From the NCBI RefSeq assembly GCF_008247605.1, contig NZ_CP043420.1:3534001-3598000 (forward strand): a DNA stretch of 64,000 bases. The letters are read 5' to 3'. The stretch is from Kushneria phosphatilytica. Lineage in GTDB: Bacteria; Pseudomonadota; Gammaproteobacteria; Pseudomonadales; Halomonadaceae. A program made the position numbers and the translations under genes. This document shows, piece after piece, positions 1 through 64,000 of this stretch (its first letter is position 1; each line of letters begins with the position of its first letter). The notes under the pieces are model-generated. The model did no database searches and was not told the origin of the DNA. It was given only the letters and a program-made list of their open reading frames with translations.

Positions 1-46
1 GCCCCACACAAACCCGCTTCCGGATGGCGCAGCGCCACAATGGTTT

Positions 47-1471
47 TCAGCGATGTTCCTCGGCAAGGACCTCTTCGGTCACCCGCTCCGCCACGGGGTC
101 TTCGTCAACGGTGGTCAGCCGTTGCTTCATCCAGTCACCGCGAGCAAACCAGGCCACCGTAATCAGGGCAATCACGACATTGGTGACCGGAAACGCCCAC
201 CAGATACCGCTTTGTCCGAGCACCGCATCGCGCGAGAGAACAAAGGCGAGCGGAAACTGCAGTACCCACTGCGAGACCAGCGTCAGCACCATCGCCACCA
301 GCGTCTGACCGGTCGCGCGGAAAACGCCGGTCAGCGCCATCTGCAAGCCCATGAAGCCAAAGGTCAGTGCCACGGTATGCAAAAAGCGCCCACCGGTGGC
401 GATCACCGCGTCATCGGCCGGGACGAAAAAGCGCACCAGCGCTGTGGCGAACACGAACACCAGTGCGCCCACCAGGGAGAGCGTCACGAAGGCGATGGCC
501 GCACTTAATCGCGCGATACGCGCGGCCCGCTCGAACTGCCCGGCGCCGATGTTCTGTCCCACCAGTGCCGCGGTCGACATCGACAACCCCAGCGCAGGAA
601 TGATCACGAAACTCAGGACATTGGTACCCACCCCATAGGCGGCAATGGTCACGGTGCCGAAGCCGGAAACCAGAAACACCATGACATTCATGGAGAGCGC
701 CCGGGCAGAGAGCTCGATCGAGGCGGGGAAACCAAGACGAAAGGCCCGCCGAATGAAGGGCCAGTCCGGACGGAAATCGCTGGCAGCAGGCTGAATCGTC
801 CAGCGCCCGCGCAGCAGCAGGCGCAAACCGATCATCAACGCCAACGCCTGGGTAATCAGGGTCGCCAGCGCCGCACCCCCGACCCCCAACCCGGGGATCG
901 GGCCGAGCCCGAAGATCAGCAGTGGATCGAGCACCACGTTGAGGACGACTGTGCCGGCAACGATATAGAGCGGCGTTCTGACCTCACCAATCCCCCGCAT
1001 CAGCGACTGGAACATGGCAAAACCGAAGGTGAAGATCATCGCCGCCAGCGAAAAGCGCAGAAAGATCAGCGCACCGTCGTAGACTTCCGGCGCCACCCCG
1101 AGCAGTTTCAGTAGCGAAGGCGCCAGCCACTCACCGAGCAGCGACAAGCCGATCGACACCAATGCCACCATCAGCAGGGTCTGCGCCGCCACCCGATTCA
1201 CCATCCTGTGCTGGCCGGCCCCCATGTACTGTGCCACCAGGGTGGAGCCAGCCACGCCCAAACCGGAGCCCAGCGCAATCAGCAGGAAGGTGATCGGAAA
1301 GCAGACCGAGACCGCTGCCACCGCATGACCGCCAAGGCGCCCCACCCAGAAGGCATCAATCAGCTGATAGAGCGACTGCAGTACGTTGGCCAGTACGATC
1401 GGTACCGCCAGCCGGAGCAGCGATGCCAGTACGGGACCTTCCAGCAGCGAAGTATCGGCACGGCGGGGCAT
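47..1471 (-). CDS. MATE family multidrug/Na+ efflux transporter
   Basis: A 474-residue, very hydrophobic inner-membrane protein with about 12 membrane segments in two homologous halves, the usual MATE size and layout. The first half starts around residue 15 (LAVPIVLANVLQSLYQLIDA) and the second repeats the pattern near residue 245 (LGFPASIELSARALSMNV). MATE proteins export cationic drugs or metabolites in exchange for Na+ or H+. The ATG has AGGAG about 9 nt upstream. It starts 31 bp after the LysE gene and is probably the last gene of the alaX-lysE-mate operon, which hints at a metabolite rather than a drug. The substrate cannot be read from the sequence. Confidence 0.9.
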   Translation of the reverse strand: MPRRADTSLLEGPVLASLLRLAVPIVLANVLQSLYQLIDAFWVGRLGGHAVAAVSVCFPITFLLIALGSGLGVAGSTLVAQYMGAGQHRMVNRVAAQTLLMVALVSIGLSLLGEWLAPSLLKLLGVAPEVYDGALIFLRFSLAAMIFTFGFAMFQSLMRGIGEVRTPLYIVAGTVVLNVVLDPLLIFGLGPIPGLGVGGAALATLITQALALMIGLRLLLRGRWTIQPAASDFRPDWPFIRRAFRLGFPASIELSARALSMNVMVFLVSGFGTVTIAAYGVGTNVLSFVIIPALGLSMSTAALVGQNIGAGQFERAARIARLSAAIAFVTLSLVGALVFVFATALVRFFVPADDAVIATGGRFLHTVALTFGFMGLQMALTGVFRATGQTLVAMVLTLVSQWVLQFPLAFVLSRDAVLGQSGIWWAFPVTNVVIALITVAWFARGDWMKQRLTTVDEDPVAERVTEEVLAEEHR

Positions 1472-1502
1472 TCAGCAGACTCCTGTGAGCGGGCGAGTGG
1501 CA

Positions 1503-2105
1503 TCACGTCACGATAAAGCCCACACAGGCCGCCGTCATGGCCCCCATGATGCCATTGAAGACGCGCCACGCCCGCGGCGTGGTCAGCCAGCGGCCGATCG
1601 CCACGCCGAAGCAGGCCCAGAAGGAGATGCAGGGAAAGGCGACCACTTCCATCAGGGCCGAAAGCAGCATGGCATTGATCCACAACATGCCCTCATCCGG
1701 CAGAAATCCGGCGATCAGTGCCAGTCCCATTACCCACGCCTTGGGATTGGCAAACTGAAAGGCCGCCGCCTGCCAGAAGGTCAGTGGCCGGGCACCTTCC
1801 CGGGCGGCCAGTTCGGGCGGCGGAGCACTGGCGATCTTCCACGCCAGATAGAGCAGGTAGAGCGCACCGATCACCCGCAGCCCCTGCTGAATCAGCGGAT
1901 AGCGTTGAAACACCACCCCCAGCCCCAGCGCTATCAGGGTAAACAGCACGAAACAGCCGAACAGAATGCCGAGAATATGCGGCAACGTGCGGCGATAGCC
2001 GTACAGCGCTCCCGAAGCCGTCAGCATCACATTGTTGGGACCGGGAGTACCGCTCATCGAGATGGAAAAGAGTATCATCGACAACAGCCAGCTCAGCGAG
2101 ATCAT
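1503..2105 (-). CDS. LysE family amino-acid exporter
   Basis: A 200-residue membrane protein with about six hydrophobic segments and the LysE/RhtB signature SGTPGPNNVML near residue 18, followed by ASGALYG and, mid-protein, FANPKAWVM. The family exports amino acids such as threonine, homoserine, lysine or leucine across the inner membrane. Its ATG overlaps the stop of the AlaX-type gene by 4 bp (ATGA), with GGAGGG just upstream inside that gene, so the two are translationally coupled. The coupling to an alanyl-tRNA editing protein suggests an alanine- or serine-like substrate, but that is inference. Confidence 0.88.
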   Translation of the reverse strand: MISLSWLLSMILFSISMSGTPGPNNVMLTASGALYGYRRTLPHILGILFGCFVLFTLIALGLGVVFQRYPLIQQGLRVIGALYLLYLAWKIASAPPPELAAREGARPLTFWQAAAFQFANPKAWVMGLALIAGFLPDEGMLWINAMLLSALMEVVAFPCISFWACFGVAIGRWLTTPRAWRVFNGIMGAMTAACVGFIVT

Positions 2106-2830
2106 GGCTGCCCTCCGCTTTCCGGTTCGGCAAAACGCAGGGTAATCCGGCGGTTGCGGGCGCCCCGATTCTTGATACTGGCCACTTCGAGCCGGCCGAT
2201 CTCACCGGTCGATGCCACATGCGTGCCACCGCAGGGCTGATAATCGATATCACCGATGCGCACCATGCGAATATTGCCCGCACCTCGTGGTGGCGCTACC
2301 GACATGGTTTTCACCAGCTCGGGATGCGCCTTGAGCTCGTCTTCGCTGATCCATTCACTGGAGACCGGGTGATTGGCCACCACCAGATCATTGAGTCGTT
2401 CATTCAGCTCGGCCTTGTCGAGCACTGCCTCGCCCGAATCAAAATCAAGCCGCCCCTTGTCGGCGCCAATGCTGCCGCCGGTCACTCCGAAGGGGACGAC
2501 CACTGACAGCAGATGCAGCGCGCTGTGCATGCGCATGTGAGCGTAACGCCGTGCCCAGTCGAGCTGCTGGGTCACGCGATCACCCACCTGCAATCCATGG
2601 TCGGAGGGCAGGTGATGCAGCACACTCCGGCCCTCTCCCTTGCGAGTATCGGTGACTGCCAGCGCCTGGCCCGATGCGGTCAGAAAGATACCGGTGTCGC
2701 CGGGCTGACCCCCACCCATGGGATAAAACAGCGTGGCATCGGTCACTACCCCGGCCTCGCTGACACCAATAACCGTCGCTTCGAGCTGACACTGACGGGG
2801 CTGATCGCGAAATACCAGGGCAGTCACCAT
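2102..2830 (-). CDS. alanyl-tRNA editing protein (AlaX-like)
   Basis: A 242-residue free-standing relative of the AlaRS editing domain, which removes serine or glycine mis-attached to tRNA-Ala. Visible zinc-site motifs are HxxxH at His102/His106 (MHSALH) and CxxxH at Cys200/His204 (CGGTH). The N-terminal part carries the family block FYPMGGGQPGDTG at residues 35-47. An upstream in-frame codon would add 29 residues, but the ATG chosen here has GGAG 7 nt before it and starts directly at the conserved domain. First gene of a probable operon with the LysE and MATE exporters, divergent from a MocR regulator. Confidence 0.88.
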   Translation of the reverse strand: MVTALVFRDQPRQCQLEATVIGVSEAGVVTDATLFYPMGGGQPGDTGIFLTASGQALAVTDTRKGEGRSVLHHLPSDHGLQVGDRVTQQLDWARRYAHMRMHSALHLLSVVVPFGVTGGSIGADKGRLDFDSGEAVLDKAELNERLNDLVVANHPVSSEWISEDELKAHPELVKTMSVAPPRGAGNIRMVRIGDIDYQPCGGTHVASTGEIGRLEVASIKNRGARNRRITLRFAEPESGGQP

Positions 2831-2848
2831 GAGAGACTCCAACGCTTG

Positions 2849-2901
2849 ATTGTAGGGGTACAATTCCGAGAAAATGAATTGAATTTTACATACAATTCGA
2901 G
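2849..2901. promoter_or_regulatory. Probable MocR operator region: direct repeats and a small inverted repeat
   Basis: In the AT-rich spacer between the divergent AlaX and MocR genes, TACAATTCCGAG (2859-2870) recurs as TACAATTCGAG (2891-2901), start to start 32 bp, close to three helical turns. ATTGTA-GGGG-TACAAT (2849-2864) forms a 6-bp inverted repeat overlapping the first copy. MocR regulators often bind direct repeats on one helix face, so this is a plausible operator. No binding data. Confidence 0.5.
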
Positions 2902-2943
2902 CATAAACGCCCAACAAACAACGTCAACGGATTTATTGTCACC

Positions 2944-4326
2944 ATGACAATATGGATACCCCGGCTTTCAGGCGAGGGCCCCCGCTATCGCCAGCTGACA
3001 GAAGCCATCGAACTCGCCATCGAATCGGGAGAACTGGCGCCCGGTACTCGGCTGCCCCCACAGCGTCGCCTTGCCGATGCGCTGGGCGTTACTCTCGGCA
3101 CCGTAACCCGGGCCTATGGTGAGGTGGAAAATCACGGCCTGGTAGAAGCGCGGGTCGGTAGCGGCACCTATGTGCGGGAAAGGCGCGAGGCGCCCTTTCG
3201 CCATGTGACCGGTCACGACGACATGATCGATCTGAGCCTCTCGCTACCCCCGCCGTGTGGTGAGCGCCAGGCGGGTCTGCAGCGCGCCCTGGCTGCCGTG
3301 CAACAGGACCCACAGGCCCTGACCGATGCCATCGACTACCAGGCAGAGGGGGGGCTGGACAGTCATCGCGATGGTTTTGCCTGCTGGATGCATCAGCTCG
3401 GATTGCCGGTGGCCGCCGAGGAGCTGCTCATCAATCAGGGGGGCATGAACGGCATTTTCCTGGCGCTCTCGTCACTGCTGAACCCTGGTGAAAGGCTGGC
3501 CGCCGAGGCATTGAGCTATCCCGGGCTGATCAGTGCCGCCCAGCAACTCGCCATCAGAACAGTGTCACTGCCCTTCGATGCCGAGGGACTGGATGTCGAG
3601 GCACTGGCCCGACGGGTCGAGCGACAGCCCTTTCGCGCACTCTACCTGATGCCGGATCACCATAACCCCACCACGGCCAGGCTCTCCGAAGCCCGACGCG
3701 AAGCGCTGGTGGCACTGGCTCGGCAACATGATTTCTGGCTGATCGAGGATGCCGTCCAGCATCTGCCGGCCGAACAGCGCGGCACCCCGCTCTATCAGCT
3801 GGCGCCGGAACGCACCCTGCTGCTGTTTTCGATTTCCAAGATCCTGGGCGGTGGCCTGCGTTCGGGCGTGATGCGGGTTCCCCCGGCACTGCAGGGTCGC
3901 GTGGCTGCCGCAATTCGTACCCAGAGCTGGATGCCGCCCCCACTGATTGCCGGGCTGGTGTGTCGCTGGATCGACAGCGGCGATGCCGATCGACTGTTGC
4001 AATGGCAACAGCGGGAACTGGCGCGTCGCCACGCCCTGGCCCGTGAGCTACTGGGCGAATTCGATTTCAGTGCCCGCCCTGGCGGTTTCTATCTGTGGCT
4101 GTCGCTACCGGCCGGGCAGCGCGTCTCGACCCTGATCGAGCAGCTCGCCCGCCAGCAGGTGCGGGTCACACCGGCCGAAGCCTTTTGTGTCGGCAGCGAA
4201 CCGGCGCCCCAGGCAGTACGCATCTGTATCAGCGCCGCCTCGGATCTCGACACCCTGCGGCGCGCACTCACGATCATTCGTGATGCCCTGCGCCATCCCG
4301 AACTGTCGCCCTGGCAGACGCTGTAA
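2944..4326 (+). CDS. MocR-type (GntR/aminotransferase fusion) transcriptional regulator
   Basis: A 460-residue protein with a GntR winged helix (about residues 15-80; LAPGTRLPPQRRLADALGV) fused to a fold-type-I aminotransferase-like domain (about 95-450). PLP-site features are visible: HNPT at 240-243, IEDAV with Asp269, and Lys299 in SISKILGGGLRSG. MocR proteins use PLP and an amino acid as effector. Divergent from the alaX-lysE-mate operon, with repeated TACAATTC elements between them, so it probably controls that operon. No clear Shine-Dalgarno sequence precedes the ATG, but the N-terminus starts in the usual family way. Confidence 0.9.
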   Translation: MTIWIPRLSGEGPRYRQLTEAIELAIESGELAPGTRLPPQRRLADALGVTLGTVTRAYGEVENHGLVEARVGSGTYVRERREAPFRHVTGHDDMIDLSLSLPPPCGERQAGLQRALAAVQQDPQALTDAIDYQAEGGLDSHRDGFACWMHQLGLPVAAEELLINQGGMNGIFLALSSLLNPGERLAAEALSYPGLISAAQQLAIRTVSLPFDAEGLDVEALARRVERQPFRALYLMPDHHNPTTARLSEARREALVALARQHDFWLIEDAVQHLPAEQRGTPLYQLAPERTLLLFSISKILGGGLRSGVMRVPPALQGRVAAAIRTQSWMPPPLIAGLVCRWIDSGDADRLLQWQQRELARRHALARELLGEFDFSARPGGFYLWLSLPAGQRVSTLIEQLARQQVRVTPAEAFCVGSEPAPQAVRICISAASDLDTLRRALTIIRDALRHPELSPWQTL

Positions 4327-4437
4327 AAAATCGAAGGTACGGGCTACCAGGATGAGCGTCGTTCATTCGCCTGTCACTGCCGAGCTGTCTAATCTGACAG
4401 GTGTATTCTGACCAAAGGTGACCCGATAGGCTTCCTC

Positions 4438-5172
4438 ATGCGCTACGAACTTTACTACTGGCCCGGAGTGCCGGGACGCGGTGAATTCGTTCGCCTGGCC
4501 CTCGAGGCCGGCGGCGCCGACTATGTCGATGTCGGTAATCGTTCGGAGGATCAGGGTTGGGGCATCGCCGCGATCGAGACCTACCTCGGCGGCGAGGCTA
4601 CCGACTTTCCTCCTTTTGCACCGCCCTTTCTCAAGGCTGGTGAACTGGTCATCTCACATGTGGCCAACATTCTGCAGTATCTCGGACCGCGGCTGGGCCT
4701 GTGGCCGGGCGATGAAGCCGGACGACTATGGGCACATGCCCTGCAACTGACCATTACCGACTTCACGGCCGAGGCACACGACATTCATCATCCGCTGGGC
4801 GTGGAGCTGTACTACGAGGATCAGCAGGAGGAGGCTGCCCAGCGGGCCCGGCAGTTCATCAACGAGCGGTTGCCGAAATTCCTCGGCTATTTCGAGCGGG
4901 TGCTGATCGACAACCCCTCCGGTGAGCGTCATCTGGTGGGCGAATCGCTGACAACTGTTGATCTGTCGCTGTTTCACATGGTCGAGGGATTGCGTTACGC
5001 CCTGCCCAATGCCATGGCCGAAGCCGAGCAGGAAGCGCCCCGCGTCATTGCTCTGCATGATCGGGTCCGGGAAAGCCCTCGCATCGCTGCCTATCTCGCC
5101 TCCGACCGACGACTGTCGTTCAACGAAGAGGGGCTGTTTCGGCACTACCCCGAGCTCGATCTTGACGGGTAG
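4438..5172 (+). CDS. Glutathione S-transferase family protein
   Basis: A 244-residue cytosolic-type GST. The N-terminal thioredoxin-like half opens with ELYYWPGVPGRGEFVRLAL (residues 3-21), resembling sigma/alpha-like GSTs with an active-site Tyr near position 6 or 7. The all-helical C-terminal half follows from about residue 95. No membrane segment or signal peptide. It stands alone between the MocR gene and a convergent SDR gene. The substrate is not predictable. The ATG has only a weak ribosome site. Confidence 0.8.
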   Translation: MRYELYYWPGVPGRGEFVRLALEAGGADYVDVGNRSEDQGWGIAAIETYLGGEATDFPPFAPPFLKAGELVISHVANILQYLGPRLGLWPGDEAGRLWAHALQLTITDFTAEAHDIHHPLGVELYYEDQQEEAAQRARQFINERLPKFLGYFERVLIDNPSGERHLVGESLTTVDLSLFHMVEGLRYALPNAMAEAEQEAPRVIALHDRVRESPRIAAYLASDRRLSFNEEGLFRHYPELDLDG

Positions 5173-5179
5173 CCGAAAA

Positions 5180-5215
5180 ATGCATCGTCCTGCCGCCATG
5201 GGGGGTGGCAGGACG
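5180..5215 (-). terminator. Hairpin between convergent GST and SDR genes
   Basis: CGTCCTGCC (5186-5194) pairs with GGCAGGACG (5207-5215) across a 12-nt loop. Read on the minus strand it is followed by ATGCATTTTTCGG, so a rho-independent terminator for the SDR gene is likelier than one for the GST gene, which lacks a T-run on its strand. Fairly long loop. Confidence 0.5.
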
Positions 5216-5289
5216 CTCAAGAGCGCCGCATAGCCAGGCAGCCCATGGCACTTGCGAGGATGCCGCTCTGACGAATAACGGGACAGGGC

Positions 5290-6819
<1,530 letters not shown>

Positions 6820-6963
6820 ACTCGATCTCCCCCTTGTGGGTCGGTATTGCGTCATTGTCCGGCTCCCTGACCACCGACCCCACGATTTATCACCGGTTGG
6901 CCTGCCTGATTCGAGGGTCATGGCCGAACCGACAGTTCATGTTTCGATCAGCAGGTAGACTCC

Positions 6964-7230
6964 ATGGCACGCGTTACCGTAGAAGATTGTCTCGATCACG
7001 TTGATAACCGCTTCCAGCTGGTCATGGTCGCCACCCGGCGGGCTCGTCAGCTTGCGCGCGGCTCGCGCAATTCCGAGCTGGCCTGGGAGAACGACAAGCC
7101 AACCGTCATGGCACTGCGCGAAATCGCTGCCGGCCACGTCGATGCCAGCGTGCTCGACGAACCCGTCGAGGCCATGCCGACCCAGCAGCAGCGCTCCGCC
7201 CAGAGCCCGGAATCCGACGTCGAGGCCTGA
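6964..7230 (+). CDS. rpoZ: RNA polymerase omega subunit
   Basis: An 88-residue omega subunit with the conserved N-terminus [20 protein letters not shown] and the block ARQLARG. Omega helps fold the beta-prime subunit and contributes to a (p)ppGpp site on RNA polymerase. It lies 26 bp before spoT and is almost certainly cotranscribed, the usual gammaproteobacterial arrangement. The 144-bp spacer after gmk holds an 8-bp inverted repeat (GGGTCGGT/ACCGACCC, 6838-6880) with no T-run; I assign it no function. Confidence 0.95.
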
Positions 7231-7256
7231 TCACCTGATCGAGGCAGCCGCCCGCC

Positions 7257-9380
7257 ATGTTCACCATTGATGATCTTGCCGATCGCCTCGACGGTTATCT
7301 CAGCGCCGAGGAGATCGCGCAGGTCAAACGCGCTTTCTATTACGCCGAACAGGCCCACGATGGCCAGCGTCGCCGCTCCGGTGAACCCTATGTGACCCAT
7401 CCGCTGGCGGTCGCCAATATCCTTGCCAACATGCACATGGATCATCAGAGCCTGATGGCCGCCATGCTGCATGATGTGATCGAGGATACCGGCATCACCA
7501 AGGAGGCGCTGGCCCAGCAGTTCGGCGAAGAAGTCGCGGAACTGGTCGATGGCGTTTCGAAGCTGACCCAGATCACCTTCGAGGACAAGGCGGTCGCACA
7601 GGCGGAGAACTTCCAGAAGATGGTGATGGCGATGTCGCGCGATATTCGCGTCATCATCGTCAAGCTCGCCGACCGATTGCACAACATGCGCACGCTCGGT
7701 GCGCTCCGGCCGGACAAGAAGCGCCGTATTGCCCGCGAGACGCTGGAGATCTACGCCCGCATCGCCAGCCGACTGGGTATCAACACCATCCGCGTCGAGC
7801 TTGAAGATCTCTCCTTTCAGGCGATCCATCCGATGCGCGCCGAGCGCATTCAGCGTGCTGTCACTCGTGCTCGCGGTCATCGCCGCTCGATGGTGCGCCA
7901 CATTCAGAGCACCCTGCAAAAGTGTCTGGATGACGATGAACTGCCGGGCACCGTGATCGGCCGGCAGAAGCACCTGCTGTCGATCTATCGCAAGATGCGC
8001 GACAAGCAGAAGTCATTCAATGAGCTGATGGATGTGTTCGGCTTTCGCATCATCACCGATCGGGTCGACACCTGTTACCGCATCCTGGGAGCGGTACACA
8101 ATCTCTACAAGCCGGTTCCCGGACGCTTCAAGGACTACATCGCGATTCCCAAGGCGAACGGTTATCAGAGCCTGCATACGACCCTGTTCGGCAGTAACGG
8201 TATCCCCATTGAAGTGCAGATTCGCACCCGCGAGATGGAAGCGATGGCCAACAATGGTGTTGCGGCGCACTGGCTTTACAAGGCCGGCCAGACCGATCGA
8301 CCGATTGCCATGGGTAGCCACGCCCGAGCCCGCGAATGGGTGCGCGGGCTGCTCGAAATGCAGCGCCACGCCGGTAACTCGCTGGAATTCATCGAACACG
8401 TCAAGAACGATCTGTTCCCCGACGATACCTATGTCTTCACGCCTCGCGGCGACATCATGGAGCTGCCGCGCGGCGCCACCGCCGTGGATTTTGCCTACGC
8501 CGTCCATACCGATATCGGCAACAGCTGCATCGCCTGTCGCATCGATCGTCATCTGGCGCCGCTGTCGACCCCCTTGCAGAGCGGTCAAACGGTAGAGATC
8601 ATCACCGCACCGGGCGCCCGGCCGAATCTGGCCTGGCTCTCTTTCGTGGTGACCGCCAAGGCACGCTCGGCAGTACGTCACTTCCTCAAGAATCAGCAGC
8701 GCAGTGACTCCATCATGCTTGGCCGGCGATTGCTCAATCAGTCACTGGCACAGTTCGATACCCGGCTCGATGAGCTGCCGCCGCGGCGTATCGATGGTGC
8801 GCTGGATACCTTCGGACTGGAAACGCTCGACGATCTGCTCGACAGTATCGGTCTGGGCACGCGTACCGTTCAGAGCGTGGTGCATCGACTGGTTTGCGAC
8901 GAGCACGCCGGCGAAGGCAGTGCCGTCAAGGGCACGGGGCCGATCGCCATCAGCGGGGCGCGCAATATGGTGATCGACTTCGCCCGCTGCTGTTATCCGC
9001 TGCCGGGCGATCGCATCGTCGGTCATCTCAGCGCCGGTCGCGGTATGGTCGTACACCGCCATGACTGCACCAATCTCGGCGAGTGTCAGCAGGACCCCGA
9101 AAAATGCCTGCCCATTCAGTGGTCAGAGCATGTCGAGGGTGATTTCCCGGTGGGATTGCGGCTGGAGATCGAGACCCGCCGAGGGCTGATCGCCGAGCTG
9201 GCCAGTCTGATTACCGATGCCGAAGCCAACATTGAACGCATCGGTATCGAGGAGCGCGACGAACGTCTATCGCTCGTCAACCTGACCCTGACGGTACGCA
9301 ACCGCAATCATCTGGCGACCATTATTCGTCGTCTGCGCAATCTCAGTCATGTCAGCCGGGTCGCCCGCGTTCAGCAATGA
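7257..9380 (+). CDS. spoT: Bifunctional (p)ppGpp synthetase/hydrolase SpoT
   Basis: A 707-residue RelA/SpoT homolog. The N-terminal HD hydrolase domain is intact (THPLAVA near 47; LHDVIEDTG with His72-Asp73), as expected for SpoT and unlike RelA. Then come the synthetase domain ([19 protein letters not shown], about 290-310), a TGS domain ([19 protein letters not shown], about 390-450) and a C-terminal ACT domain (about 630-705). It balances (p)ppGpp levels under starvation. It sits directly after rpoZ. Confidence 0.95.
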
Positions 9381-9456
9381 GCCGGCTACCCGCTTCATTC
9401 ATCGCGCAAGTCGCCCGGCTCCGGCACTGCCGGGTTTCGTTCTTCAGGAGAACTTC

Positions 9457-9846
9457 ATGAGCAATCGAGCTGCCATCCATACCGATCGTGCGCCGGCCGC
9501 CATCGGCCCGTATTCGCAGGCCATCAAGGCCGGCAATACCATCTATCTGTCAGGCCAGATCCCGCTCGATCCGACCAACATGGAGCTGGTGGGCGGCGAT
9601 ATCGAACTGCAGGCCCGTCAGGTATTCGACAATATGGCGGCGGTCTGTCGCGAGGCCGGCGGGTCGCTCTCCGATGTGGTCAAGCTCAACCTCTATCTCA
9701 CCGATCTCGACAACTTCTCCAAGGTCAACCAGATCATGGAGGAGTACTTCGACGAGCCGTATCCAGCCCGTGCCGCCGTCGGCGTCAAGGCGCTGCCCCG
9801 CGGCAGTCAGGTTGAAGCGGAAGGGATCATGCTGCTGGGCGACTGA
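9457..9846 (+). CDS. ridA: RidA family enamine/imine deaminase
   Basis: A 129-residue YjgF/YER057c/UK114 protein that hydrolyses reactive 2-aminoacrylate and related imines formed by PLP enzymes. The key Arg105 (YPARAAV) and Glu120 match the positions known in E. coli RidA. The start was set at the ATG preceded by AGGAG (9446-9450); upstream in-frame sequence would overlap spoT. It follows spoT by 76 bp, as in Pseudomonas, and ends in front of a hairpin shared with the convergent neighbour. Confidence 0.93.
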
Positions 9847-9858
9847 GCCACTCGCGCT

Positions 9859-9883
9859 GCGCCGGATCATTACGATCCGGCGC
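9859..9883. terminator. Hairpin between convergent ridA and epimerase genes
   Basis: GCGCCGGATC (9859-9868) pairs perfectly with GATCCGGCGC (9874-9883) over a 5-nt loop. A T-run is missing on both sides, so it is a strong hairpin with only partial terminator character. Its position 13 bp after ridA and 9 bp beyond the convergent gene suggests a bidirectional role. Confidence 0.55.
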
Positions 9884-9891
9884 TATCGACT

Positions 9892-10776
9892 TCAGACCGG
9901 CTCGGCGGGCATAAAGCCGCCCTGGCGCAGGATATCCTCATAGCCCTCGCGGAAGGTGGGATAGCGGAAGTCATATCCCGTCTCGATCAGGCGACGACTG
10001 TCACAGCGCTTGCTGGCGCGACGTCGCAGCGGTGACTGGATTTCATTGGAAGGTTCCACCTTCAGACGCCGTGCCAGCCACATCATCACCTCATGCAACG
10101 GCGCCGATTCACGATCGCTGGCCAGATAGACCGCTTCCGGCGATTTGCCTTCAAACACTCGCCGGATCAGGAAGTCCAGCACCCCGGCGCAGTCGTCGCG
10201 ATGAATGCGGTTGGAGTACATGACCGGTGTCGCAGGTGCAATCCGGCCCTCACGCACCTGACCGATCAATCGTTCACGACCCGGGCCATAGATGCCGGAA
10301 AAGCGTACCGTGGTTCCGGGAAGCGGGCTGCGCTCCAGACGCTGCTCGGCTTCGATCAGCCGTTGTCCCGAAAAGCTGGCGGGCTCCAGCGGACTCTCTT
10401 CATCAACCGTCTCACCCTGTTGCTGACCGTAGACGGAAGTCGAGGAGACGAAAAAGACATGCTGCGGTGGGTGGCGACGCGCTTCAAAGTGATCCAGAGT
10501 GGCGGTCAGACCGTCGACATAGGCCGTCTGATAGGCCTTTTCTTCGAACCGATCGGCACTGATGGCATATACTATGATGTCGGCGTCGGGTAGCGTATTC
10601 AGCGCATCCGGCGCATTGACGTCGAGGGCCACGCCTTCGATGCCGGTCTCGGCCAGGGTCGCAATGCTGTTGCGACGGACACCAATCACGCGATGGCCCT
10701 GTGCAACCAGCAGCCGGCCCAGTGCGGTGCCCACGTCGCCACAACCCAATATGAGGATGGTCCTGTTCACTTTCAT
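9892..10776 (-). CDS. NAD-dependent epimerase/dehydratase-like protein (YeeZ type)
   Basis: A 294-residue extended SDR-like protein. It opens with the dinucleotide-binding motif LGCGDVGTALG (about residues 8-18) and carries VSSTSVYGQQQGE around 117, with Ser/Tyr placed as in the extended SDR family. The E. coli YeeZ group has the same length and opening. The start was set at the internal ATG with AAGGAG upstream rather than one 8 codons earlier. Function unknown. Divergent from oxyR. Confidence 0.78.
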   Translation of the reverse strand: MKVNRTILILGCGDVGTALGRLLVAQGHRVIGVRRNSIATLAETGIEGVALDVNAPDALNTLPDADIIVYAISADRFEEKAYQTAYVDGLTATLDHFEARRHPPQHVFFVSSTSVYGQQQGETVDEESPLEPASFSGQRLIEAEQRLERSPLPGTTVRFSGIYGPGRERLIGQVREGRIAPATPVMYSNRIHRDDCAGVLDFLIRRVFEGKSPEAVYLASDRESAPLHEVMMWLARRLKVEPSNEIQSPLRRRASKRCDSRRLIETGYDFRYPTFREGYEDILRQGGFMPAEPV

Positions 10777-10865
10777 CCAGCTCCTTGCCAGCAGGATCAT
10801 GACAACGCACGATTCCGGAAGATGATAACCTTTCCCTGTCTCAAGTGACGCCTCGGGTCCAGGTC

Positions 10866-11786
10866 ATGACTTTAACAGAACTCCGCTACATCGTAACCTT
10901 GGCTCAGGAGCGCCATTTCGGCCGCGCCGCCGAGCGTTGCTTTGTCTCCCAGCCGACCCTCTCCGTAGCGGTCAAGAAGCTCGAGGACGAACTGGGCGTA
11001 GCGCTGTTCGAGCGCAGCAAATCTACCGTCCAGGTCACCCCGTTGGGTGAACGCATCGTGGCGCAGGCCGGCCGTGTGCTGGAACAGGCCAACACAATTC
11101 GCGAGCTCGCCAGCGAAGGCAAGGACCAGCTCTCCAGCCCATTGCGCATTGGCGCCATCTATACCATCGGGCCCTATCTGTTCCCGCATCTGATTCCTGC
11201 GCTCGCCGAGCAGGCCCCACAGATGCCGCTCTACATCGAAGAGAGCCTGACCGGCGAGCTGCGTCGGCGACTGCGTTCGGGCGAGCTGGACGTGATCGTC
11301 GTGGCGCTGCCGTTCAACGAGCCCGATGTGCTGACGCGATCGCTCTATGAGGAGCCCTTCAAGGTACTGTTACCCGCCGGTCACCAGTGGCTGTCGCATA
11401 CCGAGATCGACAAGGAGTGGCTGCTCGAAGAGCGGTTGCTGTTGCTCGGTGAAGGGCACTGTTTCCGCGATCAGATCCTTGAAGCCTGTCCGGCGATCAA
11501 TTCGCAGCTCAGCCATCCCGATAACCCTCTGGTTGCAGAGGGCGGTTCGCTGGAAACCATTCGTCACATGGTGGCGTCAGGGCTGGGCATCACGATACTG
11601 CCGCAATCGGCGATGGGTACCGATCACTACGGTAACGGGCTGCTGGAGAGCCGACCCTTCCGTGACCCGGCGCCCAGCCGCACGGTGGCGATCGCATGGC
11701 GTGCCAGCTTCCCTCGTCCCAAGGCGATCGATGCCCTGATCCGGGCCATCAATCAGTGTCAGATGTCGAACATGCAGGCCGCATGA
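10866..11786 (+). CDS. oxyR: OxyR, hydrogen-peroxide-sensing LysR regulator
   Basis: A 306-residue LysR-type regulator. The N-terminal helix-turn-helix region (LRYIVTLAQERHFGRAAERC) is close to Pseudomonas OxyR. Numbered from this ATG, the redox pair falls exactly at Cys199 and Cys208 (GHCFRDQILEAC), the disulfide-forming cysteines known from E. coli. It therefore should activate peroxide defence genes on oxidation. The start was chosen at MTLTELRY, the normal family start, not at the upstream codon at 10845. Its stop overlaps the recG start by 4 bp, the oxyR-recG pair known from pseudomonads. Confidence 0.95.
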   Translation: MTLTELRYIVTLAQERHFGRAAERCFVSQPTLSVAVKKLEDELGVALFERSKSTVQVTPLGERIVAQAGRVLEQANTIRELASEGKDQLSSPLRIGAIYTIGPYLFPHLIPALAEQAPQMPLYIEESLTGELRRRLRSGELDVIVVALPFNEPDVLTRSLYEEPFKVLLPAGHQWLSHTEIDKEWLLEERLLLLGEGHCFRDQILEACPAINSQLSHPDNPLVAEGGSLETIRHMVASGLGITILPQSAMGTDHYGNGLLESRPFRDPAPSRTVAIAWRASFPRPKAIDALIRAINQCQMSNMQAA

Positions 11787-13885
11787 GTGCCACCCAGTCC
11801 GTCACTGCGCTGACCGGCGTCGGTGACAGCATGGCCGAACGTCTGGCACGGCTGGGTATCACCACCCCGGAAGACCTGCTCTTTCATCTGCCGCTACGCT
11901 ATCAGGATCGCACCCGGGTCACGCCGATCGGCGAAACCCGGGCTGGCGCCGAAGCCGTGATCGAAGGTGAAATCACCGCTGCCAACGTGGTGCAGGGGCG
12001 CCGCCGCAGTCTGCTGGTGCGATTGAAGGATGCCACCGGCATCGTGTCATTGCGCTTTTTCCACTTCTCTCCTGCTCAGCAGCAACAGCTGGTACCGGGC
12101 GTCCGGGTACGGCTGTTCGGCGAGGCACGTGCCGGCAGCACCGGCCTGGAGTTCTATCATCCGGAGTATCGGCTGCTGGGGCGTCAGAGCACGGCGGAAA
12201 CTGCCAGCGAGGAGAGCCTGACACCGATCTATCCCACCACCGAAGGGCTCACCCAGCCCCGCTTGCGCGGTCTGATCGATCAGGCACTCAAACGACTCGA
12301 TGAACATCCCGAGCGTCTCACCGAGCTGATCCCCGAGGCGCTGCGCGCCCGTTTTCGGCTGCCGGGTCTCGCGGAATCACTGCGTTATCTGCACCATCCC
12401 CCCCCTGATGCACCGCTGGAAAAGCTGGCCGAAGGGGGCCATCCCACGCAACGCCGTCTGGCGCTGGAAGAGCTGCTGGCACATCAGCTGAGCCTGCGCC
12501 AGATCCGCCAGCGTATTCAGCACGATCATGCGCCGGCACTGCCTCGCGATGGGGCATTGGCCGCCCGCTTTCTGACCGCACTGCCCTTCTCGCTGACCAG
12601 CGCTCAGCGTCGTGTGCTCGGCGAAATCGGCCTGGACATGGCGCGTCAGGCGCCGATGCTGCGGCTGGTACAGGGGGATGTCGGCTCGGGCAAGACGGTA
12701 GTCGCCGCCATGGCCATGCTGGCAGCGGTCAGTGGCGGTTGTCAGGCTGCTCTGATGGCCCCCACGGAATTGCTCGCCGAGCAGCACTATCGCACTCTGA
12801 AGAGCTGGTTCGAACCGCTGGGACTGGAAGTCGCCTGGCTGGCCGGTCGCCTCAAGGGGCGCGCCCGACTCGATGCCAAGGCCGCCATCGCCGAGGGCCA
12901 TGCGCAGATCGTGGTCGGCACCCATGCGCTCTTCCAGGCAGATGTCCACTTTCATCGGCTGGGGCTGGCGGTGATCGACGAGCAGCACCGCTTCGGCGTG
13001 CATCAGCGCCTGGCGCTGCGCCAGAAGGGCGAGCAGAGCGTCGGCGAGGCAGGTGGCCTGACGCCGCACCAGCTGATCATGACCGCCACACCGATCCCCC
13101 GCACCCTGGCGATGAGCGCCTACGCTGATCTCGATGTCTCGATCATTGACGAGTTGCCGCCCGGTCGTACCCCGGTGAAGACGGTCGCGATCAGTGATGA
13201 GCGCCGCCCCGAAGTCATCGAGCGCATCCGCGAAGCGTGTCGTGACGGTCGCCAGGCCTACTGGGTCTGTACCCTGATCGAGGAGTCCGAGGCGCTGACC
13301 TGTCAGGCCGCCGAGGCCACCCATGAAGCACTGGTCGAGGCGCTCGAGGGCTTCAGTGTCGGGCTGGTCCACGGGCGCATGAAGACGGCCGAAAAGACCG
13401 CCACGATGAACGCCTTCAAGGAAGGCGAACTCGATCTGCTGGTCGCCACCACAGTGATCGAAGTGGGTGTCGATGTCCCCAACGCCAGCCTGATGATCAT
13501 CGAGAATCCCGAGCGGCTCGGGCTGGCCCAGCTGCACCAGCTGCGTGGCCGGGTCGGGCGCGGCTCAACCGAAAGCTTCTGTGTGCTGCTCTATCATCCC
13601 CCGCTTTCCGAGCACTCCCGCGAGCGATTGGGCGTGCTGCGCGAATCCAACGACGGCTTTCGCATCGCCGAGAAGGATCTCGCCCTGCGCGGCCCCGGCG
13701 AAGTGCTGGGCACCCGTCAGACCGGGCTGGTAGGCATGCATATTGCCGATCTCACCCGTGATCGTGATCTGCTCGAGCCGGTGCGCGAACTGGCCGATGC
13801 CCTGCTCGAGCAGGCGCCCGATGCGGTCGAACCGCTGATCCGGCGCTGGCTGGGTGAGGATGCCAATCGCTATGGGCAGGTCTGA
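11783..13885 (+). CDS. recG: ATP-dependent DNA helicase RecG
   Basis: A 700-residue superfamily 2 helicase that remodels stalled forks and branched recombination intermediates. An N-terminal wedge/OB region (about 60-140) is followed by the helicase core: Walker A GDVGSGKT at 298-305, DEQH box at 399-402, then the motif ATPIPRTLAM, VHGRM, and the C-terminal block RGRVGRGSTESFC. The start is the ATG overlapping the oxyR stop, which gives the normal family length. The 3' end overlaps the convergent trpI gene by 16 bp, so no terminator fits between them. Confidence 0.95.
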   Translation: MSATQSVTALTGVGDSMAERLARLGITTPEDLLFHLPLRYQDRTRVTPIGETRAGAEAVIEGEITAANVVQGRRRSLLVRLKDATGIVSLRFFHFSPAQQQQLVPGVRVRLFGEARAGSTGLEFYHPEYRLLGRQSTAETASEESLTPIYPTTEGLTQPRLRGLIDQALKRLDEHPERLTELIPEALRARFRLPGLAESLRYLHHPPPDAPLEKLAEGGHPTQRRLALEELLAHQLSLRQIRQRIQHDHAPALPRDGALAARFLTALPFSLTSAQRRVLGEIGLDMARQAPMLRLVQGDVGSGKTVVAAMAMLAAVSGGCQAALMAPTELLAEQHYRTLKSWFEPLGLEVAWLAGRLKGRARLDAKAAIAEGHAQIVVGTHALFQADVHFHRLGLAVIDEQHRFGVHQRLALRQKGEQSVGEAGGLTPHQLIMTATPIPRTLAMSAYADLDVSIIDELPPGRTPVKTVAISDERRPEVIERIREACRDGRQAYWVCTLIEESEALTCQAAEATHEALVEALEGFSVGLVHGRMKTAEKTATMNAFKEGELDLLVATTVIEVGVDVPNASLMIIENPERLGLAQLHQLRGRVGRGSTESFCVLLYHPPLSEHSRERLGVLRESNDGFRIAEKDLALRGPGEVLGTRQTGLVGMHIADLTRDRDLLEPVRELADALLEQAPDAVEPLIRRWLGEDANRYGQV

Positions 13886-14799
13886 CCGTTAACGTCCTCG
13901 CCAGCCCCGATCTCTTCACGCAACCATGCCGCCAGTCGCTCTCCGGCCTGACGCGGCGCATGGGCCGGCAGTAGCAGGCAGAGCCGGGCAGAGGTTTCGA
14001 CGAACCCCCAGGGGGCTACCAAACGGCGTTGGGCGAGATCGTCAGCAATCAGCAACTTCGGCGCGACCGCCACGCCCAGCCCGGCCAGCGCCGCCTCCAG
14101 CAGATAGTAAAGATGCTCGAATCCCTGACCGCGCCGCCGGGCCTCATCCAGTTGTACCGGATCGATTCCTGTATGCCGGGCCCACGCGCGCCAGGCCTGC
14201 GGGCGTGAGGCGGTATCCAGCACCGTGTAACGATAGAGCGCTTCCAGCGGTTGATCGATCAGCGTATCGGCAATGTCCGGCACCGCGACAGCGCCGATCG
14301 TTTCGGGTGCCAGCTCGATCACCGTCATGTCAGCCGGCCAGGGCGGCTCCAGAAAGGCCAGCATGGCACTGATATCGTGCCGCCGTGGATCGGGGTCGCC
14401 CTCGCTGGCAAACACATGCAGGCGCAGTTCGGATAGCTCGCGGTGCAAGCGCTCCAGCCGTGGAATCAACCAGCGCGCCAGCAGACTGCCCGGACAGGCC
14501 AGGGTGAAGGGCGCTCCTTCGAGTTCACGAACCAGCGACTGGCAACTCTCACGCAACCCCGCAAAGGCCTGACTGACCCCGTTGTGCAGCCTGTCACCCT
14601 TGGGGGTCAGCACCAGGCCACGTCCCGAGCGGTCAAACAGGACGGTGTCGAAATGTGCTTCCAGCGCACGGATCTGACGACTAACAGCCCCATGGGTAAC
14701 ACTCAGCTCTTCGGCAGCAGCGGTAACACTGCCAAGCCGTGCGGCGGCCTCGAAGGCTTTAAGCGCATTGAGTGACGGCAGTGAACGGCTTGCGGTCAT
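13870..14799 (-). CDS. trpI: TrpI-like LysR activator of trpBA
   Basis: A 309-residue LysR regulator of the GcvA/TrpI group. The helix-turn-helix is at about residues 24-43 (VTAAAEELSVTHGAVSRQ), and the effector domain contains SLLARWLIPRLERL, EPPWPADM and GQGFEHLYYLLEAA, blocks I recognise from Pseudomonas TrpI. TrpI activates trpBA in response to indoleglycerol phosphate. It is divergent from trpBA, as in Pseudomonas. The start is the ATG with GAGGA about 9 nt upstream; a TTG five codons earlier is less likely. Confidence 0.9.
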   Translation of the reverse strand: MTASRSLPSLNALKAFEAAARLGSVTAAAEELSVTHGAVSRQIRALEAHFDTVLFDRSGRGLVLTPKGDRLHNGVSQAFAGLRESCQSLVRELEGAPFTLACPGSLLARWLIPRLERLHRELSELRLHVFASEGDPDPRRHDISAMLAFLEPPWPADMTVIELAPETIGAVAVPDIADTLIDQPLEALYRYTVLDTASRPQAWRAWARHTGIDPVQLDEARRRGQGFEHLYYLLEAALAGLGVAVAPKLLIADDLAQRRLVAPWGFVETSARLCLLLPAHAPRQAGERLAAWLREEIGAGEDVNGQTCP

Positions 14800-14916
14800 G
14801 TGAGTTTTCCTCAACCTTTGGCGCCATTTTATCGATTTTTTTTACCGCCGGTCTGCCGCTAGCGTAGGCTACATGGCCGTTTATCCATTCGCCGTCATGA
14901 CGACCCGGAGTGCGCG
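14800..14916 (+). promoter_or_regulatory. trpI-trpB divergent control region
   Basis: This 117-bp spacer should carry both promoters and the TrpI sites. A weak sigma70-like pair for trpBA is TTTACC (14841-14846), an 18-bp gap, then TAGGCT (14865-14870). Its poor match suits an activator-dependent promoter. An eight-T run lies just before the -35 element. I could not define the TrpI boxes with confidence. Confidence 0.4.
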
Positions 14917-16236
14917 ATGTCTTCCGCTACCCAACACTTTTCACAGGGCCCCGATGCCGATGGCTTTTTTGGAGATTTCGGCGGACGCTTCGTCGCCGAA
15001 ACCCTGATGCCGCTGATTCTTGAACTCGAGGAAGCCTGGGAGTGGTCACGTACCGATGAGGCCTTTCGCCGCGAGCTCGAAGGCTATCAGCGTGACTACA
15101 TCGGTCGCGCCACGCCGCTGTATTACGCCGAACGCCTGACCGAGCACCTGGGCGGGGCGAAGATCTACTTCAAGCGCGAGGACCTGAACCACACCGGCGC
15201 GCACAAGATCAACAATTGCATCGGTCAGATCCTGCTGGCCCGCAAGATGGGCAAGAAACGCATCATTGCCGAGACCGGTGCCGGCATGCACGGCGTGGCC
15301 ACCGCCACGGTCGCGGCGCGCTTTGGCATGGAATGCGTGATCTACATGGGCGCCACTGACATCGAGCGCCAGCAGCCCAACGTCTTTCGCATGAAGCTTC
15401 TGGGCGCCGAGGTCATCCCGGTCGAATCCGGCACCGGCACGCTCAAGGATGCCATGAACGAGGCACTGCGCGACTGGGTGACCAATGTCGACTCCACCTT
15501 CTACCTGATCGGCACGGTCGCCGGCCCGCACCCTTATCCGGCCATGGTACGGGATTTCCAGTCCGTGATCGGGCGTGAAACCCGCGCGCAGATTCTGGAA
15601 AAGGAAGGCCGCCTGCCGGATACGCTGATGGCCTGCATCGGCGGTGGTTCCAATGCCATGGGGCTCTTTCACCCGATGCTCGATGACGAAAGCGTCCACA
15701 TGATCGGCGTGGAAGCGGCCGGTCACGGCATCGAGACCGGTGAACACGCCGCGAGCCTCAACGGCGGCGAGCCGGGCGTACTGCACGGCAATCGCACCTT
15801 CCTGCTACAAAGCGATGATGGCCAGATCACCGACGCCCATTCGGTCTCGGCGGGTCTGGATTATCCGGGCATCGGCCCCGAGCACGCCTGGCTGCACACG
15901 CAAAAGCGGGTCGAATATGTCTCGATCACCGATCACGAAGCAATCCAGGCCTTCAAGCTGTGCTGTGAACTGGAAGGCATCATTCCGGCGCTGGAGTCGG
16001 CGCATTCAGTGGCTCATTTGAGAAAGATCGCTCCCGACCTGCCCCGGGATCATTTGATCGTGCTCAACATGAGCGGACGCGGCGACAAGGATATGGCCAG
16101 CGTGGCCAACTGGCTCGAGCAGCACGGCGACACTGACAAACTGCCGAACACGACGGTAGAGGCCGCCGAGCCCGGACGGATAGATGACATGCAGCCGCCA
16201 CATGATGTCGCGAAGAAAACCGGGGAGACCGAATAA
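14917..16236 (+). CDS. trpB: Tryptophan synthase beta chain
   Basis: A 439-residue PLP enzyme that condenses indole with serine to tryptophan. The Schiff-base lysine is Lys97 in HTGAHKINN, and the phosphate-binding loop is [10 protein letters not shown]. The start has GGAG upstream. The chain is some 35-40 residues longer than typical TrpB because of a charged, low-complexity C-terminal tail after NWLEQHG ([18 protein letters not shown] and on) that is not part of the fold. Its stop overlaps the trpA start by 1 bp. No other trp genes are nearby, consistent with split trp loci in pseudomonad relatives. Confidence 0.96.
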
Positions 16237-17045
16237 TGACCACACGCATCAGCCGGCGCTTCGCAGCACTGAAAGAAGAGAACCGCGCGGCTCTGGTGAC
16301 GTTCACCATTGCCGGTGACCCTGACTTCGAAGCCTCGCTGGAAACGCTCAAGGGACTGCCTGCTGCCGGTGCCGATATCATCGAACTGGGCATGCCATTC
16401 ACCGATCCGATGGCCGATGGCCCGGCGATTCAGAAGGCAGCGCAACGCGCCCTGCGCGCCGGGCAGACCCAGCGCAAGACACTGGAGATGGTGCGCGAGT
16501 TTCGCCGCAATGATCAGGACACGCCCATCGTGCTGATGGGGTATTACAACCCCATCTACCGCTACGGTGTCGGGGCCTTTTTAAAGGATGCAGTTGATGC
16601 CGGTATCGATGGACTGATCGTGGTCGATCTGCCTCCCGAGCATGACGGCGAGCTCTGCCTGCCAGCGATGAATGCAGGACTTGATTTCATTCGACTGACC
16701 ACACCTACCACCGACGACAAACGCCTGCCGCGAGTGCTGGAAAACACCTCCGGCTTTATCTATTACGTCTCGGTCGCCGGCGTGACCGGGGCCCAGGCAC
16801 CCACGCCTGAAAGCGTCGAGCAGTCGATTACGCGCATTCGCGCTCATACCGATCTGCCCATTGCCGTAGGCTTTGGTATCCGCAGTGCCGAGCAGGCAGC
16901 CGCTATTGGTCGCTTCGCCGATGCCGTGGTGGTCGGCTCGGCGCTGGTCCAGTGTATCGAAACGGCAGACAGCCCGCAGGCAGGAACGCAGGCCGTACAT
17001 ACGCTTGTCAGAACACTGGCCTCGGCACTGCCGCCACAGCGCTGA
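16236..17045 (+). CDS. trpA: Tryptophan synthase alpha chain
   Basis: A 269-residue TIM-barrel protein that cleaves indole-3-glycerol phosphate to indole and passes it to TrpB through the complex tunnel. Catalytic residues are Glu50 ([10 protein letters not shown]) and Asp61 ([10 protein letters not shown]). The stretch VAGVTGAQ and the phosphate loop VGFGIRS further on are typical. The start codon shares a base with the trpB stop and has GGGGAGA upstream inside trpB, so the two subunits are translationally coupled. Confidence 0.96.
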
Positions 17046-17123
17046 GTAGCCGGTGAGCGACGTCCGAAGCGTGTAAAGGAAGGAGAGCGCCGGCTACGCA
17101 GTGCAGCCGGCGAAGCGTTTCGA

Positions 17124-17396
17124 TCAGTTGATCGAATCCTTGAGCGCCTTGCCGGGCTTGAAGGCAACGGTACGGCTGGCAGGGATTTCCAGCGTCTGAC
17201 CGGTTTGCGGATTCTTGCCGGTACGTGCCGCACGCTCGCGTACGGTAAATGAACCGAAGCCGATCAGCGTGACATCTTCACCGCGAGCCACGCTGGAGCT
17301 GATCTCTTCGAGAATGGCGTTCAGGACCTGACCGGCCTTGTCCTTGGAAAGATCTGCCTGAGCCGCAATGGCGGCAGCAAGTTCTGGTTTGCGCAT
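17124..17396 (-). CDS. DNA-binding protein HU
   Basis: A 90-residue nucleoid protein of the HU/IHF family. The signature GFGSFTVRERAARTGKNPQT (about residues 48-67) and the DNA-wrapping arm ending in AFKPGKALK are intact. HU dimers bend DNA without strong sequence preference and help DnaA open oriC. The start is the ATG preceded by an ideal AGGAGG; an upstream frame extension of 13 codons is unlikely. A Pseudomonas HU gene lies in the same neighbourhood between recG and ubiC. An ATGACAG/CTGT/CCGACAG element lies about 75 bp upstream. Confidence 0.95.
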   Translation of the reverse strand: MRKPELAAAIAAQADLSKDKAGQVLNAILEEISSSVARGEDVTLIGFGSFTVRERAARTGKNPQTGQTLEIPASRTVAFKPGKALKDSIN

Positions 17397-17470
17397 AGCG
17401 CCTCCTGGGTTGGGCAATTCAGGCGTGAATGACACCTGGCTTGTTGTTTTCCATCATGACCGCAAGGCTC

Positions 17471-17488
17471 ATGACAGCTGTCCGACAG
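17471..17488 (-). promoter_or_regulatory. Weak Pho-box-like element upstream of the HU gene
   Basis: On the minus strand this reads CTGTCGG-ACAG-CTGTCAT, two 7-mers with 11-bp period, the Pho-box format, with two mismatches in the first half. It includes the perfect palindrome GACAGCTGTC (17473-17482), which is an alternative explanation. About 75 bp before the HU start. Tentative. Confidence 0.25.
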
Positions 17489-17666
17489 GAGTCGGGCAGG
17501 GTATCCTTCACAATCGAACAGCGTTCGACGACGCATAGCCTAGCAATGTCCTCGTATCGAGCGCCAGCATCACCTTGCGTTGCCTCGTCGAACGGATGAC
17601 GATGACAGGCCGTATCGCAGGCCGAAACCACTTGTCTTCGCTCTTATCGGCAGAATCGAGCCTTAC

Positions 17667-18287
17667 ATGATCCCATCATCACAAGACATGCCCGCCAGCC
17701 CCCTGGTGCTGCGCCAGTGGCGCCCACTGGCAGTGGCAGCGGTGCAGCTCTCGCCTCACTGGCAGCGCTGGCTGGGCGCCAGGGGGTCATTGACCGCTCG
17801 ACTGGCAGACCGGGTCAAAGGGCCGATCACGGTAAAAATCCATGCCGAGCACGCGGCTCCCCCGACACTTGATGAGGCGAGAAGACTCGCCTTGCCACAG
17901 CGCCGGCTGGCCTGGATTCGTGAAGTGACCCTCGAATATGCCGATGTTCCATTGATTGCCGCGCGCAGTGTCGTACCACTTGGAGAACTCCCCCGCGAAG
18001 TGCGTCTGCTGGGTCGCAAGGCGCTGGGACACTGGTTGTTCAGCCATCCTGATGTCACACGCTCCGCCATCGAACTGACGGATCATTCCTTGCAGATCGC
18101 CGGACACCAGGGCATCTGGACCCGACGCTCGGTCTTCCGGCATCCCCGTTGTCGATTACTGGTCCAGGAGAGTTTTCTGCCCGCGCTGGCCGATCTCATG
18201 CATGACGATTCGGCCGAAATCAGTGAATCCCGGCAGGAATCGCAACGTCATCCACGTCCGCCCGCCCCGATCATGGAGAACGCATGA
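17667..18287 (+). CDS. ubiC: Chorismate--pyruvate lyase
   Basis: A 206-residue protein matching UbiC, which removes pyruvate from chorismate to give 4-hydroxybenzoate, the first step of ubiquinone synthesis. Typical stretches are [20 protein letters not shown] (about residues 85-104), [11 protein letters not shown] and, near residue 150, [10 protein letters not shown]. The start is uncertain: this ATG has GAG 7 nt upstream, and a second ATG at 17688 would also work. Its stop overlaps ubiA by 4 bp, so the two are coupled. Confidence 0.88.
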
Positions 18288-19159
18288 CCGCTCGTACTGC
18301 GCTGCAACGTATTCCCGATTTTTTGCGCCTGACACGGCTGGATCGCCCGATCGGCACCTGGCTTCTGATGTGGCCGACCCTTGCAGCGCTCTGGCTGGCG
18401 GCCGATGGCCTGCCTCAGCGTACCAATCTGATCATCTTCGTGGCTGGCGTATACGCGATGCGTGCTGCCGGCTGCGTGATCAACGACTACGCCGATCGCA
18501 ACTTTGACGGTCATGTCAGACGCACCCGCGAGCGTCCGCTGGCGACCGGGCGCATCAGCGAACGCGAGGCACTGACACTGTTTGCTGCACTGATCGCTCT
18601 CTCCTTCGTGCTGGTCTGCTTCACCAATCTCTTTACCATTGCCCTGTCACTGGGCGGTGCGGCCCTGGCAGCCACCTATCCGTTCATGAAGCGCTATACC
18701 CACTTTCCCCAGGTCGTGCTGGGCGCTGCCTTCGGCTGGGGCATCCCGATGGCCTTCGGGGCCGAACAGCAGACGGTGCCCGCCATCGCCTGGTGGCTGT
18801 TTGCCGCCGGACTGGTATGGACTCAGGTCTACGATACCCAATACGCCATGGTGGACCGCGATGACGACCTGAAAATCGGCATCAAATCGACCGCCATCAT
18901 CTTCGGCCGCTTCGATCTGATGATTCTGGGCGCGCTGCAAACCCTGATGCTGGTACTGCTGGCCGTGGTCGGCGGTCTGGCCGGGCTTAACGGCTTCTAC
19001 TGGCTGGCACTGGTGGCCATCGCCGCAATCTTTGGCTATCAGCAATGGCTGACCCGGGGACGCACCCGAGAGGGCTGCTTTGCGGCCTTTCTCAACAATC
19101 ACTGGGTGGGTGTGGTGCTGTTCGCCGGGGTGGTACTGGCGACCTGGCCGACGCCCTGA
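18284..19159 (+). CDS. ubiA: 4-hydroxybenzoate octaprenyltransferase
   Basis: A 291-residue integral membrane prenyltransferase that attaches the polyprenyl tail to 4-hydroxybenzoate in ubiquinone synthesis. Both Asp-rich motifs are present: NDYADRNFD near residue 66 and [12 protein letters not shown] near 185. About eight or nine membrane helices. The ATG overlaps the ubiC stop and has GGAG 5 nt upstream. It lies just before phoBR, the order seen in Pseudomonas. Confidence 0.95.
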
Positions 19160-19186
19160 GGACACCTGCGCTGGACAGCACACCGG

Positions 19187-19204
19187 CTGTCACAATACTG
19201 TCAT
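19187..19204 (+). promoter_or_regulatory. Pho box upstream of phoB
   Basis: CTGTCAC-AATA-CTGTCAT is an almost perfect Pho box, two CTGTCAT-type 7-mers with the canonical 11-bp period, 57 bp before the phoB start. A further partial copy TTGTCAC lies about 25 bp downstream. It indicates that phoBR is autoregulated by phospho-PhoB under phosphate limitation. Confidence 0.85.
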
Positions 19205-19260
19205 CGCTCACCGGTTAAATCGTCACCGAGTTGTCACGTTCGTTTGCCGGAGTATGACGC

Positions 19261-19944
19261 ATGTCCCGAACCGTGCTGATCGTCGATGATGAGGCCTCGA
19301 TTCGCGAAATGATCGCCGTTGCCCTCGAAATGGCAGATTTCCGCATTATCGAGGCCGAGAATGCCCAGCAGGCACACGCCCGGGTGGTGGATGAACATCC
19401 CGATCTGATCCTGCTCGACTGGATGCTGCCGGGCACCAGTGGCATCGAGCTGGCCCGCCGGCTCAAACGCGATGAAACCACCCGCGAAGTCCCCATCATC
19501 CTGCTCACTGCTCGTAGTGAAGAGGACAACAAGATTCAGGGGCTGGAGAGTGGTGCCGACGATTACATCACCAAACCCTTTTCACCGCGTGAACTCGTCG
19601 CCCGGCTCAAGGCCGTCCTGCGGCGTACGACACCACGTGGCGTGGAAGAAACGGTCGAGATCAACGGGCTGGCGCTGGACCCTGCCAGTCACCGGGTCAG
19701 TATCAATGGCCAGTCACTTGAGATCGGTCCGACCGAATATCGGCTTTTGCAATTCTTCATGACCCATCAGGAACGTGCCTATACGCGCGCCCAGCTGCTC
19801 GATCAGGTGTGGGGCGGTAATGTCTATGTCGAGGAGCGAACGGTTGATGTTCATATCCGTCGACTGCGCAAGGCACTGGGCGATGATCATCAGCAGCTGG
19901 TGCAGACGGTGCGAGGCACGGGCTATCGTTTCTCGACTCGTTGA
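19261..19944 (+). CDS. phoB: Phosphate response regulator PhoB
   Basis: A 227-residue OmpR/PhoB-type response regulator. The receiver domain has the acidic pair Asp9/Asp10, phospho-acceptor Asp53 ([10 protein letters not shown]) and Lys105 ([10 protein letters not shown]). The C-terminal winged helix (about 130-227) ends in VRGTGYRFS. Phosphorylated PhoB activates the Pho regulon from Pho boxes, one of which precedes this gene. It lies 35 bp before phoR. Confidence 0.96.
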
Positions 19945-19979
19945 GGGTTTCATCCATCGTTTGATAGCGACGGACACGC

Positions 19980-21320
19980 GTGCATTACTGGATCAATGAA
20001 CTCTGGCGACTCGCCTATCTGGTACTCGGTTTCGGCCTGCTGGGCTGGCTGATCGGCTACCCTGGCTGGGGGATCGCGCTGGGACTGGCGGTTCACATGG
20101 CCTTTACCCTGCGCCATCTCAGAAAGCTCTATGTCTGGCTGGAAGCGCCGGTCGAACAGTCACCGCCGGCCGGTGAAGGGGTCTGGGGCGATCTGTTTGA
20201 CCGCCTCTACCGCTATCAGAAGGGCCAGCGCCATATGCAGGGGCGGCTGCGTTCGGTCATCAATCGGGTGCAGGAGTCCAGCGAGGCGATGCGCGAAGGC
20301 GTGATCATGCTCGACTCCAGCGGCAATCTGGACTGGTGGAACAGTGCCGCCCAGCGACTGCTCGAGCTTGAACCCCATCATGACCGGGGCCAGCATCTCA
20401 CCAACTATCTGCGTGATCCCCACTTCATCGAATACTTCCGTGGCAACGACTATCGCGAGCCGTTAACCCTGGCCTCTCCGATCCGCGACAACATGATGCT
20501 GGAAGTTCAGATCACCCTGTTCGGCGATAACGAGCGTCTGATCGTGATCCGCGATATCACCCGCCTGCATCGGCTGGAAATGATGCGACGCGATTTTGTC
20601 GCCAATGTTTCGCATGAGCTGCGCACGCCCCTGACCGTGCTGGCCGGCTATCTCGAAACCTGGCTTGATCATCGCGACAACCTGCCCGAGCGGCTGGTGC
20701 GGGGTCTCACCCAGATGGAGGCCCAGACCGATCGCATGCAGCGCCTGGTCAGCGATCTGCTGACGCTGGCTCGACTGGAGACCGCCGATCGTCATGACAG
20801 CGACCGGCCCATCTCGATCGCCGCACTCTGTCACCAGGCCGTCATCGATGGAGAGGCTCTGGCCGGAGGTAGCCACCATTTTCATACCGACATCGAAGAT
20901 GATCGCTGGTTCTATGGCGATGAGCAGGAGCTGGCCAGCGCACTGTCCAATCTGGTTTATAACGCCGTGCGCTATACGCCCGAGGGCAGCACCATCACGC
21001 TACGCTATCAACCCTGGGAAGGCGGTGATGGTGCCCTGTCGGTGATCGATGATGGCGATGGCATAGAACCCCAGCATCTCGATCGTCTGACCGAACGCTT
21101 CTATCGCATCGACAAGAGCCGTTCGCTGGCCAGTGGCGGCACCGGTCTGGGGCTGGCTATCGTCAAACACGTGCTGTTTCGACACGACGCTCGGCTCGAG
21201 ATCGAAAGCACCCCGGGCGATGGTGCCGAATTCCGCTGCATACTACCGGCAGCCCGTCTGAGCCCGGCCACCACCGGCACCGCCCTGTCCGAGCCCTCCA
21301 ACGCCCGGCTTCGGGACTGA
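19980..21320 (+). CDS. phoR: Phosphate sensor histidine kinase PhoR
   Basis: A 446-residue membrane kinase. Two N-terminal hydrophobic segments (about residues 8-45) with almost no periplasmic loop are the PhoR hallmark. A PAS-like region follows (about 95-195), then the HisKA box with His212 (VANVSHELRTPLTVLAGYLE), then N, G1 and G2 boxes (NLVYNAVRYTP, DDGDGI, GGTGLGLAIVKH). The start is GTG. PhoR controls PhoB and in related bacteria is modulated by PhoU, encoded 2 kb away on the other strand. Confidence 0.95.
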   Translation: MHYWINELWRLAYLVLGFGLLGWLIGYPGWGIALGLAVHMAFTLRHLRKLYVWLEAPVEQSPPAGEGVWGDLFDRLYRYQKGQRHMQGRLRSVINRVQESSEAMREGVIMLDSSGNLDWWNSAAQRLLELEPHHDRGQHLTNYLRDPHFIEYFRGNDYREPLTLASPIRDNMMLEVQITLFGDNERLIVIRDITRLHRLEMMRRDFVANVSHELRTPLTVLAGYLETWLDHRDNLPERLVRGLTQMEAQTDRMQRLVSDLLTLARLETADRHDSDRPISIAALCHQAVIDGEALAGGSHHFHTDIEDDRWFYGDEQELASALSNLVYNAVRYTPEGSTITLRYQPWEGGDGALSVIDDGDGIEPQHLDRLTERFYRIDKSRSLASGGTGLGLAIVKHVLFRHDARLEIESTPGDGAEFRCILPAARLSPATTGTALSEPSNARLRD

Positions 21321-21338
21321 AACGGCAATCCCTTACGA

Positions 21339-21377
21339 TTATCCACAACCGGTTGAGGATCAACCGGCTGTGGATAA
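21339..21377. repeat. Inverted repeat made of two perfect DnaA boxes
   Basis: Arms of 17 bp (21339-21355 and 21361-21377) pair with a single mismatch over a 5-nt loop. Each arm begins or ends with a perfect DnaA 9-mer: TTATCCACA at 21339-21347 and its reverse complement TGTGGATAA at 21369-21377. It lies between the convergent phoR and amidase genes, where a terminator would be expected, but a proper T-run is missing on both strands (ATAATTC, ATAATCG). Terminator, DnaA-binding site or both. Confidence 0.8.
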
Positions 21378-21378
21378 T

Positions 21379-22365
21379 TCATGCTTCCAGAAGCGCCATC
21401 GCAGTCGCCCGCCCCTGATAGCGTTCAATCAGCGCAAACAGCCTCGCAGCAGTATCGGTATCGATCACTCCCCGGGCTTCGGTAGGACGAAAATGCAACT
21501 GAAAGGCCCGGATCACCGGCTGCAGGGCTTGAGCATCATGACTGTCCGGCACGGCATAGCCCCAGGCGGCCAGGGCCCGATGCATCAACGCGCCATCAGG
21601 CTGATGCTGTTGAAACCGCTCACGCCAGCGCATCACGGCTGAAGGCCTCGGCCAGGCACCGATACCTGCTTCATGCAATCGTCGCCAGGGAAAGAACGGC
21701 CCGGGATCGACCTTGCGTCCTGGTGCGACATCACCATGGGCCAGCACATGAGCCGGATCGATGTGGTAACGCCTGACAATATCCTGTGCCAGCCGAATGA
21801 CCAGCTCGATCTGATCTTCCGAAAACGGTGACCAGACGCGTCCTGCCGGCGTCTCGTGATAGCCCTCGTTGACGATTTCGATACCGATCGAGGTGTCATT
21901 GAGATGGTGGCGATCGCCCCACTGGCTCACCCCGGCATGCCAGGCACGCTGCTTCTCATCGAGCAACTGCAGCACCACCGGCTGCCCTGCCCAGCGAGCC
22001 GGATGATCGAGCACCAGATAGTGAACGCTGACATCGGAACCCGTCAGCGCCCTGAGCGCCGATGCATCATTGCCATCGGTATAATGCACAATCAGAAAGC
22101 GTACCCGCTCGTTAAAGGCTTGCGCCCTGATCGAATGATCGACGGCAAATGATCCCCGCTGTTCGAGCCTGCGGCCCAGGCGGGTCGTATATTGATGAGC
22201 CGGTACCGTATCGACCAGTACCGGGGGCGACATCTCGTCCATCGCTACCCCAACCGATGGACCACTGCCGGATGAAACAGACTGGCTCGTACAACCCGAT
22301 AGCCACAATACTGCGCCAGCAACGAGCAGTACCCCTGCTCGCTGCCTCTCAACGAATCCGGTCAC
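21379..22365 (-). CDS. N-acetylmuramoyl-L-alanine amidase, AmiD-like lipoprotein
   Basis: A 328-residue lipoprotein. The signal peptide ends in the lipobox LSGC with Cys25, followed by Thr-Ser (no Asp at +2), so outer-membrane sorting is expected. An amidase_2/AmpD domain follows (about 85-230) with probable zinc ligands His94 (LIVHYTD), His210 (LAHGDV) and Asp220. The C-terminus has a peptidoglycan_binding_1 motif (about 255-310). It would cleave the MurNAc-L-Ala bond in wall turnover. The start lies inside the end of cysZ (17-bp overlap), so coexpression is likely. Confidence 0.88.
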   Translation of the reverse strand: MTGFVERQRAGVLLVAGAVLWLSGCTSQSVSSGSGPSVGVAMDEMSPPVLVDTVPAHQYTTRLGRRLEQRGSFAVDHSIRAQAFNERVRFLIVHYTDGNDASALRALTGSDVSVHYLVLDHPARWAGQPVVLQLLDEKQRAWHAGVSQWGDRHHLNDTSIGIEIVNEGYHETPAGRVWSPFSEDQIELVIRLAQDIVRRYHIDPAHVLAHGDVAPGRKVDPGPFFPWRRLHEAGIGAWPRPSAVMRWRERFQQHQPDGALMHRALAAWGYAVPDSHDAQALQPVIRAFQLHFRPTEARGVIDTDTAARLFALIERYQGRATAMALLEA

Positions 22366-23107
22366 GCGCCGCTGCCTCGTTCCCCTCAGGCAACGCCAGT
22401 GTGCGATAGTGCTGGCGCCACATCAGTACACCCGCGGCTACGGCGCCCGGCATGATGAGCAGATTGACCAGCGGAATCCAGACCGTAGCGGCCACTACGC
22501 CGCCAAAGGTCAGCGTGGTCCACCACCGCCGACGCAACAGCTCACGCATCCGGGTAAACGATACCTGATGGAGATCCATGGGATAGTCGAGATACTGGAT
22601 GGCCAGACTCCAGGCCGAAAACAGCGCCCAGAGAACGGGGGCGGCCAGATTGATCACCGGGATGAAGCCCAGCACGAACAACACCAGCATGCGCGGCAAC
22701 ATCCAGCCCAGCTTGTGCAGTTCGCGTCGAATGCCATCAAGCGCCTGCTGCCACAGTGAGCGTTCATCACTGACAGGCGCATTCGACAGGCGCTGCTCGA
22801 TACGCTCGGCGAGAAACCCGTAAAAGGGGGAAGCGATGGCATTGGCCACCATGGTAAAGGTAAAGATCACCGCCAGTGCCATGGCCACGACCAGGATCGG
22901 CCAGATCAGCCATGACAACCAGGCAAGCCAGGAGGGCACCTGGGCCATCCAGTAATCGATCCATCCCTCGAAACTGTTCACCAGCCACCACACTGCAGCG
23001 ATGTAGAGCAGCAGATTGATCAGCAGGGGGATATAGACGTAGCGCCGCGCACCGGGGCGCAGCACCATGCGGATGCCCTCTCCGAGGGCAGAGGCAGCGT
23101 TGATCAA
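22349..23107 (-). CDS. cysZ: Sulfate permease CysZ (EI24 family)
   Basis: A 252-residue membrane protein with about four to six hydrophobic segments. The N-terminus INAASALGEGIRMVLRPGAR and the later region ANAIASPFYGFLAERIE are typical of CysZ. CysZ imports sulfate for cysteine synthesis. The start is TTG with GGAG 8-9 nt upstream; no better in-frame ATG is near. No other cys genes are close by. Confidence 0.85.
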   Translation of the reverse strand: MINAASALGEGIRMVLRPGARRYVYIPLLINLLLYIAAVWWLVNSFEGWIDYWMAQVPSWLAWLSWLIWPILVVAMALAVIFTFTMVANAIASPFYGFLAERIEQRLSNAPVSDERSLWQQALDGIRRELHKLGWMLPRMLVLFVLGFIPVINLAAPVLWALFSAWSLAIQYLDYPMDLHQVSFTRMRELLRRRWWTTLTFGGVVAATVWIPLVNLLIMPGAVAAGVLMWRQHYRTLALPEGNEAAARDRIR

Positions 23108-23191
23108 GCGGGGATCTCCGACTCCGTCATTACTGCCGGCATGCTAACCGCCTGGTCGAACAAACGCGATATCTGACTGACGGGGCAGGCC

Positions 23192-23950
23192 CTACGCCTT
23201 GTCGGTGTCGTTATCCGCATCCCTGTCCCCGCGCTTGCGACTCAGCGAAGCACGCGGATGCTCCGGCGCATGGCGGATATCCAGTCCCTTGACCAGATAG
23301 ATCACCGATTCGGCGAGATTGTTGGCATGATCGCCAACCCGTTCCAGGGCACGCAGAATCCACAGCACATGCAGCACCGGGCTGATGGCCCGGGGGTCCT
23401 CCATCATGAAGGTCACCAGTGAGCGCATGGCACTGCGGTACTCTTCGTCGACGGTTTCGTCATCCTCCAGCACACCCAGCGCCAGCTCGGTATCAAAGCG
23501 GGCAAACGCCGTCAGCGACTGGCGCACCATTTCCCGAACCTGGCCGGCGATACGACGCACCTCGGTATAACCGCGGGTAGTCTCGCCCAGTTCGATCAGG
23601 GTCAGGGCGTTGCGGGCAATCTTGTTGGCTTCGTCACCGATCCGCTCAAGATCGGAAGCAGCTCGCGTTACGGCCAGCACCAGACGCAGATCGGAAGCCG
23701 CCGGCTGTCGACGCGCCAGAATCTGGGTACATTCGTCATCGATGCGCAGCTGCATCTCGTTGACCTGCCGGTCATTGTCGCGGACTTTTTCGGCAGCCCG
23801 ACTGTCATTGTCCAGCAGCGCCGCCACGGCTTCCTGAATCTGCCGCTCGACCAGTCCGCCCATGCCCATCAGATGCGTCTTGAGCGACTCAAGCTCCTGA
23901 TTGAACTGACTGGAAATATGCTGGCTGTGTCGATCGTTGGTAATGTCCAT
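23192..23950 (-). CDS. phoU: Phosphate signalling protein PhoU
   Basis: A 252-residue protein of two repeated three-helix bundles. The metal-binding E/DxxxD-type motifs are visible in both repeats (RIGDEANKIARNA about residues 90-102, RVGDHANNLAES about 195-210). PhoU damps PhoR kinase activity through the Pst transporter. It stands alone here without pstSCAB, which must be elsewhere if present. The ATG has GGGAG 5 nt upstream; a GTG two codons earlier is too close to that site. Confidence 0.93.
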   Translation of the reverse strand: MDITNDRHSQHISSQFNQELESLKTHLMGMGGLVERQIQEAVAALLDNDSRAAEKVRDNDRQVNEMQLRIDDECTQILARRQPAASDLRLVLAVTRAASDLERIGDEANKIARNALTLIELGETTRGYTEVRRIAGQVREMVRQSLTAFARFDTELALGVLEDDETVDEEYRSAMRSLVTFMMEDPRAISPVLHVLWILRALERVGDHANNLAESVIYLVKGLDIRHAPEHPRASLSRKRGDRDADNDTDKA

Positions 23951-24088
23951 GCTCACTCCCGCGGCGCCACTGGCGCGTCCTTGCCCTGTCAGGTAGTCAT
24001 TGTTCGTCTCAGACTACGATACCCCTGTGTCGATTGCATGACAGCAAGGAGGAAAAACGCATCAGATAATTGCCACAAAGGTCGAAGA

Positions 24089-26290
24089 TCAGGTCAGCGC
24101 CTCGAGTTTGGCAAATCCCAGCACCAGCCACTTGTCACCCTCGTGCTCGAAACTGACCTGTACCCGGGCCCGCTGCCCCTGACCCTCGGCATTGATGATG
24201 ACGCCTTCACCGAAGACCGGATGACGCACCCACTGCCCCAGTGACAGTGACGGCTGCTCATCATCGCCCTCAACCGATTCCTGTCGAATACCTGCACTGC
24301 CGCCCTGTGCCGACATCGGCCGTGACACCTGACCACGCAGACGCACTTCCTCGAGGTACTCTTCCGGGAGCTCGCGCAAAAACCGCGAAGGCCTTTGCCA
24401 GGTCTCCTTGCCGTGCAGGCGCCGGGTTTCGGCATGAGTCAGATAGAGACGTTCCATCGCCCGGGTGATGCCGACATAACAGAGCCGGCGCTCCTCCTCG
24501 AGTCTTCCCGGCTCCTCCAGTGACATCCTGTGCGGGAAAAGTCCCTCTTCGACTCCGGCGATAAAGACCACCGGAAATTCGAGTCCCTTGGCGGAGTGCA
24601 GTGTCATCATCTGCACCGCATCCTCGAATTCGTCGGCTTCGTGCTCACCGGAGTTGAGCGCCGCTTCGGAGAGGAATTCACCCAGCGAATTGCTGGCCCC
24701 ATCATCGATGGCCTCGAAGGCATCGCCCTGGGCATAGGCCTTCGCGGCGCTGACCAGCTCCTCGAGATTCTCGACCCGAGCCTGCCCCTTTTCGCCCTTC
24801 TCGGCGCGATGGTGTTCAATCAGCCCGGTGGCGCGGATGACATGATCGATGATCTCGTGGAGTGCCAATCCCTGGGTATCGTTATCGAGCTGATCGATCA
24901 GATCGCTGAAGGCGCGCACCGAGCTGGCGGCGCGCCCCTTGAGAATACCGGCGGCCGGTGCATCGTTGACCGCCTGCCACAGCGAGGTGCCTTCATCACG
25001 AGCCCGCGCTCGCAGCATTTCGACACTGCGAGTCCCGATCCCACGGGCCGGTACGTTGATCACCCGTTCCAGCGAGGCATCATCGTCGCGTGAAATCAGC
25101 AGCCGCAGATAGGCCAGTGCATTCTTGATCTCGAGGCGTTCGTAGAAGCGCTGCCCTCCATAAATGCGGTAGGGCACTCCGGCGCGAATCAGCGATTCCT
25201 CGATCACTCGCGATTGCGCATTGGAGCGATACAGGATGGCGAACTCGCGTCGCATTCGGCCTTCGCGAACCTGTTCGGCGATGGTGTCAACGATGAAGCG
25301 TGCCTCATCAAGATCGTTGAAGCCCCCATAGACCCGAATCTTCTCGCCCGCCTCGACCTCGGTCCACAGCTCCTTGCCCATGCGTCCGGCATTGTTGCGA
25401 ATCAGCGCGTTGGCGGTTTCCAGAATGGCGCTGGTGGAACGATAGTTTTGCTCGAGCCGTACCAGACGGGTATCGGGAAACTCGCTGCGAAAGCGCTCCA
25501 GATTCTCCACCTTCGCGCCACGCCAGCCGTAGATCGACTGGTCATCGTCGCCGACAGCGGTCAGACAGGCCCGATCACCGGCCAGCAGCTTCAGCCAGGC
25601 GTATTGCAGGGTATTGGTATCCTGAAACTCATCGACCAGCAGGTGTTGAAAACGCTCGCGATAGTGCGCCAGCAGACGCGGATTGTCGCGCAGAAGTTCG
25701 AGCGCACGCAGCAGCAGTTCGCCGAAATCGACCAGCCCGCTGCGCTCACACGCCTGCTGATAGAGGGTATAGAGCTCGACCATTTGCGCCATGTACTGAT
25801 CGCCATGGGGATCGACATCCCCCGGTCGCAGCCCTTCCTCCTTGCAGCCACCGATGAAGTACTGCACCTGTTTGGGCGGGAAGCGCTCATCATCGATGCT
25901 GTATTCGCGCAGCAATCTTTTGACCAGCCGGAGCTGATCGTCGCTGTCGATGATCTGGAAGTGCTCGGCCAGCCCGGCATCGCGCCAGTGGGTACGCAAC
26001 AATCGATGCGAGATGGAGTGGAAGGTCCCCACCCACATGCCTCGCAGCGAGGTATCGATCAGCGTTTCCAGCCGCGCCCGCATCTCGCGTGCCGCCTTGT
26101 TGGTAAAGGTGACGGCGAGAATCGACCACGGCGAAAGCCCTTCGACCGAGAGCATCCAGGCAATGCGGTGGACCAGCACCCGGGTCTTGCCGGAGCCGGC
26201 ACCGGCCAGCACCAGCAGGTTACCCTGGGGTGCACCGACGGCGTCGCGCTGCGCCGGATTGAGAGAGTCGAGCAGAGGCGATGCGTCCAT
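24089..26290 (-). CDS. uvrD: DNA helicase II
   Basis: A 733-residue superfamily 1A helicase that unwinds DNA in nucleotide-excision and mismatch repair. Walker A GAGSGKT at residues 30-36, motif Ia TFTNKAAREM (61-70), Walker B VDEFQDTN with Asp220, GDDDQSIYGWRGA (about 250), QNYRST and the C-terminal motifs TLHSAKGLEFP and VGITRAMERLYL are all visible. The chain ends with the Tudor-like C-terminal region of UvrD. It lies 80 bp after hexR on the same strand. Confidence 0.95.
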   Translation of the reverse strand: MDASPLLDSLNPAQRDAVGAPQGNLLVLAGAGSGKTRVLVHRIAWMLSVEGLSPWSILAVTFTNKAAREMRARLETLIDTSLRGMWVGTFHSISHRLLRTHWRDAGLAEHFQIIDSDDQLRLVKRLLREYSIDDERFPPKQVQYFIGGCKEEGLRPGDVDPHGDQYMAQMVELYTLYQQACERSGLVDFGELLLRALELLRDNPRLLAHYRERFQHLLVDEFQDTNTLQYAWLKLLAGDRACLTAVGDDDQSIYGWRGAKVENLERFRSEFPDTRLVRLEQNYRSTSAILETANALIRNNAGRMGKELWTEVEAGEKIRVYGGFNDLDEARFIVDTIAEQVREGRMRREFAILYRSNAQSRVIEESLIRAGVPYRIYGGQRFYERLEIKNALAYLRLLISRDDDASLERVINVPARGIGTRSVEMLRARARDEGTSLWQAVNDAPAAGILKGRAASSVRAFSDLIDQLDNDTQGLALHEIIDHVIRATGLIEHHRAEKGEKGQARVENLEELVSAAKAYAQGDAFEAIDDGASNSLGEFLSEAALNSGEHEADEFEDAVQMMTLHSAKGLEFPVVFIAGVEEGLFPHRMSLEEPGRLEEERRLCYVGITRAMERLYLTHAETRRLHGKETWQRPSRFLRELPEEYLEEVRLRGQVSRPMSAQGGSAGIRQESVEGDDEQPSLSLGQWVRHPVFGEGVIINAEGQGQRARVQVSFEHEGDKWLVLGFAKLEALT

Positions 26291-26370
26291 GAAACGGGCC
26301 TGACAGGATGGGCGAAACGGTCTTCTACCCTAACATATTGTACCGTCCTGCCGCGCCTGCAGCGCCCTGT

Positions 26371-27276
26371 TCAGACCTCATCATCCTCCGGTGGTGTCCG
26401 ATCGCGACGCAGCTGTGCGAAGGGATCACGCTCATCGGTTCGCAGCGGCACCAGACTGCGCTTGACTGCCATCAGATGCTCGGTCAATTGCGGGCCGCGC
26501 GAACGAGCGACGCCGACGGCGAGAATATCGATCATCACCAGGTGAGCGATGCGTGAACTCAGTGGCCGATAGACCTCGCGATCCTCGAAGACATCGATAT
26601 AAAGACCGACCGAACACAGCTGGGCCAGCGGCGAGCCGGCAGGACACAGGCCGATGACGGTCGCACCGTGTTCCAGTGCAATTTCAACGCTGGAAAGCAG
26701 CGAGCGGGTCCGACCGGTCTGCGAAATGGCCACCACCACATCGTGTTCGGTCAGGGTGACCGCCGACATGTGCTGCATGTGCGGGTCACTGTAGGCAGTG
26801 GTGGAAATACGCAGCCGGAAGAACTTGTGCTGGGCATCCACCGCAACGGCGCCCGAGGCGCCGAAACCGTAGAATTCGACCCGGTTGGCTTCGGCCAGGG
26901 CCGCGATCGCCTCGCTGATGGCATTGGCATCGAGCCGGTCGCGTACCGACAGCAGCGTCCCCACAGTGGAGTCGAAGATACTGCGCGAAAAGTCGGCAAC
27001 GCTGTCGGTCTCGTTCATCGAGAACTCGGAAAACTGGGCGCCGGTGGCCAGTGTCTGTGCCAGACGCAGCTTGAAGTCCTGATAGCCTTCGCAGTCGATC
27101 GCACGGCAGAAACGAATCACCGTCGGCTCACTGACATTGACGCGCTTTGCCAGATCGGCCAGACGCAGATTCAGTACCTCCTCGGCGTGGCGCAGCACAA
27201 AACGCGCCACCTTCTGCTCCGAACGCCGGAACTGCGGCAGTCTGGCGCGCAGCTCATCGAACATGAAGGTACTCAT
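26371..27276 (-). CDS. hexR: HexR, RpiR-type regulator of central carbon metabolism
   Basis: A 301-residue protein with an N-terminal RpiR helix-turn-helix (about 1-77; LADLAKRVNVSEPTVIRFCR) and a SIS sugar-phosphate domain (about 120-250; YGFGASGAVAVDAQHKFFR, ISQTGRT). The match to HexR of pseudomonads and Shewanella is strong. HexR represses Entner-Doudoroff and related genes until it binds KDPG. No glucose genes adjoin it here. The ribosome site AGGAGAGG is ideal. I could not find a clear HexR box in its own upstream region. Confidence 0.9.
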   Translation of the reverse strand: MSTFMFDELRARLPQFRRSEQKVARFVLRHAEEVLNLRLADLAKRVNVSEPTVIRFCRAIDCEGYQDFKLRLAQTLATGAQFSEFSMNETDSVADFSRSIFDSTVGTLLSVRDRLDANAISEAIAALAEANRVEFYGFGASGAVAVDAQHKFFRLRISTTAYSDPHMQHMSAVTLTEHDVVVAISQTGRTRSLLSSVEIALEHGATVIGLCPAGSPLAQLCSVGLYIDVFEDREVYRPLSSRIAHLVMIDILAVGVARSRGPQLTEHLMAVKRSLVPLRTDERDPFAQLRRDRTPPEDDEV

Positions 27277-27490
27277 TACCTCTCCTTTCGGGAACGGGAT
27301 GACAGGGTGAGTGGTGTTGATGTCATCTTTATGTCAATTTGTACAGGTTAAATTCCCGCTGCAATCCATTGCGGGTGACCCCGGCCGTGATTCGCGGCCC
27401 CCGAAGCTTCGAATCACTGCCGGGCGCCTGACAGCGTATCGGTCAAGCACCGAAAGCGCTTGTTCGATTCTGGTGTGAGGGAGTCTTCGG

Positions 27491-27781
27491 ATGAAAAACG
27501 CCACTTTGAACGATCTCAAGAACGATCTGCTCGGCATTGCCATGGAGCTCGAAGCCGAAGCCGCCGACCAACGGCGTCATACTGCCGCCCAACGCCATCT
27601 GAGAGCCCGCCGCGGCATTGAATATCACTATGAATCCCGCCAGCTGGCCAGCGATCTGAGCCTGATCCCCCTCGACAGCGACAGTGCCCTGCCACCGCGA
27701 CGCGCCATGACCTGGCTGCAGCTGACCGAACCCTTGCGCCATCGCCTCGACGACACCGGGACTCAACGCCAAACCGGCTGA
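27491..27781 (+). CDS. Small hypothetical protein
   Basis: A 96-residue, charged, soluble protein without recognised motifs. It starts like an amphipathic helix (TLNDLKNDLLGIAMELEAEA), is rich in Arg and His, and has no signal or membrane segment. A good ribosome site (GGGAG 7 nt upstream) and a position in the otherwise empty 600-bp space between hexR and the MotB-like gene favour a real gene. The opposite strand also has an open frame here (27443-27814), but it lacks such support. Confidence 0.6.
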   Translation: MKNATLNDLKNDLLGIAMELEAEAADQRRHTAAQRHLRARRGIEYHYESRQLASDLSLIPLDSDSALPPRRAMTWLQLTEPLRHRLDDTGTQRQTG

Positions 27782-27870
27782 GTCCGCACCCTGTCGCTCC
27801 TGAGCCGGTAGCATCGCTCATGATCCTGCGCCCGCTGACTCATCCTTCTGCCAGCGGGCCTGGCCTGCGT

Positions 27871-28854
27871 TCACTCACCGGCGGCCCGGGAGGCACTGCG
27901 AGCGAGATCGCTCGCCGCGGGTCGCAATACCAGCTCGACCCGACGATTACGCGCCCGCCCCCGGGCCGTATCATTATCTGCCAGCGGGCGAGTAGCCCCA
28001 TAGCCGATTGCCCGCAGTTGAGCCGCCGATACGCCATGATCAACCAGATAATGCAGCACTGCCGTCGCCCGCGCAGCCGAAAGTTCCCAGTTTGACGGGA
28101 AACGCTCGGTAGAGATACTGCGACTGTCAGTATGGCCCTCGACCGAGATCTCGCCATCAAACTGCTGCAGTCGTTCGGCCAGCCGATCGAGCAACCCGCG
28201 TCCCTGGTCGGAAAGTTCGACATCGGCGCTGGAGAACAACAGCCGGTCCTGAATACGGAAGGTCACGTGTCTTTCGCCGGGCTCAACCACCACACCATCG
28301 ATATCCGGCACCTGGGCTGCCCAGCGGGCCATATCGCTGTCATTCGCAGTCGACGCCGGGAGTGCCGAAGGAAGATGCAGCGCCGCTACCGTCATCAGCA
28401 GCGGCATGGCGTCATCGGTCAATGACAGCGGCCATCGATGCGTCAATGCCAGCGAGACCGCTTCAGCCACAGGCGAGACCGTCGGTCCAATGGCAGCGGG
28501 TGCGAAAGGAACCGAGGTTGAAAAATCCCCGGGTGCGAGCCACTGCCACAGCGGACTACCGGCTGTCAGTGCCGGCAGCGTACTCGGTCTGGCCGTCGCC
28601 ATCTCGGCGGTAACCGCATTGTCTGACGCCGGCGACGACGCGGCGGTGTCGTCGCGGTGCAGGCCCTGCAGGGAGAGCAGGAGCACGAACAGGGTGATCA
28701 GCAGCGTCAGCAGATCGAGATAGCTCATCAGCCAGCTGCCCTGGGCATCCTCGTGACGAGGTGGCGGCTCGATCAGCGCATAGCGGGAGAGATCGCCGCG
28801 CGCTCTTCCGGGACGGGACCCTTGATCATCGAATGAAGACGCTGTCTCGCTCAT
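27871..28854 (-). CDS. MotB/PomB-like stator protein with OmpA-type domain
   Basis: A 327-residue protein with one N-terminal membrane helix (about 42-62) carrying the ion-channel Asp47 in WLMSYLDLLTLLITLFVLLL, a long Ala/Thr/Pro-rich linker, and a C-terminal OmpA/MotB peptidoglycan-binding domain (about 205-315; VEGHTDSRSI, NWELSAARA, GYGATRPLADN). With its MotA-like partner it should form a 5:2 stator converting ion flow into torque or force. The start overlaps the MotA-like stop by 4 bp. No flagellar genes are near, so flagellar or other use is open. Confidence 0.85.
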   Translation of the reverse strand: MSETASSFDDQGSRPGRARGDLSRYALIEPPPRHEDAQGSWLMSYLDLLTLLITLFVLLLSLQGLHRDDTAASSPASDNAVTAEMATARPSTLPALTAGSPLWQWLAPGDFSTSVPFAPAAIGPTVSPVAEAVSLALTHRWPLSLTDDAMPLLMTVAALHLPSALPASTANDSDMARWAAQVPDIDGVVVEPGERHVTFRIQDRLLFSSADVELSDQGRGLLDRLAERLQQFDGEISVEGHTDSRSISTERFPSNWELSAARATAVLHYLVDHGVSAAQLRAIGYGATRPLADNDTARGRARNRRVELVLRPAASDLARSASRAAGE

Positions 28855-29690
28855 GAGGGGCGTCCATTGGCACGCGCGTTGCGCTCTTCCCGATCCCCCT
28901 GTTCACTGCCTCCCATCTGCTTTTCTCCCAGCTCATCGGGATATTCGGCGATAAAGGACTGCAGGGTGGCTTCGATGAACGAGGGCAGACGGCGTCGGGA
29001 GATCATCGAAACGCCTTCCAGCACCATGTTCATGGCGACCAGGCGCTGTTCGGTACGCCGTTCAAGCTTGACCGCAATGGGTCGGAAAATGAGATTGGAG
29101 AGCAGAATACCGTAAAAGGTCGAGAGCAGAGCGATCGCCAGTCGCGGGCCGATGGTTGTCAGATCACCGACCTCGAGAATCTCCAGCATGTTGATCAGCC
29201 CGACCAGGGTACCCAGCATGCCAAAGGCCGGCGCATAGGTCGCCATGGTGCGAAAGATCTGCGCCTCGGCATATTCCCGAGCGCGCATGCGAGCAATCCG
29301 CCAGCGTAACAGGTCGAGGATTTCCTCCTCGCGGACATTGTCGATCACCAACCGAATGCCGGTTCGCAGGAAGGGATTGCGCGTGGTTTCCAGCGTCCTT
29401 TCCACGGTACGCGCATCACCGTGCAACCATTGGCGCGCCAGCTCCACCAGCTCATCGATGTCTTCCTGGACGAAGCTGTTTTCACGCTGGAAGACCGTGC
29501 GCGTCAGCGCCAGTACACGCGCCACTTCGCGCATCGGGTAACTGATGAAGGTCGCTGCAAGCGTACCGGTGAGTACGATGGCCAATCCCGGCAGGTTGAC
29601 GAAACCCAGCGGAGACTGCGCGGTAAACAGGACCACCGTCGCCAGCAACATTACGCTGACCACGATGCCGATCATCGTCGAGGAATTCAT
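28851..29690 (-). CDS. MotA/PomA-like stator protein
   Basis: A 279-residue membrane protein with four hydrophobic segments. The conserved TM3 block YAPAFGMLGTLVGLINML (about residue 150) and TM4 block ALLSTFYGILLSNLIFRPIA resemble Vibrio PomA more than E. coli MotA. The large cytoplasmic loop between TM2 and TM3 carries the charged residues that meet the rotor in MotA. The start is the ATG with AAGGAA about 11 nt upstream; the frame stays open 48 codons further but without membrane character. Cotranscribed with the MotB-like gene. Confidence 0.87.
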   Translation of the reverse strand: MNSSTMIGIVVSVMLLATVVLFTAQSPLGFVNLPGLAIVLTGTLAATFISYPMREVARVLALTRTVFQRENSFVQEDIDELVELARQWLHGDARTVERTLETTRNPFLRTGIRLVIDNVREEEILDLLRWRIARMRAREYAEAQIFRTMATYAPAFGMLGTLVGLINMLEILEVGDLTTIGPRLAIALLSTFYGILLSNLIFRPIAVKLERRTEQRLVAMNMVLEGVSMISRRRLPSFIEATLQSFIAEYPDELGEKQMGGSEQGDREERNARANGRPS

Positions 29691-29849
29691 GGGGGGCGGT
29701 TCCTTTCCGGTCGCGGTCGCCGGCAACCGCCACGAACGGCTACCGGGCTGGCGACGACTCTGCCATATCGAAGCGCCGCACCATCGCCGGAAAAGCAACG
29801 CCGGATGCCGCCACTTCGGCGGACACCCGGCCATCAGCCTGCAGGAAGG

Positions 29850-31202
29850 TCAGTTCAGCAGGCCGAAGATAAACACGATCGCCACCCCGATGGGGGAGAT
29901 GTAACGTGCCGTGAAACGCCACAGGGTAAAGGCGCGATCGCTCATGTTGAGCTGCGCACGGACCTCGTCACGGCCCATTACCCAACCGACGAAGAGTATC
30001 GTGGCCAGACCGGTCAGCGGCAGCATCAGCTTGCTGGTGAGATAATCAAGCAGATCGAGGATCGACATGCCGAAGGGCTGAATGCCGCTCCAGCCGTTGA
30101 ACGACAGTACCGTGGCAATCCCCAGCAACCAGGTTGCACCGCCGGCTACCAGCGTCGCCTGTACGCGCGTCAGTGGCGATTTCTCCTCGAGCCACTCGAC
30201 AATGGGTTCAAGCAGCGAGATCGCCGAGGTCAACGCCGCAAAGACCAGCAGAATGAAGAACAGGGTGCCGAAGAAAAGACCACCGGACATGTTGCCGAAC
30301 GCCAGCGGCAGGGTCTGGAAAACCAGCCCCGGTCCGGCAGCCGGATCGAGATGATTGGCAAAGACCACCGGGAAGATCGCCATGCCGGCACCCAGTGCGA
30401 TGACGGTATCGAGAATCACCACGGTCAGCGCAGTACGACCGATATTGACGTCATCGCCCAGGTAGGAGCCATAGGCCATCATGATGCCCATGCCCAGACT
30501 CAGGGTGAAGAAGGCATGACCGAGCGCGGCCAGCCAGACATCCCCGGTCAGGCGAGAGAAATCCGGCTTGAACAGATAATTCAGGCCCTCACCGAAACTG
30601 CCGGTCGTTGCCGCATAACCCACCAGCACCACCAGCAGTACGGCCAGCGCCGGCATCAGCAGCTTGGCGGCTCGCTCCAGCCCACCGGAAACACCACCGG
30701 CCACGACACCAATCGTCAGTACCATGAACAGGCTGTGCCAGCCCAGCAAGCGCATGGGACTGGCCAGCAGATTGCCGAACAGACTGCCCACGCCGTCGCC
30801 ATCGAGCCCACCAAAGGTGCCCGTAACCCCATACTTGATATACGCCAGCGCCCAACCGCCAATAACGCTGTAGAACGACAGGATCAGATAGGCCGCGAGA
30901 ATACCGCTCACCCCGACCAGCGCCCACGCCTGCGAACGTTTCAGCCGCCCGGCAATGGTGCTCATGGTGGTAATCGGGTTTTTCTGTCCCAGCCGCCCCA
31001 GCAGCCACTCGCTCATCAGGATCGGCAAGCCGATCAGGGCAATACTGACCAGATAGATCAATACGAAGGCACCGCCCCCGCTCTCCCCGGTCATGTAAGG
31101 AAACTTCCAGACGTTCCCGAGTCCTACCGAAGACCCGACGGCGGCCATCATGAACGCCAGTCGCGAGGACCACTGCGCGTGGATATGAGTTTTGTTGGCC
31201 AT
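29850..31202 (-). CDS. Sodium-dependent NSS/SNF family transporter
   Basis: A 450-residue membrane protein of the neurotransmitter:sodium symporter family (LeuT fold), with about 11-12 helices. The signature is AVGSSVGLGNVWKFPYMTGE at residues 21-40, with the Na+-site Gly/Asn region typical of LeuT. Such bacterial transporters import amino acids with Na+, which fits a halophile. The substrate is not readable. No clear ribosome site before the ATG. Confidence 0.9.
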   Translation of the reverse strand: MANKTHIHAQWSSRLAFMMAAVGSSVGLGNVWKFPYMTGESGGGAFVLIYLVSIALIGLPILMSEWLLGRLGQKNPITTMSTIAGRLKRSQAWALVGVSGILAAYLILSFYSVIGGWALAYIKYGVTGTFGGLDGDGVGSLFGNLLASPMRLLGWHSLFMVLTIGVVAGGVSGGLERAAKLLMPALAVLLVVLVGYAATTGSFGEGLNYLFKPDFSRLTGDVWLAALGHAFFTLSLGMGIMMAYGSYLGDDVNIGRTALTVVILDTVIALGAGMAIFPVVFANHLDPAAGPGLVFQTLPLAFGNMSGGLFFGTLFFILLVFAALTSAISLLEPIVEWLEEKSPLTRVQATLVAGGATWLLGIATVLSFNGWSGIQPFGMSILDLLDYLTSKLMLPLTGLATILFVGWVMGRDEVRAQLNMSDRAFTLWRFTARYISPIGVAIVFIFGLLN

Positions 31203-31319
31203 CAGTTCGCTGCATCCTCAAATATTGTCATCCCGGGTCCGGATCGCTGGTGCGGACCCCGCCCAATGAGGCATTGTACAGTTCGGTTACGCAACCGCCC
31301 AGCGAGGCCGAAAGCCGGC

Positions 31320-32198
31320 TCAGAATAGTGAACTCTGCCGCTCGCCGGCAAAATCGGGAAGCGCCGGTAACGCCAGCCGCTGCCGCAAACGCTCATGAAA
31401 CCGCCGGGCCAGCTCGGGTGCCTGACGATTATCGGGTGTGTGCACGAACATCCATGGCTCCCTCCCTTCATCAAGCCATTCACACAGCCGGTCAAGCCAG
31501 GGCGTCATGCGTGCTTCGTTGATGGCTTCATCGAAATGACCGATGAAGCGCACCAGCGGGCGCTGACCGGTCGCCAGCACATGCAGGGGTCGATGAGGTT
31601 TCTCGCGTTGCGCCTGCCGGAGGCGTTCGTCATTACCCGCGTCGGTTGCAAACAGCGCGCGAACATCCAGCATCACACGATCCACCGCATGAGTTATCAA
31701 CAGCCGGTTGAGGGCGCGCTCGGCCAACCCCTTGTGGAAAAATTCACTGGCACGGACCTCTACCGCACAGGGAACAGCTGCCGGCCAGCGTTCCAGCAAC
31801 GTGGCCAGTACCGGCAGTTCGTCGTAACCGAAGTCACGCGGCAACTGCACCATGACCGGTCCGAGACGGTCATGCAACGGAGCCAGGCGATCAAGAAAAT
31901 CGGCCAGCTCGGCCTCGATGCCCACCAGGCGCTGTTCATGCGTCAGGCGAGCGGGCAGTTTGAAGCAGAAACGAAAATGCTCGGGGGCCTGACGCGACCA
32001 GCTCTCTACGGTCTCCGGACGCGGTGCACCACTGTAGAAGGTCGTGTTGCCTTCAACCGTATCGAAGACCCGGGCATATTCGGGCAGCGCCTCGCTGGTT
32101 GAGAGTGCCGCTGGATAGAGCGAACCACGCCAGTCGGCATTGGCCCACATGGCCAGCCCCAGGTGCAGGCTCGGCTGCGTGTCCTGCACGACCGTCAT
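31320..32198 (-). CDS. DUF72 domain-containing protein (YecE-like)
   Basis: A 292-residue soluble protein of the DUF72/YecE family, TIM-barrel-like. Recognisable stretches are LHLGLAMWANADWRGSLYP (residues 10-28), FDTVEGNTTFYSG (about 45-57), HFRFCFKLPARLTHEQ and QLPRDFGY. Its biochemical role is unknown. It starts 2 bp after the pdxY stop and should be cotranscribed with pdxY. Confidence 0.83.
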   Translation of the reverse strand: MTVVQDTQPSLHLGLAMWANADWRGSLYPAALSTSEALPEYARVFDTVEGNTTFYSGAPRPETVESWSRQAPEHFRFCFKLPARLTHEQRLVGIEAELADFLDRLAPLHDRLGPVMVQLPRDFGYDELPVLATLLERWPAAVPCAVEVRASEFFHKGLAERALNRLLITHAVDRVMLDVRALFATDAGNDERLRQAQREKPHRPLHVLATGQRPLVRFIGHFDEAINEARMTPWLDRLCEWLDEGREPWMFVHTPDNRQAPELARRFHERLRQRLALPALPDFAGERQSSLF

Positions 32199-32200
32199 GA

Positions 32201-33088
32201 TCAGCGCAGCCGTTCCGCGCTGACCCGAATCGGCGGCGCCACGATGTCATGCTGAGCGCTGATCAGGGCCAGCTCGCGGGTGCCCGCTCGTCGGGTATGT
32301 TCAAACAGCGCCTGTACTGCCCCGGCGCTCGCTGCCAGTGCCTGGGCCGGTCCATCCCCTTCCAGTCCCTCGCGCAGGCAGTGGGCCAGAAACATGGCCG
32401 CCGTAAAATCGCCTGCCCCATTGGGCGGAATGTCGAATTCGACCCGGGGCGTGGCGACTCGCCAGCTACCGGCTGCAGTATCCACCAGCATCTCGATCCG
32501 CGCTGCATCAGTCGCACTGCGATCGTCATCATGAACATCCAGCGAGGTTACCAATACGACCCGGGGGCCCAGCGCACGCAACTGTGCCGCTGCCTCGAGG
32601 GCATCCGCCAGGGTGACAATTTCGCGACCGGTCAGCCAGCCCAGTTCGAACTGATTGGGGGTCACGATATCGGCACTCGGCACGGCATGGGCGCGCATCC
32701 ATTCGGGTATGCCCTCACGGACAAAGAACCCGCGCCCGATATCCCCCATGACCGGATCACAGCAGTAGAGCGCATCAGGATTGGCCAGCCGAACACGGTG
32801 CACGCTATCCAGTACGGCACGACCGATACCTTCATCGCCCATGTAACCCGATAACACCGCCTGCATGTCGGTCAGCCCGGTCAGCGCTTCCACACCATCG
32901 AGTACGTCACGCAGATGCTCGGGCGAGAATACCTGGCCGGTAAAGGCGCCGTAGCCGGTGTGATTGGAGAACTGCACGGTGTTGATGGCGGTGACTTCCA
33001 GCCCCAGCCGTTGCAGGGGAAAAACGGCGGCACGATTGCCGACATAGCCATAGGCCACGTGGCTCTGAATGGAGACGATATGCGTCAT
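32201..33088 (-). CDS. pdxY: Pyridoxal kinase PdxY
   Basis: A 295-residue ribokinase-fold enzyme that phosphorylates pyridoxal in B6 salvage. Features are the N-terminal [29 protein letters not shown] mid-protein, [12 protein letters not shown], and the anion-hole/catalytic block [11 protein letters not shown]. Length fits PdxY rather than the PdxK type, though the two are hard to separate without alignment. Cotranscribed with the DUF72 gene. Confidence 0.9.
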
Positions 33089-33189
33089 GAAACGACTGCC
33101 TGCAGGAAATTGTTATCAGCGGATGATCACGTGCTCGAATGGGGAGCATGCACCGAAACACCCATTCTACACTCCCGCCCAGGCAACGC

Positions 33190-34149
33190 TCAGGGTTTGC
33201 GCCCTACCGTATCGGCGGCATGCGCATGACGCTGCCCCAGCGGCTGTTCGGGGTCATCGGTGGTATCGCGGCGCGTCTGACGTTCCATCTCGCTGTTCGT
33301 AGCACCCCCCAGCAGCACCATGAAGGCCGACAGCCAGAACCAGATCAACAGGATCACCACCGCCCCCAGCGAGCCGTAAAGCCTGTCGAAACTGGCAAAG
33401 TGATCGACATAGATGGAGAACCCGATGGAGCCGACAACCCACAGTAGCGTGGCCCCAAACGTGCCAATGCTGACCCACTCCCAGCGCGGCTTGCTGCGGT
33501 TGGGGCCATAACGGTACAGCACTGCGATCGAGAACATGACCAGCACAAGCAGCAGCGGCCAGCGCAGATAAACCATCAGGGTCGCCACGATCCATCCGAA
33601 CGGCAGCTGGCGAGCCACCATCGGCACGAAGATGATGGTCAGCAGCGTGATCAAAGTCAGCAGGGTCAATCCAGCGGTCATCAACAGCGTCAGCAGCAGA
33701 CGTCTGGGCAGGGGACGATTCTCGCTTTCGCCATAGACGATATTCATGCCTTCGATGAGGCCATCCACGCCACGCGAGGCGCTGAGCGCCGCCAGCAAAA
33801 CCCCGGCAATAACGGTGACACTGCTGCCGGTACGTGATTCGATCTTGCTGACCTGCTGTTCGATGAGCCCGGAGGCCTCCGGCGGCAGCACGGCACTCAG
33901 CACGGTAATCTGATGCTGTACCTGATGCGAATCGGAGAGTAATCCCCACAGCGAGATCAGGGTCGCGATGACCGGAAAGATGGCCAGCAAACCGTAGAAC
34001 GCCACCCCGGCAGCCAACAGGGCAATATGGTCACGATCGATGCGATCTTTCACCCGCAGGCAGGTATCCCGCCAGCCTGCCCGGGTAATCTGTCCGGGGC
34101 GCCTGGCATGCCGGCCACGTTTGTCATTCGACCTGTCCTGTTCCGACAA
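33190..34149 (-). CDS. YihY/BrkB family inner-membrane protein
   Basis: A 319-residue protein with about six membrane helices. The family stretches HIALLAAGVAFYGLLAIFPVI (about 39-59), SASRGVDGLIEGMNIVYGE and FGATLLWVVGSIGFSIYVDHF are clear. Function of the family is unsettled; the old label of ribonuclease BN was wrong. The start is TTG with AGGAGAGG 5-6 nt upstream, and no nearby in-frame ATG exists. Divergent from an AsmA-family gene. Confidence 0.87.
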   Translation of the reverse strand: MSEQDRSNDKRGRHARRPGQITRAGWRDTCLRVKDRIDRDHIALLAAGVAFYGLLAIFPVIATLISLWGLLSDSHQVQHQITVLSAVLPPEASGLIEQQVSKIESRTGSSVTVIAGVLLAALSASRGVDGLIEGMNIVYGESENRPLPRRLLLTLLMTAGLTLLTLITLLTIIFVPMVARQLPFGWIVATLMVYLRWPLLLVLVMFSIAVLYRYGPNRSKPRWEWVSIGTFGATLLWVVGSIGFSIYVDHFASFDRLYGSLGAVVILLIWFWLSAFMVLLGGATNSEMERQTRRDTTDDPEQPLGQRHAHAADTVGRKP

Positions 34150-34218
34150 TGCTTGCCTCTCCTGTCACAACACGCTCTGATCGACTCATCGCCTCGATGC
34201 TCGACCGAGACCCCTGAT

Positions 34219-34245
34219 CCATCCGCTCACCTCCATCCGCTCACC
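34219..34245. repeat. Tandem 13-bp direct repeat in the YihY-AsmA spacer
   Basis: CCATCCGCTCACC occurs at 34219-34231 and again at 34233-34245, a 14-bp period, in the 199-bp divergent promoter spacer. Exact in both copies. It might be an operator or a chance slippage product. Confidence 0.6.
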
Positions 34246-34348
34246 ATAGTGCCCATCGGGAAGCGCTGCATATCGAGACCAGGGTTCAACAGACAATCGC
34301 CATAAACCGACTAATCTCGAAGATAACGTTCCTTCACGGAGTCCGGTC

Positions 34349-36412
34349 ATGAACCGTCATCCTGTTCGCTGGCTCTTCGGTTGCCTGCTGGGCATCCCGG
34401 CCTCGCTGCTGGGTCTGGCAGTGGCGGTGCTCGTGACGCTGTCGCTGATTCCACTGAACTGGCTGCGCCCCGTGATCGATGAACAGGTATCCCGGGCACT
34501 GCAACGTCCCTTTGCCATTCGCGGCACGCTGCAACTGGACTGGCAGTCGCTGCCCGGTCACGTCTTGCCCTTGCCTGCTTTACGTGCCGGTGATCTGATA
34601 CTGGGCAACCCCCGGGATTTTCAATCACCCACCGGTAAAGCCGCGCCGATGGTGCAACTGGCCAGCGTGGAAGCCGGCATCGCGCTGCCAGCGTTATTGT
34701 ATCGCCGGATCAATATTCCGCGCGTTACCCTGACGCAGCCACAGGCTGAACTGATTCGCCTGGCCGACGGGCGCAACAACTGGACCTTCAGTTTCGGCGA
34801 CAACGACGCCTCGAAGGCAAGTGATTCGGAAAGCGACTCAGGCTGGACGGTGGCAATCGACGATATCGTCTTTGATCAAAGCCGGGTGGTTTATCGTGAT
34901 GCCGTACTTGATGCCGATATCACCGTTACCCTGGACCCACTCGGCCAACCGGTACCCTACGCCGAAATTGTCGGCCAGGCTCGGGAAGACCGGGATGCCA
35001 GAGGCCCGGCGGACTACCGCTTTGGCTGGCAGGTCGAAGGACGCTACAAGGGAGAGCCGCTTGAAGGCAGTGGCCGAATCGGCGGCATGCTCTCATTGCG
35101 CCAGGGGCAACAGCCCTTTCCGCTGCAGGTTGATCTGCGCAGCGGCGAAACGCACATCAAGGTAACAGGAACGCTGACCGATCCGCTGAATCTCGGCGCA
35201 CTCGATCTGCATCTCGCGCTCGAAGGGCGCAGTCTGGGCAACCTCTATGCGCTGACCGGCGTGGTATTGCCGGATACCCCACCCTATGCGACCAACGGCC
35301 ATCTGGTCGCGCGTCTTCGGCGCCCTGAAGGCAGCCTGTTCGAATATCAGGAGTTCAAGGCCACTATCGGTGGCAGTGATCTGAGCGGCACCCTCACCTA
35401 TACCGATCGCAAACCCCGTCCCATTCTTCGCGGCACCCTCGACGCTCGTCGCCTGCGTATGGTCGATCTGGGCCCGCTGATCGGTAGCGATGATGATCGC
35501 ACCGCCTCTACGGATGACGCCCCGCGCCAGCCACCAGGGAAGGTACTGCCCGTCTCGGAATTTCGTACCGACCGCTGGAATCGCATGGATGCCGATGTTC
35601 GCTTTCGTGCTGCCCGAATCGAACACGGTGCAGCCCTGCCATTGAGCGATCTCGACACACATATTGTGCTCGACAACGGCGAACTTCTGCTCGACCCGCT
35701 GCACTTCAGCATGGCCGGTGGCGCGCTCAATACGACCCTGCGCCTGAATGGCAATCGCTCACCCATGCAGGCTCGTATCGACATGCATGCCCGCCGGCTG
35801 CAGCTGAAGCAGCTGATCCCCGCCCCCGGCGACATGCAGGACGCACTGGGCCAGCTCAATGGCGATGCCACCCTCACCGGACATGGCAACTCGGTCGCTG
35901 CCCTGCTGGGCTCAGGCAGCGGCGAAGTGAAGATGCTGATCGATAACGGTCTGATCAGCCGCAATCTGATGGAGCTGGCCGGACTCAACGTGGGCAATTA
36001 CGTGGTTGGCAAACTGTTTGGCGATGAGCAGGTGCGGATTCACTGTGCCGCCGCCGATCTGATATTTCGCAACGGTCTGATGCGGCCGAAACTGTTCTTC
36101 ATCGACACCGAGAACGCCACTGTCGATATTGATGGTGCCATTGATTTCGGCAGCGAACGCATGGATCTGACCATCGATCCACAGGGCAAGGGGCTGCGCA
36201 TCCTTACCCTGCACTCGCCCCTTTATGTCAGCGGCACCTTCAAGAATCCTGCCCCGGGGGTAAAGGCCGGCCCCCTGGCAGCGCGTGCCGCCGCTGCCGT
36301 GGCACTGGGGGCCATTGCGCCACCTGCCGCCCTGCTGGCCCTGATTTCACCCAACAGCGGTCAGGAACAGCAATGCAGCGCACTGCTTCAAAAGCGCACA
36401 ACATCGCAGTAA
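34349..36412 (+). CDS. AsmA family envelope protein
   Basis: A 687-residue protein with one N-terminal membrane anchor (about residues 8-32) and a long periplasmic part. The AsmA/YhdP/TamB-type beta-rich repeat is recognisable from TLQLDWQSLPGHVLPLPALR onward, and the C-terminal region carries NGLMRPKLFFIDTENATVDI and DLTIDPQGKGLRIL, typical of AsmA. The family is linked to phospholipid transport to the outer membrane. The ATG has GGAG 7 nt upstream. It ends 3 bp before the convergent permease gene, leaving no room for a separate terminator. Confidence 0.85.
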   Translation: MNRHPVRWLFGCLLGIPASLLGLAVAVLVTLSLIPLNWLRPVIDEQVSRALQRPFAIRGTLQLDWQSLPGHVLPLPALRAGDLILGNPRDFQSPTGKAAPMVQLASVEAGIALPALLYRRINIPRVTLTQPQAELIRLADGRNNWTFSFGDNDASKASDSESDSGWTVAIDDIVFDQSRVVYRDAVLDADITVTLDPLGQPVPYAEIVGQAREDRDARGPADYRFGWQVEGRYKGEPLEGSGRIGGMLSLRQGQQPFPLQVDLRSGETHIKVTGTLTDPLNLGALDLHLALEGRSLGNLYALTGVVLPDTPPYATNGHLVARLRRPEGSLFEYQEFKATIGGSDLSGTLTYTDRKPRPILRGTLDARRLRMVDLGPLIGSDDDRTASTDDAPRQPPGKVLPVSEFRTDRWNRMDADVRFRAARIEHGAALPLSDLDTHIVLDNGELLLDPLHFSMAGGALNTTLRLNGNRSPMQARIDMHARRLQLKQLIPAPGDMQDALGQLNGDATLTGHGNSVAALLGSGSGEVKMLIDNGLISRNLMELAGLNVGNYVVGKLFGDEQVRIHCAAADLIFRNGLMRPKLFFIDTENATVDIDGAIDFGSERMDLTIDPQGKGLRILTLHSPLYVSGTFKNPAPGVKAGPLAARAAAAVALGAIAPPAALLALISPNSGQEQQCSALLQKRTTSQ

Positions 36413-36415
36413 TCG

Positions 36416-37678
36416 TCAGGACACAATCGCTCGCTGCGGTATCGTCATCAGTCGATTGCACAACGGGGTCAGCACGAAAGCCAGCAGCAATCCTGTCAGG
36501 GGCGGTACCCAGGGTGAGTACCAGGCCCCCAGGGTCGCCAGCACATAGGCCACGATGCTCGGCCAGTGCACGGCCGGCAGCGTGGCACTCTCAAGCGCCG
36601 GATAGCGGCTGCGATACCTGAAGAGATAATCACCGATAATCACACCGCCCAACGGCGGAATGCAGGTACCCAGCGCCACCAGAAAGGGCACCAGCAACTG
36701 ATCCATCCCGGCCAGTGCCAGCAGGGTACCGACGGCAGCACCGGCCAGCGTTACCTGCCCCCGCCGGCGGGTACGCAGCAGATTGCAGCCGGCAGCGGCA
36801 AAGTTGTAGATGGTGTTGTCCTGGGTGGTCCACAGGTTGAGAAACAGCATGATCAGACCGAACAGCGTCAGCCCCTGCAGTATCAGCACTTCCACGATAT
36901 CGGGCTGCTGATAGACAAAGGCCCCCATGGCACCGATCAATACCATCAGCCCGTTGCCGATGAAAAACGCCAGCAGGGTCGCGGTGACGGCCTGAGCCGG
37001 GGTGCGAGCAAAACGACTCCAGTTGCTCGCCTGGGTAGCGCCTGACACAAAGGTACCGAAAATGATGGTAATACCTGCTGTCCAGCCCAGCGAACTCTCG
37101 GCCGTTCGACTGGTCAGCCCGGAAAGGCCACCCGCATCCTGCCAGGCAAGCACCATGCTGATCACGATGAGCACCGTCATCGCTGGCACCGCCAGCTGCG
37201 ACAGACGCGCCAGCCCTCGGTAACCAACGAAGGCGGTCAGACAGAAGCCGAAACCGAACAGCACCATCAGTACAGGCGCCAACCCGTCCGGCAGGGAGAA
37301 GGTACCCACCAGTACATGAGCGATGGTGGCCACGCCCCAGGCATACCAGCCCACCTGAGTGATCCCCAATAGCAGATCGGAGAGCGCACTCCCCCGGTTT
37401 CCCAGCGCAAAGCGCGCCATCAGCGCTGTATTTAACCCGGAACGCGCCGCCATCCAGGCAATGATGGCAGCATAAGCCCCCAGCAGCAGGTTGCCGATGA
37501 CAATCAACAGCAGCAGCTCACCAAAGCCGAAGGCTTCGCCGATTCGACCTCCGGCAAACATGGTAGCGGTAAAGAAGGTGAATCCCAGCAGCAGCAATGC
37601 CAGTGAACCGAACGGCTTGCGCGCGGTCGCGGGTACTTCACTCAGAGGATGATCGTCATCAACGTGGGGTAATGCCAT
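36416..37678 (-). CDS. NCS1 family cytosine/purine permease (CodB-like)
   Basis: A 420-residue, 12-helix transporter of the nucleobase:cation symporter-1 family. CodB-like blocks are LALLLLGFTFFTATMFAGGRI (about 27-47), GWYAWGVATIAHVLVG and NWSRFARTPAQAV. It should import cytosine or a related base with Na+ or H+. No codA deaminase is adjacent, so the substrate is uncertain. The ATG has GGAGAG 6 nt upstream. A 13-bp inverted repeat lies 104-152 bp before the start. Confidence 0.85.
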   Translation of the reverse strand: MALPHVDDDHPLSEVPATARKPFGSLALLLLGFTFFTATMFAGGRIGEAFGFGELLLLIVIGNLLLGAYAAIIAWMAARSGLNTALMARFALGNRGSALSDLLLGITQVGWYAWGVATIAHVLVGTFSLPDGLAPVLMVLFGFGFCLTAFVGYRGLARLSQLAVPAMTVLIVISMVLAWQDAGGLSGLTSRTAESSLGWTAGITIIFGTFVSGATQASNWSRFARTPAQAVTATLLAFFIGNGLMVLIGAMGAFVYQQPDIVEVLILQGLTLFGLIMLFLNLWTTQDNTIYNFAAAGCNLLRTRRRGQVTLAGAAVGTLLALAGMDQLLVPFLVALGTCIPPLGGVIIGDYLFRYRSRYPALESATLPAVHWPSIVAYVLATLGAWYSPWVPPLTGLLLAFVLTPLCNRLMTIPQRAIVS

Positions 37679-37781
37679 GGCGGTCTCTCCGGTCAGGGGC
37701 TATGGCAGTACAGGCAAATGCCATGCCAGTCACGTCCGGACCTGATTCGCGTGACGCGGCATGGCCATGCGAACACACCCA

Positions 37782-37830
37782 TGCACCATGATGGATCGAC
37801 ACCCCTCCAACAAGGCGCCATCATGGTGCA
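37782..37830. repeat. 13-bp perfect inverted repeat upstream of the permease gene
   Basis: TGCACCATGATGG (37782-37794) and CCATCATGGTGCA (37818-37830) are exact inverted copies, 23 bp apart. They sit between the permease start (37678) and the glmS terminator hairpin (37849-37877), so they probably belong to the permease control region, as an operator or as a stem in its leader RNA. Centre-to-centre distance of the arms is 36 bp. Confidence 0.75.
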
Positions 37831-37848
37831 CGCCCTGACGGCAAGAAC

Positions 37849-37877
37849 CTCCCGGCACCGCATGCCGGTGCCGGGAG
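37849..37877 (-). terminator. glmS terminator-like hairpin
   Basis: CTCCCGGCACCG (37849-37860) pairs with CGGTGCCGGGAG (37866-37877) across CATGC, a 12-bp stem 7 bp beyond the glmS stop. On the minus strand it is followed by GTTCTTGCC, only a weak T-run. Very stable hairpin. Confidence 0.7.
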
Positions 37878-37883
37878 AGAGAC

Positions 37884-39722
37884 TTACTCTACGGTCACAC
37901 TCTTGGCGAGATTGCGTGGCTGATCGACGTCCGTGCCCTTGAGCACGGCAACATGATAGGCCAGCAACTGCAGCGGCAGGGTAAACAGCAGCGGCGCGAT
38001 GACCTCATCGACCTCTGGCAGACGCAGCACATGTACGCCATCGCCTTCGCTGATCGAAACATTCTCGCCGGCAAAGACAAAGAGCTCACCACCGCGAGCG
38101 CGCACTTCCTGCAGGTTGGACTTGAGCTTCTCCACCAATTCATCGTTGGGTGCTACTGCGATGACCGGCATGTCGCTATCGACCAATGCCAGCGGGCCGT
38201 GTTTGAGCTCCCCGGCAGGATAGGCCTCGGCATGGATATAGGAGATTTCCTTGAGCTTGAGCGCACCCTCCAGCGCGATCGGAAACATCGGTCCACGACC
38301 GAGAAAGAGTGCATGATGCTTTTCGGCGAAGGCCGAGGAGAGTCGCTCGATATCCCCATCCAGTGCCAGTCCCTGATTGATCAGCTGCGGCAGCTGACGC
38401 AGGGCACCCACCAGGCGAGCCTGCAACGCATCATCACCGGAGCGGGCATAACGCAGTGCCAGCGTCAGCATCAGCAGTGATACCAGTTGGGTCGTGAAGG
38501 CCTTGGTCGAGGCCACCCCGATTTCCGGACCGGCGTGGGTCATCAGACTGAGATCGGACTCGCGCACCATAGAGCTGCCCGGCACATTGCAGATGGCCAG
38601 GCTGGCCAGGTAGCCGCCATGGGACTGGGCATGACGCAGTGCGGCCAGCGTATCGGCGGTCTCACCGGACTGGGAGAGCGTCACAAACAGGGTGTTGTCG
38701 GGCACCACACCATCGCGATAACGATACTCCGAGGCCACTTCGACCTGAGTCGGCACACCCGCCATTTTTTCGATCCAGTAGCGCGCTACCATCCCGGCGT
38801 GGTAACTGGTACCGCAGGCAACGATCTGGATATGGCGAACATCGCTCATAAGCGCATCCGAGCCGCTGCCGAAGATATTCGTCATGACATGGCCATCACC
38901 CAGCCGCCCTTCCAGCGTCTTGGCAATCACCTCGGACTGCTCATGAATCTCCTTGAGCATGAAGTGACGGTAGTTGCCACGGGAGATGGCGTTATCGCCA
39001 TGCTCAAAGACTTCAATGCCCCGCTCGACCGGCTTGCCGTCCGCATCGAACACCTCGATGACCCCACCATCGGAGAGCTGGACCAGATCACCTTCGCTCA
39101 GATAGACGAATCGATCAGTGACCTGCAACAGCGCCAGCGGGTCGGAGGCAAGAAAGGCCTCCTCGATCCCGACCCCGACGATCAGCGGGCTGCCCTTGCG
39201 AGCTCCGACGAGTCGATCAGGCTGATCAGCATGGGCAACGGCCAGTGCATAGGCCCCTTCAAGCTGAGCGACGGCATCCTGAAGCGCGGTAAGCAGATCC
39301 CGGCTGCGATCGAATTCGCGTGCCAGCAGGTGCGCCACGACTTCGGTGTCGGTTTCGGACAGGAAAACATACCCCTCGCCTTCCAGTTCCCGGCGCAGGG
39401 ATTCAAAGTTTTCGATGATGCCGTTGTGTACCACCGCCAGACGATCGCCGGACTGATGCGGATGAGCATTCTCTTCGCTGGGACGGCCATGCGTTGCCCA
39501 GCGGGTATGAGCGATACCCGCCCGACCCCGCAGTGGTGATTGCTGCAGCTTTTTCTCGAGTTCCGCTACCTTGCCCAGTGCCCGCTGCCGCGACAAACCA
39601 CCCTCTTCGCCGAGGATCGACATGCCAGCACTGTCATAGCCGCGATACTCGAGCCGCTTGAGCCCTTCCAGCAGAATGTTCTGTACCTGCCGTCCGGCGA
39701 CGGCGCCCACGATGCCACACAT
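37884..39722 (-). CDS. glmS: Glutamine--fructose-6-phosphate aminotransferase
   Basis: A 612-residue enzyme making glucosamine-6-phosphate from fructose-6-phosphate and glutamine, the entry to peptidoglycan and LPS amino sugars. The nucleophile Cys2 (MCGIVGA) becomes N-terminal after Met removal. A class II glutaminase domain (1-240; LEYRGYDSAG) precedes two SIS isomerase domains, and the chain ends in the conserved AKSVTVE. The start is the ATG before CGIVGA; the 43 codons upstream in frame are not part of it. It lies 25 bp after a DeoR-type gene, as in Pseudomonas glmR-glmS. Confidence 0.96.
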   Translation of the reverse strand: MCGIVGAVAGRQVQNILLEGLKRLEYRGYDSAGMSILGEEGGLSRQRALGKVAELEKKLQQSPLRGRAGIAHTRWATHGRPSEENAHPHQSGDRLAVVHNGIIENFESLRRELEGEGYVFLSETDTEVVAHLLAREFDRSRDLLTALQDAVAQLEGAYALAVAHADQPDRLVGARKGSPLIVGVGIEEAFLASDPLALLQVTDRFVYLSEGDLVQLSDGGVIEVFDADGKPVERGIEVFEHGDNAISRGNYRHFMLKEIHEQSEVIAKTLEGRLGDGHVMTNIFGSGSDALMSDVRHIQIVACGTSYHAGMVARYWIEKMAGVPTQVEVASEYRYRDGVVPDNTLFVTLSQSGETADTLAALRHAQSHGGYLASLAICNVPGSSMVRESDLSLMTHAGPEIGVASTKAFTTQLVSLLMLTLALRYARSGDDALQARLVGALRQLPQLINQGLALDGDIERLSSAFAEKHHALFLGRGPMFPIALEGALKLKEISYIHAEAYPAGELKHGPLALVDSDMPVIAVAPNDELVEKLKSNLQEVRARGGELFVFAGENVSISEGDGVHVLRLPEVDEVIAPLLFTLPLQLLAYHVAVLKGTDVDQPRNLAKSVTVE

Positions 39723-39747
39723 ATGAGGCTCTCCATGAAAGTTTCGG

Positions 39748-40536
39748 TTATCCGGTGGCTGCTGCATCCGCCACGATGTCACGCTCGACCCGTTTAACCC
39801 GGATGCCGTGAGCTTCAATGCTCCGGCAATGGGCATCGTCAAGCCGATCATCGGTAATCAGCATGTCGATCGCCGACCACGGCAGTTCGAGATTGGGAAT
39901 ACGCCGACCAAACTTGTCGGACTCGACCAGCACAATCACTTCACGTGCCACTTCAGCCATCACCCGGGACAGCCCCAGCAGTTCGTTGAAAGTGGTCGTG
40001 CCTCGCGCGATATCGATGCCATCGGCGCCAATGAACAACTGATCAAAGTCATAGGCCCGCAGCACGCTTTCCGCCACCTGTCCCTGAAAGGAAGCCGAAT
40101 GAGGGTCCCAGGTCCCGCCGGTCATCAGCAGTGTCGGCGGTCGTTCCAGTTCATGCAGCGCACCGGCCACACCCAGCGAATTGGTCATCACCACCAGTCC
40201 TTCAAAGCGTGACAGCTCCGGAATCAGTGCGCCGGTAGTACTGCCGCTGTCGATGATCAACCGGCCATGCGGCCTGATACATTCGCTGGCCGCTCGGGCG
40301 ATGGCCCGCTTGGCACGCGAGGGACGGCTCGGACTATCGGCTTCCTGCGGAATCAGTGTTGCCCCGCCATAGCGACGCATCAGTCTTCCCTCGCCCTCCA
40401 GCACGGCAAGATCCTTGCGGATGGTCACCGTGGAAGTTGCGAAGTGCCGTGCCAGTGCATCGACGCTGATCTCGCCCTGATGAGCAAGGCGCTCGACAAT
40501 GGCATCACGACGCGTGGAGGCAGTGTGCTTCGACAT
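39748..40536 (-). CDS. glmR: DeoR family regulator GlmR-like
   Basis: A 262-residue DeoR/GlpR-type repressor: an N-terminal winged helix (about 5-60; LAHQGEISVDALARHFATSTVTIRKDL) and a sugar-phosphate sensor domain (about 75-250; IIDSGSTTGAL, FIGADGID). Its place directly before glmS and behind glmU is that of Pseudomonas glmR, which controls amino-sugar synthesis, probably sensing glucosamine-6-phosphate. Symbol given on context; DeoR families are hard to separate by eye. Confidence 0.82.
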   Translation of the reverse strand: MSKHTASTRRDAIVERLAHQGEISVDALARHFATSTVTIRKDLAVLEGEGRLMRRYGGATLIPQEADSPSRPSRAKRAIARAASECIRPHGRLIIDSGSTTGALIPELSRFEGLVVMTNSLGVAGALHELERPPTLLMTGGTWDPHSASFQGQVAESVLRAYDFDQLFIGADGIDIARGTTTFNELLGLSRVMAEVAREVIVLVESDKFGRRIPNLELPWSAIDMLITDDRLDDAHCRSIEAHGIRVKRVERDIVADAAATG

Positions 40537-40672
40537 GGGGGGCGTTATCGACTCATCATCATTTTAATGTTTCGTTTTCACCTTTCGTTTCGAAAGATTC
40601 AAGGCTTCGCATCAAAACCCATACAACTAAAGTCGTCAACTCCCATGCCCACTTCGGCATAGTGACCATGCG

Positions 40673-40709
40673 TAAAAACAGTACCGCCCATCCCGAACGG
40701 GATGGGCGG
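40673..40709 (-). terminator. Rho-independent terminator of glmU
   Basis: CCGCCCATCCC (40684-40694) pairs with GGGATGGGCGG (40699-40709) over GAAC/GTTC, an 11-bp stem with a stable tetraloop. Read on the minus strand it is followed by TACTGTTTTTACG. It lies 19 bp after the glmU stop and separates glmU from glmR-glmS. Confidence 0.88.
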
Positions 40710-40727
40710 CAGCGAGACGAGCCTGGT

Positions 40728-42086
40728 TCAGCGACGATGCGGAGGCACCCAGTCGGACTTCTGAGTCTGACGGGATCGACCAATGGCAAGGCTGTCATCA
40801 TCCACCGTATCGGTGATGGTCGAGCCAGCCGCGATGGTAGCACCACGACCAATTCGCAGAGGCGCCACCAGCGCGCTGTTGGAGCCGACAAACACGCCGT
40901 CACCGATCTCGGTGCGATGCTTGCTGACGCCATCATAGTTACAGGTGATGGTACCGGCGCCAATGTTGACGTCGCGACCCAGTTCACTGTCGCCGATATA
41001 GCTGAGATGATTGATCTTGCTGCCCTCGCCGATCCGGGCATTCTTGGTTTCGACGAAGTTACCGATTCGGGCGCCACGTGCCAGGCGCGTGCCAGGGCGT
41101 AGCCGGGCAAAAGGACCAATCTGTCCGGCTCCGGCGATTTCGGCCCCTTCGATCAGGGTGTGCGCCTCGATGGTGGTATCCTCACCAATATGGGCATCGC
41201 GAATCACGCTATAAGCGCCCACTACCACACCATCGGCCAGCGAAACGGTGCCTTCGAAGACACAACCGACATCAATGAAGACGTCGCGGCCGACACTCAG
41301 TTCACCCCGGACCTCGATTCTGCCGGGATCGGCCAGAGTCGCGCCTTCGCGCATCAGCCGCTGCGCCTGATGGTGCTGATGAATACGCTCCAGCGCCGAA
41401 AGCTGGACCCGATCGTTGACGCCCTGCACCTCATAGTGGCCGTGCGGTTCCCGGGTCAGTACCTCGACCTCTTCAGCCGCCGCCATGGCAATGATATCGG
41501 TGAGATAGTATTCGCCCTGGGCATTGTCGCTGGAAAGCTGCGGCAGCCAGCGCTTGAGGTGGGCCCCGGTAGCCGCAAGGATACCGGTATTGCACTCCTG
41601 GATGCGCTTTTGCGCTTCACTGGCATCCTTTTCCTCGACGATGGCCGTCGCCCGACCCTGCTCATCGCGCACGATGCGCCCGTAGCCGTGCGGATGCGCC
41701 ATGCGCACTGTCAGCAGTGCCATGTGGTGCGCGTCGACGCCCTCCATCAGGGCAGCCAGCGTATCCGGCTGAATCAATGGCACATCGCCGTAGAGCACAA
41801 GTACCGGCCCATCGCCGAGCGCATCGAGGGTACGGGCAACCGCATCACCGGTACCACGCTGCTCTTCCTGCATCACGAAGTTGGCCGATACATCCGACAG
41901 CGATTCACGGACCCGGTCGGCACCATGACCCACCACCACATGCAGTCGGGCTTCCTCCAGACTTTCGGCCGCCTCGATCACATGGCGCACCATGGGCTTA
42001 CCGGCGATGGGGTGCAGGACCTTGGGCAGCCGGGAGCGCATACGGCTTCCCTGACCGGCTGCCAGTATCACGACGTCAGTGCTCAT
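40728..42086 (-). CDS. glmU: Bifunctional N-acetylglucosamine-1-P uridyltransferase/glucosamine-1-P acetyltransferase
   Basis: A 452-residue enzyme for the last two steps to UDP-GlcNAc. The N-terminal uridyltransferase domain opens with LAAGQGSRMRSRLPKVLHP (about residues 8-26); the C-terminal acetyltransferase part from about 250 is a left-handed beta-helix of hexapeptide repeats with YDGVSKHRTEIGDGVFVGS. The start has GGAGAG upstream and the normal family length; 18 more in-frame codons upstream are not needed. Works with GlmS, encoded 1 kb further along. Confidence 0.95.
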   Translation of the reverse strand: MSTDVVILAAGQGSRMRSRLPKVLHPIAGKPMVRHVIEAAESLEEARLHVVVGHGADRVRESLSDVSANFVMQEEQRGTGDAVARTLDALGDGPVLVLYGDVPLIQPDTLAALMEGVDAHHMALLTVRMAHPHGYGRIVRDEQGRATAIVEEKDASEAQKRIQECNTGILAATGAHLKRWLPQLSSDNAQGEYYLTDIIAMAAAEEVEVLTREPHGHYEVQGVNDRVQLSALERIHQHHQAQRLMREGATLADPGRIEVRGELSVGRDVFIDVGCVFEGTVSLADGVVVGAYSVIRDAHIGEDTTIEAHTLIEGAEIAGAGQIGPFARLRPGTRLARGARIGNFVETKNARIGEGSKINHLSYIGDSELGRDVNIGAGTITCNYDGVSKHRTEIGDGVFVGSNSALVAPLRIGRGATIAAGSTITDTVDDDSLAIGRSRQTQKSDWVPPHRR

Positions 42087-42206
42087 CGAAGCGCACTCTC
42101 CTTGATTCATGAAATCCCTGGTCAGGGTGACCAAAGCCACCCTGGTGACTGCTCAGAGTGTAACAGGCCACCCGCGACAACACTGTTTCACTACGTGCAC
42201 GCCGTT

Positions 42207-43115
42207 TCAGAGCGTCAACATCACCAGCATCAATGGCAGGGTCAGTACCGAGAGCAGCGTCTGCAGGGTAATCAGTCCAGCCATCAGCTCGGCATCGCCG
42301 CCCAGCTGACGAGTAAGTACATAGGCCGTAGGAGCCGTAGGCAGGGCAAAGAAGAGCACCAGCAGTCCGGTCATTGAAGCCGGCAAGGCCAGCAGCCGGG
42401 CAATCGCCAGCGCCAGCAGTGGCATCGCCAGCAACCTGGCGGCACTGGCTAGCAGCAGCGTCAGCGAAGTCCCCCTCAGGGCCGAGGGTTTCAGGGCCGC
42501 CCCCACACACAACAGTCCCAGCGGCAGGCTGGCGCTCCCCAGCATTGACAACAGTCGATCACTGCCGGGAGGCAGGGGCAGATTGATCAGCGAGGCAGCA
42601 ATACCCGCCAGACAGGCCAGAATCAATGGATTGGAGGCCAGCGGCCGCAGCAGCGCTCGCAGCGGCAGATGGCGTTCAGCACTCAGTGCCCAGACGGACA
42701 GCAGATTTACGCTCGGCACCAGTAGTGCCAGCATCACGGCCGCCAGTGCCAGCGCATTGGCACTGCCCAGCGCGGCGACCAGCGCCAGGCCCAGATAGGT
42801 ATTGAAACGCAGGGTGGACTGGACAAATACACCGAAACGCGCAGCCGACCAGCCGGTCAGACGGCGCAGGCCGAGCAGGCCCAGCCAGCCAGCCCCCAGC
42901 CCCAGGGCCACACCCAGCGCCAGCTGACCCAGGGCGGGATCATCGAAAGGTGCTTTGGCCAGATGGTGAAACAGCAGTGCCGGAAACAGCAGAAAGTAGT
43001 TCAACCGCTCTGCGGCGCCCCAGAAGGCATCGCCGGGAAAGCCCGAGTAGCGTAGTCCGCCTCCCAAAAGCAGCAGCACAAACAGTGGCCATAATGCCGG
43101 CAGCAGTACGCTCAC
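42207..43115 (-). CDS. AEC (auxin efflux carrier) family transporter
   Basis: A 302-residue protein with about ten hydrophobic helices in the AEC/bile-acid:Na+ fold. The N-terminus LLPALWPLFVLLLLGGGLRY and the second-half repeat LLPLGSDR... to LPLGLLCVGAAL match the family. Substrate unknown (malate, malonate or others in relatives). The start is GTG with GGGGAGG 5 nt upstream. It lies between the atp operon terminator and glmU. Confidence 0.82.
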   Translation of the reverse strand: MSVLLPALWPLFVLLLLGGGLRYSGFPGDAFWGAAERLNYFLLFPALLFHHLAKAPFDDPALGQLALGVALGLGAGWLGLLGLRRLTGWSAARFGVFVQSTLRFNTYLGLALVAALGSANALALAAVMLALLVPSVNLLSVWALSAERHLPLRALLRPLASNPLILACLAGIAASLINLPLPPGSDRLLSMLGSASLPLGLLCVGAALKPSALRGTSLTLLLASAARLLAMPLLALAIARLLALPASMTGLLVLFFALPTAPTAYVLTRQLGGDAELMAGLITLQTLLSVLTLPLMLVMLTL

Positions 43116-43181
43116 GCCGACCTCCCCTGCAGAACACGCCGTAACGAACTCCGGCCGGGCCGCCTGATGACTCTTCCGGCA

Positions 43182-43209
43182 TTAAAAGGGGCGACCCGAA
43201 GGTCGCCCC
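43182..43209 (-). terminator. Rho-independent terminator of the atp operon
   Basis: GGGGCGACC (43188-43196) pairs perfectly with GGTCGCCCC (43201-43209) over CGAA; read on the minus strand the stem is followed by TTTTAATG. It lies 23 bp after the atpC stop and marks the end of the operon. Confidence 0.9.
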
Positions 43210-43232
43210 GACTATTACGCTTGCGGCGTCAC

Positions 43233-43655
43233 TCAGCTTCCTCGCCGGTTGCGCAGCTGGGAGAGCGTACGCAGCCGGGCGGTCGCCTCGGCAAGTTCAG
43301 CCAGCGCCCGCGAATAGTCGAGCTCGGAATGCTGTTCATCCAGCGCCCGACGCGCTTCATCACGCGCCCGCTCGGCTTCGGCCTCGTCGATGTCGCGCGC
43401 CCGGTCGGCCGTGTCGGCCAGCACCGAAATGACATCGGGCTGGACCTCCAGAAAGCCACCGGAGACGTAGTAGATCTCCTCTTCGCCGCTCTCCCGGGTC
43501 AGATAAACCGGCCCCGGTGCCAGCTCCGTCAGCAGCGGCGAGTGACCCGGCATGATACCGAGTTCACCCTCGGTGCCGGTAGCGGAGAGCTGCGTCACTT
43601 CACCGGCAAAGATGCTGCGCTCGGTACTGACGATATTGCATTGCACACTGGCCAT
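43233..43655 (-). CDS. atpC: ATP synthase epsilon chain
   Basis: A 140-residue F1 epsilon subunit: N-terminal beta-sandwich (about 1-85; GTEGELGIMPGHSPLLTELAP) and a C-terminal two-helix part (about 90-138) that can inhibit ATP hydrolysis. Last gene of the atp operon, 29 bp after atpD, with a strong terminator following. Confidence 0.95.
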   Translation of the reverse strand: MASVQCNIVSTERSIFAGEVTQLSATGTEGELGIMPGHSPLLTELAPGPVYLTRESGEEEIYYVSGGFLEVQPDVISVLADTADRARDIDEAEAERARDEARRALDEQHSELDYSRALAELAEATARLRTLSQLRNRRGS

Positions 43656-43684
43656 GACTGGGCTCCTGAATCTTTCCGGGACGC

Positions 43685-45097
<1,413 letters not shown>

Positions 45098-45973
45098 CTA
45101 GACTGCCGAAGCCCCGCCGACGATTTCGGAAATTTCCTGGGTAATCGCTGCCTGCCGCGCCTTGTTGTACTGCAACTGCAGGTCGTCGATCAGATCGCCC
45201 GCATTGTCGGTCGCATTCTTCATTGCGATCATGCGCGCCGACTGCTCGCTGGCGATATTTTCCACTACCGCCTGGTAGACCTGGGATTCGACATAGCGCA
45301 CCAGCAGTCTGGAAAGCAGCACACGGGCGTCGTCCGGCTCATAGAGGTAATCCCAGAGGCCATCCCTGGTCTGATCCTCCTGCTCCGACTCGTCATCGAC
45401 CAGCGGCAACAGCTGACGAATCACCGGCTTCTGACTCATGGTATTGATGAACTGATTGGAGACGATGTCGATCCGATCGATTTCACCATTATCAAAGGCT
45501 TCCAGCATGACCCGGACACTGCCGATCAGATCACCGACCTCCGGGGCATCGCCGAGATTGCCGCGTGCGGCAAGCAGTGTTCCACCATACTTGCGAAAGA
45601 AAACGGCACCCTTGGTGCCCAGGGCACAGAAGGAGGGCTCGACACCCTGCTCGCGCCAGGCGCTGATCTCGCGCATCAGCGAACGAAACAGATTGCTGTT
45701 GAGACCACCACACAGGCCGCGATCGGAAGTCACCACGATATAACCGATTCGCTTCACCTCACGCGCGGTCATGTACGGATGCTGGTATTCCGGATTGGAC
45801 CGTGCGATATGCCGAACCACCTGCCGGATCTGACGGGCATAGGGTTGGCTCGTTGCCATGCGCTCCTGAGCACGACGCATCTTCGACGCCGCGACCATTT
45901 CCATGGCACTGGTGATCTTCTGGGTGTTCTTGATGCTCCCGATCTGGGACTTGATCTCTTTTCCGGCTGCCAT
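45098..45973 (-). CDS. atpG: ATP synthase gamma chain
   Basis: A 291-residue F1 central shaft. The N-terminal helix [20 protein letters not shown] (about 4-23) and the C-terminal helix [18 protein letters not shown], both needed for rotation inside the alpha3beta3 ring, are intact. It starts 59 bp after atpA. Length and order are normal. Confidence 0.96.
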
Positions 45974-46032
45974 AGCGATGTCCTGTTGATCGACCCATCG
46001 GCGAACGGGTCAGCCCCGTTCGCCTTCCGGCT

Positions 46033-47577
46033 TCAGTAGCTCTGGGACGATTTGAACTGTTCGACGCCCTGCTTGAGACCCTTTTGAATCTCGTCGTCGT
46101 AGCCGCCGGTCTGATTGATCTTCTCCATCAGTTCACCATGCTCGGAAGCCATGTAGTCCTGGAGCGCATGCTCGAAATCGAGCACCTTGTCGACCGGCAC
46201 ATCCTCGAGATAGCCCTCGTTGGCCGCATACAGCGACACAGCCATCTGCGCGACCGACATTGGCGAATACTGACGCTGTTTCATCAGCTCGGTGACACGC
46301 TGACCGTGCTCGAGCTGCTTGCGGGTCGCCTCGTCGAGATCGGAAGCAAACTGCGAGAAGGCTGCCAGCTCACGGTACTGGGCCAGTGCCAGACGGATAC
46401 CACCACCAAGTTTCTTGATGACCTTGGTCTGAGCACTGCCACCCACACGGGAAACCGACAGACCGGCATTGATGGCCGGACGCACACCCGAGTTGAACAG
46501 ATCGGTCTCGAGGAAGATCTGGCCGTCGGTAATCGAGATGACGTTGGTCGGTACGAAAGCCGACACGTCACCGCCCTGGGTTTCGATGATCGGCAGTGCC
46601 GTCAGCGAGCCGGTTTTGCCGGTCACTTCACCGTTGGTGAGCTTCTCGACATGCTCGGCATTGACGCGCGAGGCACGCTCGAGCAGGCGCGAGTGAAGAT
46701 AGAAGACATCGCCGGGATAGGCTTCACGGCCCGGTGGACGACGCAGCAGCAGCGAAATCTGACGATAGGCGACAGCCTGCTTGGACAGATCGTCATAAAC
46801 GATCAGCGCATCTTCGCCGCGGTCACGGAAATACTCACCCATGGTGCAACCGGCATAGGGTGCGATGAACTGCATCGCTGCCGGATCGGCCGCCCCGGCC
46901 GCAACCACGATGGTATGTTCCATCGCCCCGTGCTCTTCGAGCTTGCGCACCACGTTGGCAATCGTCGACTGCTTCTGGCCGATGGCCACATAGATGCAGG
47001 TGACGTCCTTGCCTTTCTGGTTGATGATGGTATCGACGGCGATGGCCGACTTGCCGACCTGACGATCGCCGATAATCAGCTCACGCTGACCACGGCCGAT
47101 CGGCACCATGGCATCGATCGGCTTGAGGCCGGTCTGCACAGGCTGGTCGACCCCCTGACGGGCAATAACGCCGGGCGCGACCTTCTCGACTGCGTCAGTC
47201 TGGCTGGTCTCGAGTTCGCCCTTGCCATCAATCGGCCGGCCCAGGGCGTCCACGACGCGACCCAGCAGTTCACGGCCTACCGGCACTTCAAGGATGCGAC
47301 CGGTGCAACGACCGGTCATGCCTTCCTGAAGCTGCTGATAGTCACCGAGCACCACGACACCCACACTATCGCGCTCAAGGTTGAGCACCATGCCCTGGAT
47401 GCCGTGGGGGAATTCGATCATCTCGCCGAACATGGCCTCGGTCAGGCCATGAATGCGAACGATGCCATCGGACACACTGACAATGGTGCCCTCGTTGCGA
47501 GCCTGGGCATCGATGTCGAGCTTCTCGATGCGACCCTTGATGATGTCGCTGATTTCGGAAGGATTCAGTTGCTGCAT
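46033..47577 (-). CDS. atpA: ATP synthase alpha chain
   Basis: A 514-residue F1 alpha subunit with the non-catalytic nucleotide site. Walker A GDRQVGKS at residues 170-177 and the arginine-finger region [12 protein letters not shown] (about 370) are present. It starts 16 bp after atpH, which is typical close packing within the operon. Confidence 0.97.
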
Positions 47578-47593
47578 GCCATGTCCCTCGACT

Positions 47594-48130
47594 TCAGGCG
47601 TTCAGGTCACGCTTGAGCCGGGCCAGTCGTCCGCGCGCCGAACCGTCGATGACGGTATCGCCGCTGCGAATGATGACGCCGCCCAGAAGCGTCCTGTCCA
47701 CCGAAGTGGTCATAGTGATTTCGCGATCCAGGCGCTTTTTGAGCGCGCGGGCGAGACTGTCCTGCTGCGTCTGGCTGAGTTCGAAGGCGGAGATCACCTC
47801 CACCACGGCCACCCGCTCGTATTCGGCACGCTCGGCCTCGAACAGCTCACTGATGGCCGGCAGCGCCGCCAGCCGATGCTGGCGAGCCAGTACGCGAATG
47901 AATTCACGTCCGCGTTCGTCGAGCGTTTCGCCCAGCAGTTCGATCAGGGTGTCGGCCTGCTCAGCAGCAGTCCGGGTCGGATCGGCCAGCCAGGTCGCGA
48001 CGCGCTCGTCGAGCACCACACGGGCGCCTTCGGCCAGCATGGTCGACCACTGATCTACCGCCTGCTGCTCACGGGCCAGCTCGAAAGCGGCCTTCGCATA
48101 GGGTCGTGCCTGGGGTGCGTTGTCCGCCAT
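47594..48130 (-). CDS. atpH: ATP synthase delta chain
   Basis: A 178-residue F1 delta (OSCP) subunit connecting the peripheral stalk to the F1 head. The N-terminal helical domain opens with [17 protein letters not shown] (about 9-25), and the C-terminal block [22 protein letters not shown] is characteristic. The start was chosen at the ATG giving the family length; 30 upstream codons in frame overlap atpF and are not needed. Confidence 0.95.
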
Positions 48131-48140
48131 GGAGGTCTCC

Positions 48141-48611
48141 TCAGAGCTCGGCAGCGAGCTTGTCGAGCATCTCGCGATGTCGGTTCTCGTCGATCTCGGT
48201 CTCGAGAATGCGTTCGGCACCGGTCACGGCCAGAGCCGCCACCTGCTGACGCAGATCTTCCCGGGCCCGCTGGATCTCCATGTCGATCTCGCTTTTGGCC
48301 TGATCGATCATGCGCTGGCCTTCGGTTTTGGCATCGTCACGCGCTTCCTCGATCATGCGATCGGCGCGCGAACGAGTCTGCTCGAGAATCCGGCTGGCTT
48401 CCTCGCGACTTTCGCGAAGAATCCGCTCGGACTCCTCGTTGACCCGCTCCATTTCCTGGCGAGCACGATCGGCCGATGCCAGATCTTCCTCGATTTTATT
48501 GCGCCGCTCTTCCAGCGCTTTGGTGATCGGCGGCCATACATATTTCATGCAGAACCATACGAACACCAGAAAGGCGATGGACTGGCCGATCAAAGTTAGG
48601 TTCAGATTCAC
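48141..48611 (-). CDS. atpF: ATP synthase subunit b
   Basis: A 156-residue peripheral-stalk protein: one N-terminal membrane helix (about 5-27; [20 protein letters not shown]) and a long charged coiled coil to the C-terminus. Length equals E. coli AtpF. The start is GTG with GAGGTGA upstream. Confidence 0.96.
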
Positions 48612-48679
48612 GCCGTCACCTCTCGCTACGTGGTCATTGGGGCATCACAACGGATGCCGGGCATCCTCGTCAGGGACGC

Positions 48680-48943
<264 letters not shown>

Positions 48944-48981
48944 TCAAGTCACGTTGAGTTGAGGGGGAGTGGGTAAACCGA

Positions 48982-50269
<1,288 letters not shown>

Positions 50270-50344
50270 GAGTAGCTCCCTGCCCTGGAGATAATGTCAA
50301 ACCCTTACTTGTGCCAGTGCCCGGCCATTTGCCAAACCGGGCGG

Positions 50345-50373
50345 ATTATAGGGAAGCCATATGCTCCCATCAA
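50345..50373 (-). promoter_or_regulatory. Sigma70 promoter of the atp operon
   Basis: On the minus strand: TTGATG (50373-50368), a 17-bp spacer, then a perfect TATAAT (50350-50345). Transcription should begin around 50338, about 70 nt before atpI. It is the best sigma70 match I noticed in the window and fits a highly expressed housekeeping operon. Confidence 0.8.
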
Positions 50374-50494
50374 CGCCCAAAAAGGCAAAAAGCCATGCAG
50401 TAATGCCTATTTGTCGACAAAAGCGAGTAGATGCTCGTTCAAACTGCGCTATCTGGCAATCCCGGGTTAAGTTCTCTTTAAGTGCCGAAAAAGG

Positions 50495-51430
50495 CTAGCG
50501 GATATGTCCGAGAATGCCATCGAGCTCCTCGAGGCTGGTATAGCGAATGGTCAAACGCCCCTTGCCGCTTTTGCCATGACTGATCCTGACCCGGGCACCG
50601 AGCAGTTCTCCAAGCTGGGTTTCCAGACGCCCGACGTCCGGTGAGGCAGGCGCCGGCTCGGGAGCCGCCTTCGATTCATTCATGCGCTTCACCAGCGCTT
50701 CGGTCTGACGCACGGTCAGCCCGCGATCCACCACCTCATGAGCCGCCTGACGCTGTTTTGTCCCCTTGAGCGCCAGCAGGGCACGGGCATGGCCTACATC
50801 AAGATCACCCCGTTCCAGCAGGGTCTGCACACTTTCCTCAAGGGCCAGCAGTCGCAACAGATTGGCGATCTGGGCGCGAGACTTGCCCAGCGTATCGGCC
50901 ACCTGTTGCTGGGTCAGCTCGAACTCATCCATCAGCCGCCGCAGGGCCACCGACTCTTCAACCGGATTGAGATTCTCGCGCTGAATGTTCTCGATCAGCG
51001 ACATGGCCAACGCGGCCTCGTCATCGAGCTCGCGCACTACAGCAGGGATCGTTTCAAGCTCGGCAAGCTGGGCAGCACGCCAGCGGCGCTCACCGGCAAT
51101 GATCTCGAAGCGCTGCTCGCCACTGGCATCAGGCAACGGACGCACCACAATCGGCTGCATCACGCCCTGACGACGAATCGAGGCTGCCAGCTCATCCAGT
51201 CGCTCGGGCTGGATATCGCGCCGGGGCTGATAACGCCCACGAACCAGGCGTGAAAGCGGAATACGCTCGAGGCGCTCGCCTGCTTCGAGTTCGGGTGCTT
51301 CGATCGAGGCGTCCTCGTGAGCCTCCCCGGAGACATCGAGGGTTACTTCACCACTGGAGCGCTGCCGGGCATTGGCACCAGCACCGATCAGGGCATCCAA
51401 ACCTCTTCCGAGTGCACGTTTACGGGTCAT
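50495..51430 (-). CDS. parB: Chromosome partitioning protein ParB
   Basis: A 311-residue ParB/Spo0J clamp protein. The N-terminal ParA-activating peptide KRALGRGLDALI (4-15), the CTP-binding box II GERRWRAA (113-120), the central helix-turn-helix (TQQQVADTLGKSRAQIANLL, about 176-195) and a C-terminal dimerisation region are all visible. It binds parS and loads SMC. The last gene of mnmG-rsmG-parA-parB. Its start is the ATG with GAGGTGA 7 nt upstream. I did not find a canonical parS in the window by eye. Confidence 0.94.
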   Translation of the reverse strand: MTRKRALGRGLDALIGAGANARQRSSGEVTLDVSGEAHEDASIEAPELEAGERLERIPLSRLVRGRYQPRRDIQPERLDELAASIRRQGVMQPIVVRPLPDASGEQRFEIIAGERRWRAAQLAELETIPAVVRELDDEAALAMSLIENIQRENLNPVEESVALRRLMDEFELTQQQVADTLGKSRAQIANLLRLLALEESVQTLLERGDLDVGHARALLALKGTKQRQAAHEVVDRGLTVRQTEALVKRMNESKAAPEPAPASPDVGRLETQLGELLGARVRISHGKSGKGRLTIRYTSLEELDGILGHIR

Positions 51431-51469
51431 GCGGAAGTCACCTCGATCAACACGATCATCACAATGGCG

Positions 51470-52240
51470 TTACAGCGCCAGGCGGCGAATCAGTTCCTTG
51501 GCCAGCACGCGATAGGCATGACTGCCCCGGGACATCCGGGCGTAACGAGTCACCGGCAGACCATGACTGGGCGCCTCGGCTACCCGGACATTGCGGGGAA
51601 TGGCCGCCCTGAGCAACTGATCGCCGAAATAATTCGCCAGCTGGTTGCTGACATCACGCGTCAGGCTGTTGCGACTGTCGTACATGGTGCGCACGATGCC
51701 GTCCAGTGCCAGCGTCGGATTGACGCTTTCGCGGATCTGCTCAACCGTATCCAGCAGTGCCGAGAGGCCCTCCAGCGCATAAAACTCGCACTGCAGCGGA
51801 ATCAGTACCCCATGCGAGGCGGTCAGGGCATTGACCGTCAGCATGTTGAGCGAGGGCGGACAGTCGATCAGTACGACATCAAAGTCGGCCACCATGTCAC
51901 CCACGGCTCGATCCAGACAGCGTTCACGCCCTTCGCGATCAAGCAGGTCAACTTCGGCCGCAGTGAGATCGCCATTGGCAGGCAGCAGGGCATAGCCGGC
52001 CGCGTCACTGCGGATCATGACATCGCGCGCCGCCCGATCACCCAACAGCACATCGAGCATGCTGCCTGCGGGCAGATCATGCTTGTCGACACCGCTGCCC
52101 ATGGTGGCATGGCCCTGGGGGTCAAGATCGATCAACAGAACGCGCCGCTTGAGCGACGCCAGCGAAGCGGCCAGATTGACGGCGGTGGTGGTCTTGCCGA
52201 CGCCGCCTTTCTGATTGGTCAGCGCGATGATCCGGGTCAA
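51470..52240 (-). CDS. parA: Chromosome partitioning ATPase ParA (Soj)
   Basis: A 256-residue ParA/MinD ATPase with the deviant Walker A KGGVGKTT at residues 11-18, the switch I block PQGHATMGSGVD (about 41-52) and Walker B VVLIDCPPSL. It moves origin regions apart with ParB. The N-terminus is short, as in chromosomal Soj, with no plasmid-type helix-turn-helix. The start is TTG; no nearby in-frame ATG gives the same motif spacing. 15 bp after rsmG. Confidence 0.93.
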   Translation of the reverse strand: MTRIIALTNQKGGVGKTTTAVNLAASLASLKRRVLLIDLDPQGHATMGSGVDKHDLPAGSMLDVLLGDRAARDVMIRSDAAGYALLPANGDLTAAEVDLLDREGRERCLDRAVGDMVADFDVVLIDCPPSLNMLTVNALTASHGVLIPLQCEFYALEGLSALLDTVEQIRESVNPTLALDGIVRTMYDSRNSLTRDVSNQLANYFGDQLLRAAIPRNVRVAEAPSHGLPVTRYARMSRGSHAYRVLAKELIRRLAL

Positions 52241-52255
52241 GAGGACAATCCCTGG

Positions 52256-52897
52256 TTATTGATCGGTAGTCGCCTCGTCAGCTTCGAGACGCAGCAGATG
52301 GCGATCGCCCTGCTGGCCGGGCACCTCGAGCGGCACACATTCGAGCAGTGTGGCACCGGTGAGCGCACCGGTACGCAGGCTGTCGTCGCGGCCGATCATG
52401 GCCAGCCACTCGCCACCGGAGGCCAGTAGATGCCGGCTGGCATCTACGAAGACCTGTGGTGCAGCAAAGGCTCGACTGACAATCTGATCGAAGGGCCCAG
52501 CCTGATACTGTTCCACCCGGGCCTGCACGGCACTGACACCACTCAGCCCGAGTTCGTACGCCGCCTGCCGCTGGAAGCGGACCTTCTTGCCATTGCTGTC
52601 CAGCAGAGTCACGTTCAGCTGCGGCCTCATGATTGCCAGTACCAACCCCGGTAAACCGGCACCACTGCCCACATCCAGAAGGCGAGGCCCACGCAGCCAG
52701 GGCACGATGGCGAGCGAATCGAGCAGATGGCGCTGTACCATCGCGACCGGTTCGCGTACCGCGGTGAGGTTATAAGCCCGGTTCCACTTGTGCAACAGTG
52801 CCACCAGCGCCAGCAGCCGATCACGCTGCTCCGCAGGCGCTACCAGACCCAGTTCATCGAGCCCGGCATCGAGCACCTGTTCACAGGCCGGGTTCAT
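52256..52897 (-). CDS. rsmG: 16S rRNA (guanine-N7) methyltransferase RsmG
   Basis: A 213-residue SAM-dependent methyltransferase (GidB) that methylates G527 of 16S rRNA. The SAM motif [10 protein letters not shown] is at residues 75-84 and LTAVREP, characteristic of RsmG, at about 44-50. The start overlaps the mnmG stop by 4 bp (ATGA). Confidence 0.95.
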
Positions 52898-54780
52898 TCG
52901 CCACTGGCCCTGGCGGTACGCTGCTGCTTCTTGAGATGGATCAGCAACATCGACAGTGCCGCAGGGGTCACCCCGGGAATACGACCGGCTTCGGCCAGCG
53001 TTTCGGGGCGCGCCGCGGTCAGCTTCTGACGGATTTCGCTGGAGAGCCCATCGATGGCGTGATAATCGAGTGTCGCCGGCAATGGCGTCGCCTCATGACG
53101 GCGCAGTTTATCGATCTCCTCCTGCTGCCGGGCGATATAACCATCATATTTGACCTGTACCTGGACCTGCTGGCGTACATGCGCCTGTTGCGGCGCCCCT
53201 TCAGCAAGCTCGGCCAGATCCTCGTAATTCACTTCCGGGCGGCGCAGCAGATCGCTGAGGCGCTGTTCCTGACTCAACTCACCGATTTTCGGCGCCAGCT
53301 GACGAGCCGCTTCACTACCGGGTCTGATACGCACGCTATCGAGTCGGAGACGCTCGGCAGCAATGGCGTCACGGCGCTGTTCGAAGGCGCGATAGCGATC
53401 ATCGCCGATCAGCCCAAGCTCACGGCCGATCTCGGTCAGGCGCAGATCCGCATTGTCCTCACGCAGCATCAGGCGATACTCGGCGCGCGAGGTAAACATT
53501 CGATAGGGCTCCTGGGTGCCCATGCGAATCAGATCGTCGACCATCACGCCCAGATAGGCTTCATCACGCCGTGGCCACCAGGCCTCCAGACCTCGTGCCC
53601 GACGTGCTGCGTTCAGCCCTGCAAGCAGTCCCTGGGCACCAGCCTCCTCGTAACCGGTGGTGCCATTGATCTGACCGGCAAACCAGAGATTGTGAATGAC
53701 CTTCGTCTCCAGCGAGTGCTTCAGATCACGCGGATCGAAGAAATCGTATTCGATGGCGTAGCCGGGGCGCACGATGTGCGCGTGTTCCAACCCTTCCATC
53801 GAACGCACAAGCTCAAGCTGTACATCGAACGGCAGCGAGGTCGAAATGCCGTTGGGATAAAGCTCGGGAGTTTCCAGACCTTCCGGTTCAATGAAGATCT
53901 GATGGCTGTCCTTGTCGGCAAACCGATGGATCTTGTCCTCGATCGATGGGCAGTAGCGGGGTCCGACACCGCCGATGGCACCGGAGAACATGGGCGATCG
54001 ATCGAGATTGGCCCGAATGATGTCATGGGTCCGGGCATTGGTATGCGCGATATGGCAGCTGCGCTGTGGCGGATGCATCTCGGAGGAGCCCATCATCGAC
54101 ATGGCCGGTCTTGGATCATCCCCCGGCTGCTCCACGAGTTTCGAGTAATCGATGCTGCGTCCGTCCAGCCGTGGCGGGGTACCGGTTTTTAAACGATCCA
54201 CCCGCAGAGGCTGTTCTCGTAACCGTCGAGCCAGGGCCGAAGCCGAGGGATCACCGCTACGACCGCCACTGTGGTGTTCCAGTCCGATGTGAATTATTCC
54301 GCCGAGGAAGGTGCCGGTGCACAGCACCACGCTCTCGGCGAAAAAGCGAATTCCCCCCTGGGTGATCACACCGCGAGCGGTATCGCCTTCAACGATCAGA
54401 TCATCCACCGATTGCTGGAACAGCGTGAGATTGGGCTGGTGCTCGAGCATATGCCGAATTGCCGCCTTGTAGCGAACACGATCGGCCTGTGCCCGGGTAG
54501 CGCGCACGGCTGGCCCCTTGCGGGAATTGAGCACTCGGAACTGGATGCCTGCCTGATCGGTTGCCAGCGCCATGGCGCCGCCGAGAGCGTCGATCTCGCG
54601 CACCAGATGACTCTTGCCGATACCGCCGATGGCGGGATTGCAGGACATCTGGCCGAGCGTCTCGATGTTGTGTGTCAGAAGCAGGGTCTGACAGCCCGTT
54701 CGGGCGGCGGCGAGTGCGGCTTCGGTTCCGGCATGACCACCGCCGATGACGATAACGTCAAAGCGGTCCGGGTAATCCAC
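52894..54780 (-). CDS. mnmG: tRNA uridine 5-carboxymethylaminomethyl modification enzyme MnmG
   Basis: A 628-residue FAD protein (GidA) which with MnmE modifies the wobble uridine of several tRNAs. The FAD motif [19 protein letters not shown] is at residues 9-27, followed by [20 protein letters not shown], the block [14 protein letters not shown], and the C-terminal [17 protein letters not shown]. The start is GTG; no good ATG is nearby. mnmE is not in the window. In E. coli this gene adjoins oriC, and the upstream spacer here looks like an origin. Confidence 0.96.
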
Positions 54781-54863
54781 GTATTGACCTCGAGCACGTT
54801 GGTGACAGCGCGTCAGTCTGAAGACAACGCACTGTAATGGAAATGGGGGAATCCGGGGACAGG

Positions 54864-54892
54864 ATTATAACGTGCCTGTGGGTAACCGTCAG
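54864..54892 (-). promoter_or_regulatory. mnmG promoter overlapping a DnaA box
   Basis: On the minus strand: CTGACG (54892-54887), 17 bp, perfect TATAAT (54869-54864), about 85 bp before the mnmG GTG. The spacer contains TGTGGGTAA (54877-54885), a DnaA box with one mismatch, so DnaA could regulate the mnmG-rsmG-parAB operon directly. Confidence 0.65.
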
Positions 54893-55274
54893 GGGTTTTC
54901 CACACTTCAAGGCGTTTCCCTTCAATCAATCAATACAGAATGTATAAAAAAAGAAGTTCTGTTGTGGTTGTGATTATAGGGCAGCGCAATTTCTGTGGAT
55001 AAACGCCTGGTTTCTCCACAATTCAACAACCTGACATGTTGATACGATTGCGCATGACAAGCGTATGACGTGCGAATGACCGTTGCAGGAGCTGTGGATG
55101 AAAGGTGGGTTTATGCACAGGGCAACTTATCCCGTCACTGCTACCCAGCCTGTCCCGGTACTTGTTACCGCAGTCGTCCAGAACCTGGGTAGTGAAGGTC
55201 ACCATGGCGTAAACACCCGTATGCCATGGGTTTGACCCCGGCAGGCGCGTGCTTTTGGTGTCCGGTTGTCCACA
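54877..55274. other. oriC: Probable chromosomal replication origin (oriC) with DnaA boxes
   Basis: Relative to TTATNCACA I see: 54877-54885 (minus, 1 mismatch), 54896-54904 TTTTCCACA (1 mismatch), 54994-55002 perfect on minus, 55012-55020 TTCTCCACA (1 mismatch), 55093-55101 minus (1 mismatch), 55111-55119 TTATGCACA (match), 55266-55274 TTGTCCACA (1 mismatch). The AT-rich unwinding candidate at 54921-54980 lies between the second and third. Location beside mnmG-rsmG and atp equals the E. coli oriC setting, parAB is adjacent, and flanking genes mostly point outward. No experimental proof; dnaA is elsewhere, so a second candidate next to dnaA must be ruled out. Confidence 0.75.
54921..54980. other. 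AT-rich segment, candidate DNA unwinding element
   Basis: Forty-three of 60 bases are A or T (72%), and the first 40 are 78%, in an otherwise roughly 60% GC window. It contains tandem ATCA units (TCAATCAATCAATA) and a seven-A run in TATAAAAAAAGAAG, flanked on both sides by DnaA boxes. Confidence 0.6.
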
Positions 55275-55331
55275 GCCGGAAAAAGTGGAAAAAATCGTCT
55301 GGAAGGGTCAGCAGCGTGGAGAGCGCGCATG

Positions 55332-55358
55332 AAAAACCCCGGCACGAAGACCGGGGTT
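55332..55358 (-). terminator. Rho-independent terminator of erpA
   Basis: AACCCCGG (55335-55342) pairs with CCGGGGTT (55351-55358) over an 8-nt loop. On the minus strand the stem is followed by TTTTTC. It begins 24 bp after the erpA stop and would shield the putative origin from erpA transcription. Confidence 0.9.
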
Positions 55359-55381
55359 GAAGGCGGGAAGAGAGTTTGAAA

Positions 55382-55735
55382 TCAGACCGTAAAGGAAGCG
55401 CCACATCCACAGGTGGTTGTCGCGTTGGGGTTCTGGATCATGAAGCGTGCCCCCGCCAGACCCTCTTCAAAATCGACGGTCGAGCCAACCAGATACTGAT
55501 AGCTGAGGGGATCGATCACCATGGCTACTTCACCGTTTTTGATGATGGTGTCTTCCTCATCCACCGTTTCAGCAAAGTCGAAACCATACTGGAAGCCCGA
55601 GCAACCGCCACCTGTCACATAGACCCGCAGTTTGAGCGCCGGGTTGTTTTCCTCGGCGATCAGCGCCCGTAGGCGGGCAGCTGCGGAATCGGTGAAGATC
55701 AGCGGTGTCGGGACGAAGGATTCTGCCCCGCTCAT
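55382..55735 (-). CDS. erpA: Iron-sulfur cluster insertion protein ErpA
   Basis: A 117-residue A-type Fe-S carrier. Three cluster cysteines are in place: Cys45 ([10 protein letters not shown]), Cys109 and Cys111 ([10 protein letters not shown]). The signature [15 protein letters not shown] favours ErpA over IscA. It delivers clusters to apoproteins such as those of isoprenoid synthesis. The ATG has a strong GGGAGG upstream. It is the only right-side gene near the putative origin transcribed toward it, and a terminator stops it. Confidence 0.92.
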
Positions 55736-55970
55736 CGCGGCCTCCCGAAGCATTCAGAATGAATACTGATATTATCGGATGCGGTTGCAACCGGGGTCAA
55801 CCACGCTGGCCGAATGGGTCAGTAGTGCTCTTTGAATTGCAACAGGGGTTGTGACAACAATGTGGGGCCGTTGTGGAAGCCAGGTGAGCGACCAGTGCAT
55901 CGAGCATTCGGTCCGAGCTATTGCCGGTTTATCCGTAACGGCGCTCATCCGCCATTGGGGAGAGCCCGAC

Positions 55971-57812
55971 TTGCCGCGTCATCGTCTCGGCAGTGCCTTT
56001 TTCAACATGGATCAGTTCCGCCGGCGTCTGGCGTCGGTGGATGCTCTTCCGCAGCTCTGTCTACTCGCCGTTTTCTCTGGCGCCCTGACCGGGCTGCTGA
56101 TGACGGCTTTTCGTGAACTGATCGATGTCATCACTCTGGCATTCATGCCGGGGGGGCGTTCGGATGATTTCGAGTCCCTTGCGCCCGTCATGCGTATGGC
56201 GCTGCCGCTGATCGCGGTCACGCTGATCGGGGTGGGGCTATGGCGCCAGCCGGCAGCCGCGCGTAAGCTGGGCATCGGGCATGTGATTGAACGGCTGACC
56301 TATCACCAGGGGCAGATGCCACTGCCGAACTGGCTCAATCAGTGGTGGGTGGGTGCGCTGACCCTGATTGGAGGACTGTCAGCGGGTCGTGAAGGGCCGG
56401 CCATTCATCTGGGTGCCGGTGGCTCCTGCTGGATCGGTGAGCGCCTCCGGCTGCCCCACAACAGTCTGCGAGTACTGGTAGGATGCGGTACTGCGGCCGG
56501 TATTTCGGCCTCCTTCAATACGCCCATTGCGGGGGTCATCTTCGCCATGGAAGTGGTGATGATGGAGTATACCCTCACCGGCTTCATGCCGGTCATTCTC
56601 GCTTCCGCCACGGGTGCCGTGGTCACCCAGATGATCTATGGCACCATGCCTGCCTTTACCGTTCCCGATACCATTGAAGCGCGCCTGTTCGATATTCCCT
56701 GGATCATCACGATGTCGCTGGCCATCGGTCTGCTGGCCGGGGGCTTCATTCGTCTGGCGCGGCTGGGGCCACAAATGACCCGCGTACCGCGCTGGCTGCG
56801 GCTGTTGCTGGCCGGCAGTGCCACGGCTGCGGTAGCCTTCTGGTATCCCCAGGTTCAGGGCATCGGTTATGACACGGTGGGTAACATCCTCACCCGGATG
56901 CCGGCATTGGACGTTCTGCTGGTGGTGGCGGTGGGCAAGCTGGCGCTGACGGCACTGACGCTGGCCTGTGGCGTGCCGGTGAGCATTGTCGGACCGATAC
57001 TGGTCAGCGGTGCGGCGGTCGGCGCGCTGTTCGGCATGGCGGGGCTGTTTCTGCTGCCAAGCCTGGTGCACGATCCACACCTGTACGCCATGCTGGGCAT
57101 GGCGGCCATGATGGGAGCGGTACTGCAGGCACCGCTGGCGGCGATCATGGCGTTGATCGAATTGACCCACAACCCCGACTTCATTCTTTACGGCATGCTT
57201 GCCGTGGTGGTTTCGGGATTGACCGGACGGCAGGTCTGGCACTGTCGGGGCTTTTTCATTTCGGCATTGTTCAATCAGGGGCTTCATCCCCTGCAGCAGC
57301 CGCTGACCCAGGCATTGTCGCGAATTGCAGTACCTGCGGTCATGGAACGTGGTGTAGTACGTACCCGGCCGCGGATTACCCGCGATCAGGCGCGTGCGTT
57401 GCTGGACTCTCGCCCGGTATGGCTGATGATTGGCCGGGGAGAAGACAAGTCACCGGTAGCGCTCGCTGCTTCCGACCTGGCGCGTCTGGTGCTCGAGGAC
57501 AACCGTGACCCGGCTGCCGAAGGCAAGGGAGAAGATGCCATTCCGGGTGTATCGCGTACGCGCAAGCGCACTGAAACGGGTGAGGTCGAAGAGGCGGCGA
57601 TCGAAGAGATCGATCTGCTTGCCATCCCGGGTCAGCGGCTCGAACTGGCCTCGGTGGATCTGCAGGCTACCCTGTCGGAGGCCTTTGATCGAATCAACGA
57701 GTACGGTGTCGATGCGCTTTACGTGCAACATACGACCGCACCGATGATCCACAAGGTTTCGGGTATCATTACCCGAGAGGCGATCGAAAACTACTATCGC
57801 TACAAGCGTTGA
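55971..57812 (+). CDS. ClC-type chloride channel/antiporter
   Basis: A 613-residue ClC protein of about 18 helices with a C-terminal cytoplasmic CBS-like extension (about 460-613). The gating glutamate Glu141 in GREGP is present, as in H+/Cl- exchangers. The first selectivity motif, usually GSGIP, reads GIGHV (101-105), lacking the anion-binding Ser. Start unsure: TTG at 55971 has GGGGAGAG 6 nt before it; GTG 55851 and ATG 56007 are alternatives. Ion handling fits a halophile. Confidence 0.88.
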   Translation: MPRHRLGSAFFNMDQFRRRLASVDALPQLCLLAVFSGALTGLLMTAFRELIDVITLAFMPGGRSDDFESLAPVMRMALPLIAVTLIGVGLWRQPAAARKLGIGHVIERLTYHQGQMPLPNWLNQWWVGALTLIGGLSAGREGPAIHLGAGGSCWIGERLRLPHNSLRVLVGCGTAAGISASFNTPIAGVIFAMEVVMMEYTLTGFMPVILASATGAVVTQMIYGTMPAFTVPDTIEARLFDIPWIITMSLAIGLLAGGFIRLARLGPQMTRVPRWLRLLLAGSATAAVAFWYPQVQGIGYDTVGNILTRMPALDVLLVVAVGKLALTALTLACGVPVSIVGPILVSGAAVGALFGMAGLFLLPSLVHDPHLYAMLGMAAMMGAVLQAPLAAIMALIELTHNPDFILYGMLAVVVSGLTGRQVWHCRGFFISALFNQGLHPLQQPLTQALSRIAVPAVMERGVVRTRPRITRDQARALLDSRPVWLMIGRGEDKSPVALAASDLARLVLEDNRDPAAEGKGEDAIPGVSRTRKRTETGEVEEAAIEEIDLLAIPGQRLELASVDLQATLSEAFDRINEYGVDALYVQHTTAPMIHKVSGIITREAIENYYRYKR

Positions 57813-57859
57813 GGGCGTCCGTGCCCGACCGTGTCATCCAAGCCTGATCAGGAGCCCGC

Positions 57860-58294
57860 ATGTTTGCCTGGATACTTGCCTTCCATCTGATCGCCGTTAT
57901 CTGCTGGTTTGCGGCATTACTCTATCTACCACGCCTGTTCGTTTATCATACTCATGCCCTGCGGGATGATGATGAACGTGGCACCCGGCGCTTTCAGATC
58001 ATGGAGCGCAAGCTTTACAAGGCCGTCATGAATCCGGCCATGATTGCCTCGGTGATTTTCGGGATCTGGTTGCTGGTCATGGATTTTCAGGGCCTGATCT
58101 CGGCCGGCTGGTTTTACGTCAAGGCCGTGCTGGTCATTGTGCTGATCGGTTATCAGCATGTCTGTCTGGCGCATATCAAACGCTTTGCCGATGGTATTAA
58201 TCGGCATGGTCAGGGCTATTATCGCGTTTTCAGTATCATCCCTGTCGTGATTCTGCTGGCCGTTGTGATCCTGTCGGTGGTGCAACCCTTCTGA
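57860..58294 (+). CDS. hemJ: Protoporphyrinogen oxidase HemJ
   Basis: A 144-residue, four-helix membrane protein of the HemJ/CopD-like family, which oxidises protoporphyrinogen IX to protoporphyrin IX in haem synthesis. The conserved His9 (AFHLIAVICWFAALLYLPRL) and YVKAVLVIVLIGYQ in the third helix match HemJ. AGGAG lies 6 nt before the ATG. The stop overlaps thiD by one base, and hemL follows two genes later, giving a haem context. Confidence 0.88.
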   Translation: MFAWILAFHLIAVICWFAALLYLPRLFVYHTHALRDDDERGTRRFQIMERKLYKAVMNPAMIASVIFGIWLLVMDFQGLISAGWFYVKAVLVIVLIGYQHVCLAHIKRFADGINRHGQGYYRVFSIIPVVILLAVVILSVVQPF

Positions 58295-59124
58295 TGACCA
58301 TGGCTGCCGGTACACCCCCCATTGTGCTGGTACTGGCCGGACATGATCCGACCGGCGGCGCCGGATTGATTGCCGATGCCGAGGCGGTTCGTGCCCAGGG
58401 GGGATGGGCGCTGACGGTACCCACGGCGCTGACGGTACAGACGACCCGGGATGTCGAGGCGGTCATGCCCTGTTCGGCAAGTGATCTGACAGCTACCGCT
58501 CGGGCCGTGACCGAGGACATGCCGCCGGCAGCGATCAAGACTGGACTGATTGCTGATCTGCCCACGCTTGAGGCTGTGGCTGAACTTTGTGCCTGCTGGC
58601 CGCAGCTACCGCTGGTGGTTGATCCCGTGCTGCGTGCGGGAGGGGGGCGTGAACTCTCTTCATCGGCACTGTTGGCGGCCTTTCACCAGCGCCTGTTGCC
58701 TCAGGCCACTGTGCTGACACCGAATCTGGCAGAGTTGGCTCGACTGGCGCCTCAGGGAAAAACCGCGGAAGAGCGGGCCGGAATGCTGTTGAAAGCGGGC
58801 GCGGGCGCAGTGTTGGTAACCGGAACTGACGATACCCGAGGCAATCAGGTTATCCACACCCTGTATCAGTTGACGGGCTCACGACAGTGGCAGTGGCCGC
58901 GTTTGCCGGGGCAATACCATGGGTCGGGGTGTACGCTGGCGAGTGCCCTGGCGGCGGCGCTGGCAGCCGGCATATCGCTGGAAGCTGCCTGTGAACGGGC
59001 ACAGTACTTCAGCTGGCAGGCGCTGCAGCACGCCCTGAGACCCGGCCATGACCAGGCACTGCCGGATCGCTGGGCGGCGGCCAATGAATTATCCACAGGT
59101 GGTTATCGCAATGATGGATGGTGA
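58294..59124 (+). CDS. thiD: Hydroxymethylpyrimidine/phosphomethylpyrimidine kinase
   Basis: A 276-residue ribokinase-type kinase that phosphorylates HMP twice for thiamine synthesis. GHDPTGGAG at residues 16-24 and the C-terminal active-site block GSGCTLASALAAALAAG are clear. It starts on the hemJ stop (TGATG overlap) and its end overlaps thiE by 14 bp. Two perfect DnaA-box 9-mers fall in its 3' half (58850 and 59089). No TPP riboswitch can fit before it. Confidence 0.93.
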   Translation: MTMAAGTPPIVLVLAGHDPTGGAGLIADAEAVRAQGGWALTVPTALTVQTTRDVEAVMPCSASDLTATARAVTEDMPPAAIKTGLIADLPTLEAVAELCACWPQLPLVVDPVLRAGGGRELSSSALLAAFHQRLLPQATVLTPNLAELARLAPQGKTAEERAGMLLKAGAGAVLVTGTDDTRGNQVIHTLYQLTGSRQWQWPRLPGQYHGSGCTLASALAAALAAGISLEAACERAQYFSWQALQHALRPGHDQALPDRWAAANELSTGGYRNDGW

Positions 59125-59752
59125 CTGGCGACGGGGCATCTATGCGTTGACCGATGCGGCTCTGCTACCGGATGACGATACGCTACTGGCGGCGGCCGAG
59201 GGTGCCCTGCGGGGGAGGCTGGCCCTGCTGCAGTATCGTGACAAATCCTCTGACGAGACCCATCGTTATCGGCAGGCCGCAGCGCTGTCGGCACTTTGTC
59301 GTGACTTCGCCACGCCGCTGATCATCAATGATGATATTGCGCTGGCAGCCCGACTGGGTGTTGGCGTGCATCTGGGGCAACAGGATGCCGCCGTTGCCGA
59401 GGCGCGCGAAAGGCTGGGGCGTGAGGCGATTGTGGGAGCGACGTGTCATGCCCGGCTCGATCTGGCCGATCAGGCTTGCCGGGCAGGGGCCAGTTATCTT
59501 GCCTTCGGGCGTTTTTTTACCTCACAAACCAAGCCTGAAGCACCGCCTGCCGAGCTGTCGCTGCTGGCCGAGGCCGCGCGCTTCGGACTGCCCCGGGTGG
59601 CCATCGGTGGCATCGACGGCGAGCGGGTGGCGCAGGCGGTGGCGGCCGGTGCCGATCTGCTTGCGGTAGTCCATGCGGTGTTCGGCGCCGGGCCTGCCGC
59701 CTGCGAGCACGCCGTGCATGAACTGCGCCGCCGGGCCGGTTTCACTATCTGA
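59111..59752 (+). CDS. thiE: Thiamine-phosphate synthase
   Basis: A 213-residue TIM-barrel enzyme joining HMP-PP and thiazole phosphate. Family blocks visible: [13 protein letters not shown] (about 7-20), [30 protein letters not shown] and, near 170, [10 protein letters not shown]. Start chosen at the ATG pair at 59111 with AGGTGG upstream; ATG 59084 is possible. It lies inside the thiD end, so translation is coupled. The order thiD-thiE-hemL is also known from Pseudomonas. Confidence 0.92.
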
Positions 59753-59759
59753 ATTCAGT

Positions 59760-59779
59760 GTCGACGGTGCGCCGTCGAC
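59760..59779. terminator. Hairpin between thiE and hemL
   Basis: GTCGACGG (59760-59767) pairs perfectly with CCGTCGAC (59772-59779) across a 4-nt loop. No T-run follows on either strand, so it is a weak terminator, attenuator or mRNA-stability element 8 bp after the thiE stop. Confidence 0.4.
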
Positions 59780-59807
59780 CCAATCCGCTTTGAGTCGAGA
59801 GAGCCTC

Positions 59808-61094
59808 ATGACCACATCACAGCAGCAATTCGAGCGTGCCAGTCTCCGTATTCCGGGTGGCGTCAATTCGCCGGTTCGTGCCTTCAAGGGCATGGGTCAG
59901 GCGCCGGTATTCATGAAACGGGCGCAGGGGCCCTATCTGTTCGATGTCGAGGATCGGCGCTATATCGATTACGTGGGCTCCTGGGGGCCAATGATCACCG
60001 GACATGCCGACCCCGAGGTGCTGGAAGCCGTACGCTCACGAGTCGATGATGGACTGTCGTTCGGTACGCCCACGGTCCTTGAGTCCGACATGGCCGATCT
60101 GATCTGCGACATCATGCCGTCGATCGAGATGGTTCGCATGGTCAATTCCGGCACTGAAGCCACCATGTCGGCAGTGCGGCTGGCGCGGGGCTATACCGGC
60201 CGTGATCGTATCGTCAAATTTGAGGGTAATTACCATGGTCATGTCGATTCACTGCTGGTCAAGGCCGGTTCGGGGGCGCTGACTCATGGCCAGCCCAGTT
60301 CACCCGGAGTGCCGGCTTCACTGGCCGAGCACACCATTACGCTCTCCTATAACGATATCGAGGGTGTACGGGAATGTTTTGCCGAAATGGGCGATTCCAT
60401 TGCAGGGGTAATCGTTGAGCCGGTTGCCGGCAACATGAACTGCATCCCGCCGCTTCCCGGTTTTCTGGAGACACTGCGTGAAGTCTGCAACGATAGCGGC
60501 GCGGTGCTGATCTTTGATGAAGTCATGACCGGTTTTCGGGTGGCGCTCGGTGGTGCCCAGGCCCATTACGGCATTACCCCCGACCTGACCTGTCTGGGCA
60601 AGATCGTTGGTGGCGGCATGCCGGTGGGTGCCTTCGGCGGACGACGCGAAATCATGTCGTATATCTCCCCGCTGGGGCCGGTGTACCAGGCCGGTACGCT
60701 GGCTGGCAATCCACTGGCGATGGCGGCGGGTATCGCCCTGCTCGAAAAGATCCGCGAACCGGGCTTTCATCAGCGATTGGGCGAGCGGGTCGATCAGCTC
60801 TGTGATGGCCTGGAGGCTCATGCACGTGCTGCCGGGATCGACCTGATTACTCAGCGGGCCGGGGGCATGTTCGGTCTGTTCTTTACTGCACAGTCGCAGG
60901 TAGACAGTTTTGCTGACGCGACCGGCTGCGATGCCGATGCCTTTCGGCGCTTCTTTACGGCCATGCTGACCCATGGAATTTATATGGCACCATCGCCCTT
61001 CGAGGCCGGGTTCATGTCCAGTGCTCACGAGCGTACGCATATTGATGAGACGCTTGAAGCAGCCCGGATCGTGCTGGCCGGCATGGCCGACTGA
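59808..61094 (+). CDS. hemL: Glutamate-1-semialdehyde 2,1-aminomutase
   Basis: A 428-residue PLP enzyme that turns glutamate-1-semialdehyde into 5-aminolevulinate, the committed haem/tetrapyrrole step. The PLP lysine falls at Lys265 ([10 protein letters not shown]), the same number as in E. coli Hem[11 protein letters not shown] at 113-122 and [10 protein letters not shown] at 236-245 are typical. The start has GAGAG upstream; the open frame extends 45 codons into thiE without similarity. Confidence 0.96.
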
Positions 61095-61099
61095 AATCG

Positions 61100-61125
61100 T
61101 CATGACCGGTATTGACTGGTCATGA
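61100..61125 (+). terminator. Hairpin between hemL and the kinase-fusion gene
   Basis: TCATGACCGGT (61100-61110) pairs with ACTGGTCATGA (61115-61125) with one G-U pair over a 4-nt loop. There is no T-run, so it may attenuate or stabilise rather than terminate transcription between the genes. Confidence 0.45.
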
Positions 61126-61168
61126 TGCCACCCTCCATGACTGCTCAGCAGCAACAGGAGAATCTCTT

Positions 61169-62737
61169 GTGAGTCAGAGCCTGATTGAAGCGCTGCAGGA
61201 CAGCACCTGCTATCCCCATCCGGTATCACACGTATCGCTGCGGGAGACGCATATCTCCTGGGTGTTGCTGGCCGGGGATCATGCCTACAAGATCAAGAAG
61301 CCGCTGGATTTCGGGTTTCTCGATTTTTCCACGCTGGAGAAGCGTCGTCATTTCTGCGAGGAAGAAATACGGCTTAACAGTCGGCTGGCGAGCGATATCT
61401 ACCTTGATGCGGTACCCATTACCGGTTCCCCTGACGCTCCGATCATCAATGGCGAAGGTGAGCCGTTCGAATACGCCGTACACATGCGGGTCTTTGACAA
61501 CGAAGGACTGTTCAGCACGCTTCAGGCACGTGGTGAGCTGACCGAAGCGCACATGGATGACATGGTCGATCAGTTGGTCGATTTTCACCAGCGCGCCGAA
61601 CAGGCAGCGCCTGACAGCGCCTTTGGCACGCCGGAAGCAGTTCATGCACCGACACGCCAGAATTTCGAGCAGCTGCGAGAATTGCTCGAGGACAGCACTG
61701 ATCTTGCGCGTCTGCGTCGGCTCGAGCAGTGGGCGGATGAGAGTTATGAGCGCCTGGCCCCCCTGATGACAGAGCGATTGCGCCAGGGCTTTGTGCGTGA
61801 GACCCATGGTGATATGCACCTGGGTAACGTCGTGCAGTCCGATGGTCGGGTGCTGATTTTCGACTGTATCGAGTTCAATGATGATCTGCGCTGGAACGAT
61901 GTCTGCTGTGAACTCGCCTTTCTACTGATGGATCTTGAAGTGCGCGGGGAGTGGGCACTCTCCCGGCATGTGCTGGATCGCTATCTGGAACGCAGTGGCG
62001 ACTACGAACTGGTGCGCCTGCTACCGTACTACAAGGCCTACCGCGCCATGGTGCGAGCCAAGATTGCCATGTTTCGGGTTAACCAGCCCGGTCTGGAGGA
62101 AGCCGAGAAGCGCGACATCCACGCCGAATACCGCCGCTATGCCGAACTTGCCGAGCGTTATACCGAGCTGGAGATCCCCTGGTTGCTCGTCAGTGTAGGC
62201 GTCTCCGGGAGTGGCAAGAGTCGTTTCACCCAGCAGGTGGTGCGTGAACTCGGTAGTATCCGTATCCGGTCGGATATCGAGCGCAAACGGCTGTATGGCC
62301 TAACGCCCGACGCCGATAGTGACTCCGCGATCGATAGTGGAATCTATACGGCCGAGGCCACCGAGCGGACCTATCAGCGACTGGGTGAACTGGCTGGCAT
62401 GCTGCTGGATGCCGGCTTTCCGGTCTGTATTGATGCCACCGCACTGCGACGTGTTCAGCGCGATCGTTTGCGACATGAGGCCGAGAAGCGTGGTCTGCAG
62501 GTGTTGACCATCAGTTTCGAAGCCGACGAGGCAACGCTGAAACGACGCATTGAAAAGCGTCAGCAGCAGCGTGGAGAAGTGTCGGAAGCGGGGATTGAAG
62601 TACTCGGCCATCAGCTTGCGACGCGCGAGCCCTTTGGTGATGATGAAAAGGGGCAGGTAGTGCATCTGGATACCACTGCCGAAGGCGCCTCGCACCGGCT
62701 GGTCGAGTTGTTGCGCGATCGGTTGCATCTCTCCTGA
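61169..62737 (+). CDS. Fused phosphotransferase-like and P-loop kinase protein
   Basis: A 522-residue protein of two enzymatic modules. The N-terminal half (about 1-310) is aminoglycoside/choline phosphotransferase-like, with catalytic HGDMHLGN (213-220) and IFDCIEFND (230-238, Asp232). The C-terminal half (about 335-520) is a P-loop kinase with Walker A GVSGSGKS (344-351) and a basic lid (KRRIEKRQQQR). Proteins of this build are widespread, annotated as AAA family or bifunctional aminoglycoside phosphotransferase/ATP-binding protein, with no firm substrate. Start is GTG, AGGAG 8 nt upstream. Confidence 0.85.
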   Translation: MSQSLIEALQDSTCYPHPVSHVSLRETHISWVLLAGDHAYKIKKPLDFGFLDFSTLEKRRHFCEEEIRLNSRLASDIYLDAVPITGSPDAPIINGEGEPFEYAVHMRVFDNEGLFSTLQARGELTEAHMDDMVDQLVDFHQRAEQAAPDSAFGTPEAVHAPTRQNFEQLRELLEDSTDLARLRRLEQWADESYERLAPLMTERLRQGFVRETHGDMHLGNVVQSDGRVLIFDCIEFNDDLRWNDVCCELAFLLMDLEVRGEWALSRHVLDRYLERSGDYELVRLLPYYKAYRAMVRAKIAMFRVNQPGLEEAEKRDIHAEYRRYAELAERYTELEIPWLLVSVGVSGSGKSRFTQQVVRELGSIRIRSDIERKRLYGLTPDADSDSAIDSGIYTAEATERTYQRLGELAGMLLDAGFPVCIDATALRRVQRDRLRHEAEKRGLQVLTISFEADEATLKRRIEKRQQQRGEVSEAGIEVLGHQLATREPFGDDEKGQVVHLDTTAEGASHRLVELLRDRLHLS

Positions 62738-62748
62738 CTACCTGCATG

Positions 62749-62783
62749 GCACCGATTCCGGCATTACCGGAATCGGTGCGTTT
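62749..62783. terminator. Bidirectional terminator hairpin
   Basis: GCACCGATTCCGG (62749-62761) and CCGGAATCGGTGC (62767-62779) form a perfect 13-bp stem with a 5-nt loop, followed on plus by GTTTCAG. It lies between the convergent kinase-fusion and LuxR genes and should serve the plus-strand gene at least. Confidence 0.75.
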
Positions 62784-63466
62784 CAGCGCCGCATGTTGGA
62801 TGAGAAGTTGTCCGGCAGCCGATTCGGCTGCTGGCGTAACAGATGCAGGGCCTGAGTGCGATTACGAACCTTGAGCTTGCGAAAGACGTGATAAAGATGC
62901 GACTTGACCGTGTGTTCGCTGATCATCAGACGATCGGCGATATCCTGATTGCTGGCACCGCTATCAAGCATACCCAGTATTTCGCGTTCACGTGGCGTCA
63001 GGGATGACAAAGGCGTCCCCGAGCCTTCCTCGTACTGGCGATACCAGTAGGCAGTAAGCAGACGCTCCATCAGCGGGCGTGACAGCCACATTTCTCCTTC
63101 CAGCATCCGCACGATGCCCTTGCTGATCAGACTCAGCGGATCATTGCGGTAGAACACGCCCTGCAGTGGTACATGCATCAACAGGGTCATGGCCCGATCC
63201 TCGTCGGCCATGTTGAACGCCGCAAAGGCGGTGCGGTCCTGACGATGACCGAGCTGTTCCAGCCAGTGGCGGACATCGTTCTCTTCCAGATGATCATCAT
63301 CGAGCAATACGACCATCGGGCCCTCATCGCTGGCGGGATCGATGAAGGCATCCGATGCCATCAGTGATACATCGCACTCAAGCTGACGGCGCAGATAGTC
63401 CAGAAACAGTTCGTTCTGTGGACTGCTCTGGGTGACCATTACGATCGAAGCGTTGGCAGCATCCAT
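62783..63466 (-). CDS. CsgD-like LuxR family transcriptional regulator
   Basis: A 227-residue protein. The N-terminal region (about 5-130) is receiver-like but not canonical: the acidic cluster LLDDDH at 54-59 stands where a phospho-Asp would be, yet other receiver residues are not obvious. The C-terminal LuxR helix-turn-helix spans about 155-212 (LTPREREILGMLDSGASNQDIADRL). The build resembles CsgD/VpsT, biofilm regulators that may bind c-di-GMP. No curli or exopolysaccharide genes are in the window. The start ATG has only GGGG upstream; an earlier in-frame codon at 63571 lies in the palindrome and is unlikely. Confidence 0.8.
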   Translation of the reverse strand: MDAANASIVMVTQSSPQNELFLDYLRRQLECDVSLMASDAFIDPASDEGPMVVLLDDDHLEENDVRHWLEQLGHRQDRTAFAAFNMADEDRAMTLLMHVPLQGVFYRNDPLSLISKGIVRMLEGEMWLSRPLMERLLTAYWYRQYEEGSGTPLSSLTPREREILGMLDSGASNQDIADRLMISEHTVKSHLYHVFRKLKVRNRTQALHLLRQQPNRLPDNFSSNMRR

Positions 63467-64000
63467 GGGTAGCCCCGGTTGAGGGTGGAACTCGATGCTC
63501 GTGTTTCTCTGCGCATAGCCTGTTCGGCAATCTCTGAAGGTAATGACAAGATAAGCGGTCAACCGTTTCATGAAACGGTTTCGAGCTTAAGTCGCGGCTT
63601 ACTCGTCTGCGTACCCTGATAACCGAAATTCCCGGGAAATATTGGTCTGGTTTAATTGTGTTCAAGCTGTATCCGATGCGATCCATTGGGCTGGAAAGTC
63701 ATCGAACAATATTGGCAGTCCGAAGTGGACATGATACCGATAGCCCGACCGGGAAATGAAGGCAAGGCCGATTATAGAACGAACGTCGCGCCAATGAGAG
63801 CATTGAGCCGGCCATGAAAGTGGGAATGGCGCTTTTTGCACAACAAGTTACATTACGGCAGGGCACAGACCGTTCCACAGGGTGTGGATTGTCGTGGCAG
63901 TGGAAGGCAGGTTGGAAACGCCATCGCCTGTTGAGGGCGATGCGGGCAGGAGAAATAGGCACTCACTGCTGAATGCCTGTATTGCGCCAGACAGGGCGCT
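63467..64000. other. 534-bp gene-free stretch upstream of the CsgD-like gene
   Basis: No convincing coding region. It includes the palindrome at 63561-63580, several AT-rich tracts (GAAATATTGGTCTGGTTTAA near 63640, AACAATATTGG near 63706) and a TTCCACA-GGG-TGTGGAT inverted repeat at 63873-63889. Most is probably a long control region for the regulator gene, as is common for csgD-type genes; the right neighbour lies beyond the window. Confidence 0.6.
63561..63580. promoter_or_regulatory. Perfect 20-bp palindrome upstream of the CsgD-like gene
   Basis: AACCGTTTCATGAAACGGTT is its own reverse complement over all 20 bases. Its centre lies about 104 bp before the start codon. Such length and symmetry suggest an operator for a dimeric regulator, possibly the gene product itself. 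The factor is unknown. Confidence 0.7.

Follow-up and report, generated by a model that had tools for sequence, protein, structure and literature searches.

The mnmG-erpA spacer as the probable chromosomal origin of Kushneria phosphatilytica, with a putative DnaA-box pair on the mnmG promoter that is particular to the Halomonadaceae

Introduction

Does the chromosome of Kushneria phosphatilytica begin replication beside mnmG or beside dnaA? The 64-kb stretch of DNA analysed here ("the window") corresponds to C1:3534001-3598000 of a 3,624,619-bp single-contig chromosome (genome handle G000, own genus coded g1). In it, 601 gene-free bases separate the start of mnmG (54780) from the stop of erpA (55382), and dnaA lies outside, at C1:16-1494 on the erpA side, with 35,855 bp between it and the mnmG start. 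An earlier note on this DNA had reported a gene-free spacer of about 600 bp, which the gene ends confirm, and had taken it for the chromosomal origin with dnaA at another site. The strand switch and the box cluster described below support that proposal, dnaA being 35.9 kb away.

Methods

Positions are those of the window unless prefixed with C1. DnaA boxes were searched as TTWTNCACA with at most 1 mismatch. The geometry of box arrays was scored with one script for three features, namely an R1-R2 distance of 116-118 bp, the presence of an inner partner, and an R4 placed at 178-181 bp. As cumulative skew is distorted by reading direction, G/C bias at four-fold sites was calibrated in each genome on leading and lagging ORFs of the flanks; this flank-calibrated test replaced the skew of the single gene yidC, which was rejected because it is confounded by codon bias. 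Mechanical, non-overlapping ORFs of at least 300 nt were used, and the ORFs of the mnmG-dnaA interval were scored under both origin placements. The test was run on 13 family genomes, and an adapted version was run on E. coli. For the promoter element, a relaxed core was defined as 18 fixed bases with up to 2 mismatches.

Results

The genes and sequence elements at the locus are collected in Table 1. Of the two partition genes, parB carries a ParB domain (TIGR00180) above the curated cut-off, and the ParA-type ATPase match of parA falls below it. The flanking genes had been described as mostly reading away from the spacer, which holds for mnmG and for the plus-strand ORF beyond erpA (55851-57812), but erpA itself points toward the spacer. 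Scans of the 64-kb window with Rfam (curated cut-offs) and for tRNAs gave zero matches. Five exact and three one-mismatch parS-like sites (GTTTCACGTGAAAC) lie outside the window at C1:3216-39881, to the right of dnaA and some 39-75 kb from the candidate origin on its dnaA side, although parAB adjoins mnmG; the sole further match in the 230 kb scanned is a two-mismatch site at window 28090.

Table 1. Positions of genes and sequence elements at the candidate origin (window coordinates)
Feature	Position	Strand	Basis
parB (50495-51430) and parA (51470-52240)	50495..52240	-	profile matches
rsmG (gidB)	52256..52897	-	TIGR00138
mnmG (gidA), directed away from spacer	52894..54780	-	TIGR00136, 882 bits
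mnmG-erpA intergenic spacer, candidate oriC	54781..55381	.	gene ends and GC-skew switch
Predicted mnmG sigma-70-type promoter, CTGACG-17-TATAAT	54864..54892	-	sole promoter-like site in 54700-55450
DnaA box TTACCCACA, one mismatch, within -35/-10 spacer of mnmG promoter	54877..54885	-	box search
DnaA box TTTTCCACA, exact, immediately upstream of mnmG -35	54896..54904	+	box search
AT-rich probable DNA unwinding element (DUE)	54904..54990	.	AT content, stability, published motif
DnaA box TTATCCACA, exact, E. coli R1 position and orientation	54994..55002	-	box search and alignment
DnaA box TTCTCCACA, one mismatch	55012..55020	+	box search
TCAACAACCTG, identical to E. coli stretch right of R1	55023..55033	+	alignment
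DnaA box TCATCCACA, one mismatch, 99 bp from R1	55093..55101	-	box search
DnaA box TTATGCACA, exact, aligned with E. coli R2, 117 bp from R1	55111..55119	+	box search and alignment
Outer DnaA box TTGTCCACA, one mismatch	55266..55274	+	box search
Outer DnaA box TTTTCCACT, one mismatch	55284..55292	-	box search
erpA, directed toward spacer	55382..55753	-	NF010147, 176 bits

Between 54877 and 55274 the search returned three exact boxes (54896, 54994, 55111) and five with one mismatch (54877, 54941, 55012, 55093, 55266), and a ninth, one-mismatch box at 55284 completes the spacer total of nine, three of them exact. The clustering claimed in the earlier note is borne out, and its count of seven boxes in 400 bp becomes eight, TTTTATACA at 54941 being the doubtful one. 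The boxes at 55093 and 55111 form an inverted pair 18 bp apart. The whole-window count was discarded as a signal, since 41 sites against 36 expected make the overall density ordinary; the significance lies in the clustering alone. Sixty first-order Markov simulations of 64 kb reached a maximum of four boxes per 400 bp (in 2 of the 60), compared with eight in the spacer, and among 790,619 scanned bases of the 3.62-Mb chromosome the spacer cluster is the densest, the best elsewhere holding four (rpmH-dnaA; one in L144).

Exact boxes were also seen in pairs at other places. Two TTATCCACA boxes lie 239 bp apart in the thiD reading frame (58850-58858 and 59089-59097), and another same-strand pair, 235 bp apart, is found at C1:122860 and 123095. 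Inverted pairs of the same box away from the origin cluster, at 21339-21377 and C1:3613576-3613634, have starts 30 and 50 bp apart and are possibly DnaA-regulated or titrating sites.

The AT-richest 75-mer of the spacer, and of the whole window, is 54904-54978, with 68% AT; the 72% given previously for an AT-rich segment among the boxes is the value of the AT-richest 60-mer within 500 bp upstream of mnmG. By nearest-neighbour stability the element ranks seventh (50-bp scale) or sixth (80-bp scale) among separate least stable spots in 230 kb, and it is therefore low in stability without being unique, several other spots melting equally easily. Within it, at 54953-54962, lies GAAGTTCTGT, and Table 1 of gammaBOriS (PMC7174414) gives ACAGAACTTC/GAAGTTCTGT as the unwinding-element motif of the Halomonadaceae. 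Of the 41 family loci, 32 have GAAGTTCTGT at a distance of 170-260 bp upstream of mnmG; none of 69 other loci has it. GATC does not occur in the 601-bp spacer, and the search of the genome for SeqA gave no match, the E. coli control being positive. Avoidance of GATC was dropped as a family trait because TCGA is equally reduced; GATC is present in 18 of the 41 family loci (360 bp each; 26 sites in 14,760 bp), below the window density.

Strand bias placed the origin near the spacer. Over 230,619 contiguous bases the cumulative GC skew has its minimum at window 53,655, a position 1.1 kb into mnmG and 1.2-1.6 kb short of the DnaA boxes to its right, and the mean skew of the 35 kb from the spacer to dnaA is +0.043. 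The earlier note had named this check, and the switch indeed falls within about 2 kb of the spacer and not at dnaA. Sampled in forty stretches (790,619 bases), the chromosome has a positive and a negative skew arm, with the other sign change at about 1.70-1.80 Mb, and a single dif-like site lies at 1,783,637, near the antipode of the candidate origin. In six more family genomes, with mnmG and dnaA 17,117-102,867 bp apart, the minimum is found 1.1-6.4 kb to the left of where mnmG starts, and in no case at dnaA. The skew minimum thus follows mnmG in all seven family genomes in which the two genes are at least 17 kb apart, G000 included (75-170 kb examined; in G057 only 5.3 kb covered on the mnmG side). 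An offset of 1.2-1.6 kb here, and of 6.4 kb to the left of the mnmG start in G037, means that skew resolves the origin only to a few kb.

The flank-calibrated test agrees with an mnmG origin in the same seven genomes (mnmG-dnaA 17-103 kb). The ln likelihood ratio of mnmG against dnaA is +63.5 in G000, +23.5 in G015, +21.3 in G050, +18.0 in G057 and +13.0 in G023, and the bias is weak in G037 (+5.1) and G013 (+4.0). The E. coli K-12 control favoured the known origin with +11.1, and its raw skew minimum over 95 kb fell 36 bp inside mnmG. Raw GC skew gave no clear origin placement in Pseudomonas G061 and G064 or in 30 Pseudomonas-group 6-kb flanks.

A pairwise alignment of the spacer with oriC of E. 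coli sets the DUE right end, R1 (54994), TCAACAACCTG and R2 (55111) opposite their E. coli equivalents, in the same order and on the same strand. R1, R2 and R4 are the names of the E. coli boxes, and TCAACAACCTG corresponds to the IHF site of E. coli, the IHF-like core being poorly conserved within the family. The two loci also share their place and orientation beside mnmG, a DUE on the mnmG side, and a dnaA gene tens of kb away. They differ in that erpA stands here in place of mioC, in that the E. coli spacer has 14 GATC sites where this one has none and SeqA was not found, and in that dnaA is on the mnmG/atp side in E. coli but on the erpA side here; the mnmG-promoter DnaA boxes are likewise a feature of the present locus. 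Where E. coli has R4, about 180 bp from R1, the sequence of G000 is degenerate. The R1-R2 spacing differs by 11 bp, approximately one helical turn: it is 117 bp in 33 of the 41 loci of the family and in 29 of 31 from the Pseudomonas group (Pseudomonas, Stutzerimonas and one MAG named Paucimonas), and 106 bp in all five Vibrio and all three Enterobacterales loci. Among 30 other loci, 117 bp was seen in two and 106 bp in one; one Pseudomonas-group locus also has 106 bp. In several distant gammaproteobacteria (e.g. L082, L085, L086, L094, L102, L108 and L109) the 700 bp preceding mnmG contain no exact box.

Besides the array to the right of the DUE, the predicted mnmG promoter carries TTACCCACA between its hexamers and the exact TTTTCCACA immediately upstream of the -35. 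Of 250 family genomes, 224 (from 19 of 24 genera) contain the composite TGTGGAAAAN{0,5}TGACGNTTACNCACA, at most once per genome, as do 40 of the 41 loci, and among the listed matches with a known mnmG position it always lies within about 260 bp upstream of mnmG. It was found in none of 281 genomes of other families drawn from the order and none of 272 drawn from the class, two draws that overlap slightly. The 26 misses are all eight genomes of g3, all six of g5, both of g9, one each of g22 and g24, two of ten in g1, and six in g11. The relaxed core was matched in six of the eight misses of g1 and g11 (not in G650 and G791), counted as a match anywhere in the genome; of the two g1 misses, G657 has a two-mismatch core and G650 has none. 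Both g9 genomes hold the core exactly, the g3, g22 and g24 examples lack it, and the g5 example, G004, has a single match on a contig other than that of mnmG. In all 41 family loci the best promoter-like site upstream of mnmG overlaps a DnaA box; 30 of these loci are the best-scoring of 61, a choice that favours pair-bearing genera. The same overlap is seen in 1 of 22 Pseudomonas-group loci and in 8 of 35 other loci with such a site.

The earlier note had also proposed a comparison with the dnaA locus. The rpmH-dnaA spacer of G000 has three exact boxes and one with a mismatch (C1:3624402-3624532), a cluster weaker than that beside mnmG, and no skew switch; its highest 60-mer AT content is 0.55. 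Read as its reverse complement, the rpmH-dnaA array shows the same geometry as the mnmG array in Pseudomonas and in early family genera (spacings 117, 99 and 179/180). All three features are present in the dnaA arrays of G022, G028, G056, G004 and G054, and two (R2 and R4) in five of six Pseudomonas-group arrays (G061, G064, L155, L156 and L159; not L158), and the mnmG arrays of G022, G028, G056, G004, G054, G061 and G064 have two or three. None of 2753 random 600-bp windows from the same 15 regions scored 2 or more, and in the unmirrored reading no dnaA array of the 15 genomes rose above 1. With the boxes left out, in-register identity between the two arrays of a genome is 0.44 in G061, 0.42 in G064 and 0.46 in G054 (none of 72 shifts as high), 0.35 in G022 (1 of 72 shifts) and 0.36 in G028 (3 of 72); in G056 (32 of 72) and G004 (16 of 72) the identity is no better than in shifted controls. 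Together these results suggest, short of proof, an old inverted duplication.

Seven genomes with the promoter pair were scored. In G000, G037, G015, G023 and G050 the mnmG array scores 2 and the dnaA array 0; G013 scores 1 at both, and G057 scores 0 at mnmG and 2 at dnaA. The geometry of the dnaA array is thus lost in G000. G057 is an exception in its own right, in that skew points to mnmG, yet the denser cluster and the geometry are at dnaA; L160 (Halomonas sp. QHL1), with a dnaA array of 2, is another. G042 of g3 scores 3 at mnmG and 0 at dnaA, and the Microbulbifer dnaA arrays L161 and L162 score 0.

Some further observations concern the Pseudomonas group. Beside mnmG, loci L044-L077 keep constant spacings of 117 bp (29 of 31) and 179 bp (30 of 31), though the P. 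putida origin has been described at rpmH-dnaA. The Pseudomonas R1 motif of gammaBOriS occurs in 16 of these 34 loci and in none of the nine dnaA loci L154-L162; its Pseudomonadaceae trio motif is absent from 34 mnmG spacers and four dnaA spacers.

With the promoter pair, mnmG and dnaA are 17-103 kb apart (39 genomes with both genes on one contig, one of them with the g9 variant); without it, they are 4.5-13.5 kb apart in eight genomes and 173 kb apart in G024. The latter, of genus g24, has few boxes upstream of mnmG. Raw skew minima of pair-less genomes lie 0.9-2.1 kb from dnaA in G022, G028, G056 and G004, and between the two genes in G054 and G042. In the flank-calibrated test, where negative values favour the dnaA side, only G022 at -31.2 (11 interval ORFs, in both directions) and G028 at -8.2 retain a dnaA-side reading. 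The values of +3.1 in G056 and +2.0 in G004 (both of the genus of G028), and of +1.0 and -0.7 in G054 and G042 of g3, are undecided or tend toward mnmG. G022 has a complete dnaA array (score 3, four exact boxes) and a weak mnmG array (one exact box, no R2).

Discussion

The mnmG-erpA spacer is very probably (at about nine in ten) the chromosomal oriC of this member of the Halomonadaceae, of the class that adjoins mnmG. The strand switch occurs at the spacer, the box cluster lies beside mnmG, the AT-rich element stands next to an R1-type box, and R1 and R2 keep the E. coli order and orientation, at 117 bp compared with 106. Since its core aligns with E. coli oriC and contains the published DUE motif, the spacer belongs to a known origin class, without the mioC neighbour, the GATC/SeqA features or the R4 at about 180 bp of the E. 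coli subtype. Of the features of the Pseudomonas type, G000 has boxes between rpmH and dnaA, and neither the strand switch there nor the 117 and 179/180-bp geometry.

That such origins exist follows from gammaBOriS, whose predicted Halomonadaceae origins share the motif GAAGTTCTGT, and from DoriC 10.0 (PMC6323995), which in its available text notes some Gammaproteobacteria with two predicted oriCs and retains the one adjacent to gidA. Unlike the present analysis, gammaBOriS (PMC7174414) has no occurrence of mnmG or gidA in its main text and, in the text available, no mention of promoter boxes, and DoriC chose by GATC enrichment, of which this spacer has none, with no mention of mirror geometry or a switch in the same text. 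With the exception of the motif in gammaBOriS and the remark in DoriC, the best matches in the literature on Halomonadaceae origins and duplicated oriCs (subscription journals and preprints being outside this scope) describe neither the locus nor the mirror geometry.

From the sequence, we infer that DnaA, made 36 kb away, would nucleate at the R1-type box (54994) and at the boxes that follow it rightward (55012-55292), possibly assisted by an IHF-like bend. The DnaA complex would then open the AT-rich element on the mnmG side (54904-54990), where helicase would be loaded and from which two forks would depart.

A different placement is conceivable, with the origin at rpmH-dnaA as in P. putida and the mnmG cluster serving only as a DnaA-titrating or DnaA-regulated promoter region. 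The rpmH-dnaA spacer does hold three exact boxes and one with a mismatch, the P. putida oriC is described there in the available text of its report (PMC3056050), and within the scanned 230 kb every parS-like site that is exact or has one mismatch falls on the dnaA side (C1:3.2-39.9 kb). However, skew does not switch at dnaA in any of the seven family genomes with a distance of at least 17 kb, and the dnaA array of G000, as distinct from five of six in the Pseudomonas group, has lost the geometry (score 0) and has no AT-rich stretch (best 60-mer 0.55), so that we regard this placement as very improbable. As boxes are present at rpmH-dnaA, a secondary origin has also to be considered, the mnmG array being the main origin and the rpmH-dnaA array a minor or conditional one. 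At least three boxes with at most one mismatch occur at both sites in all 15 genomes compared, and several genomes keep the same geometry at both; yet G000 shows a sharp skew switch at mnmG only and no geometry at dnaA, and autoregulation of dnaA also predicts boxes upstream of that gene. We consider such dual use unlikely in G000.

The promoter boxes at 54877 and 54896 would constitute a second, family-specific element, lying across the unwinding element from the main array. DnaA bound to this pair would most likely repress transcription of mnmG. In E. coli, according to the available text of the report, the gidA promoter has no DnaA boxes and mioC is repressed through such boxes (PMC5835720); the present promoter resembles that of mioC in bearing a TTTTCCACA box at the border of oriC, and differs in that it is the promoter of mnmG, is directed out of the origin and has one box between its hexamers. 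Transcription of gidA away from oriC is said to promote initiation, although a chromosomal block of gidA transcription is reported in the same available text to have no effect in exponential growth (PMC6606810). In E. coli, opening is favoured by transcription that leads away from the origin, and the promoter pair would thus couple the level of DnaA to supercoiling at the origin; it would do so in G000, where the search for SeqA gave no match. It is also possible, though we think it rather doubtful, that the pair is the site of another regulator and merely resembles DnaA boxes. The conserved block exceeds the two boxes (TGTGGAAAA..TGACGnTTACnCACA..TATA) and the second box is one mismatch from consensus, but one half is an exact TTTTCCACA, the type found at the DnaA-repressed mioC promoter in the available text of PMC5835720, and the composite matches at most once per genome, with those listed within about 260 bp upstream of mnmG wherever the position is known. 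A DnaA-box promoter of mnmG specific to one family was not found described in the literature examined.

The mnmG and dnaA arrays are only 9.1 and 4.9 kb apart in two Pseudomonas genomes measured. The Halomonadaceae separate these arrays, and strand bias can therefore show which one is used. The complete dnaA copy of G022 and its dnaA-side reading make it seem that origin use has switched within the family. One strong genome (G022) and one of moderate signal (G028) suggest such a change without establishing it, and the association of this change with the promoter pair amounts to a single phylogenetic correlation. A mirror-image dnaA array with signs of alternative use was not found described in the literature examined.

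More broadly, we tentatively propose, as a reading that falls well short of even odds, that the ancestor of Pseudomonas and the Halomonadaceae had two mirror-image origin arrays, at mnmG and at rpmH-dnaA, and that the Halomonadaceae switched which copy fires. One genus (that of G022) would fire at dnaA and the large clade with G000 at mnmG, the clade having shifted after the promoter pair was fixed, with dnaA at least 17 kb away and the dnaA copy usually decayed. The assembling DnaA complex would shut the promoter that helps to open the origin, and this would serve as a timing device without SeqA. A comparably serious possibility, likewise below an even chance, is that no switch took place: the signals of G022 and G028 would reflect a block that was already biased when it was recently rearranged, and the geometry shared by the two arrays would be convergence on the needs of DnaA. 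The strong signal is confined to G022, the genus of G028 also contains G056 (+3.1) and G004 (+2.0), the two g3 genomes are undecided, and in G056 and G004 the likeness of the arrays outside the boxes is at the level of shifted controls. Against convergence and rearrangement stand the complete dnaA array and weak mnmG array of G022, and the non-box identity of 0.42-0.46 in G061, G064 and G054, above all 72 shifts.

Origins are often assigned to dnaA, and the record of the present genome itself begins at dnaA, which would here be 36 kb wrong. The promoter pair offers an easily mutated handle on the link between oriC-side transcription and DnaA. The available text of a review describes the E. coli origin as translocated away from dnaA (PMC5295017), and two standing mirror-image arrays with differing use provide a testable alternative to this translocation. 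If the proposal of two ancestral arrays is true, enteric-type origins may stem from changed use of standing copies and not from transport of an origin.
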